Below, in pieces: positions 1-64,000 of a stretch of 64,000 nt of DNA. The notes under the pieces were generated by a model, which was not told where the DNA came from, did not search any database, and saw only the letters and a list, made by a program, of their open reading frames with translations. The position numbers and the translations under genes were made by a program. Source of the stretch: a filamentous cyanobacterium ESFC-1 (GTDB lineage Bacteria > Cyanobacteriota > Cyanobacteriia > Cyanobacteriales > Spirulinaceae); the NCBI GenBank assembly GCA_000380225.1, contig KB904821.1, forward strand, positions 3,455,631 through 3,519,630, written 5' to 3'. Each line of letters begins with the position of its first letter. Within the stretch, counting starts at the first letter, position 1.

Positions 1-488
1 CGGTGATTCTGCCCAATTCCCGCTTTTTAGAATCTGAGGTGATCAACTGGACGCACCAAACGCCGATTTCCCGCCTTAAAGTGCCGTTAGGCGTGGCTTA
101 TGGCTCCAACATTGCCACGGTGCGCCAAATCTTGCTCGAAGCGGCTCAGAATCACGCTGAGGTCTTAGCCCAACCCGCCTCTTCAGTGTTTTTTCAGGGA
201 TTTGGGGACAGTTCCCTCGATTTTGTCTTGTTGGTGTGGATTAGTAATCCTGTGCGTCAGTTTCGCATTAGAAGCGACCTTTATTTTGCCATTGAGGATA
301 TGTTTCGCGATCGCGGGGTGGAGATTCCTTTTCCGCAACGGGATTTACATTGGCGATCGGGTAACCTGGAGTTGTCTCCCACCGCGATCGATTCCCTCGA
401 TCGCTTGTCTCACAGTCTTTCGGGGTGGTTGAAACAACAATCTTCCTCGAATGGGTCTTCGGTGCGAGATGAGGAAACCGATTTTTAA
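1..488 (+). CDS. Mechanosensitive channel MscS family, C-terminal part (runs off left edge)
   Basis: The visible 160 or so residues are the C-terminal cytoplasmic portion of an MscS-type small-conductance mechanosensitive channel; the membrane helices lie outside the window. The sequence starts inside the beta domain, with the motif ILPNSRF followed by VINWTH, which is typical after the pore helix. The alpha/beta domain follows, with VAYGSN, the strongly conserved FGDSSLDF near residue 67 and the ending EIPFPQRDLH, which is the usual MscS C-terminus. About 40 poorly conserved residues rich in Ser and Gln follow. The GTG at 3 is internal, not a start. The product would release solutes when the inner membrane is stretched by osmotic downshock. 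Confidence 0.88.
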   Translation, partial: VILPNSRFLESEVINWTHQTPISRLKVPLGVAYGSNIATVRQILLEAAQNHAEVLAQPASSVFFQGFGDSSLDFVLLVWISNPVRQFRIRSDLYFAIEDMFRDRGVEIPFPQRDLHWRSGNLELSPTAIDSLDRLSHSLSGWLKQQSSSNGSSVRDEETDF

Positions 489-653
489 TAAGTTCATTTG
501 TACTTGTTCGGTGATGTGGGTTAAGATGAATCCAATCCGTCGCGATCGCGCCCTATTCAAAAAATATCACCAGACAAAAAACTTTTCTCATCTAGAAACA
601 AAGGATTCTCTAGATTTTTCTAACTGAATCAAGCAGAAAAATTGAGGTGAAAA

Positions 654-2297
654 ATGGAATTTAGTTACGCTTATAAAGGCAGCACAGGCATTAGCGAAAA
701 CGGTACAAATACCCAAATGTCTTTTGCCCCAGACACCAAACGCCCCCCTACTTATTTTATTGGGGAACTCCGCAAACATATTACCTTCCGCGAAGCCATT
801 AGCGCCTTGCATGATGTGGTGATTTCTGACTTACGCTTTCAACCCAAAGACCGCACCGAATATAAAGCTTGGCGGGAAGAACAAGATAAATTAGACATTC
901 AACTCTATGCTGCTCAACGAGAAAACTTAGCCGACAGAATTGCCCCATTACAAGCCGAACTCAACCAACTCAATCAGAATCGCTACGAACGTTTAAAACC
1001 CTTTTACAACGCTCAATATAAATTCTTCCGCCACCTCTACAAACGGGATTATGACGCTTGGTTTGTTCTCGATCCCGTGATTACTGTTCATCCTGACGAA
1101 GTGTTTTTTGAATGCTTTAGTCAAGACGAATCTAGCTATGGTCGTTTAGGAGTCAGTTACGAAGTATTTAAAAACATTCAAGACTTTGCTTGCGGTACAA
1201 CCAATATCGATTACTCGGCTGATTTATACAACGAATTTCAAAAAATCCGCACTTATAAAACCACTCAATTTCAAATCGATCCCTCTGGCTTTGAAGTGCA
1301 AACCACCCACGAAGAAGCCTATAAAGAAGTCAAAATCGACTTACCCGATAGTTGGGTGCGGGGCTTTTTACAAGTCAGTTCTGCTATGTCTCTCTCGGCA
1401 GTTCAATTTGACTTGCATCCCATGGATGTTCATAACCTCTGCTTTCTTTTACGCCGTCATAAAGAGCGACAAGGGCCCCGTAGTATTCGCTATCAATTAA
1501 CCCCCGGACAACCGATTAAAATAGTTCTCGAACCGTGGAATTATGAAATTACTTGTCCTCGGTCAATTTATCCCGGTTCCACTGAACAAACTATTCGGGT
1601 TTGGGGTCGTCGTCGTCTTCATATTCTCGAACGTTTAATTCCTATTGCTAAGAAGTTTACGGTTCATTTACTCGGAACCGGAATGCCCTCTTTTTATGTG
1701 GCCGATTTAGGGGATTTATCCTTTACTTTAGGCTTGTCCGGTTGGACGGCAAATGATTGGTCGCAGTCGGGGAATTTCGACTTAATGGCCCCCCGCGCCG
1801 ATGTAGATACAGACACCCAAAAAATGATTTTTGATGCGTTACGAGAAACCTGGGTAGAAAGCCCTGATTCTTTAGCCCAACGCCTTAATTTAAGCCGTAC
1901 TGCTGTCTTAGGCGCATTGGGTGCTTATACCCAAGCCGGACGCGCTATTTATGACCTCAATAAACAGGTTTATCGGGTGCGAGAATTAAGCCGCGACCCC
2001 TTACCCACCGAACGCTTACGCTTTCAAAATGAACGGGAAGAAAAAGCGACGCGCTTCTTAGAAAATAATGCCGTTGAAGTGAGTGAAATAACGAGCGATC
2101 GCGCCGGAAATTTAGCCTTTCAAGGAAATGTGCGCGATCGGGGCAAAACCTACAATCCGGCCCTAGTCGTTGACCGAGACGAACGTATTGCGAGTGCTGA
2201 ATGTACCTGCAATTGGCATCAACAAAATAAACTGTATAAAGGCCCTTGCGAGCATATTTTAGCCCTGAGAATGCAGCAAGCCCGTCAAATGCAGTAG
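654..2297 (+). CDS. SWIM zinc finger domain protein
   Basis: A 547-residue protein ending in a SWIM-type zinc finger: C517-x-C519, then C532-x-H534, in the context ECTCNWH...GPCEH. SWIM fingers bind DNA or proteins, and the function of this long bacterial family is not settled. The N-terminal 480 residues have no fold I can name. Residues 400-440 read like a winged-helix segment (LAQRLNLSRTAVLGALGAY), which would fit nucleic-acid binding. The start ATG is preceded by a good ribosome site (GAGGTGA, 654 minus about 11). It stands alone, followed by a repeat array. A WGR-HEAT protein of the kind sometimes found near such SWIM proteins lies far away at 59699-62968, so no operon link can be claimed. 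Confidence 0.75.
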   Translation: MEFSYAYKGSTGISENGTNTQMSFAPDTKRPPTYFIGELRKHITFREAISALHDVVISDLRFQPKDRTEYKAWREEQDKLDIQLYAAQRENLADRIAPLQAELNQLNQNRYERLKPFYNAQYKFFRHLYKRDYDAWFVLDPVITVHPDEVFFECFSQDESSYGRLGVSYEVFKNIQDFACGTTNIDYSADLYNEFQKIRTYKTTQFQIDPSGFEVQTTHEEAYKEVKIDLPDSWVRGFLQVSSAMSLSAVQFDLHPMDVHNLCFLLRRHKERQGPRSIRYQLTPGQPIKIVLEPWNYEITCPRSIYPGSTEQTIRVWGRRRLHILERLIPIAKKFTVHLLGTGMPSFYVADLGDLSFTLGLSGWTANDWSQSGNFDLMAPRADVDTDTQKMIFDALRETWVESPDSLAQRLNLSRTAVLGALGAYTQAGRAIYDLNKQVYRVRELSRDPLPTERLRFQNEREEKATRFLENNAVEVSEITSDRAGNLAFQGNVRDRGKTYNPALVVDRDERIASAECTCNWHQQNKLYKGPCEHILALRMQQARQMQ

Positions 2298-2660
2298 TTG
2301 TTGGTTGTTAGTTGTTGGTTATTGGTTATTGGTTATTGGTTATTGGTTATTGGTGACAAGTTAAGGTTTTGTGCCTATCGTAAAATTCCTTGTAGGGGCG
2401 GGGAAACCCGGTCCAAGTTTACGTTTTAGCGACACGATGGTAACATCCTCTCGTCCTAACCCTAAAGTTGAGATTGGGCGAGGAGACCTGTTCCCCGATA
2501 CGACGGTTTGAGGTTTTCTTGACATCCCGATTTTGGGCTTAACTTGTCAAAACATGGTCATTGGTAATTGGTAATTTCTTTCCACTCCCCCCCGACTGCC
2601 GATTGCCTACTGCCTACTGCCTACTGCCCACTGCCCCTTAGAAGCTGATAACTGATATAG
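2298..2660. repeat. Composite heptanucleotide repeat array (STRR type)
   Basis: Directly after the SWIM gene come TTGGTTA-type 7-mers (2298-2353), a GTAGGGGCGGGGAAACCCG segment near 2394, more TTGGTAA units near 2565, a C-rich patch, GCCTACT/GCCCACT 7-mers (about 2600-2637) and an AGAAGCTGATAACTGATA end (about 2640-2657). The same modules in the same order recur at several other places in this window. No gene is visible in the 370 bases. Confidence 0.85.
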
Positions 2661-2670
2661 ATGCGGCTGA

Positions 2671-3909
2671 TTAAATATTATTCATCGGTGTATAAGACTT
2701 CATCACCGTGGCACGATAGCGCACCACACCCGTTTTTTCACTATCAATACAACGAGCAACACCTCTGGATAAATCCAAAGTTCGGGGGGCAATAAACGGC
2801 CCGCGATCGTTAATACGGACGATCGCGCTGTTATTATTTTCTAAATTCGTCACTTTCAAATAAGTATTGAAAGGTAAGGTTGGATGCGCCGCCGTAAACG
2901 CCAACTGATCGTAAGTTTCACCATTGGCGGTCAGACGACCGTGAAAATAATCGCCATACCAAGAAGCCAAACCTTCGAGCTTATTATCGGTCGGCACTAA
3001 ATCGTATAAATAACTTTGAGCTTCGGCTAATTTGAGGGGGGGAACATTCAACGCCACCCGCAAGTTATTCACCCAGTTAATCGTCAATAACTCGCGATCG
3101 TGTTCGCGACCCACCGCGATCTCTTCGTTGACCACAAACAACAAGCGGCCTTTCATCATTACCGCCGGTTTTCCACCGAGAAAAGCGGGATGAATCTTAC
3201 GCGCATCAAAATCATCTGCCCTTAAAACCTGTTGCAAACGCTGGGCTGTTAACTCCGCTTGTTGACGATTGGCAAGTTGGGTGATGAGTTTGCCATTTAC
3301 CCAAATTTGAAAGGAACTATCCTGACTCACCGTTTCGACCACATCAGGATTGAACATCGATACCGGGGCTTCTAAGCGGCTGTAGGGATGTAAGGGTTGT
3401 TCTGTGGCTGCTGTCAAGATAGCGGCTTGATTGTGCTGCGACCTCGAAAGCAGTCGCTCGTCATCTCTAACAGCTTGCAAAGCCTGTTCTAAGCGATAAG
3501 TTAAGCTCGTCGTTTCAGGAGGAGGCAGTTTGACCAGAGTTTTGGCCGCACCTTGGGAGGATAAAATTTTGGGGTCGGGGTCAGGATAACAAAACGAGCG
3601 ATCCAGGGTGTTGCGCCAATAAGACCCCTCAAACCTTTCGCGATTTTGGAGTAGGGCTGGATTGGTCACGATTTCCTTAAAGCCCCGACTGGCTCGCAAC
3701 TGCTTGGAGCCAAGATGTAGAGGAGAGGCTAATAATCCACTACTGGTTTGTAATGAGTTTGGTATTTCGATGCCCCAGTTCAACACCGAAGTCGTTGAGC
3801 GTCCTACCCAGGCATTGACGAGGCGATCGGAAACTTTGAGTAAATCCTGACTAGAAGCCAGCAAGATGCTGAGACAGGATGTTACCCAAGCAAGTTTAAA
3901 TAAAGGCAT
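2671..3909 (-). CDS. rlpA: RlpA-like septal ring lytic transglycosylase (DPBB domain)
   Basis: A 412-residue exported protein. The N-terminus has a short charged start and a hydrophobic stretch (residues 5-20) that fits a signal peptide. The C-terminal 100 residues are a double-psi beta-barrel of the RlpA type: GLASWYGDYFHGRLTANGE, then TAAHPTLPFNTYLKVTN and VRINDRGPF near residue 370, ending LDLSRGVA. RlpA enzymes cleave peptidoglycan glycan strands that lack stem peptides and act at division septa, or in filamentous species at cell junctions. The long middle region (residues 60-300) is specific to cyanobacteria and of unknown role, perhaps cell-wall targeting. The gene is transcribed away from the PhzF-like gene at 4086. 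The first ATG of the frame was chosen because it gives the signal peptide. Confidence 0.85.
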   Translation of the reverse strand: MPLFKLAWVTSCLSILLASSQDLLKVSDRLVNAWVGRSTTSVLNWGIEIPNSLQTSSGLLASPLHLGSKQLRASRGFKEIVTNPALLQNRERFEGSYWRNTLDRSFCYPDPDPKILSSQGAAKTLVKLPPPETTSLTYRLEQALQAVRDDERLLSRSQHNQAAILTAATEQPLHPYSRLEAPVSMFNPDVVETVSQDSSFQIWVNGKLITQLANRQQAELTAQRLQQVLRADDFDARKIHPAFLGGKPAVMMKGRLLFVVNEEIAVGREHDRELLTINWVNNLRVALNVPPLKLAEAQSYLYDLVPTDNKLEGLASWYGDYFHGRLTANGETYDQLAFTAAHPTLPFNTYLKVTNLENNNSAIVRINDRGPFIAPRTLDLSRGVARCIDSEKTGVVRYRATVMKSYTPMNNI

Positions 3910-3999
3910 GAGTTATTTTAGGGTCTGCAAATACACGCTCTGGCTAGTCGATTGTTCTCAAGTATACAGAACTTAAATTTCTTTGAATCCGTCAGAGGA

Positions 4000-4035
4000 G
4001 CGATCCCCAATTTGCTCAATTGTGTTGGGGATCGC
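4000..4035. other. Perfect 11-bp inverted repeat between divergent genes
   Basis: Arms GCGATCCCCAA (4000-4010) and TTGGGGATCGC (4025-4035) enclose a 14-base loop. The repeat lies between the divergent rlpA and PhzF-like genes, about 50 bases before the latter, so it cannot end either transcript. It could be an operator, a 5'-leader hairpin or a decayed HIP1-derived palindrome. Confidence 0.6.
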
Positions 4036-4085
4036 CTAGATTTGTACGTTTGACCTCAATTTTCAACCCTCAAAAATATTAAAAC

Positions 4086-4982
4086 ATGACTTCAATTCCT
4101 TTTTATCTTGTGGATGTATTTGCTTGCGATCGCTATACGGGCAACCCCCTGGCGGTAGTTTTGAATGCCGAGGCTCTCAGCGAAATCGCCATGCAGCAGA
4201 TCGCCCAAGAAATGAACTACTCCGAAACCACTTTCATCGGGCAAACCTCTAGCCCCGATCGCGGTTATCCTGTCCGAATTTTCACCCCCAAAACTGAGTT
4301 GCCCTTTGCCGGACATCCGACTTTGGGAACGGCTTATGTTATTAAATATTTTGTGTTGAACGATCCCGATCTCAGCCAAATTTCTCTCAACTTAAAAGTT
4401 GGGTCAATTCCTGTAACCTTTGAAAAGAAAAAGGGCGATCGCGAAATTATCTGGATGCAGCAAAATCCGCCCCAGTTTACCCAGAAATTTACCCCGGATG
4501 AGATCGCCGCCTTACTCAACCTCAGTCCCGACGACATTGACCCTCGTTTCCCCATTCAAGGGGTTTCAACGGGAGTTAGTTTCGCGATCGTTCCCCTCAA
4601 AACTCTGGCGGCGGTCAAAAAAGCGGGTCTCAATCGCGATCGCTATCCGACTTGGCAAAATACCACCACCGCCCAAGGCATTTTAGTTTTCTGCCCGGAA
4701 ACTTATGGGGCTGAAAATGATTTAAATGTGCGGGTTTTTGCCCCTGCTTTAGGCATTACAGAAGACCCGGCTACAGGCAGCGCTAATGGCTGTTTAGCGG
4801 CTTATTTAACTCAATATCAATATTGGGATCAGACTGCTATTGAAGCTCGCATCGAACAAGGTTATGAAATCCAGCGACCCTCTCTGTTATATTTAAAAGC
4901 CAGTTATGAGCAAGAAATTTGGCAGATTTTAGTCGGTGGAGCCGCGATCCCCGTTGCTCAGGGCGAACTTTTTTCTGATTAA
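4086..4982 (+). CDS. PhzF family isomerase/epimerase-like protein
   Basis: A 298-residue protein with the diaminopimelate-epimerase-like fold of the PhzF family. Recognisable motifs are VDVFACDRYTGNPLAVV at the N-terminus, NYSETTF (residues 44-50) with the family's catalytic Glu at E47, FAGHPTLGTAYV around residue 75 and the second-half signature EDPATGSANGCLAAYL near residue 220. PhzF itself isomerises trans-2,3-dihydro-3-hydroxyanthranilate in phenazine synthesis. No phenazine genes are present here, so this is one of the many general PhzF relatives whose substrate is unknown. Length matches the family (about 260-300). The gene is monocistronic and convergent with the glycosyltransferase that ends at 5100. 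Confidence 0.88.
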   Translation: MTSIPFYLVDVFACDRYTGNPLAVVLNAEALSEIAMQQIAQEMNYSETTFIGQTSSPDRGYPVRIFTPKTELPFAGHPTLGTAYVIKYFVLNDPDLSQISLNLKVGSIPVTFEKKKGDREIIWMQQNPPQFTQKFTPDEIAALLNLSPDDIDPRFPIQGVSTGVSFAIVPLKTLAAVKKAGLNRDRYPTWQNTTTAQGILVFCPETYGAENDLNVRVFAPALGITEDPATGSANGCLAAYLTQYQYWDQTAIEARIEQGYEIQRPSLLYLKASYEQEIWQILVGGAAIPVAQGELFSD

Positions 4983-5099
4983 GAAATATTAAAATTTCAG
5001 GAATTTCTAAAGTTTTTAAATCGGTGGCTAAAATGACGCGATCGCGCCGATTTCTCTCAAAATTAGTTTTGATATTTCCATCATTAATATTAATAATGA

Positions 5100-6221
5100 T
5101 TAGTTTTTACTATCTTTAAAACATTGACGTAAACGCTCGGCAAATGCAGCCTTACCAAAATGCTGTAAACACTGCTCCCGCAACCAATCCCCATCACAAC
5201 GGACATCTTGGTTTTGGAGAATTTCCACACAAGCCTCTGCCACAGCCTCCGGGGAGCGATGCGGCACACGCCAGCCCAACTTGCCTTCTAACAGGGGATC
5301 GGCAGAGCCATCATCATCCCCAGACAACACGGGTAAACCACAAGCCATCGCTTCGAGGTAGACAATGCCAAATCCTTCCTGAGACGGCATGATATAGGCA
5401 TCAGCGACCCGGTAGTGGTCTACTAATTCTGCGGTGGGGACAAATCCGGCAAACACGACGATCTCGCGCACTCCCAAATCCCTTGCTAACTGCTCCAAAC
5501 GGGGGCGATCGTCCCCACGACCAATCACCAGATACTTTACCTCCGGGAAATGCTTGGCAATTTGCGGTAATGCCCGAATCGTCACATCTACCCCTTTGTA
5601 AATATCTCCCGACCACAAACGAGCCACCGTCATTAAAACTTGGGCATTTTCTAACTTATATTTTGCGAGCAAATGGGGCGGTTTAGTTCCCGGAAAAAAG
5701 CGATCGCCATCCACCATGCAAGGTAGCCAGCGAAACAACTGGGGATCGAGATGGTTGGCTTGACTGGCTTGTTTGCTGCTGTAATGGCTCACCGTCCAGA
5801 TGGCCTCAGCGTGGCTCAGGGCTTCTTGTTCGGGACGACTCACCGGAGACCAAACTTCCTTTCCGTGAGCAATGACGGTGTAGGGAATGTTGAATGGCTG
5901 ACACAACCGATGAATGAGGGGGGCTAAATTGAGATGACCGCAAAAAACGTGCCGGGGTCGCTGCCAGAGGATAAAGTTGAATAGCTGTAAAACAAAGTTA
6001 ATGCGTCCCAAGCGACGGGAGGGATGCTTGAAACAATGAAACTTCAAGCGAGATGAAGCAAAGGGATTGTCTAAACGGGGGCGATCGCGCAGCACAAAGA
6101 CATCGGCGGCGGGTTGGTCATCCAATGCCGCGTAAGCTTCCAAAAGGTTTTGATTATAAGTCTGAATTCCCCCTTCGCATTCAAAAACCTCTAAAAATGC
6201 GAAAACAAAACCATTACTCAT
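5100..6221 (-). CDS. Glycosyltransferase family 4
   Basis: A 373-residue GT-B glycosyltransferase. The C-terminal half shows the GT4 pattern: MTVARLW...YKGVDVTIRALP (about residues 196-220), VIGRGDDRPRLEQLA, VFAGFVP and the EX7E motif within PSQEGFGIVYLEAM near residue 285. Such enzymes transfer a sugar from a nucleotide-sugar to glycan or lipid acceptors at the inner membrane face. Acceptor and sugar cannot be read from the sequence. It is followed on the same strand, 90 bases upstream in coordinates, by the DUF4112 gene at 6311-6787, so the two may be co-transcribed. It is not part of the polysaccharide cluster at 39-46 kb. Confidence 0.88.
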   Translation of the reverse strand: MSNGFVFAFLEVFECEGGIQTYNQNLLEAYAALDDQPAADVFVLRDRPRLDNPFASSRLKFHCFKHPSRRLGRINFVLQLFNFILWQRPRHVFCGHLNLAPLIHRLCQPFNIPYTVIAHGKEVWSPVSRPEQEALSHAEAIWTVSHYSSKQASQANHLDPQLFRWLPCMVDGDRFFPGTKPPHLLAKYKLENAQVLMTVARLWSGDIYKGVDVTIRALPQIAKHFPEVKYLVIGRGDDRPRLEQLARDLGVREIVVFAGFVPTAELVDHYRVADAYIMPSQEGFGIVYLEAMACGLPVLSGDDDGSADPLLEGKLGWRVPHRSPEAVAEACVEILQNQDVRCDGDWLREQCLQHFGKAAFAERLRQCFKDSKN

Positions 6222-6310
6222 TGTTTTTTGCCCATTGTGCCGATTTTAAGGATACGCCCCGATGGTTCTCTTATTACTATTCCCCAAACGCGACCCAAAA
6301 TCCCGATAAA

Positions 6311-6787
6311 TTACGCACCCAAGGCTTGCCAAATTGCTCGTAGGATCGCGATCGCCAGTACCGTCGTCCCCACCAATACCAACGCCACCACACTCAACAA
6401 CAAAATCACAAAAACCCAATTGACCTTCGTTTCTTGGGGTGCAACTTCGAGGTGTTCTTCGAGTAGTTGCAGGTTTTGTCGATTCGCTTTCCAAGCCGCG
6501 TCAAATAAATCCCCTGCTACCGGAACCGTCCCCACCAATAATTCCAGAATGATATTAAACGTCATCTGGGTCAACTTCTCTTTCGGGGCTCCCAGACGGG
6601 CGGCTTGCAAGACGATATAACTGCTGAATATTGCCCCAGCATAATCCCCAACCGCCGGAATTAGACCGATAATGGGGTCGAGGCCAATGCGCCAAGATGT
6701 ACCGGGAATCGTGATGGCATTATCGAGCCAGTGAGAGAGGAGACGGATTTGTTTGAGTTGATTGGGAGTGCGATCGTGAGGGGTCAT
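6311..6787 (-). CDS. DUF4112 domain protein
   Basis: A 158-residue small membrane protein of the DUF4112 family. The family pattern is clear: LDNAITIPGTSWRIGLDPI, then GLIPAVGDYAGAIFSSYIV and VGTVPVAGDLFDAAWKAN, two related glycine/aspartate loops beside hydrophobic helices. A C-terminal transmembrane segment is visible at residues 125-148 (WVFVILLLSVVALVLVGTTV). Biochemical function is unknown. It lies upstream of the GT4 gene on the same strand. The start ATG is the only plausible one. Confidence 0.85.
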   Translation of the reverse strand: MTPHDRTPNQLKQIRLLSHWLDNAITIPGTSWRIGLDPIIGLIPAVGDYAGAIFSSYIVLQAARLGAPKEKLTQMTFNIILELLVGTVPVAGDLFDAAWKANRQNLQLLEEHLEVAPQETKVNWVFVILLLSVVALVLVGTTVLAIAILRAIWQALGA

Positions 6788-6839
6788 TTTTTTTATTAGC
6801 GTTGAGGGTCACGTTTACCCGATAGTCTACTGGTTTTCT

Positions 6840-6872
6840 GTTATTTGTTATTGGTTGTTGGTTGTTGGTTTT
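6840..6872. repeat. Short TTGGTTG heptad repeats
   Basis: A small array of ATTGGTTGTTGG-type 7-mers lies in the intergenic region between the divergent DUF4112 and Uma2 genes. It belongs to the same family as the larger arrays elsewhere in the window. Confidence 0.7.
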
Positions 6873-6973
6873 TCCTTTTTTTGTATCTTGCCAGCATTTT
6901 GCTCAATTCTCGTCCCCATAGAGAATGAACTTTAACCCCTAAAATAGAATCAGCTTCAAAGCGAGGTGAAACG

Positions 6974-7549
6974 ATGGTGGAATTAACAACAGAAAAACTT
7001 TATAGTTTTGCAGCATATTGTCAGTATGACGACGGCACAGAAAAGCGTTATGAATTAGTGGATGGAAGATTAGAAGTTGTGAATCCCCCAACCTTTCGCC
7101 ATATCTTAATTGCTAAATATCTTGAACGAGCAATAGATTTAGAAATTGCCCGCTTGAATTTACCCTGGTTATGTATCCGAGAAGCAGGAATTCGCACAGG
7201 TTTACGAAAGTCGAGATTGAGCGATCTTTTTGTTGTCACCCAAGCCCAAATACAAACCCTCATGGATCGCTCGGCCATTTGTGAAACGCCGCCGTTATTA
7301 GCCATTGAAGTTGTCAGTCCTGAATCCGTCACGCGAGATTATCGCTACAAACGCTCCGAGTATGCCGCGTTGGGTATTTTAGAATATTGGATTGTCGATC
7401 CGATTGAAAATAAAGTTACTGTTTTAACGCTGAATGAAGGGCTATATGACGAGGTAGTTTTTACCGGAGAAAGTCGCATTATTTCCCAACAATTTCCTGA
7501 ATTAACATTAACTGTAATCCAGATTTTAACCGACCCGACCACCGAGTAA
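6974..7549 (+). CDS. Uma2 family (DUF820) PD-(D/E)XK nuclease-like protein
   Basis: A 191-residue protein of the Uma2/DUF820 family, which is greatly expanded in cyanobacteria and has a PD-(D/E)XK nuclease fold. Visible markers are RYELVDGRL (E27), SRLSDLFVV (D84), LLAIEVVSP (E112) with K126 in RDYRYKRSEYAALGI, and EYWIVDP near residue 138. These are the family's usual catalytic and structural positions, and all are retained. The real substrate is unknown; the genes are often called endonucleases and sit in mobile or defence neighbourhoods, as here. GAGGTGA stands before the ATG. It marks the left edge of the accessory island and precedes the NACHT gene on the same strand. Confidence 0.88.
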   Translation: MVELTTEKLYSFAAYCQYDDGTEKRYELVDGRLEVVNPPTFRHILIAKYLERAIDLEIARLNLPWLCIREAGIRTGLRKSRLSDLFVVTQAQIQTLMDRSAICETPPLLAIEVVSPESVTRDYRYKRSEYAALGILEYWIVDPIENKVTVLTLNEGLYDEVVFTGESRIISQQFPELTLTVIQILTDPTTE

Positions 7550-7623
7550 AACCAGCTTTTTGAATCTTCATTCTTGCCCATAAACCCAATCCTTTAGAAT
7601 AATGATAGCGTTTGGGGAAAACG

Positions 7624-9288
7624 ATGGATATAAGGCGATCGCTGGTTAAGTTAACGATTGGTAGTGGCTGTGTATTGGGAGGTTTGGCGTTTCCGCCTTT
7701 ACTGGCAGGAGAAGGAATTGTTTGGGGAACTGTCCTTGCGACGGCCTTGGGAAGTGTTGCAGCCGGGAATACTGCCAATGTCATTGACGCATTGATTGAT
7801 GGTAAGGAAAGTCCGGTTTCTCTACAAAACCAAGACTTAACCAAAGCCGTCGGAAAAGCGATCGCTGCCGTCATTACTTTGGAAGCGCAACAACACCAAG
7901 GTAAAACGCGCAAGCACCTAGAGAAAATTGCGGCTCAAGCCAAAGATAACTGGGTCGCTATTGCCAAACAGGAACTTGCAACCGACCGTTATCCCGCACT
8001 CAAAGAAGCCAAACTCGACGAATTTTTGACCCCAAATGAAGACAAAGACACACTGACCCAACAAGGCAATATCGACGTTGAGGAATGGCGTACTATTTTC
8101 GTCAAGCTAGACGCAATGGCAGACTCGCGGGGAGAGTTTGAACTCCCTGAGACTGTTAAAAAGGAAGTCGCCGAATTACTACACACCACCTTCCCCAAAG
8201 CCTTACGAGAAACCCTCAAAGAAGATTTTGCCAAGGATGGGAAAGCCTTTGCGGGATTAACCTTGCAGTTACTCACGGGGATGCAAGCCCAACTCCACCA
8301 ACTGCGAACCGACTCAACAGGAATTGATACTGCGGAATTAACCCGAATTTTGCGACAGTTCCAGCATATAGAAACCCAATTACAAGGAAATATTACGCAG
8401 CAGCAGGCATTTTTTAGCGATATTGCCGATAACATCAATTCTGGTTTTGCTGAAGTCTGTCAGCAGTTGGGAGTGATGGAAACCCAAATCGCTAAGTTGT
8501 TGCAAGGTTTAGAAAGCACTCTAGAAAGTTTGGTGGCAGAAATTCGAGCGCATTTTGATGCCGCTAACCCCCATATTTCCCTAACAGAATGGCGATTCAT
8601 TGCCGAGTTGATGCTGGCTAACCGACAGGCATTGACGGCCAATCCGGCATTTAAGCGGGTGGATGTCTATGTGCCGTTGGGATTGGTGGAACGTCGCCCA
8701 CCCAAGCAACCGAAACCGGGGCAAAATATAGAAACCCTAGGGCAAGATTTGCAACGAGACGTAGAGACGATTACCCCAATCGCCGAGGATAAGTTTTTTA
8801 ACCAGGTTTTGCGGCAGGGGAAAAGTCCCCAAAGTCAGGGGCGACGGATTGCGATCATTGGCGAACCGGGGTCAGGAAAAACCACGCGGTTACAGGCGAT
8901 CGCGGATTGGATATTGGCAGAAAATCTCGGCATCCCGATTTGGATTGAGTTGGCACAATTTACTGAACCGACGCGGGTGGATTATCTGGAAAAATGGCTG
9001 AAGTTAGCGGGAGTTGAAGGGGCAATAACGTCTCTCCAAGACCATAAAGAGCATCTCTGGTTCTTGATGGATGGTTTGGATGAAATGGTAGCCCGGATTG
9101 AACAGCCCCATGTGTCCCAATTATTAACAGGGTGGGTGGGGTTAGGACGGGCGATTATTACCTGTCGGGTGAATGTCTGGGAAGCAGATCGAAATGCCTT
9201 TTCCGGGTTTGATGTGTATCGGAATTTACCCTTTGATACAGAACAAATGGAAGCATTTATTCGGCAGTTTTTCGCTCAAACTCATTAG
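7624..9288 (+). CDS. NACHT NTPase protein, apparently truncated after the NTPase core
   Basis: About 554 residues from the ATG at 7624 (a TTG lies four codons earlier; the ATG has GGGGA in front and is preferred). The N-terminus has hydrophobic, glycine-rich helices (residues 8-50), followed by a long alpha-helical region. The NACHT domain begins near residue 408, with Walker A GEPGSGKTT and Walker B LWFLMDGLDEM near residue 480. STAND/NACHT ATPases act as switch-like sensors in defence or signalling and normally continue into winged-helix and repeat sensor domains. Here the reading frame stops soon after the segment FRQFF-like end of the core (last residues FFAQTH), so the sensor part is missing. 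It is likely a decayed gene or a minimal variant. The antitoxin gene follows 48 bases later. Confidence 0.75.
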   Translation: MDIRRSLVKLTIGSGCVLGGLAFPPLLAGEGIVWGTVLATALGSVAAGNTANVIDALIDGKESPVSLQNQDLTKAVGKAIAAVITLEAQQHQGKTRKHLEKIAAQAKDNWVAIAKQELATDRYPALKEAKLDEFLTPNEDKDTLTQQGNIDVEEWRTIFVKLDAMADSRGEFELPETVKKEVAELLHTTFPKALRETLKEDFAKDGKAFAGLTLQLLTGMQAQLHQLRTDSTGIDTAELTRILRQFQHIETQLQGNITQQQAFFSDIADNINSGFAEVCQQLGVMETQIAKLLQGLESTLESLVAEIRAHFDAANPHISLTEWRFIAELMLANRQALTANPAFKRVDVYVPLGLVERRPPKQPKPGQNIETLGQDLQRDVETITPIAEDKFFNQVLRQGKSPQSQGRRIAIIGEPGSGKTTRLQAIADWILAENLGIPIWIELAQFTEPTRVDYLEKWLKLAGVEGAITSLQDHKEHLWFLMDGLDEMVARIEQPHVSQLLTGWVGLGRAIITCRVNVWEADRNAFSGFDVYRNLPFDTEQMEAFIRQFFAQTH

Positions 9289-9336
9289 ATTAAAATCGGA
9301 GCAAACAGACTCTTTTATCAGTAGGAATTAATCACC

Positions 9337-9591
9337 ATGCTAAAGACATTTAAAGCCTTTTTGCAAGATGGGCGTTTAGAGTGGATTGGCGATCGCCCTG
9401 ACCTTGGCAATGAACGGTTACAGGTCTATGTCACGGTTTTAGAAAACGATACCGATCCAATCCTGAAAACCAGAGGGCAGAGGATGTCTGAGGTATTGGA
9501 ACATCTCGCCACTGCCCAGGGATTAGAGGGGATCGATCCAGTTCAATGGCAACAGGAGATTCGGCGCGATCGCTCATTACCGGGACGATAA
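9337..9591 (+). CDS. Small antitoxin-like protein paired with a broken PIN toxin
   Basis: An 84-residue protein (start MLKTFKAFLQDGRLEWIGD) resembling the small antitoxins that precede PIN-domain toxins in cyanobacteria. No DNA-binding motif can be named with certainty. The main support is context: three bases after its stop, at 9595, a second frame opens with the typical first residues of a PIN toxin. An ATG with AGGAATTAATCACC in front makes a plausible start. Since the toxin is broken, this gene may be an orphan antitoxin. Confidence 0.6.
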   Translation: MLKTFKAFLQDGRLEWIGDRPDLGNERLQVYVTVLENDTDPILKTRGQRMSEVLEHLATAQGLEGIDPVQWQQEIRRDRSLPGR

Positions 9592-9594
9592 ACG

Positions 9595-9681
9595 ATGCTT
9601 TTGGACAGCAATATCATTATCTATGCTGCACAACCGCAATACCCCCAACTGCGGGGAAGGAATGGATTAAGGATATGTTAA
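9595..9681 (+). pseudogene. Truncated VapC-like PIN toxin (N-terminal 20 residues only)
   Basis: The frame reads MLLDSNIIIYAAQPQYPQLR, which is the beta-1/alpha-1 start of a PIN domain including its first catalytic Asp (residue 4). It then loses similarity and ends at a TAA after 28 codons. The remaining acidic residues of the PIN active site are absent, so no toxin can be made. It starts three bases after the antitoxin stop, the usual spacing for such pairs. Confidence 0.6.
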
Positions 9682-9746
9682 CTTCAACTTGACAAAAATG
9701 ATGATTATATATAGCATTTAAGAAATTCCCTTACATAAAAAATGTT

Positions 9747-10697
9747 ATGCAATACCTCGAAACAAATGCAATTTATTACGGTAGATCGGAACACAAAATG
9801 CTTGAAATTGAGCCTAATAGTGTTGCTCTTAGTCTATGGTCTCCTCCATATTTTGTTGGCAAGAAATACGAAAAAAATGAAACATTTACATCTTGGCAAA
9901 ATATGTTAAAACAAGTTGTTTATAACCATAGCTTTATTCTAAAACCTGGTGGCTTTATGGTTATAAATATTGCAGACATAATTTGCTTTAAAGATATCAA
10001 TATGCCAAAAATACAAGCATTGAATATTTCTAGGCAAAAATGTAAAGTAACTCGAGAAATGGTCTTAGAAGCTATTGATAAACATCCCGAATATAATCGT
10101 TATAAGTTGGCAAAATTACTAGGCTGTAGTGAACAAACGATTGACAGAAGATTGAACGGAAATAACATTCGTGGTGGCAAACACCAGATTCAGACGAGAG
10201 TTAAGCTAGTAGGTCATTATCTTGAAAAGTATGCTCAAGATGTAGGAATTTATTTGTATGATAAACGAGTTTGGGTAAAAGATCCCGCATGGGTAAATAG
10301 TCAGTGGATAAGCAACACACTGAAAGCAGTCAGTGAGTACGAAGATATATATATATATTGGAAACCTGGAGAATATATGATTGATAGAAGAAAACTTTCT
10401 CAACAAGAATGGAAAGATTGGGGTTCAAGGGGAGTTTGGAATATCAATAGTGTTAGAAATAATGATGATCATGAAGCCAAATTTCCAGAGGAACTAGCTA
10501 CACGAATAATTCGCTTGTTCAGTTCTGAAGGTGATTTGATAATAGATCCATTTATGGGGAGTGGCACTACTGCTGTAGCTGCTATTAAAACCAATCGTTC
10601 ATTCATAGGTATAGAAAAAGAATCTTCTTATGTTCAGTTAGCTGAAGAGCGGATAAAAATGCTAAAAGCTGTGCAGCTAAAGCTAAATCTTGCTTAG
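9747..10697 (+). CDS. BglI-type DNA (cytosine-N4) methyltransferase with inserted HTH
   Basis: A 316-residue beta-class DNA methyltransferase. Motif IV is SPPY at residues 32-35 (LWSPPYFVGKK), the form typical of N4-cytosine enzymes. The SAM-binding region comes late, as in the beta class: PFMGSGTTAVAAI near residue 267 and FIGIEKESSYVQLAEERI after it. Between them, roughly residues 105-145, is an extra segment that reads as a helix-turn-helix (HPEYNRYKLAKLLGCSEQTI). The partner nuclease gene runs convergently and overlaps its end by four bases (10694-10697). Base composition is clearly more AT-rich than the neighbours, with few HIP1 sites, suggesting recent acquisition. By analogy with BglI the target may be GCCNNNNNGGC, which is an inference. 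Confidence 0.85.
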   Translation: MQYLETNAIYYGRSEHKMLEIEPNSVALSLWSPPYFVGKKYEKNETFTSWQNMLKQVVYNHSFILKPGGFMVINIADIICFKDINMPKIQALNISRQKCKVTREMVLEAIDKHPEYNRYKLAKLLGCSEQTIDRRLNGNNIRGGKHQIQTRVKLVGHYLEKYAQDVGIYLYDKRVWVKDPAWVNSQWISNTLKAVSEYEDIYIYWKPGEYMIDRRKLSQQEWKDWGSRGVWNINSVRNNDDHEAKFPEELATRIIRLFSSEGDLIIDPFMGSGTTAVAAIKTNRSFIGIEKESSYVQLAEERIKMLKAVQLKLNLA

Positions 10698-11587
10698 GGC
10701 AAAACAATTTCTTTAAATCTCCAAGCCTCTATAGATTTTAAAACGTCAAAACTAATTCTACAGCGCTTTTTTAGAGGATTTGTGCTTTGATCGTCTTTAC
10801 CAGGAAAGAATAAATTAGGATATTGCTGCAAATAGTTGGGATTTTCTTGTAATAGGATGCCATTGGGAACTGATGCCAAGCTAATTCTCCCCAGTGGTTG
10901 TCCTCCATCCTTTGAATTTTCTTCAAGGGATAGCATTCTATATACAGGTTTAACGATCAGTATGATAACTGGAAGAATTGTTCCATCACTGAGAACATAA
11001 ATTGGAGGAATACTACAATAAAAATCTTGACTTTTTCTTTTACCTTTTGCAACTATCACATCATTAACAACACCATTATCTTCAGCATCCCATCTACCAT
11101 TGCCAGAAATCTGATTGGGTGACATTACAGCATGGTTTTGATCATCCCTAGGCCCAACCGACTTAATATCCAGAAATAACCAACAAGTATCTGTCAACCT
11201 ATTTGTAAGTTTATTAATTTCTGCATTCGTAAGAACTAACCTCACATCAGTACCACTAGGTAAACCCATATCTCGAATATGAAAATAAGGTTCTAAAAGC
11301 CTTGGTAATTTCTCTCCAATAGTGTGTTCACCAACTTCTATCCAAGGATACTGATCGCCTATGGGAGCTCTACCTCTATTATCCGGTGGATAGTTTTGCC
11401 AAAATGGATAAAGATTGCTTGCCTCATTAAAATCATTGACTATCTGTTGAAGATTTTTATTGATTATTTCATCAATTTTTGTCGATACAAACTTTTCAAT
11501 ATTGATTAACTGATTATAGTGTTGTAGAAAGTGTGTCCTTGCTTGATTGTAAAGAGAGTATTGTGATTTTCTAAATTTATTAAACAT
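10694..11587 (-). CDS. BglI-like type II restriction endonuclease
   Basis: A 297-residue protein close to the length of BglI (299). Asp114 in SGTDVRL is followed exactly 26 residues later by Asp140-Ile-Lys142 in FLDIKS. As I recall it, BglI uses Asp116, Asp142 and Lys144, which has the same spacing and nearly the same position. No other obvious nuclease motif competes. The gene overlaps the controller-like HTH gene upstream by eight bases (11580-11587) and the methyltransferase tail by four bases, giving a compact C-R/M arrangement. It would cut unmethylated foreign DNA, with GCCNNNNNGGC as the expected site if specificity follows BglI. It is AT-rich like its methylase. All key residues are intact, so it looks functional. 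Confidence 0.78.
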   Translation of the reverse strand: MFNKFRKSQYSLYNQARTHFLQHYNQLINIEKFVSTKIDEIINKNLQQIVNDFNEASNLYPFWQNYPPDNRGRAPIGDQYPWIEVGEHTIGEKLPRLLEPYFHIRDMGLPSGTDVRLVLTNAEINKLTNRLTDTCWLFLDIKSVGPRDDQNHAVMSPNQISGNGRWDAEDNGVVNDVIVAKGKRKSQDFYCSIPPIYVLSDGTILPVIILIVKPVYRMLSLEENSKDGGQPLGRISLASVPNGILLQENPNYLQQYPNLFFPGKDDQSTNPLKKRCRISFDVLKSIEAWRFKEIVLP

Positions 11588-11813
11588 CAGAGCAGTCCTT
11601 GAGTAAATCCTGTGGTGAAACTCCTAAACTTTCTGCAATTTTCTCTAAGGTTTGTAAGGTAATATTGCGTTCACTTCTTTCTATCGCACCAATATAAGTT
11701 CTATGCAAACCACACTTTTCCGCTAAATCTTCTTGAGAGATTTCCAGTTTTTTTCTTAACTTTTTTAAATTTGATGCGACAATTTTATTAAGTCCAGAAA
11801 ATTGTTTGGCCAT
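11580..11813 (-). CDS. XRE-family HTH regulator, probable restriction-modification controller protein
   Basis: A 77-residue protein made almost entirely of one Xre/Cro helix-turn-helix: LKKLRKKLEISQEDLAEKCG (residues 16-35), then HRTYIGAIERSERNITL with the recognition helix, and LEKIAESLGVSPQDLL. Size and layout match controller (C) proteins of type II R-M systems, which delay nuclease expression when the system enters a new cell. It sits just upstream of the nuclease gene, overlaps its start, and has an inverted repeat eight bases before its ATG. It could instead be a general small repressor, but the context favours a C protein. Confidence 0.8.
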   Translation of the reverse strand: MAKQFSGLNKIVASNLKKLRKKLEISQEDLAEKCGLHRTYIGAIERSERNITLQTLEKIAESLGVSPQDLLKDCSDV

Positions 11814-11820
11814 CTAAGGT

Positions 11821-11839
11821 CGCTGAAATATATTTAGCG
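11821..11839 (-). promoter_or_regulatory. Candidate C-box operator upstream of the controller gene
   Basis: CGCT and AGCG arms flank the perfect 10-bp palindrome AAATATATTT (11826-11835), with one extra base on the left side. The element ends eight bases before the ATG of the HTH gene (11813, minus strand). The position suits binding by the controller protein to its own promoter; the AT core could also overlap a -10 box. Confidence 0.5.
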
Positions 11840-11944
11840 GTTTCTTTTATGGAAAGTTTACCCAGATGCTACTTTTATATCTACAGACTATATATAGCAA
11901 AAATGATCTGAAGTGCTGAAATTATTATTGTTGTCCACTTCTAG

Positions 11945-12325
11945 TGTCTGTGGGATCATATCCCCATCAACCTCGCCCAACTCCTCGCCAACGAAACCCG
12001 CGAAAGTGAAATCGCCCTCACCCTCTGCGAACTCATCTGGGACACCACCTGTCCCGACGAAGACCCCCCGGAACCCGCCACTCCCGCCGAACTGCGCCGC
12101 CACCTGAAACAACTGCAACGCCGCGACCTCCTCCCCTACCGCGCCCTCCTCCTCACCGACTGCCAACATCCCACCCCGGAACTCATCACCTTCTGTGCAA
12201 AACTCACCGGAGTCATTGCCGTTGCCTTCCTCACCGACGAACCCCTAGACGCGCCATTAAAAGGCTTCCCGCCGAATCAAGCTAATTGGTTTTCTGCCAT
12301 TCAAACCTGGCTAGAGGAGATTTGA
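11945..12325 (+). pseudogene. Startless gene tail, relic copy 1 (unknown family)
   Basis: An open frame of 126 codons follows a TAG at 11942 and has no usable start. It reads as coding: it has GC-rich codon use like the chromosome, segments such as LALTLCELIWD-like helices, PYRALLLTD, KLTGVIAVAFLTDEPLDAP and PPNQANWFSAIQTWLEEI, and a TGA at 12323. I do not recognise the family. The same C-terminal 30-60 codons recur at 13081-13187 and 13741-13897, so this is the longest of three decayed copies. The AT-rich restriction module stops just to its left, suggesting that the insertion removed the front of the gene. Confidence 0.6.
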
Positions 12326-12408
12326 TAAACCAGGTTTCTCCCTAAAACTTGGGATAAAATGAAAACTATCCCACCTAATTTAGTGGCCGAATCACCAGAC
12401 CCCAATTT

Positions 12409-12621
12409 ATGATGACGCTTACAGAACTACTTCCCACTATCAAGCAACTTTCACACCTTGATAAAATTAAACTGATTCGCTTGCTGGCTGAAGACATTGA
12501 ATCACGAGAAGAAATTACTCCCTTAGAACCGGGTAAAAGCTATGACTTGCCAACCCCATACAATACTTTTGGGGCGGGGGTGATTCTCATGCAGGCAATG
12601 GAGTCCACTGATGAGATTTAA
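12409..12621 (+). CDS. Small protein upstream of retropepsin-like protease
   Basis: A 70-residue acidic protein. The first 35 residues form a likely helix pair (LPTIKQLSHLDKIKLIRLLAEDI), followed by a proline-containing tail. The start region resembles small antitoxin-like or adaptor proteins that cyanobacteria encode before unrelated partner genes. It is five bases from the protease-like gene at 12627, so the two are almost certainly co-transcribed. The first of two adjacent ATG codons is used. Function unknown. Confidence 0.6.
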   Translation: MMTLTELLPTIKQLSHLDKIKLIRLLAEDIESREEITPLEPGKSYDLPTPYNTFGAGVILMQAMESTDEI

Positions 12622-12626
12622 CAGCA

Positions 12627-13037
12627 ATGCGATTTCGTTACTCAACCACTGATTCATCCCAAAACGAATTTGATAGCCTGCCGAGGATTCCCATTATTCT
12701 TCGGCGAGAAGGTCATACCATTGAAACTGTTGGATTAGTTGACAGTGGCGCAACTGTCAGCGTCATGCCCTATGACATCGGACAACAACTAGGGGCTATC
12801 TGGGAAGATAACCAGGCAATCATTCAAATAACAGGTAACTTAGGAAAGCAGCCAGCAATACCTTTATTTGTAATGGCTCAAATTGGCGATATTCCACCGA
12901 TTCAGTTAGCATTTGCTTGGATAAAACCACTCGATACATCTCTCATTCTAGGACAGACCAACTTTTTTATGGAATTTGATGTGTGTTTTTACCGTTCCAA
13001 GATGGAATTCGAGGTTAACCCTAAGTCCTTAATTTGA
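12627..13037 (+). CDS. Retropepsin-like aspartic protease domain protein
   Basis: A 136-residue single-domain protein with the retropepsin signature: hydrophobic-hydrophobic VDSGATVSVMP (about residues 37-47), where D38-S-G is the catalytic loop, and a later hydrophobic-hydrophobic-glycine segment SLILGQTNFF (about residues 110-119), matching the second psi motif. As in viral and DDI1-type retropepsins, one chain would supply half of a dimeric active site. Its substrate is unknown. It follows the 70-residue gene at a spacing of five bases, a pairing I have seen described only loosely in cyanobacterial genomes, so a two-gene module is inferred from layout. Confidence 0.75.
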   Translation: MRFRYSTTDSSQNEFDSLPRIPIILRREGHTIETVGLVDSGATVSVMPYDIGQQLGAIWEDNQAIIQITGNLGKQPAIPLFVMAQIGDIPPIQLAFAWIKPLDTSLILGQTNFFMEFDVCFYRSKMEFEVNPKSLI

Positions 13038-13080
13038 GTTGGAATGAATTTTAAAATCTGAACTCATAATGAATACAGAG

Positions 13081-13187
13081 GCGACTTCCTTAACGATAAC
13101 CCCCTAGACGCACGCGCCGTTAAAAGGCTTTCCCCCAATCAACCGAATCTGTTATCTGCGATCGAAACCTGGTTAAAAGAGATTTAA
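13081..13187 (+). pseudogene. Gene tail relic copy 2
   Basis: This stretch matches the end of the relic at 11945-12325: N-D-N-P-L-D-A, then PNQPN, then AIETWLKEI and TAA at 13185. A three-base insertion and a frame disturbance after LDA change the middle of it. It has no start and is too short to be a gene. It lies between the protease pair and the RelE-type pair. Confidence 0.55.
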
Positions 13188-13199
13188 GTTTCTGACCCC

Positions 13200-13466
13200 T
13201 TAATAAACCTCATCGTGGCTGCCGAAATCAACAAAAACGGCTTGGTTATCTTCTGTAAAATAAAATAATACTCTCTCATCATAATCTACAGTAAAACTCC
13301 ATAAATCCTTCAGCTTTCCCGATAGCTTATGGGTTCTCAATCTCGGATCGTAAGGGTCTGACGTAAATATCTCTAATTTCTGCCAAAATTTTGACTCTAA
13401 ATTTTCATTCCCTTTAATCCTTTTTCTAAACGCCCGTTTAAAAGCCGAACTGAAACTGACTTCCAT
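13200..13466 (-). CDS. Type II toxin, RelE/YafQ-like mRNA interferase
   Basis: An 88-residue protein with the RelE/ParE fold pattern: SFSSAFKRAFRKRIKGNENLESKFWQ-type N-terminal helices, HKLSGKLKDLWSFTVDYDERVLFYF in the middle and the C-terminal signature VDFGSHDEVY. The ending HDEVY is characteristic of the cyanobacterial RelE/StbE group. Such toxins cut mRNA at the ribosome and are held inactive by the upstream antitoxin. The antitoxin gene starts at 13678 and ends two bases before this start, on the same strand. All expected segments are present, so the toxin appears intact. Confidence 0.82.
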   Translation of the reverse strand: MEVSFSSAFKRAFRKRIKGNENLESKFWQKLEIFTSDPYDPRLRTHKLSGKLKDLWSFTVDYDERVLFYFTEDNQAVFVDFGSHDEVY

Positions 13467-13468
13467 GA

Positions 13469-13678
13469 TTATTCTTCAATCAGTTTTCTCAATTCATTGA
13501 TTTGGTTAGAAAATTTGAGGTTTCCTTGTTGTTGTTCTTTCTGGGCTGCTTGGAAATTTTCATAAATCTTGTCGCGATGTTCTTCACGGAGATACTGCTG
13601 CAACAATGATTTAATTTCTTCTTTTTCATCGGTAGAAAGACTTTTAATTCCTTCAATTACATCATTAAAGGTCATCAT
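13469..13678 (-). CDS. Antitoxin of the RelE/YafQ-type pair
   Basis: A 69-residue acidic, strongly helical protein (MTFNDVIEGIKSLSTDEKEE, then a Q/E-rich helix and a C-terminal LRKLIEE). It lacks a motif I can name but is of the right size and position: its stop lies two bases before the toxin ATG. It would wrap and neutralise the toxin and probably repress the operon. Two adjacent ATGs are possible starts. Confidence 0.72.
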   Translation of the reverse strand: MMTFNDVIEGIKSLSTDEKEEIKSLLQQYLREEHRDKIYENFQAAQKEQQQGNLKFSNQINELRKLIEE

Positions 13679-13740
13679 TGACGAAGCCTCGCGGTACTGA
13701 TATTACTGTTAATCATATTTTACTTCACGACTTAGCAGCA

Positions 13741-13897
13741 TTTCTACCGCGCCCTCCTCCTCACTGACTGCGAAAAACTCACGAGAGTCATTGCCGTTGC
13801 CTTCCTCAACGACGATCCCCTAGACGCACCGTTAAAAGGCTTTCCGCCGAATCAAGCTAATTGGTTTTCTGCCATTGAAACCTGGTTAGAAGCTTAA
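13741..13897 (+). pseudogene. Gene tail relic copy 3
   Basis: Nearly identical in wording to the relic at 11945-12325 but with an internal deletion of about 35 bases: YRALLLTDC joins directly to EKLTRVIAVAFLNDDPLDAP, followed by the PPNQANWFSAIETWL ending and TAA at 13895. It has no start and no promoter. It separates the RelE-type pair from the VapBC pair. Confidence 0.6.
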
Positions 13898-13900
13898 TCT

Positions 13901-14308
13901 TTAATTATTGTCAGGTCGAAAGCGCAAACTATTAAGGCTAGTCACCCTTTCAATTGTTACAAAATCGCGGTCATTCTGAACTAAAATTAAATGATGCGCG
14001 ATCGCGAGTTGGGCAATGCAACAATCAATACTACTTCTAACCGTTAAATCCTGTCGTTGTAAGTCGTAGTAAATGCGGGCAGCAGAAACCCAAGTATCAG
14101 CAGTTGCTTCGATATAATCTTGGTCTTGGAGATACGTTTCCAATAACCTCCATTCTCTTTCATCTCGACAACCCTGCAACAGTTCCATCTGAGTGAATCG
14201 GCTTAAAAAGATGGGTTGCTCATTAATAATTGCTGACAAAGATTGACGGACTTCACCTGTGCGACCGCGGAAAATATCGATCCAAACAGATGTATTAATC
14301 AGAAACAT
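13901..14308 (-). CDS. vapC: VapC-type PIN domain toxin with substituted first catalytic residue
   Basis: A 135-residue PIN domain. Conserved parts are the N-terminal strand FLINTSVWIDIFRG, the Glu of MELLQGC (about residue 43), SSIDCCIAQLAI (about residues 91-102) and QNDRDF (about residue 113). In active VapC toxins the first strand reads xxxDTSxW; here residue 5 is Asn (codon AAT) rather than Asp, so one of the metal-binding acids is lost. That should weaken or abolish RNA cleavage. The rest of the site is kept, which suggests a recent change. The gene overlaps the antitoxin by 14 bases, as usual for vapBC. Confidence 0.82.
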   Translation of the reverse strand: MFLINTSVWIDIFRGRTGEVRQSLSAIINEQPIFLSRFTQMELLQGCRDEREWRLLETYLQDQDYIEATADTWVSAARIYYDLQRQDLTVRSSIDCCIAQLAIAHHLILVQNDRDFVTIERVTSLNSLRFRPDNN

Positions 14309-14507
14309 TACGATTTTCCCGTAAAGCCTTGTAATCGTAGTCAGCCCTAAATTGAATTTGTCCGCTTAGATCGAGTAAATTGCGCTTCTTGCGGGTACGA
14401 ATCAACTCTTCTAAAGCAAAATTAAGCAGTTCTTCTTCTGTTTGGCAATGGGTTAAACGCAATGCTTCTTTGACCAATTCTTCTTTAAGTTCAATAGAAG
14501 TTTTCAT
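14295..14507 (-). CDS. vapB: VapB-type antitoxin
   Basis: A 70-residue protein with an N-terminal ribbon-helix-helix pattern (MKTSIELKEELVKEALRLTH) like many VapB antitoxins, a central helix (EEELLNFALEELIRTRKKRN) and a C-terminal tail containing a WxR-like segment (IQFRADYDYKALREN) that would occupy the toxin groove. It directly precedes and overlaps vapC. The RHH part should bind the operon promoter. Confidence 0.8.
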   Translation of the reverse strand: MKTSIELKEELVKEALRLTHCQTEEELLNFALEELIRTRKKRNLLDLSGQIQFRADYDYKALRENRNVSD

Positions 14508-14593
14508 AATAAATCATTTATTTTATGCTTTGATTTATTATGCCATAGCTCTACTCGCCATTGTTTTATTTTTAAGAAAACTGAAAATTAAAT

Positions 14594-14624
14594 AAAAAAG
14601 GGGCATTTAAAAACACCCCTTTTA
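14594..14624 (-). terminator. Rho-independent terminator of gcvP (bidirectional shape)
   Basis: Arms AAAAGGGG (14596-14603) and CCCCTTTT (14616-14623) enclose an AT-rich loop. On the minus strand the hairpin is followed by a T-rich run, placed 11 bases after the gcvP stop. It also separates gcvP from the vapBC promoter region. Confidence 0.8.
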
Positions 14625-14634
14625 TGATTAAAAT

Positions 14635-17577
14635 TTAGTCTTGATAAGCTTCCATACCAACACAAGAACAGACGAGATTGCGATCGCCAAAAGCATTATC
14701 AATCCGTCCGACAGATACCCAGAACTTGCTATCTTTGAGCCAAGGTGCAGGATAAGCCGCTTCGGAGCGACTGTAGGGATGATTCCAGTCGCCGCAAATC
14801 AGAGATTCGGCGGTGTGGGGGGCATTTTTGAGGACATTATCGGTTTTATCGGCGTTTCCGGCTTCAATTGCCGTTACTTCTTCCCGAATCGAGAGCATCG
14901 CGTCGCAGAAGCGGTCTAACTCGGCTTTGGACTCGCTTTCGGTGGGTTCGATCATCATCGTGCCAATCACCGGCCAAGACATGGTGGGGGCGTGGAAGCC
15001 GTAATCCATCAGGCGTTTGGCCACATCATCGACGCTGATATCGGCTTGTTTTTTGAGAGGACGCACATCGATAATACATTCGTGAGCCACTAACCCGGAC
15101 TGACCTTTATACAGAATCGGGTAAGCTTCTTGCAGACGATGAGCCATGTAATTCGCGTTGAGAATCGCCGCTTTGGTGGCTTCAGTTAGCCCCTCAGCGC
15201 CCATCATGGCGATATACATCCAGGAAATGACGAGAATGCTGGCGCTGCCCCAAGGTGCTGCCGCGATCGCGCCAATACTATCATCTCCCCCCAAATCTGT
15301 CACACAATGACCAGGTAAAAACGGCTTGAGGTGCGCCGCAACGCCAATGGGGCCAACCCCTGGGCCGCCGCCGCCGTGGGGAATACAGAAGGTTTTATGC
15401 AGATTGAGGTGACAAACATCCGCCCCATAATCCCCCGGACGACACAAGCCCACCTGAGCGTTCATATTTGCCCCGTCGAGGTACACCTGGCCGCCGTTTT
15501 GATGTACGATGTCGCAAATCTCGCGAATCCCGGTTTCAAAGACTCCGTGGGTCGAGGGATAGGTAATCATCAACGCCGAGAGGGTATCGCTGTATTTTTC
15601 GGCTTTTTTGGCTAAATCTGCCGCGTCAATATTACCCTCAGCGTCACACTTCACCGATACCACTTTCATGCCACACATCACCGCACTAGCGGGGTTTGTG
15701 CCGTGAGCAGATTCGGGAATCAGGCAGATATTACGCTGATTGTCCCCCTGATGGTGGTGATAAGCCCGAATCGCCTGTAAGCCCGTATATTCTCCCTGAG
15801 AACCCGCATTAGGTTGTAAGGAAATCCCGGCAAAGCCCGTAATTTCAGCCAGCCAGGTTTCCAGTTGCGAAAATAGTTCCTGATAGCCTGCGGTTTGGGA
15901 AGCGGGGGCAAAGGGGTGCAGTTTACCAAACTCCGGCCAAGTTACGGGGATCATCTCCGCCGTGGCGTTGAGTTTCATGGTACAAGACCCCAAAGGAATC
16001 ATCGAGGTGGTGAGGGATAAGTCCTTGCTTTCGAGATGGTGGAGATAGCGCAGCAGTTCGGTTTCCGAGTGGTATTGATTGAAGACGGGATCGGTTAAAA
16101 ATGGCGTTTCGCGGGCAAAATTGCTGCTGTAGGTCAAATTTGCCTCGGCTGCGAGTTCTTCTAGGCTGAAGGGCAATTTATCGCGGCTAGAGAACAAATG
16201 CCACAGGGTGTAGAGGTCGGCTTCGGTGGTGGTTTCATCGAGGGAAATACAGATGCAACCGGGTTCGAGCCAGCGTAGGTTAATGCCTTGGGACTCGGCG
16301 AGTTGTACCAGGGTTTGGGCGGATGCGTCTCCAACGCCGACGCATACGGTGTCAAAAATGGGGATGGTTTCGATGCTGTAGTTGAGTCGTTTTAAGCCTG
16401 CGGCTAGGAGTACCGCTTGACGGTGAATGTCGGAGGCGATCGCCCTCAATCCTTTTGGCCCGTGATACACTGCATACATCGAAGCCATCACCGCGAGTAA
16501 TACTTGCGCCGTACAGATGTTACTGGTGGCTTTGTCCCGGCGGATGTGTTGTTCGCGGGTTTGCAGGGCTAAACGCAACGCAGGCTTACCGTGAACGTCT
16601 TTCGATACCCCGACAATGCGACCGGGGACTTGCCGCTTATAAGCTTCTTTGGTGGCGAAATAGGCCGCGTGAGGGCCGCCGTAACCCATGGGGACACCAA
16701 AGCGTTGGGTACTGCCTACCACGATATCTGCGCCAAATTCCCCTGGAGGCGTAAGCAGGGTTAAGCTGAGGGGGTCGGCGGCTACGGTGACTAATGCGCC
16801 CATTTCGTGCGATCGCGCCACAAAATGACGATAATCAAACAAGCCCCCAAAAGAAGCTGGATATTGCAATAATGCTCCAAAAATCGGCTGCTCGAAGTCA
16901 AAGGTAAAGTGATTCCCCAAAATCACCTCAATTCCCAACGGTTGCGCCCTGGTTAAGATGACTTCAATGGTTTGGGGGTGACAGGTATCGGAGACAAAAA
17001 AGGTATTAGATTTATTCTTGCAAATCCCGTAACTCATGGTCATGGCTTCGGCGGCTGCGGTGGCTTCATCCAGCAAAGACGCATTAGCAATTTCCATCCC
17101 TGTCAAGTCAATAATCATGGTTTGGAAATTGAGCAAGGCTTCGAGACGACCTTGGGCAATTTCGGCTTGATACGGGGTGTACGCCGTGTACCAACCGGGA
17201 TTTTCGAGAATGTTGCGCTGAATCACCGGGGGGGTAATACAGTCATGGTAGCCCATGCCGATAAACGAGCGACAAACTTGATTTTTGCGGGCAATTTCGC
17301 GCAGTTGGGCTAAAGCCGCAGCCTCAGTTTGCGCGGCAGGAAGATTGAGAGGAGAGGTTGTCCGAATGGTCGCCGGAACCGCATCATCAATCAAAGCATC
17401 CAAACTTGAATAGCCCAGAACTTTCAGCATTTGCTCGGTTTCTTGAGCATCAATGCCAATATGACGATTGGCAAAAGTATGGGGATGGGGAGACTGGGTT
17501 TTTGCCTCGTTTCCGGTATTCAGTAACAAAGGGCTGGCTTGGGTGTCGGTGTTGGTGGCAGTGTTAATGTCAAGCAT
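14635..17577 (-). CDS. gcvP: Glycine dehydrogenase (decarboxylating), P-protein
   Basis: A 980-residue PLP enzyme, the P-protein of the glycine cleavage system. It decarboxylates glycine and passes the aminomethyl group to lipoyl-GcvH, a key step in cyanobacterial photorespiratory 2-phosphoglycolate metabolism. Visible features are the N-terminal [26 protein letters not shown], the C-terminal-half PLP lysine K728 in [19 protein letters not shown], and the usual ending of the long single-chain form. The ATG at 17577 is chosen; a TTG eight codons earlier is possible, but neither has a clear ribosome site. gcvH lies upstream on the same strand with a 154-base gap. gcvT is not in the window. Confidence 0.96.
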
Positions 17578-17731
17578 GAAAGCAATGAATGGGGGTGACA
17601 ATAGCGGTTATAAAGCGCGATCGCGTAATTTACACTATCCTACGCGATCGTGTTCTTATTATTTTGTAACAAACTTCAACCGCTTCCTACTCCCCTCCGT
17701 GTCCGGTGTAACCAGAAAACAGTGGGTTTTC

Positions 17732-18130
17732 TTAGTCCTCACTGCCTTCGACTTGGGCTTGGTATTCTGCTGCTGTCAAGACTTCTTCTAACTCCTCATC
17801 CGGGTCTTCGATTCGTACTTTAATCAACCAACCTTCACCATAAGGGTCTTCTGCAATGAGTTCTGGAGAATCCAAAAGGGGTTGATTGCGCTCGATTACC
17901 GTTCCTGAAACCGGGGCGTTGAGTTCTTCGACGGCTTTAACCGATTCAATCGTCCCGAAGGTTTCGCTGGCTTCAATCTCATCATTTTCTTCGGGCAGTT
18001 CTAAAAAAACAATATCCCCTAATTGGTCTACCGCAAACGACGTAATCCCAATGGTGGCAATTTCGCCATCAAGTCGGACGTATTCGTGAGTGTCGAGATA
18101 TTTCAAGTCCTCTGGATATGCAATTTCCAT
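17732..18130 (-). CDS. gcvH: Glycine cleavage system H protein
   Basis: A 132-residue lipoyl carrier protein that shuttles the aminomethyl intermediate between the P, T and L proteins. The lipoylated lysine is K65 in the conserved segment [19 protein letters not shown]. Other family features are the N-terminal [10 protein letters not shown] and the C-terminal EGWLIKVRI. Length is normal (about 130). It precedes gcvP on the same strand, so both are likely produced together, though the 154-base gap may hold a separate promoter. No glycine riboswitch pair could be recognised in the upstream region. Confidence 0.96.
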
Positions 18131-18368
18131 GTCGCATCCTCTCTATGTGGTTACATCGCGCTGTCAGACGACGCATTCCCCAAATTACTACAAAATTGGG
18201 ATTTGGTTATTGGTTGTTGGGTTTCACTTCGTTCTACAAGGGGCTACTACTTGTCAGCAGTTAAGGGGAAGATTTTTCCGATAATCAACGGGTTTTTGGG
18301 GATGAGAATTCGTTTTGTGTACTTAGCTAATGACCAATGACAAAGGACAAAGGACTAATGACAAAGAA

Positions 18369-19481
18369 CTAAAACGAAAGCATCCCCTCCTCATCAATCA
18401 CCAAAGGGGTATTCGGAAAATCTTGGCGGGTGAGTTGACGAATCAGATTAATACTGCGTCCTTCCGGGTCGGGATAAGGTAAACCTTGAGGATCTAAGCG
18501 GATGGGGTGAATTTGCCCCTGTATAAAGTTTCCTAAGTCATCCAGTTCGATTTCTAGCACAAAAGAGTAACCATTTGCCCCTGCCGTACTGAAGGTACGA
18601 TACCCCATAAAGTTACCGAGAGAATAAGCAACCAGTTTGCCGTTACGCAGTTGTATAGCCCTGGGAACATGGGGCCCGTGACCGAGAATGAGATCGGCCC
18701 CATTCGCGATCGCGTTCTCGGAAAATAACACCATATTGCCCCGATTTTCCCCATAAAAGGTTTCAGTCCGGTTTTGCACTCGCAAGGCATTATTGCCCTC
18801 AGCCCCGGCGTGAACCGAGATAATGGTAATATCGGCGCGATCGCTGGCTTCGCGAATCAAAGCATTGGCTTCGGGCAGATTATTAATCGAGTTGTGATAC
18901 CCCAAATAACTAAACCCTAACCAAGCCACCGTAATACCATTGACTTCGGTATAAACAACTCTGTCTTTTTCCCCAACGGGAATAATGCCTACATTGCTGA
19001 GATTATTTAGAGTATCGCGAAAGCCCTGTTCGGTAAAATCATAAGAATGATTATTGGCCACACTCAGCACATCAAACCCCGCTTGCTGGAGAAATTGGGC
19101 GTATTCGGGAGGAGTGCGAAAGGCATAGACGCGACCAGCAGATGGCACTTTTGGGGTCGTAGGATGGCGGGTGAGGGTACTTTCAAAGTTGCCAAACAAA
19201 AAATCTGCATCCTCAAGCAACGGTTGAACGCGGTTGAATACGGTACTGGGATTAGGAGGCAGTTGATTACTGGGATAATTGGTTCCCATAATCGTATCAC
19301 CCACCGCTTTGATCGTAATTGTCGGTAATTCTGGGGCAATAAATTCCGGAGGAGGCGGTTCGGGGAGGGTCGGAAAAGGGTCGGGCCGACTGGACTTTTG
19401 GGTTTGAGTCCAAAAAACCATCCCCAATAGCACCATAACCAAGGGTGAAGTCCAACGAGATAAGCGAGAAAGAGGACGCAT
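18369..19481 (-). CDS. CapA family protein (poly-gamma-glutamate synthesis-like metallophosphatase fold)
   Basis: A 370-residue protein of the CapA/PgsA family, which has a calcineurin-like phosphatase fold. Motifs are AVGDTIMGTNYP (about residues 60-70), DFLFGNFESTL, VLSVANNHSYDF around residue 138, ISVHAGAEGN and LILGHGPHVPRAI near 265. The histidine and asparagine metal ligands typical of the fold are present. A transmembrane or signal helix spans residues 11-25, followed by a proline-rich linker, so the domain is likely periplasmic. Family members aid capsule or polymer attachment, but many cyanobacterial relatives have no proven role. No capB/capC genes are nearby. Confidence 0.87.
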   Translation of the reverse strand: MRPLSRLSRWTSPLVMVLLGMVFWTQTQKSSRPDPFPTLPEPPPPEFIAPELPTITIKAVGDTIMGTNYPSNQLPPNPSTVFNRVQPLLEDADFLFGNFESTLTRHPTTPKVPSAGRVYAFRTPPEYAQFLQQAGFDVLSVANNHSYDFTEQGFRDTLNNLSNVGIIPVGEKDRVVYTEVNGITVAWLGFSYLGYHNSINNLPEANALIREASDRADITIISVHAGAEGNNALRVQNRTETFYGENRGNMVLFSENAIANGADLILGHGPHVPRAIQLRNGKLVAYSLGNFMGYRTFSTAGANGYSFVLEIELDDLGNFIQGQIHPIRLDPQGLPYPDPEGRSINLIRQLTRQDFPNTPLVIDEEGMLSF

Positions 19482-19602
19482 TGCCAGTTTTATCAGTATT
19501 GTTTCTTGTCAATCTTTACTGAGAAATAGGCTAATGTCGGGATGAGGTCAATAGATTGGGGTCACGGTTTCCTGGCATTTCTCGTAGGACGCACAGAACC
19601 GC

Positions 19603-22278
19603 TTAATCACGGGGATATTCGCTACATTGTAAAATCAACTTCGCGACTAACCCCGTCCATCCCGTTTGATGAGATGCACCCAAGCCTGCCCCATTATCAC
19701 CATGAAAGTACTCGTAAAACAAAATTTTGTCTTGCCAATCAGAATACTGCTGAAATGGCTCTGCTTCCCCGTAAACAGGACGCTGGCCCTTATCATTGAG
19801 GCTGAATAGGGAGATTAAGCGGTGTTCAATATCGCAAGCCACATCCCACAAATTCACAAAACGCCCCGACCCGGTAGGACATTCAATTTGGCATTGGTCG
19901 CCCCAATAATAGAAATATTCTTGCAAGGATTCCACGATCAAAAAGTTAATCGGAAACCATAACGGGCCGCGCCAATTGGAGTTACCGCCAAACATGGGAC
20001 TACTCGACTCTGCGGGTTCGTATTGGACGCGATAAGTTTTACCGTCTGTTTTGTAGGTGTAGGGATGATCTTTGTGATAGCGAGAAACTGAACGAATGCC
20101 GTAAGGACTGAAAAATTCGCTTTCGTCGAGCATTTTTGCCAGTATCTTTTTGAGTTTTTCTTGACCGGGAATGGCGAGTAATCGGCGGGACTCCACACCG
20201 CAGGATTCCATACAAGCAATGTTGCTGCTTAAATCCGGTCGGTTTTCTAAAAACCACTGCACCCGCTTTTCAAAATTGGGTAGTTTTTCAATGGTTTCTG
20301 GGTTAATTACGGCAACGGCAAATAAGGGAATCAAGCCAACAATTGAGCGTACTTTTAAACGCACATTTTCTCCATCGGGTAAATGCAAAACGTCATAATA
20401 AAACCCGTCTTCATCGTCCCAAAGTTGCGTCCCTTCACTGCCAAAATGATTCATGGCATCAACGATATAAAGGAAGTGTTCAAAAAACTTGGACGCGATG
20501 TCTTCATAAACGGGGTTTTCCAAGGCTAATTCTAAGGCAATTGAAAGCATATTGAGGCAGAACATGGCCATCCAGCTTGTCCCGTCCGATTGCTCGATAT
20601 AGCCCCCAGTTGGTGGATCGCTACTCCGATCGAAGATGCCGATATTATCTAAGCCGAGAAAACCCCCTTGAAAGACATTATTACCATCTTCGTCTTTGCG
20701 ATTGACCCACCAAGTAAAGGTGAGTAATAATTTCTGGAAGACTCGTTCTAAAAATTGGCGATCGCGTCTACCATACATTTTCTTTTCAATCTTATACACC
20801 CGCAAAGCAGCCCAAGCATGAACGGGAGGATTCACATCATTAAAGTTCCATTCATAGGCGGGTAGTTGACCGTTAGGATTCAAATACCATTCACGGGTAA
20901 ATAAATCGAGTTGTTGTTTGGCAAAGTCGGGGTCAATTAGGGCTAAGGGAATGGTATGAAAGGCTAAATCCCACACCGCAAACCAGGGATATTCCCAACT
21001 GTCAGCCATGGATAAAACGTCTTCACAAAAAACGTGAACCCAATCACTATTACGTCCATTTTTATGACTTTCGGGGGGTTCGGGCTGGTTTGGATCGCCA
21101 CTTAGCCAGCGATCGAGAATGTATAAGTAATGCTGTTTATTCCACAATAATCCGGCAAAGGCTTGGCGTTGGATGGTTTGCCAATCGGATTTCATGTCAA
21201 AGGGGGCAACGGCTTTATAAAAAGCACAAGTTTCTTGTTTTCTTTGGCGATAAACTTGCTCAAATTCTTCACCAAAGGGGTCTTTTATTTCAGGATCATC
21301 GCACAGTCGTAGGCGAATGGTTTGGCTTTCTCCGGGTTGTATTTTTAAGATGTAATGGGGGGCAGCTTTGGTGCCAATCATTTCAGGATTAACGGCTTTT
21401 TTATTGCCATTGACTACATAAGCATTAAAGCCATCTTTGGTATAATCTGAGTCATTCTCAACGCCGTATAAATGCTGTTTGTTGGTTTCATTTTCAGTGA
21501 ATAAAAGCTCGTTGGCGTTTTCAAAATACAACCAGCGTTGACCGAGATCGTAGTGATTTGCGGCGATTAAATGGGTGTCTACTTTCTTGATTTCGGGTTT
21601 GGGGGTTTCATTGTCCCATGACCAATCATTGCGAAACCAAAGGGTGGGTAAAATATGCAGGGTTTCGGTAGTTTGGGCTTGATTGGTAATGGTATATTGA
21701 ATTAATATATCTTCTTCGGTACGCTTGGCATATTCGATCTGAATATCAAAGTAAGTACGGTCTTCAAAAAGTCCGGTTTCGTGAAGTTCGTATTCGCTTT
21801 GGGTGCGATCGCGCTTTTGGCTTTCTTGGACTAATTCTGCGTAAGGATAAGCTTTTTGGGAATAACGATAAAGGGCTTTGGCATAAGCATGACTGGGGAG
21901 ATTATCTAAATAAAAATAATACTCTTTTACGTCTTCTCCGTGATTACCTTGTTTCCCGGTAACGCCGAATAATCTTTCTTTTAAAATTGGGTCTTTTTCA
22001 TTCCAAAATGTGGCCGCAAAACATAAACGCTGGTGATTATCACACCAGCCACAAATTCCGTCTTCTCCCCAACGATAAGCTCGATATAAAGCATCTTGAT
22101 GGGAAAAAGAGTCCCAAGCTTCGCCATCCTCGCTGTAGTCTTCTCGGACGGTTCCCCACTGGCGCTCGCTAAGGTAAGTCCCCCAACGTCGCCAATAAGC
22201 GGTGCGATCGCGATTTTCGGCTAAACGACGAACTTCTGCGGTTTGGTTGCGTTGCTTTTGCTGTTGCTTTTGATTCAT
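19603..22278 (-). CDS. GH63-like glucosidase (MGH1-type (alpha/alpha)6 barrel)
   Basis: An 891-residue protein of the bacterial glucosidase group related to glycoside hydrolase family 63. The N-terminus has the group's typical opening RTAYWRRWGTYLSERQWGTV and EDGEAWDSFSHQDA. The C-terminal barrel includes PWFAVWDLAFHTIPLALIDP (about residues 425-445), GFLGLDNIGIFDRS, SDGTSWMAMFCLNML and the ending HQTGWTGLVAKLI. Acidic catalytic residues sit in the DLAFH and late GASHQTGW regions by family analogy. Likely substrates are mannosylglycerate, glucosylglycerate or short alpha-glucosides, but this cannot be fixed from sequence. No signal peptide is present, so it acts in the cytoplasm. It stands alone. 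Confidence 0.85.
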   Translation of the reverse strand: MNQKQQQKQRNQTAEVRRLAENRDRTAYWRRWGTYLSERQWGTVREDYSEDGEAWDSFSHQDALYRAYRWGEDGICGWCDNHQRLCFAATFWNEKDPILKERLFGVTGKQGNHGEDVKEYYFYLDNLPSHAYAKALYRYSQKAYPYAELVQESQKRDRTQSEYELHETGLFEDRTYFDIQIEYAKRTEEDILIQYTITNQAQTTETLHILPTLWFRNDWSWDNETPKPEIKKVDTHLIAANHYDLGQRWLYFENANELLFTENETNKQHLYGVENDSDYTKDGFNAYVVNGNKKAVNPEMIGTKAAPHYILKIQPGESQTIRLRLCDDPEIKDPFGEEFEQVYRQRKQETCAFYKAVAPFDMKSDWQTIQRQAFAGLLWNKQHYLYILDRWLSGDPNQPEPPESHKNGRNSDWVHVFCEDVLSMADSWEYPWFAVWDLAFHTIPLALIDPDFAKQQLDLFTREWYLNPNGQLPAYEWNFNDVNPPVHAWAALRVYKIEKKMYGRRDRQFLERVFQKLLLTFTWWVNRKDEDGNNVFQGGFLGLDNIGIFDRSSDPPTGGYIEQSDGTSWMAMFCLNMLSIALELALENPVYEDIASKFFEHFLYIVDAMNHFGSEGTQLWDDEDGFYYDVLHLPDGENVRLKVRSIVGLIPLFAVAVINPETIEKLPNFEKRVQWFLENRPDLSSNIACMESCGVESRRLLAIPGQEKLKKILAKMLDESEFFSPYGIRSVSRYHKDHPYTYKTDGKTYRVQYEPAESSSPMFGGNSNWRGPLWFPINFLIVESLQEYFYYWGDQCQIECPTGSGRFVNLWDVACDIEHRLISLFSLNDKGQRPVYGEAEPFQQYSDWQDKILFYEYFHGDNGAGLGASHQTGWTGLVAKLILQCSEYPRD

Positions 22279-22522
22279 ATTTCAAGGCGGGTAAAGATCG
22301 ATCAAACAATAGTCAAAAAACAGCCGAAGTTACATTTTTTTTCAGAAAACTTTGTCATTGACAAAAATCAAAAAACAAAAGTAAAAATTACCTTTGCTAT
22401 TTTGATATTTTCAAGCCTGAATAAAAAGTAGTTTCGGCTATGCTGAATATCTAGATTTGTGAAAAGCTCAATCGCTAGATTGATCTGATTTTAGGGAACG
22501 AAATAATCCCTTGACATCGCGA

Positions 22523-22990
22523 TTAGTCTCGATTGGCTTGGATCGCACTTTCAAGGGAACTCGCTTTCTGTTTTCCCATCATTTCTGCGCGCTCATAGGT
22601 ATCTTCAACGCTGCCTTTCATTTGACCCATTTGCTTTTTGCCTTGACCCACGGCTTTGTCGAATTTCCCTTCAATGCGATCGCCCATTCCGGCGGTCATA
22701 TCGTCATCGAGTTGACCTTTGATTTTACCCGCTTGATTTTTCATTTCTCCCATGGACTGGTCGATATTGCCTTCGACGCGATCGCTCGTACCAGAGCCAA
22801 AAACGTCATCAAAGGCTTTTTTGGCCTCTTGTCCGACATCAGACATATCTGCCATCATCGTCGGTGCAGCGATCGCCGCCGTCGGAGAGGAAAAGGTAAC
22901 CGCGATCGCGACCAAGACCGCAGATAAAACGGTGTAAAATCTTTTAACCCAGCCTTTACCCGTTCGAGGGGAAAACTTTTTAATTAACAT
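22523..22990 (-). CDS. CsbD-like repeat protein with N-terminal export or membrane segment
   Basis: About 155 residues from the ATG at 22990 (a TTG five codons earlier is possible). A basic N-terminus is followed by a hydrophobic helix ending at an AIAAP-type signal-peptidase site (about residues 20-42). The rest holds two or three CsbD-like units: DRVEGNIDQSMGEMKNQAGKI, and DRIEGKFDKAVGQGKKQMGQ, low-complexity amphipathic helices rich in G, K, D and M. CsbD proteins are small general-stress proteins of unknown mechanism. A exported version would work in the periplasm or at a membrane. A short cytosolic CsbD gene lies divergently 350 bases away. Confidence 0.72.
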   Translation of the reverse strand: MLIKKFSPRTGKGWVKRFYTVLSAVLVAIAVTFSSPTAAIAAPTMMADMSDVGQEAKKAFDDVFGSGTSDRVEGNIDQSMGEMKNQAGKIKGQLDDDMTAGMGDRIEGKFDKAVGQGKKQMGQMKGSVEDTYERAEMMGKQKASSLESAIQANRD

Positions 22991-23343
22991 GAATGATTTT
23001 TCCAAAATTTAAACTAATTCTGCTTTATTTTTACTCAAATTGTCGCTCAATATTGTCGCTCAACCGAGAGAATTTTGAACCCACCTGTTATTATTTTTCT
23101 CTTTCTTTCGATAGAGAAACGATTGACTCATTGAGTAGAATGTTGCCGAGATTAGCTGGGGTTGTGCTATTGTCAACTCCTTCCCTGGAGAGAAGACAGC
23201 GATCGCAAATTTTTATAAGATTAAATTGTCGTCGAAGCAGTCCACGATTACAAGCTGAAATTAAAGCCCAACATCGTGACTGGAATCAAGACGAATCAAA
23301 ATCAACTTTCATAAAATATATAAAAATTGGAGGAAATTAAATT

Positions 23344-23511
23344 ATGAGTATCGAAGAAAGAACAGAAGCTACAATGAAAAATATCGAAGGGAAAGCCCAA
23401 GAAGCAATGGGTGAAGTAACAGGTGACCCTGAAGATAAAGCAGAAGGTAAAGTAAAACAAGCTGAAGCCAAAGCACAACATACTGTTGAAAACGTCAAAG
23501 AAAAAATGTAA
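23344..23511 (+). CDS. CsbD family small stress protein
   Basis: A 55-residue protein, MSIEERTEATMKNIEGKAQ and onward, with the CsbD pattern: KAQEAMGEVTGDPEDKAEG and then GKVKQAEAKAQHTVENVKEKM-like helices. The start is supported by a strong ribosome site (GGAGGAA) about 12 bases before the ATG. CsbD proteins are induced by stress in many bacteria, with unknown function. A hairpin with a T-rich run follows at 23551-23590, so it is a single-gene unit. Confidence 0.88.
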   Translation: MSIEERTEATMKNIEGKAQEAMGEVTGDPEDKAEGKVKQAEAKAQHTVENVKEKM

Positions 23512-23550
23512 TCATTCAGTTCTGAACTGAAGCATTACAACTAAAAAGGC

Positions 23551-23595
23551 AAGGGTACAGCTTGTGGCAAGTTCCACCTGTACCCTTTACTGTTT
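23551..23595 (+). terminator. Terminator-like hairpin after csbD
   Basis: A 10-bp perfect stem AAGGGTACAG (23551-23560) / CTGTACCCTT (23578-23587), with an inner GTGG/CCAC pair, is followed by T-rich sequence. It lies 40 bases after the csbD stop. Confidence 0.7.
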
Positions 23596-23629
23596 TGAGT
23601 TTTAGACTGAAGTCTTTTTTACAGTTAAC

Positions 23630-23782
23630 TTGGAGCCGCGTGGTTATGATAGAAAAATACTGTTGTCGGTAACTCTGGGCATTTTGCCCCGGTTCTGATC
23701 CAAAAAAGATAAGTTACCCTAGCTCCTCGGTGCATCAAGCTATAAATCTTGTTACACGGTGGCTTGGGGCATTGTTTTTTTC
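23630..23782 (+). ncRNA. Candidate structured RNA or leader upstream of the DUF2294 genes
   Basis: Nested helices are visible by eye: GGAGC (23632-23636) with GCTCC (23722-23726), inside it GGTAACT (23668-23674) with AGTTACC (23712-23718), and innermost GGGC (23677-23680) with GCCC (23686-23689) over a five-base loop. A seven-T run follows at 23775-23781. It is 100 bases before the first DUF2294 start, so it could be a free small RNA ended at the T-run or a regulatory leader. I could not match it to 6S RNA, tmRNA, RNase P RNA or a known riboswitch. Confidence 0.5.
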
Positions 23783-23884
23783 AATGAGATTACCTGATTC
23801 GTGTATTGATGCTGGTTATAACGGTTATATAATGTTAATGACTTGCCTACAGCAGTCTAGTCCTAATGGTGTAAGTTAACAAGA

Positions 23885-24286
23885 ATGAAGCCAGTCAAAC
23901 CCACGCGAGGACAGCTAGAACGCCAACTTTCTCAAAGTATCCAAGCTTTTTATCGAGAGCAACTGGGACACCAACCCAGTAAGGTGACTTGTCAGCTTTT
24001 CGACACCAAAATTGCCATTATTCTAGAAGATTCTGTAACCCCCACCGAGCAAATTCTCAATAAAGAAGGTCAGCGAGAACTTGCTCAACAAGTCCGTTCG
24101 AGTTTGGATGAAGCAACGCGACCTCCTTTGAAAAAGCTCATCGAAGAAGTCATTGGGACGAAAATTTTAGATTTATTGTGCGATGCTACCGTCGATACAG
24201 GACGCACCGGAATCATTGCCATATTAGCCGATACTCCCGATACCAGACCCTCAGAAAAACTGTCTAAAGTGGAGCCTGGAGCCTAA
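23885..24286 (+). CDS. DUF2294 domain protein, copy 1
   Basis: A 133-residue protein matching the DUF2294 family: QLERQLSQSIQAFYREQLGHQPSKVTC-type N-terminus (in parts), then IILEDSVTPTEQIL and VIGTKILDLLCDATVDTGR. The family is small, cytosolic and of unknown function, seen widely in cyanobacteria and Firmicutes (YbcI-like). The sequence shows no catalytic motif. A second, diverged copy follows 40 bases downstream at 24327, so the two are likely a tandem duplication and co-transcribed. The structured leader at 23630-23782 may control both. Confidence 0.8.
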   Translation: MKPVKPTRGQLERQLSQSIQAFYREQLGHQPSKVTCQLFDTKIAIILEDSVTPTEQILNKEGQRELAQQVRSSLDEATRPPLKKLIEEVIGTKILDLLCDATVDTGRTGIIAILADTPDTRPSEKLSKVEPGA

Positions 24287-24326
24287 AGAAGCGACTGAAA
24301 CTCACTAATTCAATAATTTTATATGT

Positions 24327-24782
24327 ATGAATGCCAATTCCCACCATTTTCGCCAACTCCAAACCGTTTTATTTAGAGAGTTAAAGCAATTATATAAACA
24401 GCAACTCAATCAGGAACTCAGTCAAATTACTTGTCGGGTTTTTGAAAAAAGTTTAGTCATTTTACTAGAGGGGACGATCACGCAACCCGAACGTATTTTA
24501 GCAGAGCATCAAAATACAAATCTTGTGAAGAAAGTACGAGAAAGCTTAGATCGGATCATTCAGCCCCAAATTAAAAATATTGTCGAAAATGTAATGCCGT
24601 TTAAAGTGGTTGATATCCTGAGTGATACAACCATAGAAAATAATTGTACAGGGGCGATTGTAATTTTTGAGTTGGAAAATTATTCGGAAAACGTCGCTAA
24701 ACTGAATAAGACGCAGAGACAGAAACTTGGGGCAGATGATGGTGTAACACCTGCTCTAGATCCTTCAATAAATAAGGCTTAG
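24327..24782 (+). CDS. DUF2294 domain protein, copy 2
   Basis: A 151-residue paralogue of the preceding gene. Shared segments include ELKQLYKQQLNQELSQITC, VILLEGTITQPERIL-type strands and VMPFKVVDILSDTTIENN. Its last 25 residues are unlike copy 1 and are encoded where the gene overlaps the convergent response regulator by 86 bases (24697-24782). That extension may have been gained when the stop codon was lost. Function unknown. Confidence 0.78.
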   Translation: MNANSHHFRQLQTVLFRELKQLYKQQLNQELSQITCRVFEKSLVILLEGTITQPERILAEHQNTNLVKKVRESLDRIIQPQIKNIVENVMPFKVVDILSDTTIENNCTGAIVIFELENYSENVAKLNKTQRQKLGADDGVTPALDPSINKA

Positions 24783-25137
24783 AAAGATAGCCATCAAAAC
24801 CAACTTCGCGAATTTGCTGACGATCTTCGGCTAATACTAATCCTGTGACAGCAACGACAGGAATATGACGCGATCGCGCATCTTGTTTGAGTTTTTGTAA
24901 CGTTTCAAAGCCGTCAATTCCCGGTAAAACCAAATCTAATAAAATCAAATCGAGCCGAGTCTGAGTGGCTAACTTCACCGTTTCTTTTCCACTCTGAGCG
25001 CTCAAGGGTTGACATCCCAAAAGCTCTAAAAAATGGATCAAAAGGAAACGATTATCTTCATCATCATCCACTGCTAAAATATTCAAATTGGGAGGTAAAG
25101 GAGACGGAACAGGAATAAGGGAACTTTGTTTGTTCAT
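24697..25137 (-). CDS. Single-domain response regulator (CheY-like receiver)
   Basis: About 146 residues from the ATG at 25137 (longer starts are possible upstream). A single receiver domain: acidic pair in VDDDEDNR (residues 23-30), phospho-acceptor D68 in LILLDLVLPGIDG, T98 in VVAVTGL and K120 in GYLSKPY. All switch residues are kept, so it should be phosphorylated by a histidine kinase, none of which is in the window. A 19-residue unstructured head precedes the domain and a short tail follows. The tail overlaps the convergent DUF2294 gene by 86 bases. Confidence 0.9.
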   Translation of the reverse strand: MNKQSSLIPVPSPLPPNLNILAVDDDEDNRFLLIHFLELLGCQPLSAQSGKETVKLATQTRLDLILLDLVLPGIDGFETLQKLKQDARSRHIPVVAVTGLVLAEDRQQIREVGFDGYLSKPYLLKDLEQVLHHHLPQVSVSASYSV

Positions 25138-25401
25138 GCTTAAGAATCTATTTCTCTTGACATTTATTCTCATTGATAGACGAAGCATTACCCAAGTGGC
25201 AATCCTGTTCGGCTTTTATCAGTGGTTCCCGAACAATATTTTTTAGCACTCAATCTGGATTGGTTCGCCTGTTCCGGGCTAAGTTGCGTTGCCTTTGCCA
25301 AGTTTCGAGTGGGAAAGGAACTGCAAGTTAGCATTAACAGTGAAAATTTGATTATAACTTTTATACTACACGAATCTTCAGAAATCTAGAATATTTAGCA
25401 A

Positions 25402-25503
25402 TTAGCGATTTTGATGGGGTGAACCAATCTCTACAATCTTAACGTTTCTTACTAAAACTTGTCGAATTTCTGGTTTCCCCGTCGGAACAATCAACTCTGG
25501 GGG
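25402..25503 (-). other. Out-of-frame coding-like extension after the pentapeptide gene
   Basis: Just beyond the pentapeptide stop the -/+1 frame continues for 33 codons with coding character: PPELIVPTGKPEIRQVL, then VRNVKIVEIG and a TAA at 25402-25404. It joins the upstream frame if a single C is added to the CCCCC run at 25499-25503. The remaining bases to 25188 hold nothing I can identify. Confidence 0.45.
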
Positions 25504-26924
25504 AATTTGGCCAACTCCCATTCAATCTCGCTCAAAATAGCTTCTTGAATTTGAGTTTCTTGCAGTTGAGCGTGACGCAGAATCGAGCTTTTGACCTCGG
25601 CTCCCTTCAAACAAGCACCGTTTAAGTTCGCATTTTCTAGATTCACGCGAAATAACACCGCGTCGGTCAAATCCACTTGGCTTAAATCCGCCTCACCCAA
25701 AATCACTCCCACCAACTCTGCTTGACGTAAATTAGCGCGATTTAACTTTACCCCTTGAAAATTAACCCGTGTCAAATCCGCTCGTCGCAGATCGCAGTCA
25801 CTCAAATTGGCATGGGTACAATTGGCATGAGTCAAATCGGCTCCTCGCAAATCGGCCCCGCGTAAATCCGCTTCCTGTAAATTCGCTCGCGTCAAATCGG
25901 CCCCACGCAAATCCGCTTCTCGCAGATCGCACCTTTCGAGCATCGCTCCGGTTAAATCCGTATGGCGTAAATCGGCGCGATCGCAACAAGACCCCGTTAA
26001 ACAAGCTCGTCGTAAATTCGCTTGATTCAAATCCGCATCGCTCAAATTAATACCCATCAACTGAGAGCGACTCAAGTCCGCCTGCCTGAGATCGACATGG
26101 CGTAAGTCCAAACCATCCAGCACCAAGCCCGGAAGCGACACTTTCGCCGCGATTAACACCGCTCCGGCAAGGATTGGGTCAAATCCTATCGGAAACACAG
26201 TGCGACGGTCATAAACCGCCTGAGTCAGATTAACCCCGGCTAAATCGGCTTTATTAAAGTTGGTGCTGCTAATATTAGCCCGTTCTAAATTAGCCCGCCC
26301 TAAATTAGCCCCACTACAATCAGCCTTAACTAAATTGATTTCTCGTAAATCTGCTCCCCGCAAATCCGCTTCAACTAAATTGGCTTCGGCTAAATTCAAG
26401 CCCCGTAAACTGGTATTCGGTGCTAATAAATAAACCGGAAACTTCTCGATTTCAAAACTCTCATCAAAAATTGTGCGATGGCTATACAACGCCGACTCAA
26501 AAATAGCATCTTGTAGTTGTGCGCCCCGCAAATCCGCCCCACTCAAATTCGCCGCACTCAAATTCGTTTGATTCAGATTTGCCCCGACTAAATTCGCTTT
26601 GATCAAACTCACGCCATAAAGGTTAGCTTGACTCAATTCGGCTCCGACTAATTTACTATCACTGAGGTCAGCAAAACTTAAATTAGCATGATGAAGATTG
26701 GCCAAATTAAGAAAGGCGCGAGTGATTTGGGCTTCTTGTAAGTTCGCAAAACTTAAATTGGCTTCGATGAGGTCAGCATAGTGCAACAAAGCCCCCTGTA
26801 AATCGGCTTGGCTGAGATTGACTCCTCGGAGGTTAGCACCTTTGAGATCGGCTTGGGCTAAATTGGCGTTGTGGAGTTCTTCTTTTCTTAAGTCAAGACG
26901 CTGAAGAAAATCGTCGGAGTTCAT
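25491..26924 (-). CDS. Pentapeptide repeat protein
   Basis: A 477-residue protein built almost wholly from A(D/N)LXX pentapeptide repeats, forming a right-handed square beta-helix: for example LKGANLRGVNLSQADLQGA near the start and TRANLQEADLRGADLRGADL around residue 345. Two non-repeat interruptions occur near residues 145-170 (SHRTIFDESFEIEKFP) and 240-260 (DRRTVFPIGFDP), a layout common in cyanobacterial members. There are no transmembrane segments or other domains. The family role is unknown in most cases. The C-terminus WELAKFPQS ends abruptly and may result from a one-base deletion. Confidence 0.93.
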   Translation of the reverse strand: MNSDDFLQRLDLRKEELHNANLAQADLKGANLRGVNLSQADLQGALLHYADLIEANLSFANLQEAQITRAFLNLANLHHANLSFADLSDSKLVGAELSQANLYGVSLIKANLVGANLNQTNLSAANLSGADLRGAQLQDAIFESALYSHRTIFDESFEIEKFPVYLLAPNTSLRGLNLAEANLVEADLRGADLREINLVKADCSGANLGRANLERANISSTNFNKADLAGVNLTQAVYDRRTVFPIGFDPILAGAVLIAAKVSLPGLVLDGLDLRHVDLRQADLSRSQLMGINLSDADLNQANLRRACLTGSCCDRADLRHTDLTGAMLERCDLREADLRGADLTRANLQEADLRGADLRGADLTHANCTHANLSDCDLRRADLTRVNFQGVKLNRANLRQAELVGVILGEADLSQVDLTDAVLFRVNLENANLNGACLKGAEVKSSILRHAQLQETQIQEAILSEIEWELAKFPQS

Positions 26925-27039
26925 GGCAATAGCCCATCCAATTATAAGCTTGAGTATAGCTTATTGTCGCCAGGGTTTAATCGTGAATCGTTAGCTATTT
27001 TTCTCTTGTCAAGATAAAACATTAGCGCGATCGCGACCC

Positions 27040-28281
27040 TCAACTGAGGAATAAAAAGAGGGATTGCAATAACCCAATCGTCATCCCTAAAATCCCTCCT
27101 AAATTCACAATCCCTTGTAATTCACTTTTAACAATCCCTTGAATCGCCATTTCTAATTCTTCAGGAGAAGTCGCCTGAACTCGACTCACAATCGCTTCAT
27201 CAATGGCCAAAATTGGGATGGCTTGAGCCACAACTTTTTCTAAATCTCGTTCTAAATAACGGTCAATCGCCACCGCAAACTCTTGACTAACAATCTCTAA
27301 AGAAGTATTCACCACCGCCGAAGCTCGCAGACGATTAACAATGGAAACTGAAACTTTTTCCCAATCAATCGACTCTCCTAAACCCTGTAATAACTCGCCG
27401 CCACTTTGTTGTACATAAGCCCGTACATTGTCGCGGGTTGTTTTTCGCAGTTGACGTACCGTAGAAACGGGGAGGTTTTGCAGGGAAAAACTTTGCAGCC
27501 AAACCTGAATGCGATCGCGCACTTCTAAAGATAAAATCAACTCCTGCAATCGCGCATTCGCAATTTCCTTTTCATCTAAACAAAACGACCGCAATCGCAC
27601 CAAAGAATTGCGTAAACCAAATAAATTCGCCACCACCCAATAAGTGCCGCTACTTTTTTCGCGAAAGCCCTCATCAATCACCTGAATATTGCGATCCGTC
27701 AAGAAATCTACAATCGCTTGACGCAGCACATCGGGGGGTAAAACCGCCTCTAAAATCCAATCAGACAATTGCCGAGCCTGCATATCGCTAAACTGAAAAT
27801 CCAATAAAACCCGGTCAAAAATATGATCGATTTGTACAGCCAAAAAGTCTTTTTGACGGGCCCAAACCTTCAGCAAACGGGGTAAAGCTTCCCCAAAAAG
27901 ATCGCGTAAAATTCCGCCCAAAATCTTCGCGGTTTTCTGTTCTCGATCCGCTTGGACTTGTTCTAATCCTAAGCGCAGTAACCACAAAACCGCCCCCTGA
28001 ATGCGCTCGACTTGGAGCAAGCGACGGGCCAGATTTTGTAATTCTCCGGGGGTGAGGAGTGACCCCATAATCGTATCAGCGACGCGACGGGCTAAACGCT
28101 CTTGATTGCGCGGAATTAAGCCGGGTGTGAAGGGCAAACGGCGTTTACCCAGATAAATGGCGCGATAGGGGCGAAATAGCATTTTAATGGCTAAATCATT
28201 GGTGAAATAGCCAATCACTCCCCCGGCAAGTGGTGGAATAAAAAGTAACCAAACTGTAGATAAATCCAAGGTTGCGAGCAA
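27040..28281 (-). CDS. DUF445 family membrane protein
   Basis: A 413-residue protein of the DUF445 family. The N-terminal helix (residues 8-28, [20 protein letters not shown]) and the C-terminal helix (about 392-412, [19 protein letters not shown]) carry the conserved [15 protein letters not shown] and GxxxGxxIGxxQ patterns. Between them lies a long soluble helical region. The topology suggests that both ends are in the membrane with the middle on one side. Function unknown, possibly linking membrane and cell envelope. It follows menG by 85 bases on the same strand and may share its transcript. Confidence 0.88.
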
Positions 28282-28366
28282 GATAATCAGTAAGTTAGGA
28301 TTGGCGATTTTTCTGGAGGCTGATATTTTTTAAAAGCCTCGAAAAAACGACCACTGCTTATTTATT

Positions 28367-29068
28367 CTAATCTTTTGTCACAACCAATACACCCATTAAA
28401 CCGCCCATGATGGGATAATGGATCGCATTCTCAAAGCCTGCCGTTCGAGCGAGAGTCACTTGTTCGGGGCCTTGGGGAAAGCGCTCTAAACTGGGCATGA
28501 TGTAGGCGTAATCCTGCTGAAGTCCCAACCGATCTGCTGCCGGGACGACAATGGTATCGAGATACCACGTTTGCAGGGCTTGTATCGTGGGATTCAGCGG
28601 ACGATGAAAGTCGAGGATTGCCGCTTTTGTGCCGGGTTTGAGGACGCGGTGCAACTCCCGCAAAGCCTGGGGAATATCAACGACATTCCGCAAGCCATAG
28701 CCCATAGTGGCACAGTCAAAAGTGGCATCGGCAAACGGCAGGGCTAAGGCATCCCCTTCCAGCCAGGTGAGATCGTGACCGGGATAGCGATCGCGCCCTC
28801 TTTCCTGGGCAATGGCCAACTGAGCCGGAGCAAAATCAAGCCCGACGACGCTTCCTGCTTGACCCACCGCTTGAGCCAACAGCAAGGCTAAATCGCCGCT
28901 ACCGCAACATACATCAAGGGCAGTCTCTCCCGGTTGGGCTTCGGTCCACTTCACCGCCATCCGCTTCCAAACTTGGTGCAGTCCGAAACTCAATTCTTGA
29001 TTGAGAGTATCGTAAACCGGGGCAATCCGGTTAAAAAGGGCTTGAATTTCTGAAGCTGCGATCGCCAT
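28367..29068 (-). CDS. menG: Demethylphylloquinone methyltransferase (UbiE/MenG family)
   Basis: A 233-residue SAM-dependent methyltransferase that carries out the last step of phylloquinone (vitamin K1) synthesis in cyanobacteria, giving the photosystem I A1 cofactor. Features are FNRIAPVYDTLNQELSFG (residues 12-29), motif I LDVCCGSGDLALLLA (51-65), VVGLDFAPAQL and the UbiE signature GYGLRNVVDIPQALRE (about 132-147). The ending GGLMGVLVVTKD is also typical. It starts immediately after the stop of the receiver-GAF gene (TAAATG), so the two are one operon. Start and length fit the family. Confidence 0.94.
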   Translation of the reverse strand: MAIAASEIQALFNRIAPVYDTLNQELSFGLHQVWKRMAVKWTEAQPGETALDVCCGSGDLALLLAQAVGQAGSVVGLDFAPAQLAIAQERGRDRYPGHDLTWLEGDALALPFADATFDCATMGYGLRNVVDIPQALRELHRVLKPGTKAAILDFHRPLNPTIQALQTWYLDTIVVPAADRLGLQQDYAYIMPSLERFPQGPEQVTLARTAGFENAIHYPIMGGLMGVLVVTKD

Positions 29069-30013
29069 TTAATGATCTTCTAATAATTTAAGGGGCAAAG
29101 CGGTTTGTTGGGCGGTTAAATGAATCAGTTGCACTTCGCTTTCTTGTAGGGGGCCGGGTTTTGGCCATTGTAATGACAGTATCGCCTGGACGCGATCGCG
29201 ATATAAAATCGGCGTAACCAAATGGAGTTGTACCCCCGCTTCAGCGTAATGTTCTGCGCCTTCCGGGGCAGGTGTACTGGCGCTATTCACCCAAACTTGC
29301 ATTTTTTGGTGAGAAATAGCTTCTTTGGCGATTGGATCGCTTTCTAGATTTAAACGGGTAAAACCCTCAGCTTGATATTGTCCAATAGAAGGCGCGATCT
29401 CGTTTTCTTTGACCAACTGCAACACACAGCCCTCAGCACCAAAACTCTTACCAATCGCGATCGCCAACCCTTCTAAACCCGCATCGACTGAATCCGCCGT
29501 TTGCGCGACTGTCACGATTTGCGACATCAACATCGTTTGTAGATGCGCTCGTTGTAACTCCTCGGTGCGCTGCTTCAGCAGATCGTAAGTTTCGGCAGCG
29601 TGTTCGACGACTCCCTTGAGTTCATTGGGGTCCCAAGGCTTTGTAATATATTTATAAACCTGACCGGAGTTAATGGCTTCAACCAAATCCTCCACATCGG
29701 TAAATCCCGTCAAAATAATGCGAACCGTATCGGGAAACTGGGGAACCGTTTGGCTTAAAAACTCCGTTCCCTTCATTTCTGGCATTCGTTGATCGGAAAT
29801 AATCACCGCAACTTCCCCTTCATTGCGGAGAACTTCTAAAGCACTAATGCCGCTATCGGCTTTAAAAACTCGAAAATCCCGGCGGAAGGTGCGATATAGC
29901 AAATCGAGGTTATCTGGTTCATCATCAACCACCAGCATTTTCGGCTTCTTTTTTCGTTCCATACTCTTTAACTGGTGCGTTACGCTATCGAGGTCAGCAA
30001 AAGGATTTTTCAT
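29069..30013 (-). CDS. Response regulator with receiver and GAF-like domains
   Basis: A 314-residue protein. Residues 25-140 form a receiver domain of the RpfG-like type: acidic pair D30-D31, phospho-acceptor D74 in ISDQRMPEM, T102 in ILTGFTD and K125 in YITKPWDPNEL. A short coiled coil (about 140-170) leads into a GAF-like domain (about 171-310). There is no DNA-binding, GGDEF or HD-GYP output domain, so signalling must go through a partner. It is directly followed by menG without a gap, but a link between signalling and quinone synthesis is only positional. Confidence 0.88.
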   Translation of the reverse strand: MKNPFADLDSVTHQLKSMERKKKPKMLVVDDEPDNLDLLYRTFRRDFRVFKADSGISALEVLRNEGEVAVIISDQRMPEMKGTEFLSQTVPQFPDTVRIILTGFTDVEDLVEAINSGQVYKYITKPWDPNELKGVVEHAAETYDLLKQRTEELQRAHLQTMLMSQIVTVAQTADSVDAGLEGLAIAIGKSFGAEGCVLQLVKENEIAPSIGQYQAEGFTRLNLESDPIAKEAISHQKMQVWVNSASTPAPEGAEHYAEAGVQLHLVTPILYRDRVQAILSLQWPKPGPLQESEVQLIHLTAQQTALPLKLLEDH

Positions 30014-30219
30014 ACTACAACAAATAAAGGATTCTCCCCGAAGGTGAAATCAAAGCCAGCGCCATTCTACATTCAATTTATCGTTGATGTTGTCCGACTC
30101 ACAAGCCATAGGCAGAATTGTCGTAGATGGGGGGCATTTTCCCTGAATCCCCTCTTTTCCTAATCTAGACTTTCAAGGGAATATCCGACAAAACTTTCGA
30201 GAAAGCGCCAGACAACCGC

Positions 30220-31857
30220 CTAGTTTAAAGAATCGGCTTGGGGCGATCGCCCACAATCATACAGTTGATAGGGAATCCCCACTCGATAATACCCTTGGGG
30301 ATCGCGACGACACAGGGTTTCAGCCGACAAGCGCAAACGGTCTGGGTAACTTTCTTTAATTAAGCCCGGACCAAAAACCCATAAACTCTGGGGAGTCTGC
30401 GCCCAATCCTGTTCTAAAGATTGCCAAACTAAATTATAGCCTTGTTGATTGTTTAAAAAGAGGAAAGAAGTTGATGCTGAAGGCGATCGCAAACCATCCA
30501 AAGCTAGGGCATAACTCAAGCCCAAAGCAATGTCTAGAGGATAATGATACGCCATAACAACTGTACTCGGTTGGGGAACGTCTTGCAGTTGACGCGCCAC
30601 CGGAAGGGGATGATAAGGCTTCAAAAAACTTAAATTAAAAATAACTAAAAGACTGCTTAAAAATCCTCCCAGCAAAGCAATTAAACCCGGACGCTGCCAG
30701 ATTTGTTTCGGTGCAAGTTGCTCTAAACTGCCGCCAATGGCCAGACAAATGGCGGAATAATAAACAAAATGATAACGAGGGGCGACGCTGATATCTTTCC
30801 CTAAGCCATAAATAATCACCAAAAACTGCATCAACACCGCCCCAATAAAACTTAGTAAAATCGTCGTTTCCGGGGGATAGCGTTGCTGTAATAAGCGCCA
30901 ACCTCGTCCGATTTGCCAAAACAGCCACAACACGAAAATCAACGCGATCGCGCCGGCCCCAATCATTACCCCCAACGGCTGCCTTTCTACCGGAGGGGCA
31001 ACCATCATCAACACCACACTCATCAACATTTGCAACAAGGGCGTAATATGACTGGGTTCAGGTAGCCAACTGGCTTTCGGGTTGTTGAAGTGAAACAGCA
31101 AAATTGACCACCACGGCCAATATAAAATCACGGGAATCAACAACGCGATCGCGCTCAGACTCCAGATTTTGAGCTTAAACGCCTTATTTATCCCCAAAAT
31201 AACTAACAACGTCAAACCCTGCCCCGCCAAGGCAATAAAGTGGAAATAATGGACGTATAGCCCCAAACTATTAAGCAATACCAACCCCAACCACGGCCCC
31301 ACCGAAAACCGCCTGCCCCGTAAATCCCGGTGAATCCCAAACAAACACCCCAAACCCCCAGTAATCAACAAAATCGGTAACGTATAATGCCGGGCTTCCT
31401 GGGATTGATACACCCCAAACGGCGACACCGCCATAAACGCCGCAGCCCACAATCCCGCCTTGCGGTTAAACGCCAATTTTCCCACCCCATACACCGCCGC
31501 GATCGCCCCCACACCCAACAAAGCCGGTAAAGCCCGTAACTGCCAAATTAAGGGCAAATCCGTACCCTGAAGCGCCCACAACCAGCGATTCATCAGACAG
31601 AAAAACAACGGCGGATGGGTGGATTGGGCGGTCAAATGCTGCGCGATCGCGCCACACCCCACCCCCGGCTGTAACTGAAAGATATTCTCAATTTCCCCCA
31701 CCGGAATCACTCCCCCCAAGGGTAGGCGATCGAAGCTTTGCCCTAAACTAAATAAAGCCGTAAACACCTCATCGACCCAGATCGGTTTGGCCGCCAAATT
31801 GCCCAACCGCAAGGCGGTTCCGATCGCTAGAATTGCCAATAAGATTAAGTGGGTCAT
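30220..31857 (-). CDS. Glycosyltransferase family 39-like membrane protein
   Basis: A 545-residue polytopic membrane protein with about ten hydrophobic helices. The first periplasmic loop has the GT-C pattern PIWVDEVFTALFSLG (residues 25-39), where the Asp-Glu pair is the expected catalytic site in ArnT/PMT-like enzymes, and STHPPLFFCLMNRWL near residue 80. Such enzymes move a sugar from a polyprenyl-phosphate donor to lipids or proteins on the outer side of the membrane. The last 100 residues are soluble. Donor and acceptor are unknown. A composite repeat array follows upstream of its start. Confidence 0.85.
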   Translation of the reverse strand: MTHLILLAILAIGTALRLGNLAAKPIWVDEVFTALFSLGQSFDRLPLGGVIPVGEIENIFQLQPGVGCGAIAQHLTAQSTHPPLFFCLMNRWLWALQGTDLPLIWQLRALPALLGVGAIAAVYGVGKLAFNRKAGLWAAAFMAVSPFGVYQSQEARHYTLPILLITGGLGCLFGIHRDLRGRRFSVGPWLGLVLLNSLGLYVHYFHFIALAGQGLTLLVILGINKAFKLKIWSLSAIALLIPVILYWPWWSILLFHFNNPKASWLPEPSHITPLLQMLMSVVLMMVAPPVERQPLGVMIGAGAIALIFVLWLFWQIGRGWRLLQQRYPPETTILLSFIGAVLMQFLVIIYGLGKDISVAPRYHFVYYSAICLAIGGSLEQLAPKQIWQRPGLIALLGGFLSSLLVIFNLSFLKPYHPLPVARQLQDVPQPSTVVMAYHYPLDIALGLSYALALDGLRSPSASTSFLFLNNQQGYNLVWQSLEQDWAQTPQSLWVFGPGLIKESYPDRLRLSAETLCRRDPQGYYRVGIPYQLYDCGRSPQADSLN

Positions 31858-32250
31858 TTCAGTTATCAGTAATCAGCTTCTAAGGGGCAATCGGCAGTCG
31901 GCAGTCGGCAATCGGGGGGGAGGTGGGATTTTGCCCCAGAAAGGGGGTCAGAAACTTTGGCCTATAGGGCAGACTCTAGAAAAGGCTCAACGCTAGAATC
32001 TATCTGGGTTTCGGTTCCTCAAAAAGCGAATTTAAGTTTCACCGAGAGTTATCAGTCATCAGTTTTTGGGCAGTAGGCTTGTAGGGGCGGGGTTTCCCCG
32101 CCCAATAACCAATAACCAATAACCAATAACCAATAACCAATAACCAATAACCAATAACCAATAACCAATAACCAATAACCAATAACCAATAACCAATAAC
32201 CAACAACCAACAACCAACAACCAACAACTAAGGACAAATGACGAAGGACA
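31858..32250. repeat. Composite heptanucleotide repeat array, longest CCAATAA tract
   Basis: The modules appear in reverse orientation relative to the arrays at 2.3, 35 and 52 kb: CAGTTATCAGTAATCAGC, then GGCAGTCGGCAATCGG, a second TTATCAGTCATCAG, a GTAGGGGCGGGGTTTCCCCG hairpin (about 32081-32103), about 14 CCAATAA units (32102-32200), four or so CCAACAA units, and two AAGGACAAATGAC units ending in the helicase start codon. The interval 31920-32040 between modules shows no gene. Confidence 0.88.
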
Positions 32251-32251
32251 A

Positions 32252-34573
32252 ATGACTAACGTAAGCCAAATTGAACAACAAAACGATCGCGATCGCCAAC
32301 TGCAACAACTCCACACCAGTTTGCGTCCCGGTCAAAAAAGCTTGGCTAACTGGGAAGGTGGACGTTTGGCGGTTGCGGCGGTTCCAGGGGCGGGAAAATC
32401 CCATAGCTTGGCGGTAGCGGCGGCGATCGCGATCGCCCGCTATCAACTGCATCCCAAACGCCAGTTGTTGGTTGTGACTTTTACGCGATCGGCGGCGGCT
32501 AGTATTAAAAGCAAAATTCGCGATCGCCTCAAAGACTTGCGCCTCCCCCTTGGTAGCTTTGTCGTTCAAACTCTCCACGGCCTCGCCCTTAATATTGCTT
32601 CTCGTCATCCCGATATTTCCGGCCTCAACCTAGAAACTCAAACCCTCGTCACCCCCAACCAAAGCCATTATCTCCTCAAAAATGCCGTCGAACAGTGGAT
32701 CGCTCATCATCCCAAACTGTACCAAAACTTGCTCGAAGGAATGCAGTTTGACGGGGAAGAAAGCGAACGCTTGCGAAGACAATCCGTATTACGCACCGAA
32801 GTTTTACCGAGTTTAGCTCATACCGTGGTGCGAGAAGCCAAAAGTTCGCGATTGCGTCCCGAAGACCTATTAACCCTGAATCAATACGCCCCTGACAGCT
32901 ACAATATTTTGGCGGTAGCCGGGGGATTGTATGAAAATTACGAACGGTTGTTGCGATCGCGCAACTTTATCGACTACGACGACATGATTCTGGCTGCATT
33001 GCGGGTTCTCAACAACTCTAGTATTCGCCAACTCTGGCAGAATCAAGTTTTCGCCGTGTTTGAAGACGAAGCCCAAGATTCCACGCCTTTACAGTTTTCT
33101 CTCCTCGAAACCCTCGCGGCCAATCCCGATCATCCTGATTTTCTCAATATTGCCCGCGTTGGCGACCCCAACCAAGCGATTAACTCCACCTTTACCCCTG
33201 CCGATCCAGTTTATTTCAACCGTTTCTGCGATTTGTGCGCCACCGAAGGTAATCTGGCCACGATGAATCAAGCCGGACGTAGTAGCCCAATTATCCTTGA
33301 TGCGGCGAACTTTTTATTAGATTGGGTCAACACGCAATGGCAAAAAGAACACCCCCAAAAACCCCCTAGCGATCGCCCCTTCCGACCCCAAAATATTCTG
33401 CCAGTCGCCCCAGACGACCCCCAAACCGACGCTAACCCTGCCCCAGAGGGTTTAGGGCTAGAAATCCACCAACCCCCGGATATTAACGCCACCGTGGAAA
33501 GAATTGGCGATCGCGTTTCCCAACTGTTTCAAGATCATCCCGACTACAGCGCCGCCATCTTAGTCCGGGAAAACCGCCAAGCCCGCTTTCTCAAAGAAAA
33601 ACTGACCGAATTACTGCGAGAAAACGAAATCACCGTGTATGAAGTGGGAGAAAACGAGCGCAATTCCCACATTCCCGCCGAAATTTACAAACTGCTGCAA
33701 TTTATCGACCGTCCCCACTCCCCCGATCTTCTCAAAGCCGCCCTCGAAGTTCTGGCCAAGCGTCAACTCATATCCGTCCAAGACCTCAACAGCCTCGCCA
33801 CCGCCCCAGAGAAGTTCCTCTACCCCAGTCCCCTCGACCCACCCCAAAAAACCGCGATCGCCCAAGCCAGTCGCTATTGCAGCAACCTCCTCAACGCCCG
33901 CATGACCTTAGGCCCTTATCAACTGATTTCCTTTTTGGGGATGACCTTACGTTATACCGGGTCAGAACTCGCTACCGTTCAGAAATTGAGCGATCGCGTG
34001 GCCAAACAAACCATCGGGCGCAATTCCCTCAAAACCATCCTCGAAGCCCTCAGCGAAATTGTCACTGTTGAACGCTTCGAGGGCGTAGAAGAAGACGGCG
34101 AAGACCTCTACACCCGCCCCGGTCAACTCACCATCATTACCATGCACAAAGCCAAGGGACTCGATTGGGATTATGTCTTTTTACCCTTTCTGCACAATGA
34201 TGTCCTTCCCGGCGATCCTTGGGTTCCCACCGCGGCCAAGTTTATCGGCGATTTTACCCTGTCTGAAGTGGCCCGCGCCCAAATTCGTACCGCTTTGCAT
34301 CAATGGGAAATTTACGGCAAAGACCAGTCCCCCCAATTGTCTCTCCCCCTCGCCGCTTGGGAGGAAGCCGCCCAACTCAAAAAAGCTGAAGAATACCGCT
34401 TACTCTATGTTGCCATGACCCGCGCCAAACGGTTGTTATGGCTGTCTGCTGCTCAACAAGGCCCGTTTCGCTGGAGTACCTTAAGCTGGCAAAAAGCAGA
34501 TAATTTCCAGAATAAAACGCCTTCTCCGGCAATCATGGCGTTGCGAAAGCAATTTTCTCGTTATTGTTTTTGA
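32252..34573 (+). CDS. UvrD/Rep-family superfamily 1 DNA helicase
   Basis: A 773-residue SF1A helicase. Motif I is AAVPGAGKSHSLAVAAA (residues 42-58), motif II VFEDEAQDSTPLQ (about 268-280), motif III/IV regions follow (VGDPNQAI near 305), motif V TIITMHKAKGLDWDYVFLP (about 625-643) and motif VI LLYVAMTRAKRLLW (about 725). All ATPase and DNA-contact motifs are kept. Cyanobacterial members of this size are distinct from classic uvrD and pcrA and have roles inferred in repair. The predicted ATG lies inside the last unit of the adjoining heptad array, so the start region is repeat-derived; no ribosome site is visible. Confidence 0.88.
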   Translation: MTNVSQIEQQNDRDRQLQQLHTSLRPGQKSLANWEGGRLAVAAVPGAGKSHSLAVAAAIAIARYQLHPKRQLLVVTFTRSAAASIKSKIRDRLKDLRLPLGSFVVQTLHGLALNIASRHPDISGLNLETQTLVTPNQSHYLLKNAVEQWIAHHPKLYQNLLEGMQFDGEESERLRRQSVLRTEVLPSLAHTVVREAKSSRLRPEDLLTLNQYAPDSYNILAVAGGLYENYERLLRSRNFIDYDDMILAALRVLNNSSIRQLWQNQVFAVFEDEAQDSTPLQFSLLETLAANPDHPDFLNIARVGDPNQAINSTFTPADPVYFNRFCDLCATEGNLATMNQAGRSSPIILDAANFLLDWVNTQWQKEHPQKPPSDRPFRPQNILPVAPDDPQTDANPAPEGLGLEIHQPPDINATVERIGDRVSQLFQDHPDYSAAILVRENRQARFLKEKLTELLRENEITVYEVGENERNSHIPAEIYKLLQFIDRPHSPDLLKAALEVLAKRQLISVQDLNSLATAPEKFLYPSPLDPPQKTAIAQASRYCSNLLNARMTLGPYQLISFLGMTLRYTGSELATVQKLSDRVAKQTIGRNSLKTILEALSEIVTVERFEGVEEDGEDLYTRPGQLTIITMHKAKGLDWDYVFLPFLHNDVLPGDPWVPTAAKFIGDFTLSEVARAQIRTALHQWEIYGKDQSPQLSLPLAAWEEAAQLKKAEEYRLLYVAMTRAKRLLWLSAAQQGPFRWSTLSWQKADNFQNKTPSPAIMALRKQFSRYCF

Positions 34574-34599
34574 TGGCATTTTAAGAGGGCGTTTTTTCA

Positions 34600-34790
34600 A
34601 GAATTTATTGGTTGTTGGTTGTTGGTTGTTGGTTGTTGGTTATTGGTTGTTGGTTGTTGGTTGTTAGTTATTGGTTATTGGTTATTGGGCAGGGAAACCC
34701 AGCCCCTACATAACGATTGCCGACTGCCGACTGCCTAAGACCTAACGTCAAAAACTAAGGACAAATGACTAAGGAAAAATTAAAAGAGTA
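34600..34790. repeat. Composite heptanucleotide repeat array
   Basis: TTGGTTG/TTGGTTA units (34605-34688) are followed by GGGCAGGGAAACCCAGCCCC (34687-34706), GATTGCCGACTGCCGACTGCC and ACTAAGGACAAATGACTAAGG. It lies just after the helicase stop. Confidence 0.85.
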
Positions 34791-35066
34791 GTTAAGAAAT
34801 ATACCGACAATTTAAAGATTTGATGAAAGGGGCGATATACCCAAGACACCCGAAATAAACCGGATTATTATAAAAATATAGCCAGTAAGGAACGAAAGCG
34901 ACCTTGCTGGCTCAGGCGCGAAAGGGGTAAAAAAAAGAACACCGAAGCGATAGGCGTTTTACACGATCTCAGTAGCTATCCAGCTTAAAATTTTTGACTC
35001 AAAGCGCGATCGCGTCTTAACCTCAGCCTTACTATTCCCTTCATATTGATTTGACTCAAAAAAACA
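34791..35066. other. Intergenic region with one strong hairpin
   Basis: Arms AGCCAGTAAGG (34880-34890) and CCTTGCTGGCT (34902-34912) form an 11-bp stem with one T-G wobble over an 11-base loop. It lies in the leader region of the small secreted protein gene at 35067. No coding frame is seen here, and the surrounding sequence is AT-rich with a run of A bases near 34930. Confidence 0.5.
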
Positions 35067-35444
35067 ATGTCTAGTTTACTCGCCTCGATCGCAGTTCCCC
35101 TAATTTTGGCTTGTCCCGGTGCGAGTGCTTCAATCGCCATTGAAGATGCTCAAGTCGGTTCAGTTGACCTGGCTTTTTGTACGCCACAACAATGCCAAGA
35201 AGTGCTTAACAACGTAGAAGCGGGAGAAACGGTAATTTTAACCGAAGCGATCGCCACAGAATACGAGACTGAAGAATATCAAGTCATTACCCGCATCACG
35301 CGATCGCCCGACAATCAATACATCGCCTCAATCCAATTCCCCGACGAAGCCGAACCCGAAGTCCTCAAAGGTGAACTCAGCCTCGGTGGTGGGCTGCGTG
35401 GCGGTTGTGGCTCGAAAGTTGAGTATATTTCGATGGGGTTTTAG
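35067..35444 (+). CDS. Small exported protein of unknown function
   Basis: A 125-residue protein. The first 20 residues (SLLASIAVPLILACPGASAS) look like a signal peptide; a Cys at about residue 16 within it could hint at a lipobox but the context ILACPG is not ideal. The mature part is acidic (pI low, many E and D) and has two cysteines close together in FCTPQQCQEVL and one in the glycine-rich end GGGLRGGCGSKVEY. I do not recognise the family. It stands alone between repeat arrays. A hairpin lies 150 bases upstream. Confidence 0.6.
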   Translation: MSSLLASIAVPLILACPGASASIAIEDAQVGSVDLAFCTPQQCQEVLNNVEAGETVILTEAIATEYETEEYQVITRITRSPDNQYIASIQFPDEAEPEVLKGELSLGGGLRGGCGSKVEYISMGF

Positions 35445-35449
35445 TTATT

Positions 35450-35730
35450 GGTCATTTGTCCTTTGTCTTTTGTCCTTTGTTATTGGTTATTCCCACAATC
35501 CCTCAATTGGTAACTGGTAATTGGTAATTGGTAATTTCTTCCCCCTCTTCCCCCTCCTCCCGATTGCCGATTGCCCACTGCCCACTGCCCACTGCCCACT
35601 GCCCACTGCCCACTGCCCACTGCCCACTGCCCACTGCCCACTGCCCACTGCCCACTGCCTAAGAAAGCCTACTCCCCAAAAAACTGATAACTGATTACTG
35701 ATGACTGATAACTGAAAAAGCTATACTGTG
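35450..35730. repeat. Composite heptanucleotide repeat array with about 12 GCCCACT units
   Basis: Module order is GTCATTTGTCCTTTGTC, TTATTGGTTATT, GGTAATTGGTAATTGG, a C-rich patch, GATTGCCGATT, about twelve GCCCACT units (35573-35656) and ACTGATAACTGATTACTGATG. It matches the order at 2298-2660 and 52160-52330. It fills the gap between the small secreted protein gene and clpB. Confidence 0.9.
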
Positions 35731-35764
35731 CAGTAACGCAATTGCACCTCGCCCATATTAATCA

Positions 35765-38614
35765 ATGCAGCCCACCGATCCGAGCAAGTTCACCGAACAA
35801 GCCTGGGAAGCGATCGTCAAGTCTCAAGAAGTCGCCCGTCGATTCCGCAATCAGCAACTCGAAGTCGAACACGTTATCCTCATCCTCCTGGAAACCAAGG
35901 AGGGGTTAGCCCAGAGCATTTTAAGTCGCGCCAACGTGGATATTATGCGTCTGACGCAGCAACTCGAACTGTTTGCCAATCGCCAACCCAAACGCCCCAA
36001 TGTCGATCAGTTATTTTTAGGCCGCGGTTTGGACTTAATGCTCGATCGCGCCGATGCCTCCCGCGAAAGCTGGCAAGATACTTATATTTCCGTCGAACAC
36101 CTACTGATTGGTTTTGCCGAAGACGACCGTATTGGGCGGCAACTGCTACGAAGATTTAATTTAGACCCCCAAGACCTCGAAGCCACGATTAAAGAGGTTA
36201 GAGGCGCTCAGAAGGTCACTGAGCAGAACTCCGAGGAGCAATACGAAGCCCTGGAAAAGTATGGTCGCGACCTCACAGAAATGGCCAAAGCTGGGAAACT
36301 CGACCCGGTGATTGGGCGCGATGAGGAGATTCGCAGTACCGTACAGGTATTATCGCGACGCACGAAGAACAATCCCGTCTTGATTGGGGAACCGGGAGTT
36401 GGGAAAACCGCGATCGCCGAAGGTTTAGCCCAGAGAATTGTCAATGGGGATGTACCCGAATCCCTGAAAAATCGCCAGTTGGTCTCCCTGGACATGGGGA
36501 GTCTCATCGCGGGGGCCAAGTATCGCGGCGAATTTGAAAGCCGTTTGCGATCGGTATTGCGAGAAGTGACCCACTCCGAAGGGCAAATTATCCTGTTTAT
36601 CGACGAATTACACACCGTTGTTGGGGCAGGTTCAGCCCAAGGCTCAATGGATGCGGGGAACTTGCTCAAACCGATGTTAGCGCGGGGAGAATTACGCTGT
36701 ATTGGCGCAACGACCCTCGATGAATACCGCAAGCATATCGAGAAAGATGCCCCCTTAGAACGGCGTTTTCAACAGGTTTACATCAAACAGCCCACCGTCG
36801 AAGATACGATCTCGATTTTGCGGGGACTCAAGGAACGCTACGAAGTCCACCACGGGGTTAAAATAACCGATTCTGCCCTCGTTGCTGCCGCTACCCTGTC
36901 TCATCGTTACATTAGCGATCGCTTTCTCCCCGATAAAGCGATTGATGTGGTAGACGAAGCCGCAGCCCGGTTGAAAATGGAAATCACCTCCAAACCCGCC
37001 GAACTCGAAACCATTGACCGCCGTTTGATGCAGTTGCAAATGGAGCAATTGTCCCTCAAAGGGGAGGAAAAAACCGTGACCGCAACGGCGGTGTATAGTT
37101 CGGCTAAAGAGCGTTTAGAGCGCATTGAAGAAGAAATTGCCGAGTTGCAAGGTAAGCAGGAAAACCTGTCTACCCAATGGCAAAAAGAAAAGCAGATGCT
37201 CGAAGATATCAACACCTTAAAGGAAGAAGAAGAGCAACTGCGATTGCAAATTGAGCAAGCTGAACGGGCTTATGACCTTAATCGGGCAGCCCAGTTGAAA
37301 TACGGTCAATTAGAAATTGTCCAACGGGATTTAGAAGCCAAAGAAAGCAAATTACTTGAAATTCAAGCCCAAGGAACGGCGTTGCTGCGCGAACAAGTGA
37401 CAGAAGCCGATATTGCTGAAATTATCGCCCGTTGGTCGGGTATCCCTGTTAATCGCTTATTAGAGTCGGAACGGCAAAAACTCCTGAAACTCGAAGACCA
37501 TTTACACGAACGGGTGATCGGTCAAAGTGAAGCGGTAGCGGCGGTTTCGGCGGCGATTCGGAGAGCCAGGGCGGGGATGAAAGACCCCGGACGACCGATT
37601 GGTTCGTTCCTGTTTATGGGGCCAACGGGCGTAGGGAAGACGGAGTTAGCCAGAGCGTTAGCGGAGTTGCTGTTTGACAGCGAAGACGCGATGATTCGCC
37701 TGGATATGTCCGAATATATGGAAAAACACACGGTTTCGCGGTTGGTGGGTGCGCCGCCGGGATATGTGGGTTACGAGGAAGGGGGACAGCTTACTGAAGC
37801 GGTGCGTCGTCGTCCTTATTCGGTGGTGTTACTCGATGAGGTGGAGAAAGCGCATCGGGATGTGTTTAATATTTTGCTGCAAGTCCTTGATGATGGTCGG
37901 GTGACGGATTCTCAAGGCCGCGTGGTGGATTTTCGCAATGCCATTATTGTGATGACGAGTAATATTGGCAGCGAGGTTATTCTTAATGTAGCCGGAGATG
38001 ATGCGGATTACGAGCAGATGCGATCGCGTGTCTTAGAAGCGTTGCGATCGCATTTTCGCCCGGAATTTCTCAACCGCATTGACGATCTGATTATCTTCCA
38101 CACCCTGCGCCGTCAGGAATTGCGCTTTATTGTCGATATCCAACTACGACGCATTCATAGCCTTTTGGCCGAGCAGAAAATCAGTCTCGAACTCACTAAC
38201 GCGGCGCGAGATTATATTGTCGAAGTGGGCTATGACCCGATTTATGGGGCGCGTCCCCTCAAAAGGGCGATTCAACGGGAGTTAGAAAATCCCATGGCCA
38301 CCCAAATCCTCGAAAATGCTTTTAATGAAGGGGATACGGTCTTAATTGACTGTGAAGAAAATCAACTGACCTTCGCCAAAACCGCCGCCCCCAAACCGGA
38401 AACCCCCGAACCCGAACCCGAACCCCAAGGAGTACAAGAAGCCCAACCCAGTCCCCCAGAAACCCTCGAACCCGAACCGGAAACCCCAGAAGAACCGGAA
38501 GCCGAAGGCCGCAGCGTCGAAGCGGAGATCATTGAAACTTTAAATACCCCGACGCAAACCAAAAAAGTCCAGCAACCGTCTGACCCCAATACGGAGTCTG
38601 AGGTGTTGTATTAA
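35765..38614 (+). CDS. clpB: ClpB-type AAA+ disaggregase with proline/glutamate-rich tail
   Basis: A 949-residue Hsp100 protein. The N domain starts [21 protein letters not shown]1 has Walker [10 protein letters not shown] (about residues 208-216) and Walker [13 protein letters not shown]. The ClpB-specific coiled-coil middle domain spans about 405-530. NBD2 has Walker [10 protein letters not shown] (about 619) and [10 protein letters not shown]. These show an unfolding machine that works with DnaK rather than with ClpP (no IGF/L loop was noted). Residues after about 880 form an unusual tail rich in P and E ([12 protein letters not shown] and similar), absent from typical ClpB proteins. The start is preceded by a repeat array. 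Confidence 0.95.
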
Positions 38615-39135
38615 AGTTAATCAAAAGGGGCGATCGCGTCCGGTTCTATCGGATGGTTTCCATTGGGATCAACTTGATAAGCTCGACGGGGGTGTGAACA
38701 GTAATGCAAAATCTTTTCAAACCTACGCAACCTTATTCATTTCTTGTGAAGCGAATGGTTATATGCGTAAGTATCTAAACACTTAAGCGGTTGAGACACC
38801 GCATCTGTTCCTATCCCTTATTAGACAATTAGCCCCTCGCCCTATTTGGGAGAGGGGTTGGGGTGAGGGCAAGCCCCACTACGTCCCAACAGTTTTGCTT
38901 CCTGCTATATCTTGTAGCGCCACAAGACAGGACGGGGAATCTTAGACCCAGGAGTTTTGGTAAAAGTGATGATGCGATCGCGAGTATCGGGTACGCTAGA
39001 CAGTAGGGCGATCCATTTCGCGATCGCGGGCTTATGAACGGGAATTTCGGCAGCAGCAAAACTTAGCGCTTTATTTTCAGGGAAATCTACGAGCCGAACC
39101 CTTTAATTAATCATTTTTTCTTTTGCCATTTTGTT
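38615..39135. other. 520-base intergenic region with a dispersed repeat and a possible gene fragment
   Basis: At 38832-38876 is a hairpin-prone dispersed element, CCCCTCGCCCTATTTGGGAG and GGGGTTGGGGTGAGGGC, of a type common in cyanobacterial intergenic DNA. At about 39000-39110 the plus strand reads as the end of a protein (AYEREFRQQQNLALYFQGN, then LRAEPFN and TAA) without a start, perhaps a gene relic. Nothing else is recognisable. Confidence 0.5.
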
Positions 39136-40080
39136 GTGATGTCAACAGATTTGACGATAGCGATTCCAACTTATAATGGCGCAACTCGCTTGCCATTAGT
39201 CCTCGATCGATTGCAACAACAAATCGAGGCTGAGGGCATCAATTGGGAGGTTTTGATTGTCGATAATAATAGTCAAGATCGTACTGCCGAGGTGGTGCGA
39301 GAGTATCAAGAAAACTGGCCGCCATTTTCGCCTTTACGTTACGAAGTCGAAAAACAGCAAGGTGCGGCTTTTGCCCGTTTAAAGGCGATTAAAATGGCTC
39401 AAGGCGTTTTGATTGGTTTTTTGGACGATGACACTCCTCCTGCCCCAACTTGGGCGGCTGAGGCGGTAAAGTTTGCCCGGATGCACCCCGAAGCGGGAGC
39501 CATTGGCAGTCAGATTCACGGGGAATACGAGGTAGAACCCCCCCCGGATTTTAAACGCATTGCCAGCTTTTTTGCGATTACCGAAAGAGGGGATAAGGCG
39601 CATCTTTACACCCCCCAAATGAAGATGTTACCCCCTTCGGCGGGGTTGGTGGTACGCAAAGAGGCTTGGTTGAATTGTGTGCCAGAACGTCCTTTTTTGA
39701 GTGGGCGATCGCGCAGTTCTATTTTGAATAGTGAAGATTTAGAAGCGATTTTATCGATTCAAAATGGCGGTTGGGAAGTTTGGTACAATCCTGCAATGGT
39801 GATTTGGCATCAAATTCCTCGCGATCGCTTAACCCGAGAGTATTTATTATATTTAGTTCGCAGTACGGGGTTAGCGCGGCATTATATTCGGATGCTGCGT
39901 TTCCCCAAATGGCAGCGGCCTTTGGTCTTTCCGATTGCTTGGTTGCGGGATTTACAACGAGCGATTTTTTATTATTTGAAATATTCTAAAACTTTCGATC
40001 AAAATACGATTAATGCTTGCGAAATGGAGTTTTTACGCAGTAGTTTAATCAGTCCTTTTTATCTATGGAGAAATCGCTGA
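39136..40080 (+). CDS. HpsE-like family 2 glycosyltransferase, copy 1
   Basis: A 314-residue GT-A enzyme. The N-terminus LTIAIPTYNGATRLPLVLDR and DNNSQDRTAEVV are GT2 nucleotide-sugar binding strands, and GFLDDDTPPAP (about residues 94-104) is the DXD metal site. Downstream, AIGSQIHGEYEVEPPPDFKR, LPPSAGLVVRKEAWL and SEDLEAILSIQNGGWEVWYNP match the glycosyltransferase called HpsE in hormogonium polysaccharide loci. It probably adds a sugar to a lipid-linked intermediate of a secreted polysaccharide used in gliding. A diverged copy follows after a single base gap. Confidence 0.82.
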   Translation: MMSTDLTIAIPTYNGATRLPLVLDRLQQQIEAEGINWEVLIVDNNSQDRTAEVVREYQENWPPFSPLRYEVEKQQGAAFARLKAIKMAQGVLIGFLDDDTPPAPTWAAEAVKFARMHPEAGAIGSQIHGEYEVEPPPDFKRIASFFAITERGDKAHLYTPQMKMLPPSAGLVVRKEAWLNCVPERPFLSGRSRSSILNSEDLEAILSIQNGGWEVWYNPAMVIWHQIPRDRLTREYLLYLVRSTGLARHYIRMLRFPKWQRPLVFPIAWLRDLQRAIFYYLKYSKTFDQNTINACEMEFLRSSLISPFYLWRNR

Positions 40081-40081
40081 A

Positions 40082-41035
40082 ATGAGTTTAGATTTCAGTG
40101 TGGTGATTCCCACTTATAACGGCGCACAACGCCTGCCGAAGTTACTCGAAAGTTTGCGATCGCAGGTTCAAACCCAGGGCTTGAGTTGGGAAGTTATTGT
40201 GGTGGATAATAACAGCCAGGATAAAACCGCAGATGTTGTTAAATCTCATCAAAAAAGTTGGCGCGACGATGCGGCTTTACGCTACGTCCCAGAAATTAGG
40301 CAGGGGGCAGCCTTCGCCCGACAAAAAGGAATGGAAACAGCGAAGGGCGATTTGGTTGGTTTTATTGATGATGATAATTATATCGCAAAAGATTGGGTTT
40401 TTCAAGCCTTTCAATTTGCTAAATTATATCCCCAAGCCGGGGCTTTTGGCGGACGGATTCAGGTAGATTTTGAAACCCCACCCCCGGATAATTTTAACAC
40501 CATTGCGGGCTTCTTTTCGGCACGCGATCGCGGCGATACTCCCAATCAATATCAGCCGGAGTTATTAAGTTTACCCACTGCCGCAGCCATGATAGTACGA
40601 AAATCCGTGTGGTTGGATTGTTTTAGTAAACCCTCTTTGTTTTGCGGTAGAGTCGGAAAATCCATGGTAGGGGGAGAAGATTGGGAACCTTTAATTTGGA
40701 TGTATAAAAACGGTTGGGAAATTTGGTATAACCCCGAAATGCACGCTTATCATCAAGTCCCAGCTTGGCGTTTAGAAAAGGATTATTTATGCGGTTTAAT
40801 TCACGGGGCTTGTTTATCGTTTTTCCCCTTAAAAATGATTTTAGCCCCCCCTTCTCAAAAAGGATTACTTTTAGCCCGGACAACTCTAGGCAATAGCTAT
40901 CGTATTTTCGTCCATTTATTGAAATATGGTTATCGCATCAAAACTGATTTAGTAGCCGCTTGCGAGTTACAGATTTATTACAGTCGGATTGCCAGCGTGT
41001 TTTACTATTGGCGTTTAAAAAGTCAGAAGTCTTAA
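40082..41035 (+). CDS. HpsE-like family 2 glycosyltransferase, copy 2
   Basis: A 317-residue paralogue of the preceding gene (same layout: FSVVIPTYNGAQRLPKLLES, DNNSQDKTADVV, GFIDDDNYIAKDWV, then GAFGGRIQVDFETPPPDNF and GGEDWEPLIWMYKNGWEIW). The DDD metal site is intact at about residues 95-97. The two genes are one base apart and probably translationally coupled; they appear to be an old tandem duplication with different sugar specificity. The next gene begins two bases after its stop. Confidence 0.85.
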   Translation: MSLDFSVVIPTYNGAQRLPKLLESLRSQVQTQGLSWEVIVVDNNSQDKTADVVKSHQKSWRDDAALRYVPEIRQGAAFARQKGMETAKGDLVGFIDDDNYIAKDWVFQAFQFAKLYPQAGAFGGRIQVDFETPPPDNFNTIAGFFSARDRGDTPNQYQPELLSLPTAAAMIVRKSVWLDCFSKPSLFCGRVGKSMVGGEDWEPLIWMYKNGWEIWYNPEMHAYHQVPAWRLEKDYLCGLIHGACLSFFPLKMILAPPSQKGLLLARTTLGNSYRIFVHLLKYGYRIKTDLVAACELQIYYSRIASVFYYWRLKSQKS

Positions 41036-41037
41036 CC

Positions 41038-42222
41038 ATGATGAAACTTGCTTATGTTACTCACTATGACATTGCCAATCCCGAACAATGGCATCCGAAA
41101 ACCATTGGAGTTCGTAGTACCAGTTATCACAAAGCCAAAGCCCTAGAAAAACAGTTTCCTGCGTTTCAATATATTGGCCCTTTTCCCGAAAAAACGTCTT
41201 GGCCGATCAAAGTTAAAAATCGTTTGTATTCGCGCTTGTTCAATCAGAAATATCATGGTTGGGCTGATTTAAGAATTAATCGTTTTTATGGAAAACAAAT
41301 CAATCAAGCCATTGCGGATTCAGATGCAGAAATTATCTTATGTCCTGATGTTAATTCCATTGCCTTTTTAAACTGTCGTCAACCGATTGTTTTGTGGAGT
41401 ACTAACTTATACGGTACGATTATTGATTCTTATCCAGCATTTAGCCAACTGTGTCGCGAAACTCAGCAGAATTTAGTCAAGATGGATCGCTTGGCTTTAG
41501 AGCGTTGTGACTTGGCTATTTTTGCTTCTCAATGGGCAGCCGATTATGCCATTGAAACTTATGGCTTTTCTCCAGATAAAGTGAGAGTTGCGGCTTATGG
41601 GGCAAATGTGATGGGCGATCGCACTCTCACAGAAATTCAAGGGGCTATTGCTGCGCGATCGCAACAGCAATGTGAGTTATTATTTTTTGGGGTAAATTGG
41701 CAGCGAAAAGGGGGAGATATTGCTTTACAAGTTGCCAAAATGTTAAACGCTAAAAACATCAAAACCCGTTTAACCATTGTGGGTTGTCGTCCTCCCCAAT
41801 CTCTCGATTTACCCGATTTTGTCAATGTTGTCGGCTTCTTGAGTAAAGGGACAGAGAAAGGACGAGAAAAACTCCAAGAAATTTTGCTGCGATCGCACTT
41901 TTTAATTCTTCCTTCTCAAGCGGAAACTTTTGGGAATGTACTGTGTGAAGCGAATGCTTTTGGTCTTCCTTGTTTAGCCACAGCAGTGGGGGGAATGACG
42001 ACTATTATTGCGAAGGGTAAAAATGGTCAATTATTTGATTTAACAGCATCAATTGCAGATTACTGTGAATATATTACCAGCGAATTTTCTGATTCCCATC
42101 GTTACCAAGCCTTAGCAACTTCAGCTTTTTTAGAATATCGCGATCGCCTCAATTGGCAAGTTGCTGGTCAAACGGTTCGAGACATTATTTTAGAGTTTTT
42201 TCCTCAATTTCATGCACATTAA
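41038..42222 (+). CDS. Glycosyltransferase family 4-like, copy 1
   Basis: About 394 residues from the ATG at 41038, chosen because longer starts would run into the upstream gene; a second ATG follows directly. It has a GT-B fold: FFGVNWQRKGGDIALQVAKM (about residues 216-235, the donor-site loop), TIVGCRPP and the EX7E motif in SQAETFGNVLCEANAFGLP near residue 300. The family is that of exopolysaccharide transferases. It is paralogous to the gene at 42212, sharing the opening YVTHYDIANPEQW versus YVTSYDLYNPASW and the WQRKGG loop. It overlaps that gene by 11 bases. Confidence 0.85.
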   Translation: MMKLAYVTHYDIANPEQWHPKTIGVRSTSYHKAKALEKQFPAFQYIGPFPEKTSWPIKVKNRLYSRLFNQKYHGWADLRINRFYGKQINQAIADSDAEIILCPDVNSIAFLNCRQPIVLWSTNLYGTIIDSYPAFSQLCRETQQNLVKMDRLALERCDLAIFASQWAADYAIETYGFSPDKVRVAAYGANVMGDRTLTEIQGAIAARSQQQCELLFFGVNWQRKGGDIALQVAKMLNAKNIKTRLTIVGCRPPQSLDLPDFVNVVGFLSKGTEKGREKLQEILLRSHFLILPSQAETFGNVLCEANAFGLPCLATAVGGMTTIIAKGKNGQLFDLTASIADYCEYITSEFSDSHRYQALATSAFLEYRDRLNWQVAGQTVRDIILEFFPQFHAH

Positions 42223-43372
42223 TTATGTGACGAGTTACGACCTTTATAATCCTGCTTCATGGCCGAAGTATCATTTGGGTTTATATACGGCTGGTAGTTA
42301 TATTGTCCAAGGATTACAACATCAAGGATTGACTTTAGAAAATATTGCCGGAGACAAGCGCATTAAGTTACCTTGGACGCGGTTAAAATGGCTGATGTAT
42401 CGTCGTTTGTTTCACAAAGATTATTATAGTTGGCTTGAACCCCTTTTGCTGAATTACACGGCTTATCAAATCAATAGGAAACTCCAGAAAGCGACGGGAG
42501 ATTTGGTACTGTGTACGGAAAATATGTTACCCCTATATCGTCTTAAAACAGATTGTCCGGTGGTATTGTGGACAGATACAACTTTAGCCAGTTTGATTAA
42601 CTTTTATCCCCATCTCAGTAACTTATGTCGCGAGACAGAACAACGGATTTATCAACTCGAAAGCCGCAATTTACAACGCTGTCATAAAATCATTTTTACG
42701 TCTGACTGGGCTGCAAAAACTGCCCTCGAAATTTATAACCTCAATCCCCAGCAAGTCCAGGTGATTCCTTGGGGGGCAAACTTAGAAAGCGATCGCGATT
42801 TGCCAACAATTCAAGACGCGATCGCGCAACGTCCCCCCCATCCTTGTAAACTGTTATTTGTGGGGGTAGATTGGCAGCGAAAAGGGGGAGGTTTAGCCTT
42901 TAAAGTGGCAGAACAATTAAATCAGCAAGGTTTGGCCACCGAATTAATTACGGTAGGCTGTAAACCCCCTATGCACCCTTTACCTTCTTTTGTGAAAGTC
43001 ATCGGTTATATCGATAAATCGACTCCGACGGGATTAAAAGAATTTGAGCAATTATTGGCAGCATCCCACTTTCTAATTTTGCCCACAAAAGCTGATTGTT
43101 CTCCCCATGTTCTGATTGAAGCGAATAGTTTTGGCGTTCCTTGTATCGCAACAGCAGTTGGGGGAATTGCGACGATTGTCCAAGAGGATAATGGTGAGAC
43201 ATTTTCCCCGCAAGGGGATAGCCAAGTTTATTGCGATTATATTATGGAAATTATGCGCGATCGCCAACGTTACGAGCAACTGGCTTTATCTGCATTCCAA
43301 GCTTATCAAACTCGCTTGAATTGGCAAGTTGTTACCCAACAAGCTACTCAGGTTATACAGCAGATAAAGTAA
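42212..43372 (+). CDS. Glycosyltransferase family 4-like, copy 2
   Basis: A 386-residue GT-B protein: FVGVDWQRKGGGLAFKVAEQ (about residues 218-237), ITVGCKPP, KADCSPHVLIEANSFGVP near residue 295 with the EX7E element altered (the first acidic position is shifted, ADCSPHVLIE), and GGIATIVQ. It starts inside the end of copy 1 (11-base overlap), so the pair is translationally coupled. The two GT4 copies and the two GT2 copies give four successive transferases, enough for a four-sugar repeat unit, though that number is an inference. Confidence 0.84.
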   Translation: MHINYVTSYDLYNPASWPKYHLGLYTAGSYIVQGLQHQGLTLENIAGDKRIKLPWTRLKWLMYRRLFHKDYYSWLEPLLLNYTAYQINRKLQKATGDLVLCTENMLPLYRLKTDCPVVLWTDTTLASLINFYPHLSNLCRETEQRIYQLESRNLQRCHKIIFTSDWAAKTALEIYNLNPQQVQVIPWGANLESDRDLPTIQDAIAQRPPHPCKLLFVGVDWQRKGGGLAFKVAEQLNQQGLATELITVGCKPPMHPLPSFVKVIGYIDKSTPTGLKEFEQLLAASHFLILPTKADCSPHVLIEANSFGVPCIATAVGGIATIVQEDNGETFSPQGDSQVYCDYIMEIMRDRQRYEQLALSAFQAYQTRLNWQVVTQQATQVIQQIK

Positions 43373-43457
43373 GGGAAACAATACCTCCCATCCCAAGCGA
43401 AAACTAATAACTAATAACAAAACCCGTAAATTATTGGAAAAATACTTACCTTAGATA

Positions 43458-44612
43458 CTACTCTAAAATCCGGTCATAAATTGCCTCAATTTGGGCAATG
43501 TTTTGCTTTAAATTAAACCTTTGTTCAACCTGTTTTCGGGCGGCGATCGCGACAGTTTGGCGCAGTTGCGATTTTTCTGCTAGAGTAATGATACTGTGGG
43601 CAATCCCTTGCCAATCGCGCTCCGCTACGAGAAACCCCGTGTTTCCAGACGCGATCGCTTCAGGAATCCCCGCATGAATCGAACCAATTACCGGAAGTTT
43701 CATCGCTTGGGCTTCAATCACCGTCATCGGTAAACCCTCTGCATTGCCCATAGAATCGGTGACACTGGGAACAACCTGCATTAAAGCTTGATTCAGCCAG
43801 CGTCGCACCTCCTGGGGAGGCTGTACCCCCAAGAAACGATAGTTCGGCAATAATTCCTCAGCCAGACGTTCTAAGTCCTGCCGTAACTCCCCATCTCCAA
43901 TCATCACCAATTCCAACTCTGGATGACTTTTCTGTACCTCTGCCATAGCCCGAATCAGATACTTGCAGCCTTTTTTCGGTGCAAGTCGTCCTACAAACAG
44001 CACAACCGGTTGACGGGCAATACTGTCATCCGGTTGAAATAAATCCAAATCCACCCCGATGTAGCAAACCTCAATCTTGTCAGCCGGACAACCCTTGGCA
44101 ATGGCGCGATCGCGAATAAAATTCGACACCGCAATACAACAATTTGCCCGTTGAAATAACTGCTTGCGCCGCCGTAGATATAATTGCGGTAAGAGTTTGG
44201 GGCCATAGAGACGATCGAGATTTTTACTTCTTTCATTGACCGTGATATCGTAACCGTGAAAAGTCACAACCAACGGTAACTTTAAACGCCGTACAATCGG
44301 TAACGCCCAAACCCCATCAATGGCAAAATGAGCGTGAAGTAAACTGGGATTTAAAGCTTTTAAAGCAGCAAACCATTGTGGATAACCCCATCCTCCAGTC
44401 AAAGCATATAAGATTTTACGATTTAGCGTAAACTTGGCTAAATCGCTCAAAACTAAAGTTCTGTCTGGCGGTAAAGGATAGGTTTTACCCCGGTGTCGAA
44501 AACTACCCACATAAATGCCTTGATAACTTTGATAGTTTTCAACTTGTGCCGGAATGAATGTTTCCGAATAGGACAATAAATTATCTCGATAAATTAAAAG
44601 ATTGGGTTGCAT
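43458..44612 (-). CDS. Glycosyltransferase family 4 (exopolysaccharide type)
   Basis: A 384-residue GT4 enzyme on the opposite strand to the rest of the cluster. Clear features are HAHFAIDGVWALPIVRRL (about residues 92-110), VTFHGYDITV, LFVGRLAPKKGCKYLIRAMA (about 203-222), VMIGDGELRQDLERLA, FLGVQPP and EGLPMTVIEAQAMKLPVIGS with the EX7E motif. It resembles WcaL/colanic-acid-type transferases that add hexoses to lipid-linked oligosaccharides. The reversed orientation suggests a separate promoter; its start faces the sulfotransferase gene at 44645 across 32 bases. Confidence 0.9.
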   Translation of the reverse strand: MQPNLLIYRDNLLSYSETFIPAQVENYQSYQGIYVGSFRHRGKTYPLPPDRTLVLSDLAKFTLNRKILYALTGGWGYPQWFAALKALNPSLLHAHFAIDGVWALPIVRRLKLPLVVTFHGYDITVNERSKNLDRLYGPKLLPQLYLRRRKQLFQRANCCIAVSNFIRDRAIAKGCPADKIEVCYIGVDLDLFQPDDSIARQPVVLFVGRLAPKKGCKYLIRAMAEVQKSHPELELVMIGDGELRQDLERLAEELLPNYRFLGVQPPQEVRRWLNQALMQVVPSVTDSMGNAEGLPMTVIEAQAMKLPVIGSIHAGIPEAIASGNTGFLVAERDWQGIAHSIITLAEKSQLRQTVAIAARKQVEQRFNLKQNIAQIEAIYDRILE

Positions 44613-44644
44613 CTCTAATATTTCTCATTCCTTAAAATCAGTGT

Positions 44645-45487
44645 ATGGCTATCCCGAATATTCGTCAAAAAGTTATCAATCGCTGGCAAAAACTCCAACT
44701 GAATTATCGCCAAAAAACCGCGAAAGTTCATCCCCAACCCCTTTTAATTTTAGGTCATCAAAAATCGGGAACGACTGTCATTGCTGCCCTTCTCGGAAAA
44801 GTCGCTCAACAAGCCGTCACGATTGACCCTTTTCATCAAATCGATCTGAATGCCGCTTTGCGTCAAAAGCTATACAACCATGATATCCCTTTCCAAAAAA
44901 TTCTCAAACAACATCCCTATTACTTTTCTACTCCCATTATTAAAGACCCTAATTTTACCTTTTTATACGAACCATTAAAGTTTAGCTTTCCCCAATCCCA
45001 ATATTTATTGGTGATGCGCGATCCTAGAGATACCATCCGCAGTATCTTAAATCGCTTGCAAATCCCTGGTAACTTACCTCAACTCTCCCCGGCATATCAA
45101 AACAAACTCGCGAATATGTCAGCAAGGGGATGGGATTTAATGCTACAAGGTCAACTTCCCCAGGTATCAGGAGAAACCTATATTCAGCGATTAGCCCAAC
45201 GCTGGCTAATTTGTGCAGAAACCTATCAAAACCATCAACAAGGATTACAACTCATTCGCTACGAAGATTTCAATCAAAATAAAGTTAAAACCATCCAAAA
45301 TTTAGCACAAACACTGGGATTACAAGCAACCGGAGATATTACGCAAGCCGTGAATCAACAATACCAACCGAAAGGCGATCGCGCCGTAAATTGGCTAGAG
45401 TTTTTTGGTCGAGATAACCTCGCACAGATTGAAGATATTTGTGGTGAAAAAATGCTGGACTTTCAATACAGTAGGCAGGAGAAATAA
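44645..45487 (+). CDS. Sulfotransferase family protein, copy 1
   Basis: A 280-residue PAPS-dependent sulfotransferase. The 5'-phosphosulfate loop is LGHQKSGTTVIAALLG (residues 36-51) and the 3'-phosphate site is LLVMRDPRDTIRSIL (about 119-133); LIRYEDFNQN follows near residue 200. Located amid glycosyltransferases, it likely sulfates the polysaccharide made by this locus. It is two bases upstream of the second sulfotransferase, so the two are an operon. No signal peptide or membrane helix is seen. Confidence 0.86.
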   Translation: MAIPNIRQKVINRWQKLQLNYRQKTAKVHPQPLLILGHQKSGTTVIAALLGKVAQQAVTIDPFHQIDLNAALRQKLYNHDIPFQKILKQHPYYFSTPIIKDPNFTFLYEPLKFSFPQSQYLLVMRDPRDTIRSILNRLQIPGNLPQLSPAYQNKLANMSARGWDLMLQGQLPQVSGETYIQRLAQRWLICAETYQNHQQGLQLIRYEDFNQNKVKTIQNLAQTLGLQATGDITQAVNQQYQPKGDRAVNWLEFFGRDNLAQIEDICGEKMLDFQYSRQEK

Positions 45488-45489
45488 GC

Positions 45490-46407
45490 ATGAAACAAAA
45501 ACTCAAGAAAAATCTGCTGTCTCTGATTTCCCCCGCTTTCAAACAACCGATTTTTATACTCTCTGCCCCTCGTTCTGGATCGAGTTACTTTTACGAAATT
45601 GTGAGACGGATGGGAGATGTTTGGTCACGCGATCGCGAAAACGATCCTTTGTGGTTTCAATTCTTTCCCTACTCCCGTTTTGCCAAACCTACTGATTATA
45701 TTTCGTCCGCAGAATGTAGCCCCAAAATCACTCGCAAATTTAAACAAGAACTGTTATATCAAAATATTCAAAATCGCCGGGAATCACAACCACAAGATAT
45801 CAAAAAACACCTCCTCCAACGGCAACCCATTCGCTACATTGAAAAAACAATTGCCAACTGCTTCCATCTCGAAGCCTTACAAAAAATGTTTCCCGATGCC
45901 CTTTATATTTACATAGTTCGCGATGGTCGGGCTTGTATTTCATCAATGTTAGAAGGGTGGCAATCTAACTTTTTTTGGCATCGTCCTTTACCCTTTCCCG
46001 ACAATGCCACAATCTCCTATTGGTGTTACCCGATTCCCCCCCATTGGGAAACCGTCGTCCAGCAAACTTTACCCGAAATTTGCGCTTGGAGTTGGCAACA
46101 ACACAACCAATTCATATTAACTGAAATCGAAAATAACCCTAAATTTGCTCAAAACTGCCTACAAATTCGCTATGAAGACTTACTGCAAAATCCCCAAAAC
46201 CTCTTAACCCAAGTCAGCGAATTTACCAACCTGAAAATTACCCCAGAAAGCCAAAACTATCTCCAGCAAAAACAAACAAGCTGGACTACCCTTTCCCAAC
46301 CCAAAGCAGAGAAATGGCGGGAAAAAAACGGGGACGCGATCGCGCAAATCTTACCCCAAATTCAACCCTTGCTGCAACAACTCGGCTACAACCCCGAAAT
46401 ATTGTAA
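45490..46407 (+). CDS. Sulfotransferase family protein, copy 2
   Basis: A 305-residue sulfotransferase. The PAPS loop reads SAPRSGSSYFYEIV (residues 25-38) and the 3'-phosphate loop YIYIVRDGRACISSM (about 137-151), with LQIRYEDLLQNPQNL near residue 220. It differs enough from copy 1 to suggest a different acceptor position. The spacing of two bases to copy 1 argues for joint translation. Two sulfotransferases next to five glycosyltransferases indicate a sulfated exopolysaccharide. Confidence 0.88.
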   Translation: MKQKLKKNLLSLISPAFKQPIFILSAPRSGSSYFYEIVRRMGDVWSRDRENDPLWFQFFPYSRFAKPTDYISSAECSPKITRKFKQELLYQNIQNRRESQPQDIKKHLLQRQPIRYIEKTIANCFHLEALQKMFPDALYIYIVRDGRACISSMLEGWQSNFFWHRPLPFPDNATISYWCYPIPPHWETVVQQTLPEICAWSWQQHNQFILTEIENNPKFAQNCLQIRYEDLLQNPQNLLTQVSEFTNLKITPESQNYLQQKQTSWTTLSQPKAEKWREKNGDAIAQILPQIQPLLQQLGYNPEIL

Positions 46408-46443
46408 ACTAATGTAAAAAGTTGTTGCCATTATTCCCTTCCT

Positions 46444-46989
46444 ATGAATCGTCGAACTGCTTTAACCCTTCTCCTCACCTCCCTAGGGGGTTTATTTCTC
46501 AAACCCGCAAAAGCCCTCGCATTAGGAGGCCCCCAACCTCCCCTGGACGAAATAGCCCCCGACTTCAACCTCCCCACCAACACCGGGGACGGAGACATTT
46601 CCCTGTCCGATTACCGGGGACAGTGGGTGGTGTTGTACTTCTACCCCAAAGACTTCACCCCCGGTTGTACCCTCGAAGCCCGTCGCTTCCAACAAGACAT
46701 CGACAAATATAACCGTCGTAACACCCAAATTATCGGAGTCAGCGTTGATGACGTACAATCTCACGCCGAATTCTGCGATTCTGAGGGGTTAAAATTCCCC
46801 TTACTTGCAGATACCACCGGAGAAGTCAGTAAAACCTACGGGTCTTGGTTGGGTTACTCCTCCCTGCGTCACACCTATCTCATCGACCCTCAAGGGGTAT
46901 TACGGGAAATCTTCCTGGGGGTACGACCCGCAATCCACAGTAAAGAAGTTTTAGCCCGTCTCGACGAATTACAAACCTCCCAAGGTTAA
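46444..46989 (+). CDS. Exported peroxiredoxin Q/BCP-like protein
   Basis: A 181-residue peroxiredoxin with an N-terminal signal containing a twin arginine (MNRRTALTLLLTSLGGLFL), pointing to Tat-type export to the lumen or periplasm. The peroxidatic Cys is C75 in DFTPGCTLEA. In most BCP/PrxQ enzymes a resolving Cys sits five residues later; here that position is Arg80. A second Cys is present at C111 (HAEFCDSEGLKFPL), which may act as an alternative resolving residue. It would reduce peroxides with thioredoxin-like partners. It stands alone, with an inverted repeat after its stop. Confidence 0.88.
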   Translation: MNRRTALTLLLTSLGGLFLKPAKALALGGPQPPLDEIAPDFNLPTNTGDGDISLSDYRGQWVVLYFYPKDFTPGCTLEARRFQQDIDKYNRRNTQIIGVSVDDVQSHAEFCDSEGLKFPLLADTTGEVSKTYGSWLGYSSLRHTYLIDPQGVLREIFLGVRPAIHSKEVLARLDELQTSQG

Positions 46990-46999
46990 ATCCTCTGGC

Positions 47000-47078
47000 C
47001 TCAATGGCTGTTTCGCAGGAGATAGGGAAATCCGCCATTTCCGGTTAGGGAAACCTCCACTCGAATACAGCCATTGAG
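47000..47078. other. Inverted repeat after the peroxiredoxin gene
   Basis: Perfect 12-bp arms CTCAATGGCTGT (47000-47011) and ACAGCCATTGAG (47067-47078) are separated by 55 bases. It begins 11 bases after the stop. A T-poor tail makes it a weak terminator; it may stabilise the transcript or be a small dispersed element. Confidence 0.5.
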
Positions 47079-47142
47079 CCTTATTATTTATATTTAGGAA
47101 CTTTTACGCTGCAAAATATCTGTAAACGATCGGAATTAAACT

Positions 47143-49110
47143 ATGGCTACTGTATTGGAAAAAGGCAACATTACGATCCATACCGAGAATATTTTTCCCA
47201 TTATCAAGAAATCTCTCTACACCGACCATGAAATCTTCTTGCGGGAATTAATTTCTAACAGCGTTGATGCCATTAACAAGCTCAAAATGGTATCTTATTC
47301 CGGGGAAGTCGATGGGGAACTTCCCGCACCAGAAATCGAAATCAGCGTCGATACTGAAAAGAAAACCATTTCTGTATCTGACAACGGTATTGGCATGACG
47401 GCTGAGGAAGTCAAAAAATATATTAACCAAGTGGCTTTCTCCAGCGCCGAAGAATTTATCCAAAAATATCAAAAAGACGCAGATAAACAAATCATCGGTC
47501 ACTTTGGTTTAGGATTTTACTCCTCTTTTATGGTGGCCAAACAAGTCGAAATCGACACCCTTTCCCACCGTCGCGACTCTCAAGCCGTCCATTGGACTTG
47601 TGATGGTTCTCCAGAATTCGAGTTAGTGGAGTCCGAACGAACTCAACCGGGAACAACCGTTACTTTAACCTTATTCGACGAAGAAAGCGAATACGCTGAA
47701 CCCGAACGAGTGAAGCAGTTAGTCAAAACTTACTGCGACTTTATGCCCGTCCCCATTAAACTGGATGGGGAAGTTATTAACCAACAAAAAGCCCTCTGGA
47801 AAGAATCTCCTCAAAACCTCACCGATGAAGATTATCTAGAGTTTTATCGTTATCTTTATCCCTTCCAAGAAGACCCCTTATTATGGGTGCATTTAAACAC
47901 CGATTATCCCTTCGTAATTAACGGGATTTTATACTTCCCGAAAATCAAACCCGATGTGGATATTAATCGCGGTCACATCAAACTGTACTGTAACCAAGTC
48001 TTTGTCAGCGACCACTGTGAAGAAATCATCCCTGAATTTCTGATGCCTTTACGGGGGGTGGTAGACAGTACCGACATTCCCTTAAACGTTTCTCGGAGTG
48101 CCTTAACCAACGATCGCACCGTTCGCCGTATTACCGATTATATTAGTAAAAAGATTGGCGATCGCCTCAAATCTTTATACGAAGAACAGCGTTCTGATTA
48201 CGTTCGCTGCTGGCAGGATGTCGGTACATTTGTCAAGTACGGTTCCCTGAAAAACGACAAGTTTAAAAAACAAGTCGAAGATATCATTATCTTCAAAACG
48301 ACCTACGAAGCCGCAAGCGAACAACCCCAAGTCGAAGTCCAAACCCCAGAAGGAGACGCTTGGCAAGATTCGACCCCCGAAAATAGCGAAGCCAACGACG
48401 GTTACACCACCTTAAAAGCGTATCTAGAACGCAACAAAGAAAGCCACGAAAACCGCATTTATTACTGTACAGACCCTGCAACCCAAGCAACCTATGTAGA
48501 ACTGTACAAAAGCCAAGGTTTAGAAGTCCTGTTTATGGACTCTTTTATCGACACCAATTACTTTATTCCCTTCCTCGAACGGGAGTACAGCGAAGTCAAA
48601 TTCTCGCGAGTAGACGCAGAATTAGAAGATGTTTTAGTCGATAAAGAAAAAGAAACCGAAATTGTAGACCCCAAGACCAACAAAACCCGCAGCGAATTAA
48701 TCAAAGAACTGTTTGAGAACTCTCTGGGTAACGATAAAGTCACCATTCGGACAGAATCCCTTAAAGCCAATAACGCCGAAAATACGCCTCCGGCAATGGT
48801 GATTTTACCCGAACAAATGCGACGACTCCAAGAAATGACTGCCCTGCTACAACAACAGGATCTACAGTTCCCTGAAGAACATACCCTGGTTGTTAATACA
48901 GCCCACCCGATGATTCAAAAATTGGTAGACATCAGCCAAGGAAGTATCATCGCAGAAGGTCAATCTTCTTCTGGGGATTTAACCCAATCGATGTGTCGTC
49001 ACATTTACGATTTAGCTTTGTTCTCGCAAAAGGGCTTTACGGCTGATACGATGACAGGTTTTGTCGAACGTTCGACGCAATTACTAACCCGCATGACTGA
49101 ACGATTGTAA
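47143..49110 (+). CDS. htpG: Chaperone protein HtpG (Hsp90)
   Basis: A 655-residue Hsp90. The N-terminal GHKL ATPase domain shows LRELISNSVDAINKL (about residues 32-46), ISVSDNGIGMT (about 82-92) and IGHFGLGFYSSFMVA (about 119-133). The middle domain contains LNVSRSAL near residue 313. The C-terminal dimerisation part ends without the MEEVD motif, as expected for bacteria. It folds and protects client proteins under heat and light stress; in cyanobacteria clients include phycobilisome linkers. Start and length are standard. The gene is single, with an inverted repeat after it. Confidence 0.97.
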   Translation: MATVLEKGNITIHTENIFPIIKKSLYTDHEIFLRELISNSVDAINKLKMVSYSGEVDGELPAPEIEISVDTEKKTISVSDNGIGMTAEEVKKYINQVAFSSAEEFIQKYQKDADKQIIGHFGLGFYSSFMVAKQVEIDTLSHRRDSQAVHWTCDGSPEFELVESERTQPGTTVTLTLFDEESEYAEPERVKQLVKTYCDFMPVPIKLDGEVINQQKALWKESPQNLTDEDYLEFYRYLYPFQEDPLLWVHLNTDYPFVINGILYFPKIKPDVDINRGHIKLYCNQVFVSDHCEEIIPEFLMPLRGVVDSTDIPLNVSRSALTNDRTVRRITDYISKKIGDRLKSLYEEQRSDYVRCWQDVGTFVKYGSLKNDKFKKQVEDIIIFKTTYEAASEQPQVEVQTPEGDAWQDSTPENSEANDGYTTLKAYLERNKESHENRIYYCTDPATQATYVELYKSQGLEVLFMDSFIDTNYFIPFLEREYSEVKFSRVDAELEDVLVDKEKETEIVDPKTNKTRSELIKELFENSLGNDKVTIRTESLKANNAENTPPAMVILPEQMRRLQEMTALLQQQDLQFPEEHTLVVNTAHPMIQKLVDISQGSIIAEGQSSSGDLTQSMCRHIYDLALFSQKGFTADTMTGFVERSTQLLTRMTERL

Positions 49111-49139
49111 TCTCAAATTTGTTTAGTTTGTAGGTATCA

Positions 49140-49204
49140 AGAACCCCGGTTTCTGATCTGCTTTTCCCATTCAGTGGAAATTAGACAAGGGAAACCGGGG
49201 TTCT
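49140..49204. repeat. Inverted repeat of the AGAACCCCGGTTTC type
   Basis: Perfect 14-bp arms AGAACCCCGGTTTC (49140-49153) and GAAACCGGGGTTCT (49191-49204) are separated by 37 bases, 30 bases after htpG. Similar AACCAGGTTTCT motifs are scattered in cyanobacterial intergenic DNA (one occurs near 12330). It may serve as the htpG transcript end. Confidence 0.6.
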
Positions 49205-49240
49205 GAAAATAACAAAGGACAAAAGACAAACGACCAATGA

Positions 49241-50086
49241 CTAAAATTCACACTGAGGTATTGCGTCTAAATGTTCTCTCAGCAGTCGCCACAAGAGCTT
49301 CTGAGCGATCGCGACCAAGCCTAACCTCATTTGTGCCAACTGGGGCTGATTTCGCTGCACCTCGCCCCATATACGGCAACAGCGTTCAAATTGTAACCAA
49401 GCCTCACTCAGACGACGAGCAGATTTAAGCTGAGACGCTTCTGGCGCGATCGCGAGACGATCCAAAACATCCCAGATTTGCCCTAATAGTTCCCATTCTG
49501 CCGAATGTTGTAAGTTTGTCGAAAAATCTTCAAAAATCCTTTGCGGTTTGCGCCAACGCCCCGGCGGTACAGCATCAGGATTAACTAACTCAATGATGCG
49601 AGATCGATGGGCCATTTGCAACAAGGAACAACAGCGTGCGTGGGCATACTGAATCGGAAACAACTCGGCAGTGAGGGGGGTTTCGCCTTTCTCGAGTGGG
49701 TTAGAAATAGACTCATCATCAAGACTATATTGTAACCAATCAGCCAAGGCGCGATCGCCCAGTCTCCCCTCAATCCATCCCCCCTCAATTGCCTGAAACT
49801 CCCACTCTGATTGCTGTTGCATCGCCATTGCGACCAATGATTGAGCTATCTCCTGCACCGCGTCTGAATGTTTAGCGCTCAGTTGCAACGCGATCGCGCT
49901 ACGATATCCCATAACCGTATTATTTCGGATACGACGAGCGGAAATAGCCTTAAATTGGCGCAGATACTCCGTAAATTCTGGTAAACTCTGGGAATCTTGG
50001 AGGGACTGCCAAGCAGCACAAAGGTAGCCTTGAAATCGCGGTTGTTGCGCGAACAATTTTTTACACCTTATAACAGAAAACACCAA
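49241..50086 (-). CDS. DALR anticodon-binding-like protein (ArgRS-tail-like)
   Basis: A 281-residue all-helical protein. Its C-terminal half looks like the DALR anticodon-binding domain of class I arginyl-tRNA synthetase: FPIQYAHARCCSLLQMA (about residues 143-160), ARRLSEAWLQFERCCRIWG and LAQMRLGLVAIAQKLLWRLL near the end. The catalytic domain (HIGH/KMSKS) is absent, so this is not an active synthetase. Such stand-alone forms are conserved in cyanobacteria with unknown role. It is divergently transcribed from the Crp-family regulator at 50149. Confidence 0.72.
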   Translation of the reverse strand: MVFSVIRCKKLFAQQPRFQGYLCAAWQSLQDSQSLPEFTEYLRQFKAISARRIRNNTVMGYRSAIALQLSAKHSDAVQEIAQSLVAMAMQQQSEWEFQAIEGGWIEGRLGDRALADWLQYSLDDESISNPLEKGETPLTAELFPIQYAHARCCSLLQMAHRSRIIELVNPDAVPPGRWRKPQRIFEDFSTNLQHSAEWELLGQIWDVLDRLAIAPEASQLKSARRLSEAWLQFERCCRIWGEVQRNQPQLAQMRLGLVAIAQKLLWRLLREHLDAIPQCEF

Positions 50087-50148
50087 AGTAACGTATTTTT
50101 TGATACTTTGATTCTAAGTAGTATTTTCAAAAAATCAATTTAACAACC

Positions 50149-50865
50149 ATGGCATTTTTGCCTATGCAACCTTCACCGTCACCATCAGAAGCATCTCGGC
50201 CCTTCTTAACTTGGCAGCGTATCATTGACTGGGCCCAATCTCACTATCGCGATCGCATCTTTAACAAAGACGAGCGCGTTCCGGCCCGTTCTGGCTTATT
50301 GTACCTAGTACAAAAGGGTTCAATTCGCTTAGTGGGAACTGCCCAAGTCAATGCCACGTCCCAAGACCAGGAAACCGGAGTCGAGGACGCATTTTTGGGA
50401 TTTGTGGGTGCAGGTTCTCCTTTTGAAATTGTCGCCCAATCGCCGTTTAACTTGCAAGCCTATGCCCATGTCGATCAAACTACGGTCATTTGGATGTATT
50501 GGCACGATTTAGACAACTGGCCGCATTTTCGTCGAGAAGTGCTAGATGCTTTTCGCTATCAACACCAACGCAAACTGCTGTGGTTGAGTACCCTCGGTCA
50601 AAGACGCACCATTGACCGTTTGTTAGGATTAATTACCCTCTTAATCGACGAATATGGCGAATCTACAGAACAAGGCTATCGTCTACCGTATCCCCTAACC
50701 CACGCGCAAATTGGTAGTGCCATTGGTTCAACGCGAGTAACGGTGACGCGATTGATGGGAAAACTCAAACAACAAGGCTTAATTTATCTCGAAGATGATA
50801 ATTTAATTTGTCTACCCTATCGCTCGGAATTACATAGTACAAAAGTTATGGTAGAGGATGAGTAA
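50149..50865 (+). CDS. Crp/Fnr-family transcription regulator
   Basis: A 238-residue protein with a cupin-like effector domain (residues about 30-135) and a C-terminal winged helix. The recognition region is PLTHAQIGSAIGSTRVTVTR (about residues 181-200) followed by LMGKLKQQGLIYLEDDNL. The cAMP-contact pattern RxS/T of true CRP is not evident, and the effector part is diverged, so the ligand is unknown. NtcA is a relative but this protein lacks its hallmarks. A second ATG at 50164 is possible. It faces the DALR-like gene across 62 bases that may hold an operator. Confidence 0.85.
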   Translation: MAFLPMQPSPSPSEASRPFLTWQRIIDWAQSHYRDRIFNKDERVPARSGLLYLVQKGSIRLVGTAQVNATSQDQETGVEDAFLGFVGAGSPFEIVAQSPFNLQAYAHVDQTTVIWMYWHDLDNWPHFRREVLDAFRYQHQRKLLWLSTLGQRRTIDRLLGLITLLIDEYGESTEQGYRLPYPLTHAQIGSAIGSTRVTVTRLMGKLKQQGLIYLEDDNLICLPYRSELHSTKVMVEDE

Positions 50866-50884
50866 TGGGTGATTGGTCATTTGT

Positions 50885-51006
50885 TGCGATTGCAGTAATT
50901 ACCAATTACCAATTACCAATTACCAATTACCAATTATGAGTTACGAATTGTGAATGATGAAATCAACCAACAACCAATAACTAATAACCAATAACCAATA
51001 ACCAAC
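50885..51006. repeat. AATTACC and CCAATAA heptad repeats ending at a start codon
   Basis: Repeats of AATTACC (50895-50936) and of CCAATAA/CCAACAA (50966-51006) fill the space between the regulator and the TPR gene. The ATG of the TPR gene (51008) follows the last CCAACA directly. No ribosome site is visible. Confidence 0.85.
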
Positions 51007-51007
51007 A

Positions 51008-52159
51008 ATGACTCAACTCAAATTCTGGATGGGGTCAATCTTACTATTAACGGGATTGACCGAAAGCGCGATCGCGACCCAATCTTTTTCGACCTCTATC
51101 CCCACCCCCCAAAATCACCTCAATCAACCTTTATCGCCGCCTGAAGCCTTCCAAATCGCCCATTATGACCCGGAGGTCATGGAAGCCCTAGACCGCGAAA
51201 TTCGCCAAAATCCAGACAACGCCGAAGCGTATCATCAACGGGGCTTGTTGTGGATTCATGTCGAGGATTACGAAAAAGCCGCCCAAGATTTTAGCGCCGA
51301 AATTCGTATTAATCCCAACGCGGCTGAAGCTTATAATTTTCGTGGCACGGCCTTATTTTGGCTCGAACAATTTGATGCCGCCCTCGCTGATTATAATCGC
51401 GCCCTAGAACTCGATCCTACCCTCGCGATCGCCTACTTTAATCGCGGTTATATTTTCCGCCACAACAGCGAAATTGATAAAGCGATCGCGGACTTTCAAC
51501 AAGGGGCAATGCTCGCCCAAAAACAAGGAGAAACCGCGCAATATCAAGAAGCCCTAGTTTTGATTCAAGACTTAGAAGCCATCGAGACTTTAACTCATCA
51601 ACAAATCATTGAACGGGGCTTAAACAAAATCCAAACCCGCGATTACATCGGCGCGATCGCGGATTTTAACTATGTCCTGACTCAAAGCCCCGAAACCTTT
51701 GCCGCCTACAGCGAACGCGGCGTGGCTAAAATTGCCTTAGGCCACTACGATAGCGCGATCGCCGACTTCAACCAAGCCCTCGAAATCAACCCCCGTTACG
51801 CCGACGCATACAACAAACGCGGTCAAGCCTACGCCGACTCCGATCGCCTGCAAGATGCCCTGACCGACTTCAATCGAGCTATCGAATACGACCCCAAACT
51901 CGCGATCGCTTACTACCATCGCGGTCGCATCCAAAACCAACTCAACCAAAGCGATCGCGCCTTGCAAGATTATACAAGCGCGATCGCCCTCGACGATACC
52001 CTAGCTGAAGCCTATTTGCATCGGGGCTTCACCCACTACGAACAAAGCAATACCGGGGGCGCGATCGCAGATTTACAACAAGCCGCAGAACTTTTCCAAG
52101 CCCAAAACAATCTCCTGCGCTATCGCCAGACCTTATCCTATCTCAATATGATGCAATAG
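51008..52159 (+). CDS. Exported TPR repeat protein
   Basis: A 383-residue protein. Residues 4-23 form a signal peptide (LKFWMGSILLLTGLTESAIA). The mature part has about seven tetratricopeptide repeats of 34 residues: for example AEAYHQRGLLWIHVEDYEKA, LAIAYFNRGYIFRHNSEIDK, YADAYNKRGQAYADSDRLQD and LAIAYYHRGRIQNQLNQSDR. TPRs mediate protein-protein contact, probably in the periplasm or at the outer membrane here. There is no other domain, so the role is unknown. HIP1 octamers are very dense in this gene because GCGATCGC encodes the AIAD turns. Confidence 0.9.
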   Translation: MTQLKFWMGSILLLTGLTESAIATQSFSTSIPTPQNHLNQPLSPPEAFQIAHYDPEVMEALDREIRQNPDNAEAYHQRGLLWIHVEDYEKAAQDFSAEIRINPNAAEAYNFRGTALFWLEQFDAALADYNRALELDPTLAIAYFNRGYIFRHNSEIDKAIADFQQGAMLAQKQGETAQYQEALVLIQDLEAIETLTHQQIIERGLNKIQTRDYIGAIADFNYVLTQSPETFAAYSERGVAKIALGHYDSAIADFNQALEINPRYADAYNKRGQAYADSDRLQDALTDFNRAIEYDPKLAIAYYHRGRIQNQLNQSDRALQDYTSAIALDDTLAEAYLHRGFTHYEQSNTGGAIADLQQAAELFQAQNNLLRYRQTLSYLNMMQ

Positions 52160-52330
52160 TTGTCCTTTGTCCTTTGTCATTGGTTGTTGGTTATTGGGCA
52201 GGGAAACCCAGCCCCTACATAACGATTGCCCACTGCCCACTGCCTACTGCCCACTGCCCACTCCCCCCGATTGCCGACTGCCCAAAAAACACTGCCCACT
52301 GCCCCTTAGATGCTGATAACGGAAAACAAC
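52160..52330. repeat. Composite heptanucleotide repeat array
   Basis: Same module order as at 2298 and 35450: GTCCTTTGTCCTTTGTC, TTGGTTGTTGGTTATT, GGGCAGGGAAACCCAGCCCC (52197-52216), GATTGCCCACTGCC units, a C-rich patch with GATTGCCGACTGCC, and TTAGATGCTGATAACGG. Confidence 0.88.
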
Positions 52331-52410
52331 AAATGTAAGCAAAGTGACAAACTTTTGTCATATTGTCCCAAAATTAAAGGGAAATTAAAATCGAGGAGGA
52401 CTCATCAACT

Positions 52411-53310
52411 ATGCTCGTCTATGCACTCGCGATCGCCGTCGCCCTAGGCAGTTTCGCCTTTTATATGGCGGCATTTTTCTTCCCAGAAGCCCATCGTCGC
52501 AATGACTTTATCTGGAGTGGCGTGGGGCTATTTTACGCCCTTGTGTTGTGGTTATCTGCCGATCGCATTACTGGCGGCGTATTACTCGGTCAATCGGCTT
52601 CCATTGTCTTACTCGGATGGTTGGGCTGGCAAACCTTAACCCTACGCATTGCTAAAGCCCCCACCGAAGCCAAAACCGAAGTTTCCGAGGCCACCACCGA
52701 ACAAACCAAAAACAAGCTGCTAGGGGGCATTACCGGGCTGTTCCGCAAACAAAAACCCGAACCCACCCCAGAAGCCAAGCCGGAAGCCGTTGCCGAATTA
52801 GTAGACCAAACCGCACCCACCGAAACGGCAACTCCTCCAGTGACTGAAACGGAAGCTGAGATTTTTGAAACCCCGGAATCTAGCACAGCCGAAACGCCCT
52901 CTGCCCCAGAAGCTGAGATTTCTGAAACCTCGGAAGTGGGCATCCCTGAAGCCGTAACACCGCCACCGGAAGCCGCACCAGCTACCACTCCCCCAGAAGT
53001 CGAACCGACCCCGGCAACCGTCTCAGAAGATGACAGTAATTGGCCCGACGATGAGGACTTTAGTAACTGGCCCGATGAGGAGGAAACAGAAAACCCGCCC
53101 AGTCCTGATGTAGAAGTTGCCGCGACCCCACCCGAAGCCCCACCCACCGCCCTGCAAGCAGACGCTCAGACTGCTTCAAAAGCGCCAGATATTGAGGTGG
53201 AAAAAGTTGCGCCTGAAGCTGAGTTAACCCCTCCGGCAGAAGACCCTGCCAGTCATGATGCACCCGCACCGACAGAGCCGATTAATTCTGAAGAACCGCC
53301 CCAAGGGTAA
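52411..53310 (+). CDS. Ycf66-like membrane protein with long acidic tail
   Basis: A 299-residue protein. Three hydrophobic helices occupy residues 1-87 (VYALAIAVALGSFAFYMAAF, SGVGLFYALVLWLSA, GQSASIVLLGWLGWQTL), which fits the N-terminal region of the Ycf66 family of cyanobacteria and chloroplasts (function unknown). The remaining 210 residues are a low-complexity tail dominated by E, P, A and T, with acidic motifs NWPDDEDFSNWPDEEE near residue 212. The tail is probably cytoplasmic and unstructured. A good ribosome site (GAGGAGG, about 13 bases before the ATG) supports the start. Confidence 0.75.
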   Translation: MLVYALAIAVALGSFAFYMAAFFFPEAHRRNDFIWSGVGLFYALVLWLSADRITGGVLLGQSASIVLLGWLGWQTLTLRIAKAPTEAKTEVSEATTEQTKNKLLGGITGLFRKQKPEPTPEAKPEAVAELVDQTAPTETATPPVTETEAEIFETPESSTAETPSAPEAEISETSEVGIPEAVTPPPEAAPATTPPEVEPTPATVSEDDSNWPDDEDFSNWPDEEETENPPSPDVEVAATPPEAPPTALQADAQTASKAPDIEVEKVAPEAELTPPAEDPASHDAPAPTEPINSEEPPQG

Positions 53311-53387
53311 TATTGCGCCCAATCTGCCCGCGATTTCCCGAAACCGTTGGCATTTTTAGGGGAATTGAGGGCGATCGCGTTTTGGGT

Positions 53388-54362
<975 letters not shown>

Positions 54363-54470
54363 TTAAAGTCTAACTTGCACATCTAGCTACAAAATCTTAA
54401 ATTTAAGCTGTATAGCACCCTAATGCCAAGATTTATTTTTCATTATAAGCAACTTGGGTTTAATCTTCAA

Positions 54471-54510
54471 AGCAGAAAAATTGCCCCTGTCTGTTGGTAC
54501 AACCGGGGCA
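54471..54510 (-). terminator. Predicted terminator between patX and hetR
   Basis: On the minus strand TGCCCC (54505-54510) pairs with GGGGCA (54482-54487), with an inner GTTG/CAAC pair, and the hairpin is followed by ATTTTTCTGC. It lies 55 bases after the patX stop and 170 bases before the hetR start, so patX is expected to have its own short transcript, with partial read-through possible. Confidence 0.65.
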
Positions 54511-54564
54511 GATGCCAGAGCTTATTCAAATTGACTCAACATCCCAGAAGTTAGGGGGCGATCG

Positions 54565-54897
54565 CTAAACTTGAGCGTTACAGCGACCACTGCCCCGTTC
54601 GCATTGCTTTTGACTTAATTCTGTGATGATTTCGTAGGTTTTGGCGGTGTTCTGGTTCGGCTTGGAATTAATGCGACCGCTACCCCGTTCTTTGGTTTGA
54701 CCATCGAGACGACCACTGCCGCGTTCCTTGGTTTGACCATCAAGGCGACCACTACCGCGTTCTTTGGTTTGAGTTAAATTAAGGTTAGCAATTTGAGCAT
54801 TGGGAGAATCAGTAATCTCAGATTCAATCGTTACGGCCTTCACAGGCACGGAGATTGATAGTATGCTCAAAAGCAGAATAGCAAGGTAAGTGTGCAT
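54565..54897 (-). CDS. patX: PatX-type RGSGR peptide precursor with four ERGSGR copies
   Basis: 110 residues from the ATG at 54897 (an in-frame GTG at 54948 is less likely, as an inverted repeat lies between). A Sec-type signal peptide covers about residues 1-21 (MHTYLAILLLSILSISVPVK). The mature part carries RGSGR at residues 47-51, 59-63, 71-75 and 101-105, each preceded by Glu. The first three form a 12-residue repeat (TKERGSGRLDGQ); the last is bracketed by C99 and C106 (QCERGSGRCNAQV). RGSGR is the PatS/HetN pentapeptide that inhibits HetR. The position upstream of hetR and the signal peptide match PatX as described for cyanobacteria. Four copies in one precursor is unusual. Confidence 0.88.
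   Translation of the reverse strand: MHTYLAILLLSILSISVPVKAVTIESEITDSPNAQIANLNLTQTKERGSGRLDGQTKERGSGRLDGQTKERGSGRINSKPNQNTAKTYEIITELSQKQCERGSGRCNAQV
54674..54780 (-). repeat. 36-bp tandem repeat encoding the ERGSGR units
   Basis: Three 36-bp units lie in tandem, each beginning with CGACCACT or CGACCGCT and containing CGTTCTTTGGTTTGACC (plus-strand reading). They differ by a few mostly silent bases, so the peptide ERGSGR is kept while DNA drifts. A fourth, separate copy of the peptide is at 54582-54600. Confidence 0.8.
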
Positions 54898-54906
54898 AGC
54901 AAATAT

Positions 54907-54935
54907 CCGTGTCAGGTATCTATTTCCTGATACGG
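54907..54935 (-). promoter_or_regulatory. Inverted repeat just upstream of the patX start
   Basis: Arms CCGTGTCAGG (54907-54916) and CCTGATACGG (54926-54935) match at nine of ten positions around a nine-base spacer. It ends ten bases before the chosen ATG. It could be an operator for a dimeric regulator or a leader hairpin masking translation. It does not resemble the HetR site known upstream of hetP. Confidence 0.55.
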
Positions 54936-55037
54936 AGTTTTTCTGCACTGATCAGGACGAAATAAATGTCCTTGGTGACGGAAAAAAGTTTGCTATCCCT
55001 GGATGTACGGGGTTCTCACCTAGGGCGGTACGGTTTT

Positions 55038-55508
55038 CTACAGTACCGCAAAAAAGCTACGATCTAGCTCATAACCCAACGCTTGAGCGAGGGCTTGCAG
55101 TTTGGCAGGACTGGGAATGTTTTGTTGTTTTAACCAATCGCTTAAAATAAACATTTTTTGCATGACAAAGATTTCTAAAGCTTCGGGATTGTATTGAATC
55201 CCCTCGGTACGACTAAACTGATGGGGAACCAACATCGCCACATAGCGGTACAGTTCCCCGGCTTGACCGTCGAGTAGAAATAAAAACCAAGGATAAGCCG
55301 CATCAAGCCGCACAAACCACAGCCGAATCTCGGGAATTTCCGAAAGTTCTCTGGGGTCGTTGGGTTCGCGGGGATAGTTGATTTCAAAGCTGACTTGTTT
55401 TTCGAGGGAAACGGGGGAAGCCGAGGCGATCGCCCCTTGGACGGGAGATAGGTCTAAACTCTGAATTTGCTTGGCATCTAAAGAAATAATCACGCTTTTA
55501 AGGAACAA
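55038..55508 (-). CDS. crr6: CRR6 family NdhI maturation factor
   Basis: A 156-residue protein with the CRR6 (DUF1817) pattern: FEINYPREPNDPRELSEIPE (about residues 42-61), IRLWFVRLDAAYPWFLFLLD, MLVPHQFSRTEGIQYNPEAL (about 92-111) and LEIFVMQKMFILSDWLKQQ. CRR6 helps assemble the NdhI subunit into photosynthetic NDH-1 in cyanobacteria and chloroplasts. The start is TTG at 55508, with a GTG five codons later as an alternative. It is divergent from the DUF6464 gene. A short inverted repeat GCGGTAC/GTACCGC overlaps its stop. Confidence 0.9.
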   Translation of the reverse strand: MFLKSVIISLDAKQIQSLDLSPVQGAIASASPVSLEKQVSFEINYPREPNDPRELSEIPEIRLWFVRLDAAYPWFLFLLDGQAGELYRYVAMLVPHQFSRTEGIQYNPEALEIFVMQKMFILSDWLKQQNIPSPAKLQALAQALGYELDRSFFAVL

Positions 55509-55529
55509 TGAATAATGAACAATTTACAA

Positions 55530-55562
55530 TGAGTTAATTTAATAACCAAATAACCAATAACC
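55530..55562. repeat. AATAACC heptads ending at the DUF6464 start codon
   Basis: Three or so AATAACC units (about 55540-55561) run directly into the ATG at 55563, as also seen at 32252 and 51008. Confidence 0.7.
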
Positions 55563-55868
55563 ATGTTGGAGATTGTATTCATTGGCATTTTGGTGTTAAT
55601 TCCCTTGGTGCTATCTGAAGTCGGACGAAGACGCGCTCGTCAGCAATGGCAAACGCGACTCAAGCAAATTTTAAACCAAAATCGCGGTTATTCTGGCCGA
55701 GGCGCGATCGCGTCCTTCTCGGCGAAACCGCCGGAAGTTTTAGGCGATCGCACTTGTGTGTATAATGCTCGTTCCACCCATCTTCGTTGTGTGGTCAATC
55801 CGTCGGGCCCCTGTTCGGGTTGTCCTCACTATCAACCCCGGTTTAAAACTTTGAAGAAAGGGGAATAG
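55563..55868 (+). CDS. DUF6464 family small cysteine-rich membrane protein
   Basis: A 101-residue protein. An N-terminal transmembrane helix (residues 3-18, EIVFIGILVLIPLVLS) is followed by a basic stretch and a C-terminal cysteine cluster: RTCVYNARSTHLRCVVNPSG and PCSGCPHYQP (four Cys, about residues 65, 76, 84 and 87). The pattern suits a small metal- or Fe-S-binding domain on the cytoplasmic or lumenal side, but function is unknown. It is found across cyanobacteria. The following 260 bases are the HEARO-like RNA region. Confidence 0.8.
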   Translation: MLEIVFIGILVLIPLVLSEVGRRRARQQWQTRLKQILNQNRGYSGRGAIASFSAKPPEVLGDRTCVYNARSTHLRCVVNPSGPCSGCPHYQPRFKTLKKGE

Positions 55869-55889
55869 ATAAGATAAGATAAGGCAACT

Positions 55890-56194
55890 CCTGTGGGGGC
55901 GTATGGCTTAAATTCCCACATAAACGGGGTTTTAGCAGTAGGGGGTCACGCAATCGAGACCATGACGGCAAACCAGATTCAATGACCTCCACCGACTACG
56001 CGCGTGTATGGGGGAGCGATCGGAGATAACCCGGTCGTAGCTGCGAATAGGCTATTCAGGTTAGTGCGGCAACACTTCCAGCCGCTTCTCTAGGTTGGAT
56101 TATCTGTAAGGCCCTGGAATCTCAGGGAGTGGTATCAAACCAGACACACCGTACTAGCTGGCTTAAGAGACCTGTAGTTGGGGAATTATCTTCC
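55890..56194 (+). ncRNA. HEARO / omega-RNA-like leader of an IscB relic
   Basis: Several stems lie between the DUF6464 stop and the IscB-like start: TGTGGG (55892) with CCCACA (55915); GGGGGTCA (55941-55948) with TGACCTCC (55983-55990); CGATCGG with CCGGTCG near 56020-56040; and CCCTG (56112-56116) with CAGGG (56123-56127). Position directly before an IscB/RRXRR-family frame and length near 300 bases fit the HEARO (omega) RNAs of such elements. The boundaries are approximate. It was identified by context and structure, not by alignment. Confidence 0.6.
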
Positions 56195-56629
56195 ATGCAA
56201 CGTATCCCAGTACAAAACCCTGACGGCACAACCGCTATGCCCACAAAGCGCACCCGCGCTGAAAAATGGGTAAAACAGGGTAAAGCCCAGTGGGTCAAAA
56301 CCGACCTCCGAATCAAAGCTGTCCGCCTACGCACTGTTACCCGACACGGCTTCCGAAAAGGAGATTTGGTTCGGGCTGAAATGGCAGGACGCATCTCCAT
56401 GGGCTATGTGAGTGGTGACACCGCCCGTCAGGTGTCTGTATCTGATTTCAATTGGAAGCGAATTGGCCAGTTTACCGCTTCCAAAGTTCAATTACTCGAT
56501 CGCGCAACGGGCATTCTGGTTACTTGCCCGAAGATATTGTTAGTCAACGGGGCAACCCCGCCGACTAACGCTCCTATCCCTCTCTCACCTGCTGCGCGAG
56601 GTGGGGGTATCAAAGGAGTTTTTTCATGA
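56195..56629 (+). CDS. Internally deleted IscB-like (RRXRR family) protein
   Basis: 144 residues from the ATG at 56195 (an earlier ATG at 56129 lies within the RNA). Residues 1-47 are the N-terminal PLMP-type domain: MQRIPVQNPDGTTAMPTKRT and AEKWVKQGKAQWVKTDL. Residues about 49-112 match the C-terminal end of cyanobacterial RRXRR/IscB proteins: TVTRHGFRKGDLVRAEMAG, QVSVSDFNWKRIGQFTASKV, LLDRATGILVTC. The 250-300 residues between, with RuvC and HNH nuclease parts and the RRXRR bridge, are missing without a frameshift. The last 25 residues are unrelated. Its TGA overlaps the ATG of the next gene (ATGA). Confidence 0.78.
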   Translation: MQRIPVQNPDGTTAMPTKRTRAEKWVKQGKAQWVKTDLRIKAVRLRTVTRHGFRKGDLVRAEMAGRISMGYVSGDTARQVSVSDFNWKRIGQFTASKVQLLDRATGILVTCPKILLVNGATPPTNAPIPLSPAARGGGIKGVFS

Positions 56630-58671
56630 AACATCAAGATCGATTGGGGCGCTTGCCTGTGGGAGCTTCCCAGAAAAAGTCTAATCATTACAAGCAAGCC
56701 AACACTAACCCACGCTCAGAGGCTGATTCTAGCGTTTTTCCCCAAGATAGTTCTACTGACTCAGCGAATGCTACTGCTTATGCCGAAGCAGACAACCCCG
56801 CAGAAACCGCTTCACCTTCTAAGGGTTCGCGTTGGCTGTGGTTGGTCAAGTGGCAAACTTGGGGGGTGTTGTTGGTGGCAGTCACCGGAAGCTTGGGCTT
56901 TGTCGCGACGGCGGCTTTACTGCGCTTACCCGCATTGCCCAGTTGTCCCCAGTTGTATTTGCCCATGGCTTCGGCTTCGATGCGCTTGTATTGCGCTCAA
57001 CTGGCGGCTAACCAGCAAACCCGCCAAGGTATTCTCGAGGCGATCGCCCTCGTTGAAGCCTTACCCCCAGACCACCCGATGCGCCCCGAACTCAACCGCA
57101 ACTTGGAGTTGTGGGCCCTGGATTTACTGGATTTAGCCGAAGAAACTTATCAAGACGGTCAACTCGAAGATGCGATCGCGACCGCGCGGGATGTAGCGAA
57201 ATACGTCCCCCCGGCTGAAATCGAAGACCGGATCGAGCGCTGGCAAGCCACTTGGCAAGAAGCCGAAGCCATCGCCAAGGTGGCCGAAGATTTGATGCTG
57301 GAAGCCAAATGGGCCCAAGCTTTTCGCAATGCCGCCAAACTGACGAATCTCGGCAATCGCTATTGGGCGACGACCCGCTATCGTCAGCTTTACGAACGTA
57401 TCGAACTGGCGCAAGAAGAAAGCCGCCGTTTAGATAAGGCTTATGCTGCTTTACAACGGGGAACTGCCGATAGTTTACTCGAAGCGGTGGAAATGGCCGA
57501 AGCCATCCCCCCGGAAAGTACTGCTTATCAAGAAGCCCAAGACTTGGTTCAAAAGGCGGGGGAAAAGTTGATGGATTTGGCTGTGGCCCGTTTAGAAGCG
57601 GGGGCTTGGACTGAAGTGATGGCGATTACGAACAAAGTCCCCCTCAAGCTCGATCTGCAAGAGGAAATGCAGGATTTGAATAATTTAGCCGAAGCCGGGT
57701 CAAAAGCTGAAATCGGGACTTTAACCGGTTTACAACTGGCGATTCAAGAAGCTGAAAGTGTCCCCCCCGGTCGCCCCATGTACGACCGCGCTCAAAAGCT
57801 GATTCGCAGTTGGCGCTCAGAAATTCAAGCGGTGACTTATCTCGAAGAAGCCGAGCGCTTGGCTGCTCGGGGCGGTTTAGGAGACTTGAGTGCTGCGGTC
57901 GCGGAAGCCCGTTCGGTGGCCTCGTCTAATCCTCGTCACGGTGAAGCCCAGCGCAAAATCAATCAGTGGACGAGTCGCATTGAAGCGATTGAAGACCGAC
58001 CGATTCTCGATCAAGCGGAAGCCTTGGCGAGTGCGGGTACAGATTCCGGGTTACAACAAGCTATTGCTGAGGCTAACAAAATTAGCCGGGGTCGGGCCCT
58101 CCACAGCGAAGCCCAACGGCGAATTCGGCAATGGCGCAGTCAAGTTCAACGCAACCAAGACCGACCGATTTTATCCGAAGCGCAGTCTTTGGCGAATCGT
58201 GGCGATTTAGATAGTGCTATTAGTGTGGCTCAGAAAATCCAACGCGATCGCGCTCTTTATGATGAAGCTCGTTCTAATATTACGCGCTGGCGCGACGAAC
58301 AAACCGGACGCAGTAATCTCGACCGCGCTTATCAATTGGCGCAACGGGGTAATGTTGAGGGGATTGTCGCGGCGATTGCTACGGCACAGCGTATTCCCAC
58401 CACTAGCAGCGTATATCGGCAAAGTGTCCAAGCGATTAATAATTGGAGCGATCGCCTGTTAGCGCTCGCGGGTCAACAAGCTAATGTAAACTTAAATGAA
58501 GCGATCGCGATCGCGGAAAAAATCCCCGAAGGCACATCGGCTTATCAAGGCGCAAGGGCGCAGATTCAAGTCTGGAAGCAACGTCTAGAGCCACAAGTTC
58601 CTGTAACTGCTCCTATCCCTGAAGACAGCTTGCCCCCCGCAGAACCTAATTCTACGCTCTCTAACCCCTAA
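56626..58671 (+). CDS. Single-pass membrane protein with helical repeat domain (unknown function)
   Basis: A 681-residue protein found throughout cyanobacteria, sometimes labelled chromosome segregation ATPase though no ATPase motif is present. A disordered basic head (1-65) precedes a transmembrane helix (about residues 74-100, WQTWGVLLVAVTGSLGFVA) and the conserved segment PSCPQLYLPMASASMRLYCA. The rest is a chain of TPR-like helical hairpins of about 60-70 residues, with recurring ALASAGTDSGLQQAIAEANK- and RALYDEARSNI-type units, probably periplasmic. The ribosome site AAAGGAG lies seven bases before the ATG, inside the IscB relic. The insertion of that relic probably changed this gene's promoter. 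Confidence 0.7.
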   Translation: MKHQDRLGRLPVGASQKKSNHYKQANTNPRSEADSSVFPQDSSTDSANATAYAEADNPAETASPSKGSRWLWLVKWQTWGVLLVAVTGSLGFVATAALLRLPALPSCPQLYLPMASASMRLYCAQLAANQQTRQGILEAIALVEALPPDHPMRPELNRNLELWALDLLDLAEETYQDGQLEDAIATARDVAKYVPPAEIEDRIERWQATWQEAEAIAKVAEDLMLEAKWAQAFRNAAKLTNLGNRYWATTRYRQLYERIELAQEESRRLDKAYAALQRGTADSLLEAVEMAEAIPPESTAYQEAQDLVQKAGEKLMDLAVARLEAGAWTEVMAITNKVPLKLDLQEEMQDLNNLAEAGSKAEIGTLTGLQLAIQEAESVPPGRPMYDRAQKLIRSWRSEIQAVTYLEEAERLAARGGLGDLSAAVAEARSVASSNPRHGEAQRKINQWTSRIEAIEDRPILDQAEALASAGTDSGLQQAIAEANKISRGRALHSEAQRRIRQWRSQVQRNQDRPILSEAQSLANRGDLDSAISVAQKIQRDRALYDEARSNITRWRDEQTGRSNLDRAYQLAQRGNVEGIVAAIATAQRIPTTSSVYRQSVQAINNWSDRLLALAGQQANVNLNEAIAIAEKIPEGTSAYQGARAQIQVWKQRLEPQVPVTAPIPEDSLPPAEPNSTLSNP

Positions 58672-58718
58672 CCCCGTAGGCAAGCTGCCATTCTTTTTGT
58701 ATAATAGTCACCAGCATT

Positions 58719-58790
58719 GCGGATATAGTTCAGTGGTAGAACGTCAGCTTCCCAAGCTGAATGTCGTGGGTTCGAGTCCCATTATCCGCT
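58719..58790 (+). tRNA. tRNA-Gly(CCC)
   Basis: A 72-base cloverleaf. The acceptor arms GCGGATA (58719-58725) and TATCCGC (58783-58789) pair perfectly, with discriminator T58790. The D arm has AGTTCAGTGGTAGA, the anticodon loop TTCCCAA carries CCC at 58751-58753 and the T arm GTGGGTTCGAGTCCCAT is complete. No CCA is encoded. A -10-like TATAAT lies at 58700-58705. Confidence 0.95.
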
Positions 58791-58814
58791 TTTTCCCGTT
58801 ACCAAAAATTCTGG

Positions 58815-59258
58815 GTTTAAAGCCCCGTCCTTCAAGGACGGCTTTATATTATAATATTGGTGTGCGAGTGACCAGTAATGTGGGCCGCACTACAACAAAC
58901 CTAACCAACTCAATAGTTAAAGTAAGGGGTTTTCAGCACAATCCTTGTTGATGTAAAACTTTAAGGGTGTAGTTGTGAAAACAAACTGTCTTGGTGCGCG
59001 TTCCCTTGCTACTCGCGCGTTCCCTTGCGCCTTACGGCGGCGCGGGGTCGCTCGTCTTACGGCGACGCGGGGTCGCACCGCTTTTGCGTCCGGGCAGGAC
59101 GTATCTTGGACTAGAAACCAAGAAACAAAACGCTCGTTGAGTCGGTCTAACGGGGACTAAGGGGAGGATATTTAGGTGTCTGTCGATCCAAAGTCTAGTT
59201 AAGAGGCAACCTGAAAGAAACGAGAATCCTCGACCGTTTACGGCGAGGAGTTGTCAAT
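58815..59258 (+). mobile_element. IS200/IS605-type relic with TnpB-associated ends
   Basis: The left end has a stem-loop AAAGCC...GTCC-loop-GGAC-GGCTTT (58819-58845), like the subterminal hairpin bound by TnpA in this family. The right end has CCTCGACCGTTTACGGCGAGG (59228-59248) followed by AGTTGTCAATC, like the end and 3' guide-RNA scaffold of TnpB elements. The 400 bases between hold no intact tnpB; a 61-codon frame at 58975-59160 (…AFASGQDVSWTRNQETKRSL) may be its C-terminal scrap. Two GGCG(G/A)CGCGGGGTCGC copies (about 59036-59076) are an inner direct repeat. Confidence 0.5.
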
Positions 59259-59698
59259 CGCTTGTTTAACCGCGTGAATTTGATTCGCGTTTTGGGTGCG
59301 ATAACGCTTTCAGCGTTAGTGGCTTGTTGTCGTCATTAACCCTCACATTATTAAAACTTTATTCCTTTTTTAGCGATCAACAAGTCTAGGTCAATGACTA
59401 GATTTGCCCCTCAATCTTTTTGAGCTAAATTGCTAAAAACTCTTGACTCGCGGAAATTCGCATGGTAGTATGTGAGTGTGGAAAAATATGGCCGCATATA
59501 GGGTACTTCTTCCTCGAAAAGTCGCGAAAGCAAGACAAGCCAAGGCTTTGTAGGTTTCCCTTCCCTCTACACAAAATTCCTGCCCTCCCCAAAAAACCCC
59601 TTCACTTACGTTTTCTTTTCGACTGCCAAACCTTTCAAATTCAAACTCTATAACCCAGACAGGGAGGGAGTTTCACCCCCCCAACACCCCCTCTAACC
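59259..59698. other. Intergenic region without recognisable genes
   Basis: 440 bases between the IS relic and the WGR-HEAT gene end. One small hairpin (AACGCTTTCAGCGTT at 59309-59323) and a C-rich patch (TTTCACCCCCCCAACACC near 59670) stand out. No coding frame or RNA gene could be supported. Confidence 0.5.
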
Positions 59699-62600
59699 TT
59701 ATTGCCTGGTCAAGGTCACGGCCTGCCGGGCTAAAGGTAAGTTTAATTGGGGATACTTTTGCTTTAATTTGAGCATTAATTGAATGGTTTTGGCCTTATC
59801 TCCTATCGCAATAGTTAGGGATTGACGGGTGAGGATTTCTGCGGTGATGCGGGCTGCTTCTGGATGTGCGATCGCCTCTTTTTCTAAGAAAGCAAAAACG
59901 CGATCTTTAGCAATCCGACCGCGATTCACTTGGGATAAAACCGTAATAAAATAAGGCTTTAATGCCCGCAAACGTTCGAGATTCCCCGACGCATATTCGG
60001 TCAGAAAACGAGTTGCGAATTGCTGCATATCCCCACTGGGATGTTCGCTGAATTTAAGGAGATAATCTTGGCCATAATCTTCTTCAAAAAACTGTAATGC
60101 CAGATTACGGCCAAATTGACGAACATCCTCGCGGGTACTATCGCAAACACTAACCATCACTTCGGGAGACCAATCTGTTGCGGTAAAGCCTTCAAAAAGC
60201 TGACGTGCAAATGCCCTCGAATCTTCCCAAGTTGATTCTAATAAACGGATAGCCGTAATCATTTCTGGGACTTGATAGCGAATGGGAGAATTAAGCCGTT
60301 GTTCAAACATTTGCCAAGCGGCTTGTCGTACTGCCAAAACTTCACGATCCGCCAGTTTCACAATTTGGGCGGTTGTTAACTCTTGTTCCCAAGTTGAATA
60401 ATTTTCTTGTAATGCTAATCCGCCTAATTCTTGTGCCGCAGACGACTTTGCGCGTAATAACCGCATGGCAACTTCGCGGTCAATATGAGCCATCCAGCCG
60501 GGTAACTCATGGGTCAGTAATGTCAAACAATCACTGTGGACATTTTCGTGTTGTTCGGGAACTAAAAGTAAGGTAATAATTTCTGTTGCCAAACGAGCGT
60601 TAAATTCAGGATAGCTACGAGCTAAACGGCGAATCAAAGGACGGATATTTTGGCGAATATCAGCTTGTTGCGCCATTGTCATGGCCAAAAGAGTGTCATA
60701 TTTTTCTAAAAGTATTTCATCGGGAAGCTGGCTAAAGAGTTGCATGGCTAACTCTCGTACAGTTGGGTAAGGAGAATCTAGTAAAGTGTCAATTAAACCG
60801 GAAGGCAATTGGCTAGGGGGCATTTCGTGAAGAAGTAAAATGCGGACTCCTAGTAATTGTAGAGTTGAGATATTACTGGTAACGAGATTGCGGATAGTAT
60901 TGAGATTCAGAGTTGGTAAAACTGCTTCAAATTGTTCGAGGAGTAGATTACTGATATCTTCGATAATATTGATTGAATCTGGGGTTAAATTGAGTAACTC
61001 GGAAATTAGAGTTTCACCGACAGATTGAGCCTGAGATTGAGGTAAACTGTTTTGAGTCAAAAACTGTTTGATAAATGCTCGATTGTCAGGATAGGGACTG
61101 AGGGCGATCGCGATTAACTCATCTAGATTTTGAGAGAGTAAATCGGGATAATCCATCAACCAGTCCTGGGCTTGTTGTCGCGCAGGTTGATAAACACAAC
61201 TTAGTAACACTTTCAGTAAATCTAAATTCGGTTGTTGGTAGCGCGATCGCACAATATTCAAACCCAACTGCACTACAAACTCATTCTGACTTTGCAGTAA
61301 AGAAATCATATCCTCGTGAGATAGCATCGGCCAGACATTCTGACAATCTTGCAACACCTTGGCCGCAAATTCTTGGATTACCGTACAATCACTTTCAAGT
61401 AATAGCGTCAATACACAATCAGGATGTTGTTCCCACAACTGGGGATAAGATTCTTCGCGCACATCCGGGGCTACATCTCCGGGGTTATAATCCCCTTGAC
61501 AACGCCAAGCCACCGGATGAGGAATATAACGCGGACTATTGCCATAAATAATATGATTGAGTAAATGGCGATCGGCAAAAGCATCCCATTTATGGGTATA
61601 GTTATTCGTCTGTCCAGCCCCAGTAGCATCTCTGTGATAGTAGCTTCCCGAAGAAACTTTAATCGGCTCTTTATCTGCCTCGCGATATTGTTTCAAAAGA
61701 GCTGTCGCTATTTCTACATAAAGCCGGGAATTAGTTTCAGCCAATTGTTGTAAAGTGCGCCAAATACGTCGTCGGAAATAATTGCGAGTTTTCCGGGTAT
61801 AAAGACGGTAATAGTAACTTTTATAAATATCGAAGCGATAGGCAAACTGAATGTACATCTCCCAGTCTTGGCGATATTCCGCCATTTTGAAAATATGTCG
61901 TAATCGCTGCCAAACATATTGTTGAGAAAAAGGTCGATTGCGATTTTGACTTTTGAGCAAATATACAATAAAACCGCGTGTCGTTTCATTATTAATCCGG
62001 TAGCAACGCTCGATAATTGTATAAAAATCAATCCAATATTGATTTTGATGTTCTCTGACGGCAGCTTCAAAGTCGCGAACATTCCAATTTGAGTACTGAT
62101 TGGCTTGCGGTTCGGGGGGAGGAGAAATATATTGTTGCCATTCAGGAGGTAACTGTTCAATGCGACGGCAAATTGCTGCTCGTATACTGGAATCGCGCTG
62201 CCAATTCCACCAATTACGAGAACTGCGAAACCACTTTATGGTTGTATCAACAATCGGGTCGAGAACTGTTTTTTTCGCTTCTTCGTGACAAGCATTAAAC
62301 GCTTTATGTAAGGCTTCAGGAGTCCCGGTTTTTACCACTTCCTGTAAACTTTCCGGCAGGGCTTCTAACTCCTGCTGCTGCATTTCTTGTTGTGTCGTCT
62401 CGTCAGCCAGTTTGAATAAAGCCTCCCAAGCCATATATTTCACAAAATCTGGCGTTTCTGAACTTTCCCACAATTGTTGTAGCGGGGGAATTGCCTCCTC
62501 GCCACCACAACATCCCAAAGCTGCTGCGATACAATAATCTCGCAAAGGTGTATCTGTACCGAGTAAGGGAATGAGGAGGGGAGTCGCTTCTGGGATTTGT

Positions 62601-62968
62601 AACTCACCTGCACGCCAGATTACGCGATTAAGAGACCACCCAGTGTTGCTTTGTTCTCTCAGCCGCCGGAGAATCGCCCCAGAAGCACGATCAACCGGGT
62701 TTTGTGAGTAGCATATTGCACTATCGGGATTATCTTCCTGATAGCCTTTCTTGACCTTAGAAGCAACGAGTTTATCAAATTCGGTTTGGGCTTTTTCTTG
62801 GGAAACCGGCTGCTTGGTTTTTGTCCCCTTCTTAAGTTTCCCTCCCCGACGACCATAGCGAAAGTGAACGGTAAACTGATTATCTGCAACCCGGTACAAA
62901 TCAACTTCGTAAACCTTATCGGAATTTCCTTCTTGGTAAGACAGGATGGTGCGTTGGATGAGTTTCAT
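59699..62968 (-). CDS. WGR domain plus HEAT-like repeat protein
   Basis: A 1089-residue protein. Residues 1-80 are a WGR-type domain (YEVDLYRVADNQFTVHFRYG and RRGGKLKKGTKT; the WGR motif itself reads YGR at residues 38-40), as seen in poly(ADP-ribose) polymerases and bacterial regulators, where it contacts nucleic acid. From about residue 100 to the end lie many HEAT-like helical repeats, for example ATPLLIPLLGTDTPLRDYCI, and PTVRELAMQLFSQLPDEIL near 740. There is no catalytic domain. The role is unknown; bacterial WGR-HEAT proteins have been discussed with SWIM and MoxR-type proteins. It is monocistronic here, 56 bases upstream (in coordinates) of the hydrolase gene's stop. Confidence 0.8.
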   Translation of the reverse strand: MKLIQRTILSYQEGNSDKVYEVDLYRVADNQFTVHFRYGRRGGKLKKGTKTKQPVSQEKAQTEFDKLVASKVKKGYQEDNPDSAICYSQNPVDRASGAILRRLREQSNTGWSLNRVIWRAGELQIPEATPLLIPLLGTDTPLRDYCIAAALGCCGGEEAIPPLQQLWESSETPDFVKYMAWEALFKLADETTQQEMQQQELEALPESLQEVVKTGTPEALHKAFNACHEEAKKTVLDPIVDTTIKWFRSSRNWWNWQRDSSIRAAICRRIEQLPPEWQQYISPPPEPQANQYSNWNVRDFEAAVREHQNQYWIDFYTIIERCYRINNETTRGFIVYLLKSQNRNRPFSQQYVWQRLRHIFKMAEYRQDWEMYIQFAYRFDIYKSYYYRLYTRKTRNYFRRRIWRTLQQLAETNSRLYVEIATALLKQYREADKEPIKVSSGSYYHRDATGAGQTNNYTHKWDAFADRHLLNHIIYGNSPRYIPHPVAWRCQGDYNPGDVAPDVREESYPQLWEQHPDCVLTLLLESDCTVIQEFAAKVLQDCQNVWPMLSHEDMISLLQSQNEFVVQLGLNIVRSRYQQPNLDLLKVLLSCVYQPARQQAQDWLMDYPDLLSQNLDELIAIALSPYPDNRAFIKQFLTQNSLPQSQAQSVGETLISELLNLTPDSINIIEDISNLLLEQFEAVLPTLNLNTIRNLVTSNISTLQLLGVRILLLHEMPPSQLPSGLIDTLLDSPYPTVRELAMQLFSQLPDEILLEKYDTLLAMTMAQQADIRQNIRPLIRRLARSYPEFNARLATEIITLLLVPEQHENVHSDCLTLLTHELPGWMAHIDREVAMRLLRAKSSAAQELGGLALQENYSTWEQELTTAQIVKLADREVLAVRQAAWQMFEQRLNSPIRYQVPEMITAIRLLESTWEDSRAFARQLFEGFTATDWSPEVMVSVCDSTREDVRQFGRNLALQFFEEDYGQDYLLKFSEHPSGDMQQFATRFLTEYASGNLERLRALKPYFITVLSQVNRGRIAKDRVFAFLEKEAIAHPEAARITAEILTRQSLTIAIGDKAKTIQLMLKLKQKYPQLNLPLARQAVTLTRQ

Positions 62969-63023
62969 AAGCCCTTGGGGATGAATAATCAGTCAAGTCT
63001 GCTTGCGAACAAGTGTATTGTAT

Positions 63024-63863
63024 TTAAAGCGATCGCGCAAATTCTTTTAATTGCTTAACATAAGTTTCCGAATCCACCCAGGGAACATCATTATGACCCG
63101 CATTTTCCACCCAGAAGCGATATTTCGGTGGATTCGCGGTTTCCCACAATGCTTGTCCGTGAGTAAAAGGAATCACCTCATCGGCTGTCCCGTGAATAAT
63201 TAAAACCGGGACTTGAATTTGTTTTAATTTAGCTTGATTGCGAAACTTATCAAACGGAAAAAGAGGGAAGGGTATGACTACCCGAAAGGCTTGGGTAAAG
63301 CTACTTTCTAAAATTAAACCTGCCACGGGAAAACGAGAAGCTAAATCTACTGCTGAACCGCCCCCAACGGAACGTCCGAATGCAATAATACGATTGGGGG
63401 AAACGTTTAATTCAGTGGTTAAATATAAATAAGCGGCTTCTATATCTTCATAAGCGTTGGCTTCACTGGGACGACCTTCACTGAGTCCATAACCGCGATA
63501 ATCGTAAGCGAAAACACTAAACCCTGCGTCGTATAATAAGTTTAAAACGGGTTCGATATCGCCTAAATCTTCCGCATTACCATGAGCATAAAGTAGGGTA
63601 TAAGTTGCGTCAGGATTGAATTTATAGGTCGCGGTAATTTTCTGGTTATCCGGTGTATTGAGATATAAAAGAGCAGGGGAATCTTGATAACTACTGGGTT
63701 GAGGGATAAAAATCATGCGATCGCTAAAAAAGTAAAGATATAAAGTAATTGTTACATAAATAAAAAGGAGCGATCGCACCCCCCGTTTGAGAGTAAAATC
63801 TCCAATTAATAACCGTCGCCATTGCCGTCGATCCAATTTATCGCCAACTCCAGTAAACCCCAC
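63024..63863 (-). CDS. Alpha/beta hydrolase (ABHD17/BEM46-like), membrane-anchored
   Basis: A 279-residue serine hydrolase. An N-terminal transmembrane anchor spans residues 29-47. The catalytic triad is readable: nucleophile S165 in AFGRSVGGGSAVDL, Asp228 in IIHGTADEVIPF and His257 in ENAGHNDVPW. Oxyanion-hole region LLYAHGNAEDLG sits at 90-101 and VFAYDYRGYGLSEGRPSE at 117-134. Family members are esterases or thioesterases of uncertain substrate. The gene shares its strand with the WGR-HEAT gene (55-base gap) and with the next gene, 50 bases upstream, so it may be in an operon. Confidence 0.9.
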   Translation of the reverse strand: MGFTGVGDKLDRRQWRRLLIGDFTLKRGVRSLLFIYVTITLYLYFFSDRMIFIPQPSSYQDSPALLYLNTPDNQKITATYKFNPDATYTLLYAHGNAEDLGDIEPVLNLLYDAGFSVFAYDYRGYGLSEGRPSEANAYEDIEAAYLYLTTELNVSPNRIIAFGRSVGGGSAVDLASRFPVAGLILESSFTQAFRVVIPFPLFPFDKFRNQAKLKQIQVPVLIIHGTADEVIPFTHGQALWETANPPKYRFWVENAGHNDVPWVDSETYVKQLKEFARSL

Positions 63864-63912
63864 TGACGAATTATAAATTATTCATTGAAAATTGTAAACG
63901 GTTCATTATCAA

Positions 63913-64000
63913 CTAACTATGATCCCCTTTCTCATCTTCTGATTGGTCTTCTTTTTTGTCTAAATCAATTGTTTTTTGAGAAGCAGGCGGATACATTGAC
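63913..64000 (-). CDS. C-terminal end of an unidentified gene (runs off right edge)
   Basis: The minus-strand frame ending at a TAG (63913-63915) reads SMYPPASQKTIDLDKKEDQ and then a short acidic end (SEDEKGDHS). It is open to the window edge. The tail is charged and probably unstructured, and gives no family. It is on the same strand as the hydrolase and lies 50 bases before it. Confidence 0.5.
   Translation of the reverse strand, partial: SMYPPASQKTIDLDKKEDQSEDEKGDHS

Follow-up and report, generated by a model that had tools for sequence, protein, structure and literature searches.

Whether a gene with four copies of the hexapeptide ERGSGR encodes a precursor of several inhibitory peptides, or a PatX-type protein in which a repeat has merely grown, was the question raised by a locus of the filamentous cyanobacterium ESFC-1. 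The locus lay in a 64,000-nucleotide stretch of the genome, referred to here as the window. The patX reading frame ran on the minus strand from an ATG at 54897 to a stop at 54565 and encoded 110 residues. The open frame extended further to a GTG at 54948, and the proteins of relatives began at the ATG. The ERGSGR motifs started at residues 46, 58, 70, and 100, with a 12-residue period for copies 1–3 and with copy 4 located 30 residues beyond copy 3. In Tandem Repeats Finder, the array was a 36-bp unit repeated 2.8 times, with 87% matches and a score of 156. The N-terminus, read by eye, had a hydrophobic core and a small residue ahead of the cleavage site presumed after VKA, and its 12-residue mean hydrophobicity exceeded the threshold of 1.6. 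The frame, the strand, and the repeat search bore out the sequence-only reading, which had described a signal peptide followed by four ERGSGR, three of them in a 36-bp tandem with a 12-residue period. By the features that can be tested from sequence, the gene is a PatX (Table 1).

Table 1. Features of the patX–hetR locus, with positions in the window.
Feature	Position	Strand	Basis
patX, PatX-type precursor, 110 aa, four ERGSGR	54565..54897	-	reading frame and motif positions
ERGSGR copy 1	54745..54762	-	motif position in patX
ERGSGR copy 2	54709..54726	-	motif position in patX
ERGSGR copy 3	54673..54690	-	motif position in patX
ERGSGR copy 4, cysteines on both flanks	54583..54600	-	motif position in patX
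36-bp tandem repeat, 2.8 units, holds copies 1–3	54674..54772	-	Tandem Repeats Finder
Signal-peptide-like N-terminus, residues 1–21	54835..54897	-	eye and hydrophobicity threshold
Inverted repeat TCCGTATCAGG - 9 nt - CCTGACACGGA, directly upstream of the patX ATG	54906..54936	-	upstream alignments
DIF1-like box TCCTGA, one change from TCCGGA	54952..54957	-	60 to 55 nt before the ATG
hetR, 304 aa, presumed peptide receptor	53388..54302	-	Pfam PF03574 and PF18460; NCBIfam NF009718

On the same strand, hetR began 262 bp beyond the patX stop, which confirmed the earlier claim that this PatX adjoins hetR. The HetR protein matched NCBIfam NF009718 with 548.7 bits (cut-off 489), and one hetR was found in the 5.63-Mb, three-contig genome. 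In the known HetR–peptide structure, the free amino group of the first peptide residue, X, is reported to be held by E254 and D256, and the terminal carboxyl of the peptide to lie near R223 (PMC4649674). The same source puts the affinity of ERGSGR for Anabaena HetR at about 10 nM, with release of HetR from DNA, and reports that the change of E254 to Ala in Anabaena HetR lowered the affinity from 12 to 91 nM (PMC4649674). The contacts R223, E253, D256, D270, and D278 were kept in ESFC-1, and E254 was replaced by Thr. Thr at this position was present in 21 of the 64 genomes used for the HetR tree and had no tie to multi-copy PatX. The idea that extra copies compensate in dose for a weaker E254T receptor was dropped; among the 64 genomes, PatX was multi-copy in 4 of 21 with T254 and in 13 of 42 with E254. 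As a separate observation, T254 HetR was paired with a His-first PatX motif (HRGSGR-type) in 0 of 21 genomes, and E254 HetR in 31 of 42. These pairings, which come down to only three independent contrasts, hint at a possible co-evolution between residue 254 of HetR and the first position of the peptide.

PatS of Anabaena is very short and has no signal peptide. Its hexapeptide ERGSGR is identical to that of ESFC-1, but the ESFC-1 protein fell below the cut-off of the NCBIfam PatS profile. PatX of Anabaena/Nostoc PCC 7120 is likewise a small precursor with an RG(S/T)GR motif and an association with hetR; it is exported and has a DIF1-type promoter (PMC12756182, PMC7377430, PMC7761841), to which the putative signal peptide and the DIF1-like box of ESFC-1 would correspond, and it has one motif, HRGTGR, in 56 residues instead of four ERGSGR in 110. 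That precursor is reported to be processed by PatP, which gives HRGTGR (PMC12756182).

The alignment and copy count across related genomes that the sequence-only reading had proposed were carried out on 13 genomes of the Spirulina family including ESFC-1 (G000), the sole member of its genus there. At the hetR locus, seven of the 12 family mates shared every tested 60-base word with named records, namely Spirulina sp. CCY15215, S. subsalsa FACHB-351, Spirulina sp. DLM2.Bin59, Cyanobacteria bacterium SBLK, Spirulinaceae cyanobacterium SM2_1_0, Spirulina sp. SIO3F2, and Spirulina sp. CS-785/01, which identifies ESFC-1 as a filament of the Spirulinaceae. When a protein search, scans around hetR, and the upstream model were combined, PatX was found in all 13 genomes. 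The number of RG[S/T/C]GR motifs was four in ESFC-1, three in G008, three in G001, and two in the other ten. All 13 were multi-copy when RGCGR, which replaces one motif in G008 and G004, was counted, and 12 were so strictly, the strict count in G004 being one. A related protein without RGSGR, named beforehand as evidence that would speak against the multi-peptide reading, did not occur among the relatives checked; RGSGR was conserved, although the PatX proteins of the family were only 27–40% identical outside the motifs. By these counts, the multi-copy state is a trait of the whole Spirulina family and not a quirk of one strain. Within the genera of the family, the copy numbers were 2, 2, and 2 in g4, 2 and 2 in g6, and 2 and 2 in g7, and this mostly stable count of two argues against hypervariability. 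The patX gene lay within 1.5 kb upstream of hetR in three (G000, G008, and G004) of the 12 family genomes with a hetR match, the view in G002 covering 313 bp.

In most family relatives, the first motif was DRGSGR preceded by a cysteine pair, and in most the last was ERGSGR preceded by Lys. Of the 30 family motifs, 15, from 12 of 13 family genomes, had Lys immediately ahead of the hexapeptide; of 114 motifs from elsewhere (101 motifs in other genomes and 13 in g92), none did. In ESFC-1, Lys precedes X in copies 1–3. The genome also contained a nifH (G000:C1:2683667-2684485), which scored 459.5 bits against a curated cut-off of 394.35, and ESFC-1 is probably a nitrogen fixer within the Spirulina family.

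Outside the family, the state of PatX was assessed with a census of stretches from 151 genomes, in which only part of the listed matches was fetched. The stretches came from matches of the upstream model, which hit 128 of 388 genomes of the order at E up to 0.01, and from HetR, which hit 80 of 386 genomes of the phylum. An ORF with a signal-like N-terminus and RG[S/T/C]GR was taken as PatX-like, and 114 such ORFs were found in 106 of the 151 genomes; for many of the 45 genomes without one, the reason is that the stretch covered the hetR side alone. One motif was present in 97 ORFs, two in 10, three in 2, four in 4, and five in 1, in agreement with the earlier statement that one copy is the usual state. 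The 17 multi-copy ORFs belonged to the Spirulina family (13), genus g92 (3), and G500. In g92 (G177, G215, and G246), all three were multi-copy, with five motifs in G177, four in G215, and four in G246, the last having two RDSGR units in addition to four RGSGR. The g92 unit was 21 residues long and the array differed between congeneric genomes, and the rest of the family of g92 had 11 single-copy PatX ORFs. G500 had four copies, and L051, a named MAG outside the 151-genome census, had three copies with a 12-residue period. The PatX proteins of g92, G500, and L051 resembled that of ESFC-1 in having several RGSGR after one signal-like N-terminus, but differed in their spacers, in X, which was mostly Tyr or His, and in their separate origin on the HetR tree. 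In this quick tree of 64 genomes, 17 of them multi-copy, at least five changes between the single- and multi-copy states were required, one of which depends on the unsure position of G035, whose very long branch falls within the Spirulina family, and the placement of G500 and L051 was also unsure. Judged by the tree, multi-copy PatX arose separately in three lineages outside the Spirulina family (g92, G500, and L051). At least two separate PatX ORFs, another route to more copies, were present in seven census genomes. Genus g10 (L156, L162, and L173) had a tandem pair of patX genes, both preceded by a separate upstream region; one gene of the pair encodes ERGSGR and the other RRG(S/T)GR.

The exact DIF1 sequence TCCGGA was absent upstream of patX, and TCCTGA was located at −60, the aligned position. 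In 22 aligned PatX upstream regions, a box TCC[GTCA]GA was present about 60 nt before the ATG, as TCCTGA in 16 (including ESFC-1), TCCGGA in four, TCCCGA in one, and TCCAGA in one. Of the 114 PatX-like ORFs, 106 were preceded by TCCNGA at a distance of 76 to 45 nt. TCCGGA itself was strongly depleted across the window, with one occurrence (at 19345) against 18.2 expected from shuffles. The inverted repeat TCCGTATCAGG...CCTGACACGGA stood just before the ATG in most of the 22 regions. The upstream model, built from 16 regions with that of ESFC-1 patX among them, gave one convincing match in the ESFC-1 genome, patX, at E 1.7e-16; the next matches had E values of 0.30 (the patX site, other strand) and 0.60, and the model missed patX of G004. 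Ten-base arms matching at eight or more positions were present in 75 of 102 upstream regions against 8% of shuffles that keep base composition only, in a set that leans towards dyad-bearing regions because the upstream model helped to find them.

The patX dyad folded with a z value of −3.81, and in its alignment 89.1% of the cells paired and two of 11 pairs were changed on both sides. It is a candidate RNA hairpin or a candidate DNA operator. The patS start site is reported 35 bp below DIF1 (PMC7377430), and with the same spacing at patX only one arm of the dyad would be transcribed. As an operator for HetR the dyad was rejected, as it differs from the reported GGGN5CCC (PMC4192349, PMC4649674). 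Between patX and hetR, the terminator scan found no terminator and the visible stem folded no better than shuffles (z −0.82); an Rfam search of 53300–55600 gave no match.

The constraint on the motifs was measured as the minimum nucleotide and amino-acid changes among the RGSGR copies of one gene. The copies in ESFC-1 patX differed by 4 nucleotide and 0 amino-acid changes (4/0), all synonymous. Since 71% of random changes would alter a residue, the chance of this result is about 0.007 by a rough estimate. The copies of G001 (5/0), L051 (5/0), G215 (3/0), and G177 (1/0) were likewise free of residue changes, and those of G008 (9/1), G500 (8/1), and G246 (2/1) had one. The corresponding values for the spacers were 17/8 in G215, 11/6 in G246, and 9/3 in ESFC-1, the last including the stretch before the first unit. 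Two of the six units of G246 had decayed to RDSGR, and thus not every copy is tightly constrained. For ESFC-1 patX, the copy comparison indicates that the RGSGR units are selectively kept.

These values bear on neutral repeat growth, in which a disordered spacer region tolerates duplication and one working copy is accompanied by passengers. The 36-bp DNA tandem, the RDSGR units of G246, and the prevalence of single-copy PatX are what such growth would produce, but the copies differ synonymously only in ESFC-1, G001, L051, and G215 while the spacers change residues, and at least two motifs, counting RGCGR, are kept throughout the Spirulina family. We regard neutral growth as unlikely. The two to four RG[S/T/C]GR motifs in every family genome, together with the all-synonymous copy differences and the conserved upstream region, indicate that the four-motif PatX goes beyond chance.

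It is rather likely that patX is a multi-peptide precursor from which the copies are cut out as HetR-inhibiting hexapeptides. The conservation upstream of patX suggests that this region drives transcription of the gene. The precursor would be exported by the putative signal peptide, as export has been shown for PatX in Nostoc, where PatX is reported to require export, to be processed outside the cytosol by PatP, and to be cut 27 residues before the motif (PMC12756182). Alr1666, the PatP of Nostoc, is listed as PBP10 (PMC7766704). In ESFC-1, peptidases outside the cytosol may cleave the precursor at its spacers; every copy could then yield XRGSGR, here ERGSGR, with the Lys before X as a likely cut site. 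The ESFC-1 genome encodes four proteins of PF00144, which we take to be the family of the PatP-type enzyme, and three of these had signal-like N-termini by eye. Because the reported structure calls for a free amino group at X and has the terminal carboxyl near R223, each copy would need cuts on both sides. The peptide would then pass into the cytosol, either of the cell that made it or of one next to it, bind the hood domain of HetR, and free HetR from DNA, a step shown for ERGSGR and Anabaena HetR (PMC4649674) and suggested for ESFC-1 by the conserved contacts. Amplification of units within one gene, separately in several filament lineages, would give more peptides per precursor, and it is plausible that copy number sets the signal dose.

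The findings counted against this multi-peptide reading were the Thr at HetR 254, the RDSGR decay, the stable family counts, the 97 single-copy ORFs of 114, and the data from Leptolyngbya BL0902, in which the effects of patX deletion are reported as basically independent of hetR (PMC11298460). These Leptolyngbya data suggest that, in filaments that form no heterocysts, PatX is able to act without HetR. The deletion transcriptomes and the location of patX apart from hetR in most family genomes would fit a PatX that acts on another target, but the HetR peptide contacts are conserved except at 254 and PatX and HetR are reported to co-occur (PMC7761841), and action on a different target is quite unlikely for ESFC-1.

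Very unlikely, in our view, is that the copies serve ligand diversity rather than dose, with D-, E-, A-, N-, and K-RGSGR and RGCGR differing in affinity, stability, or partner. The unlike first and last motifs of the relatives and the RGCGR of G008 and G004 agree with such diversity, but all four ESFC-1 hexapeptides are identical and HetR affinity is reported not to depend on which side chain stands at the first position (PMC4649674). A spurious frame, or an RG-rich structural repeat unrelated to PatX, is barely credible. In its favour, the protein had no match in Pfam and only 21.3 bits over residues 46–51 against NCBIfam PatS profile NF047415 (below the cut-off of 30); against it, the upstream region, neighbour, N-terminus, and motif are conserved in relatives, which already contradicts it.

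The role of HetR and PatX in filaments without heterocysts has been described as a mystery (PMC11298460), and control of breakage through necridia by the pair has been conjectured (PMC7761841). The terms "copies" and "tandem" were absent from the latter article in a word check. In the literature searched, partly at abstract level and apart from the founding PatX paper (Elhai and Khudyakov 2018), no account of multi-copy PatX was found. Multi-copy PatX is real and conserved, and its priority is uncertain, subject to what Elhai and Khudyakov may list.

The yeast alpha-factor precursor carries several identical peptides between spacers in one secreted chain; its sequence and enzymes are unrelated to those of ESFC-1 PatX, and the likeness is an analogy only. 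The several identical units of ESFC-1 patX would form a natural dose series, in which removal of units alters the peptide yield and leaves the promoter untouched. That such a solution emerged more than once suggests selection on how much peptide each precursor delivers. Tentatively, and with less confidence than in the precursor itself, we propose that filaments repeatedly made PatX a polyprotein, adjusting through gain and loss of units how strongly or how far the HetR inhibitor acts, and that this state is ancestral and fixed in the Spirulina family. If true, PatX would be a bacterial counterpart of multi-copy pheromone precursors.
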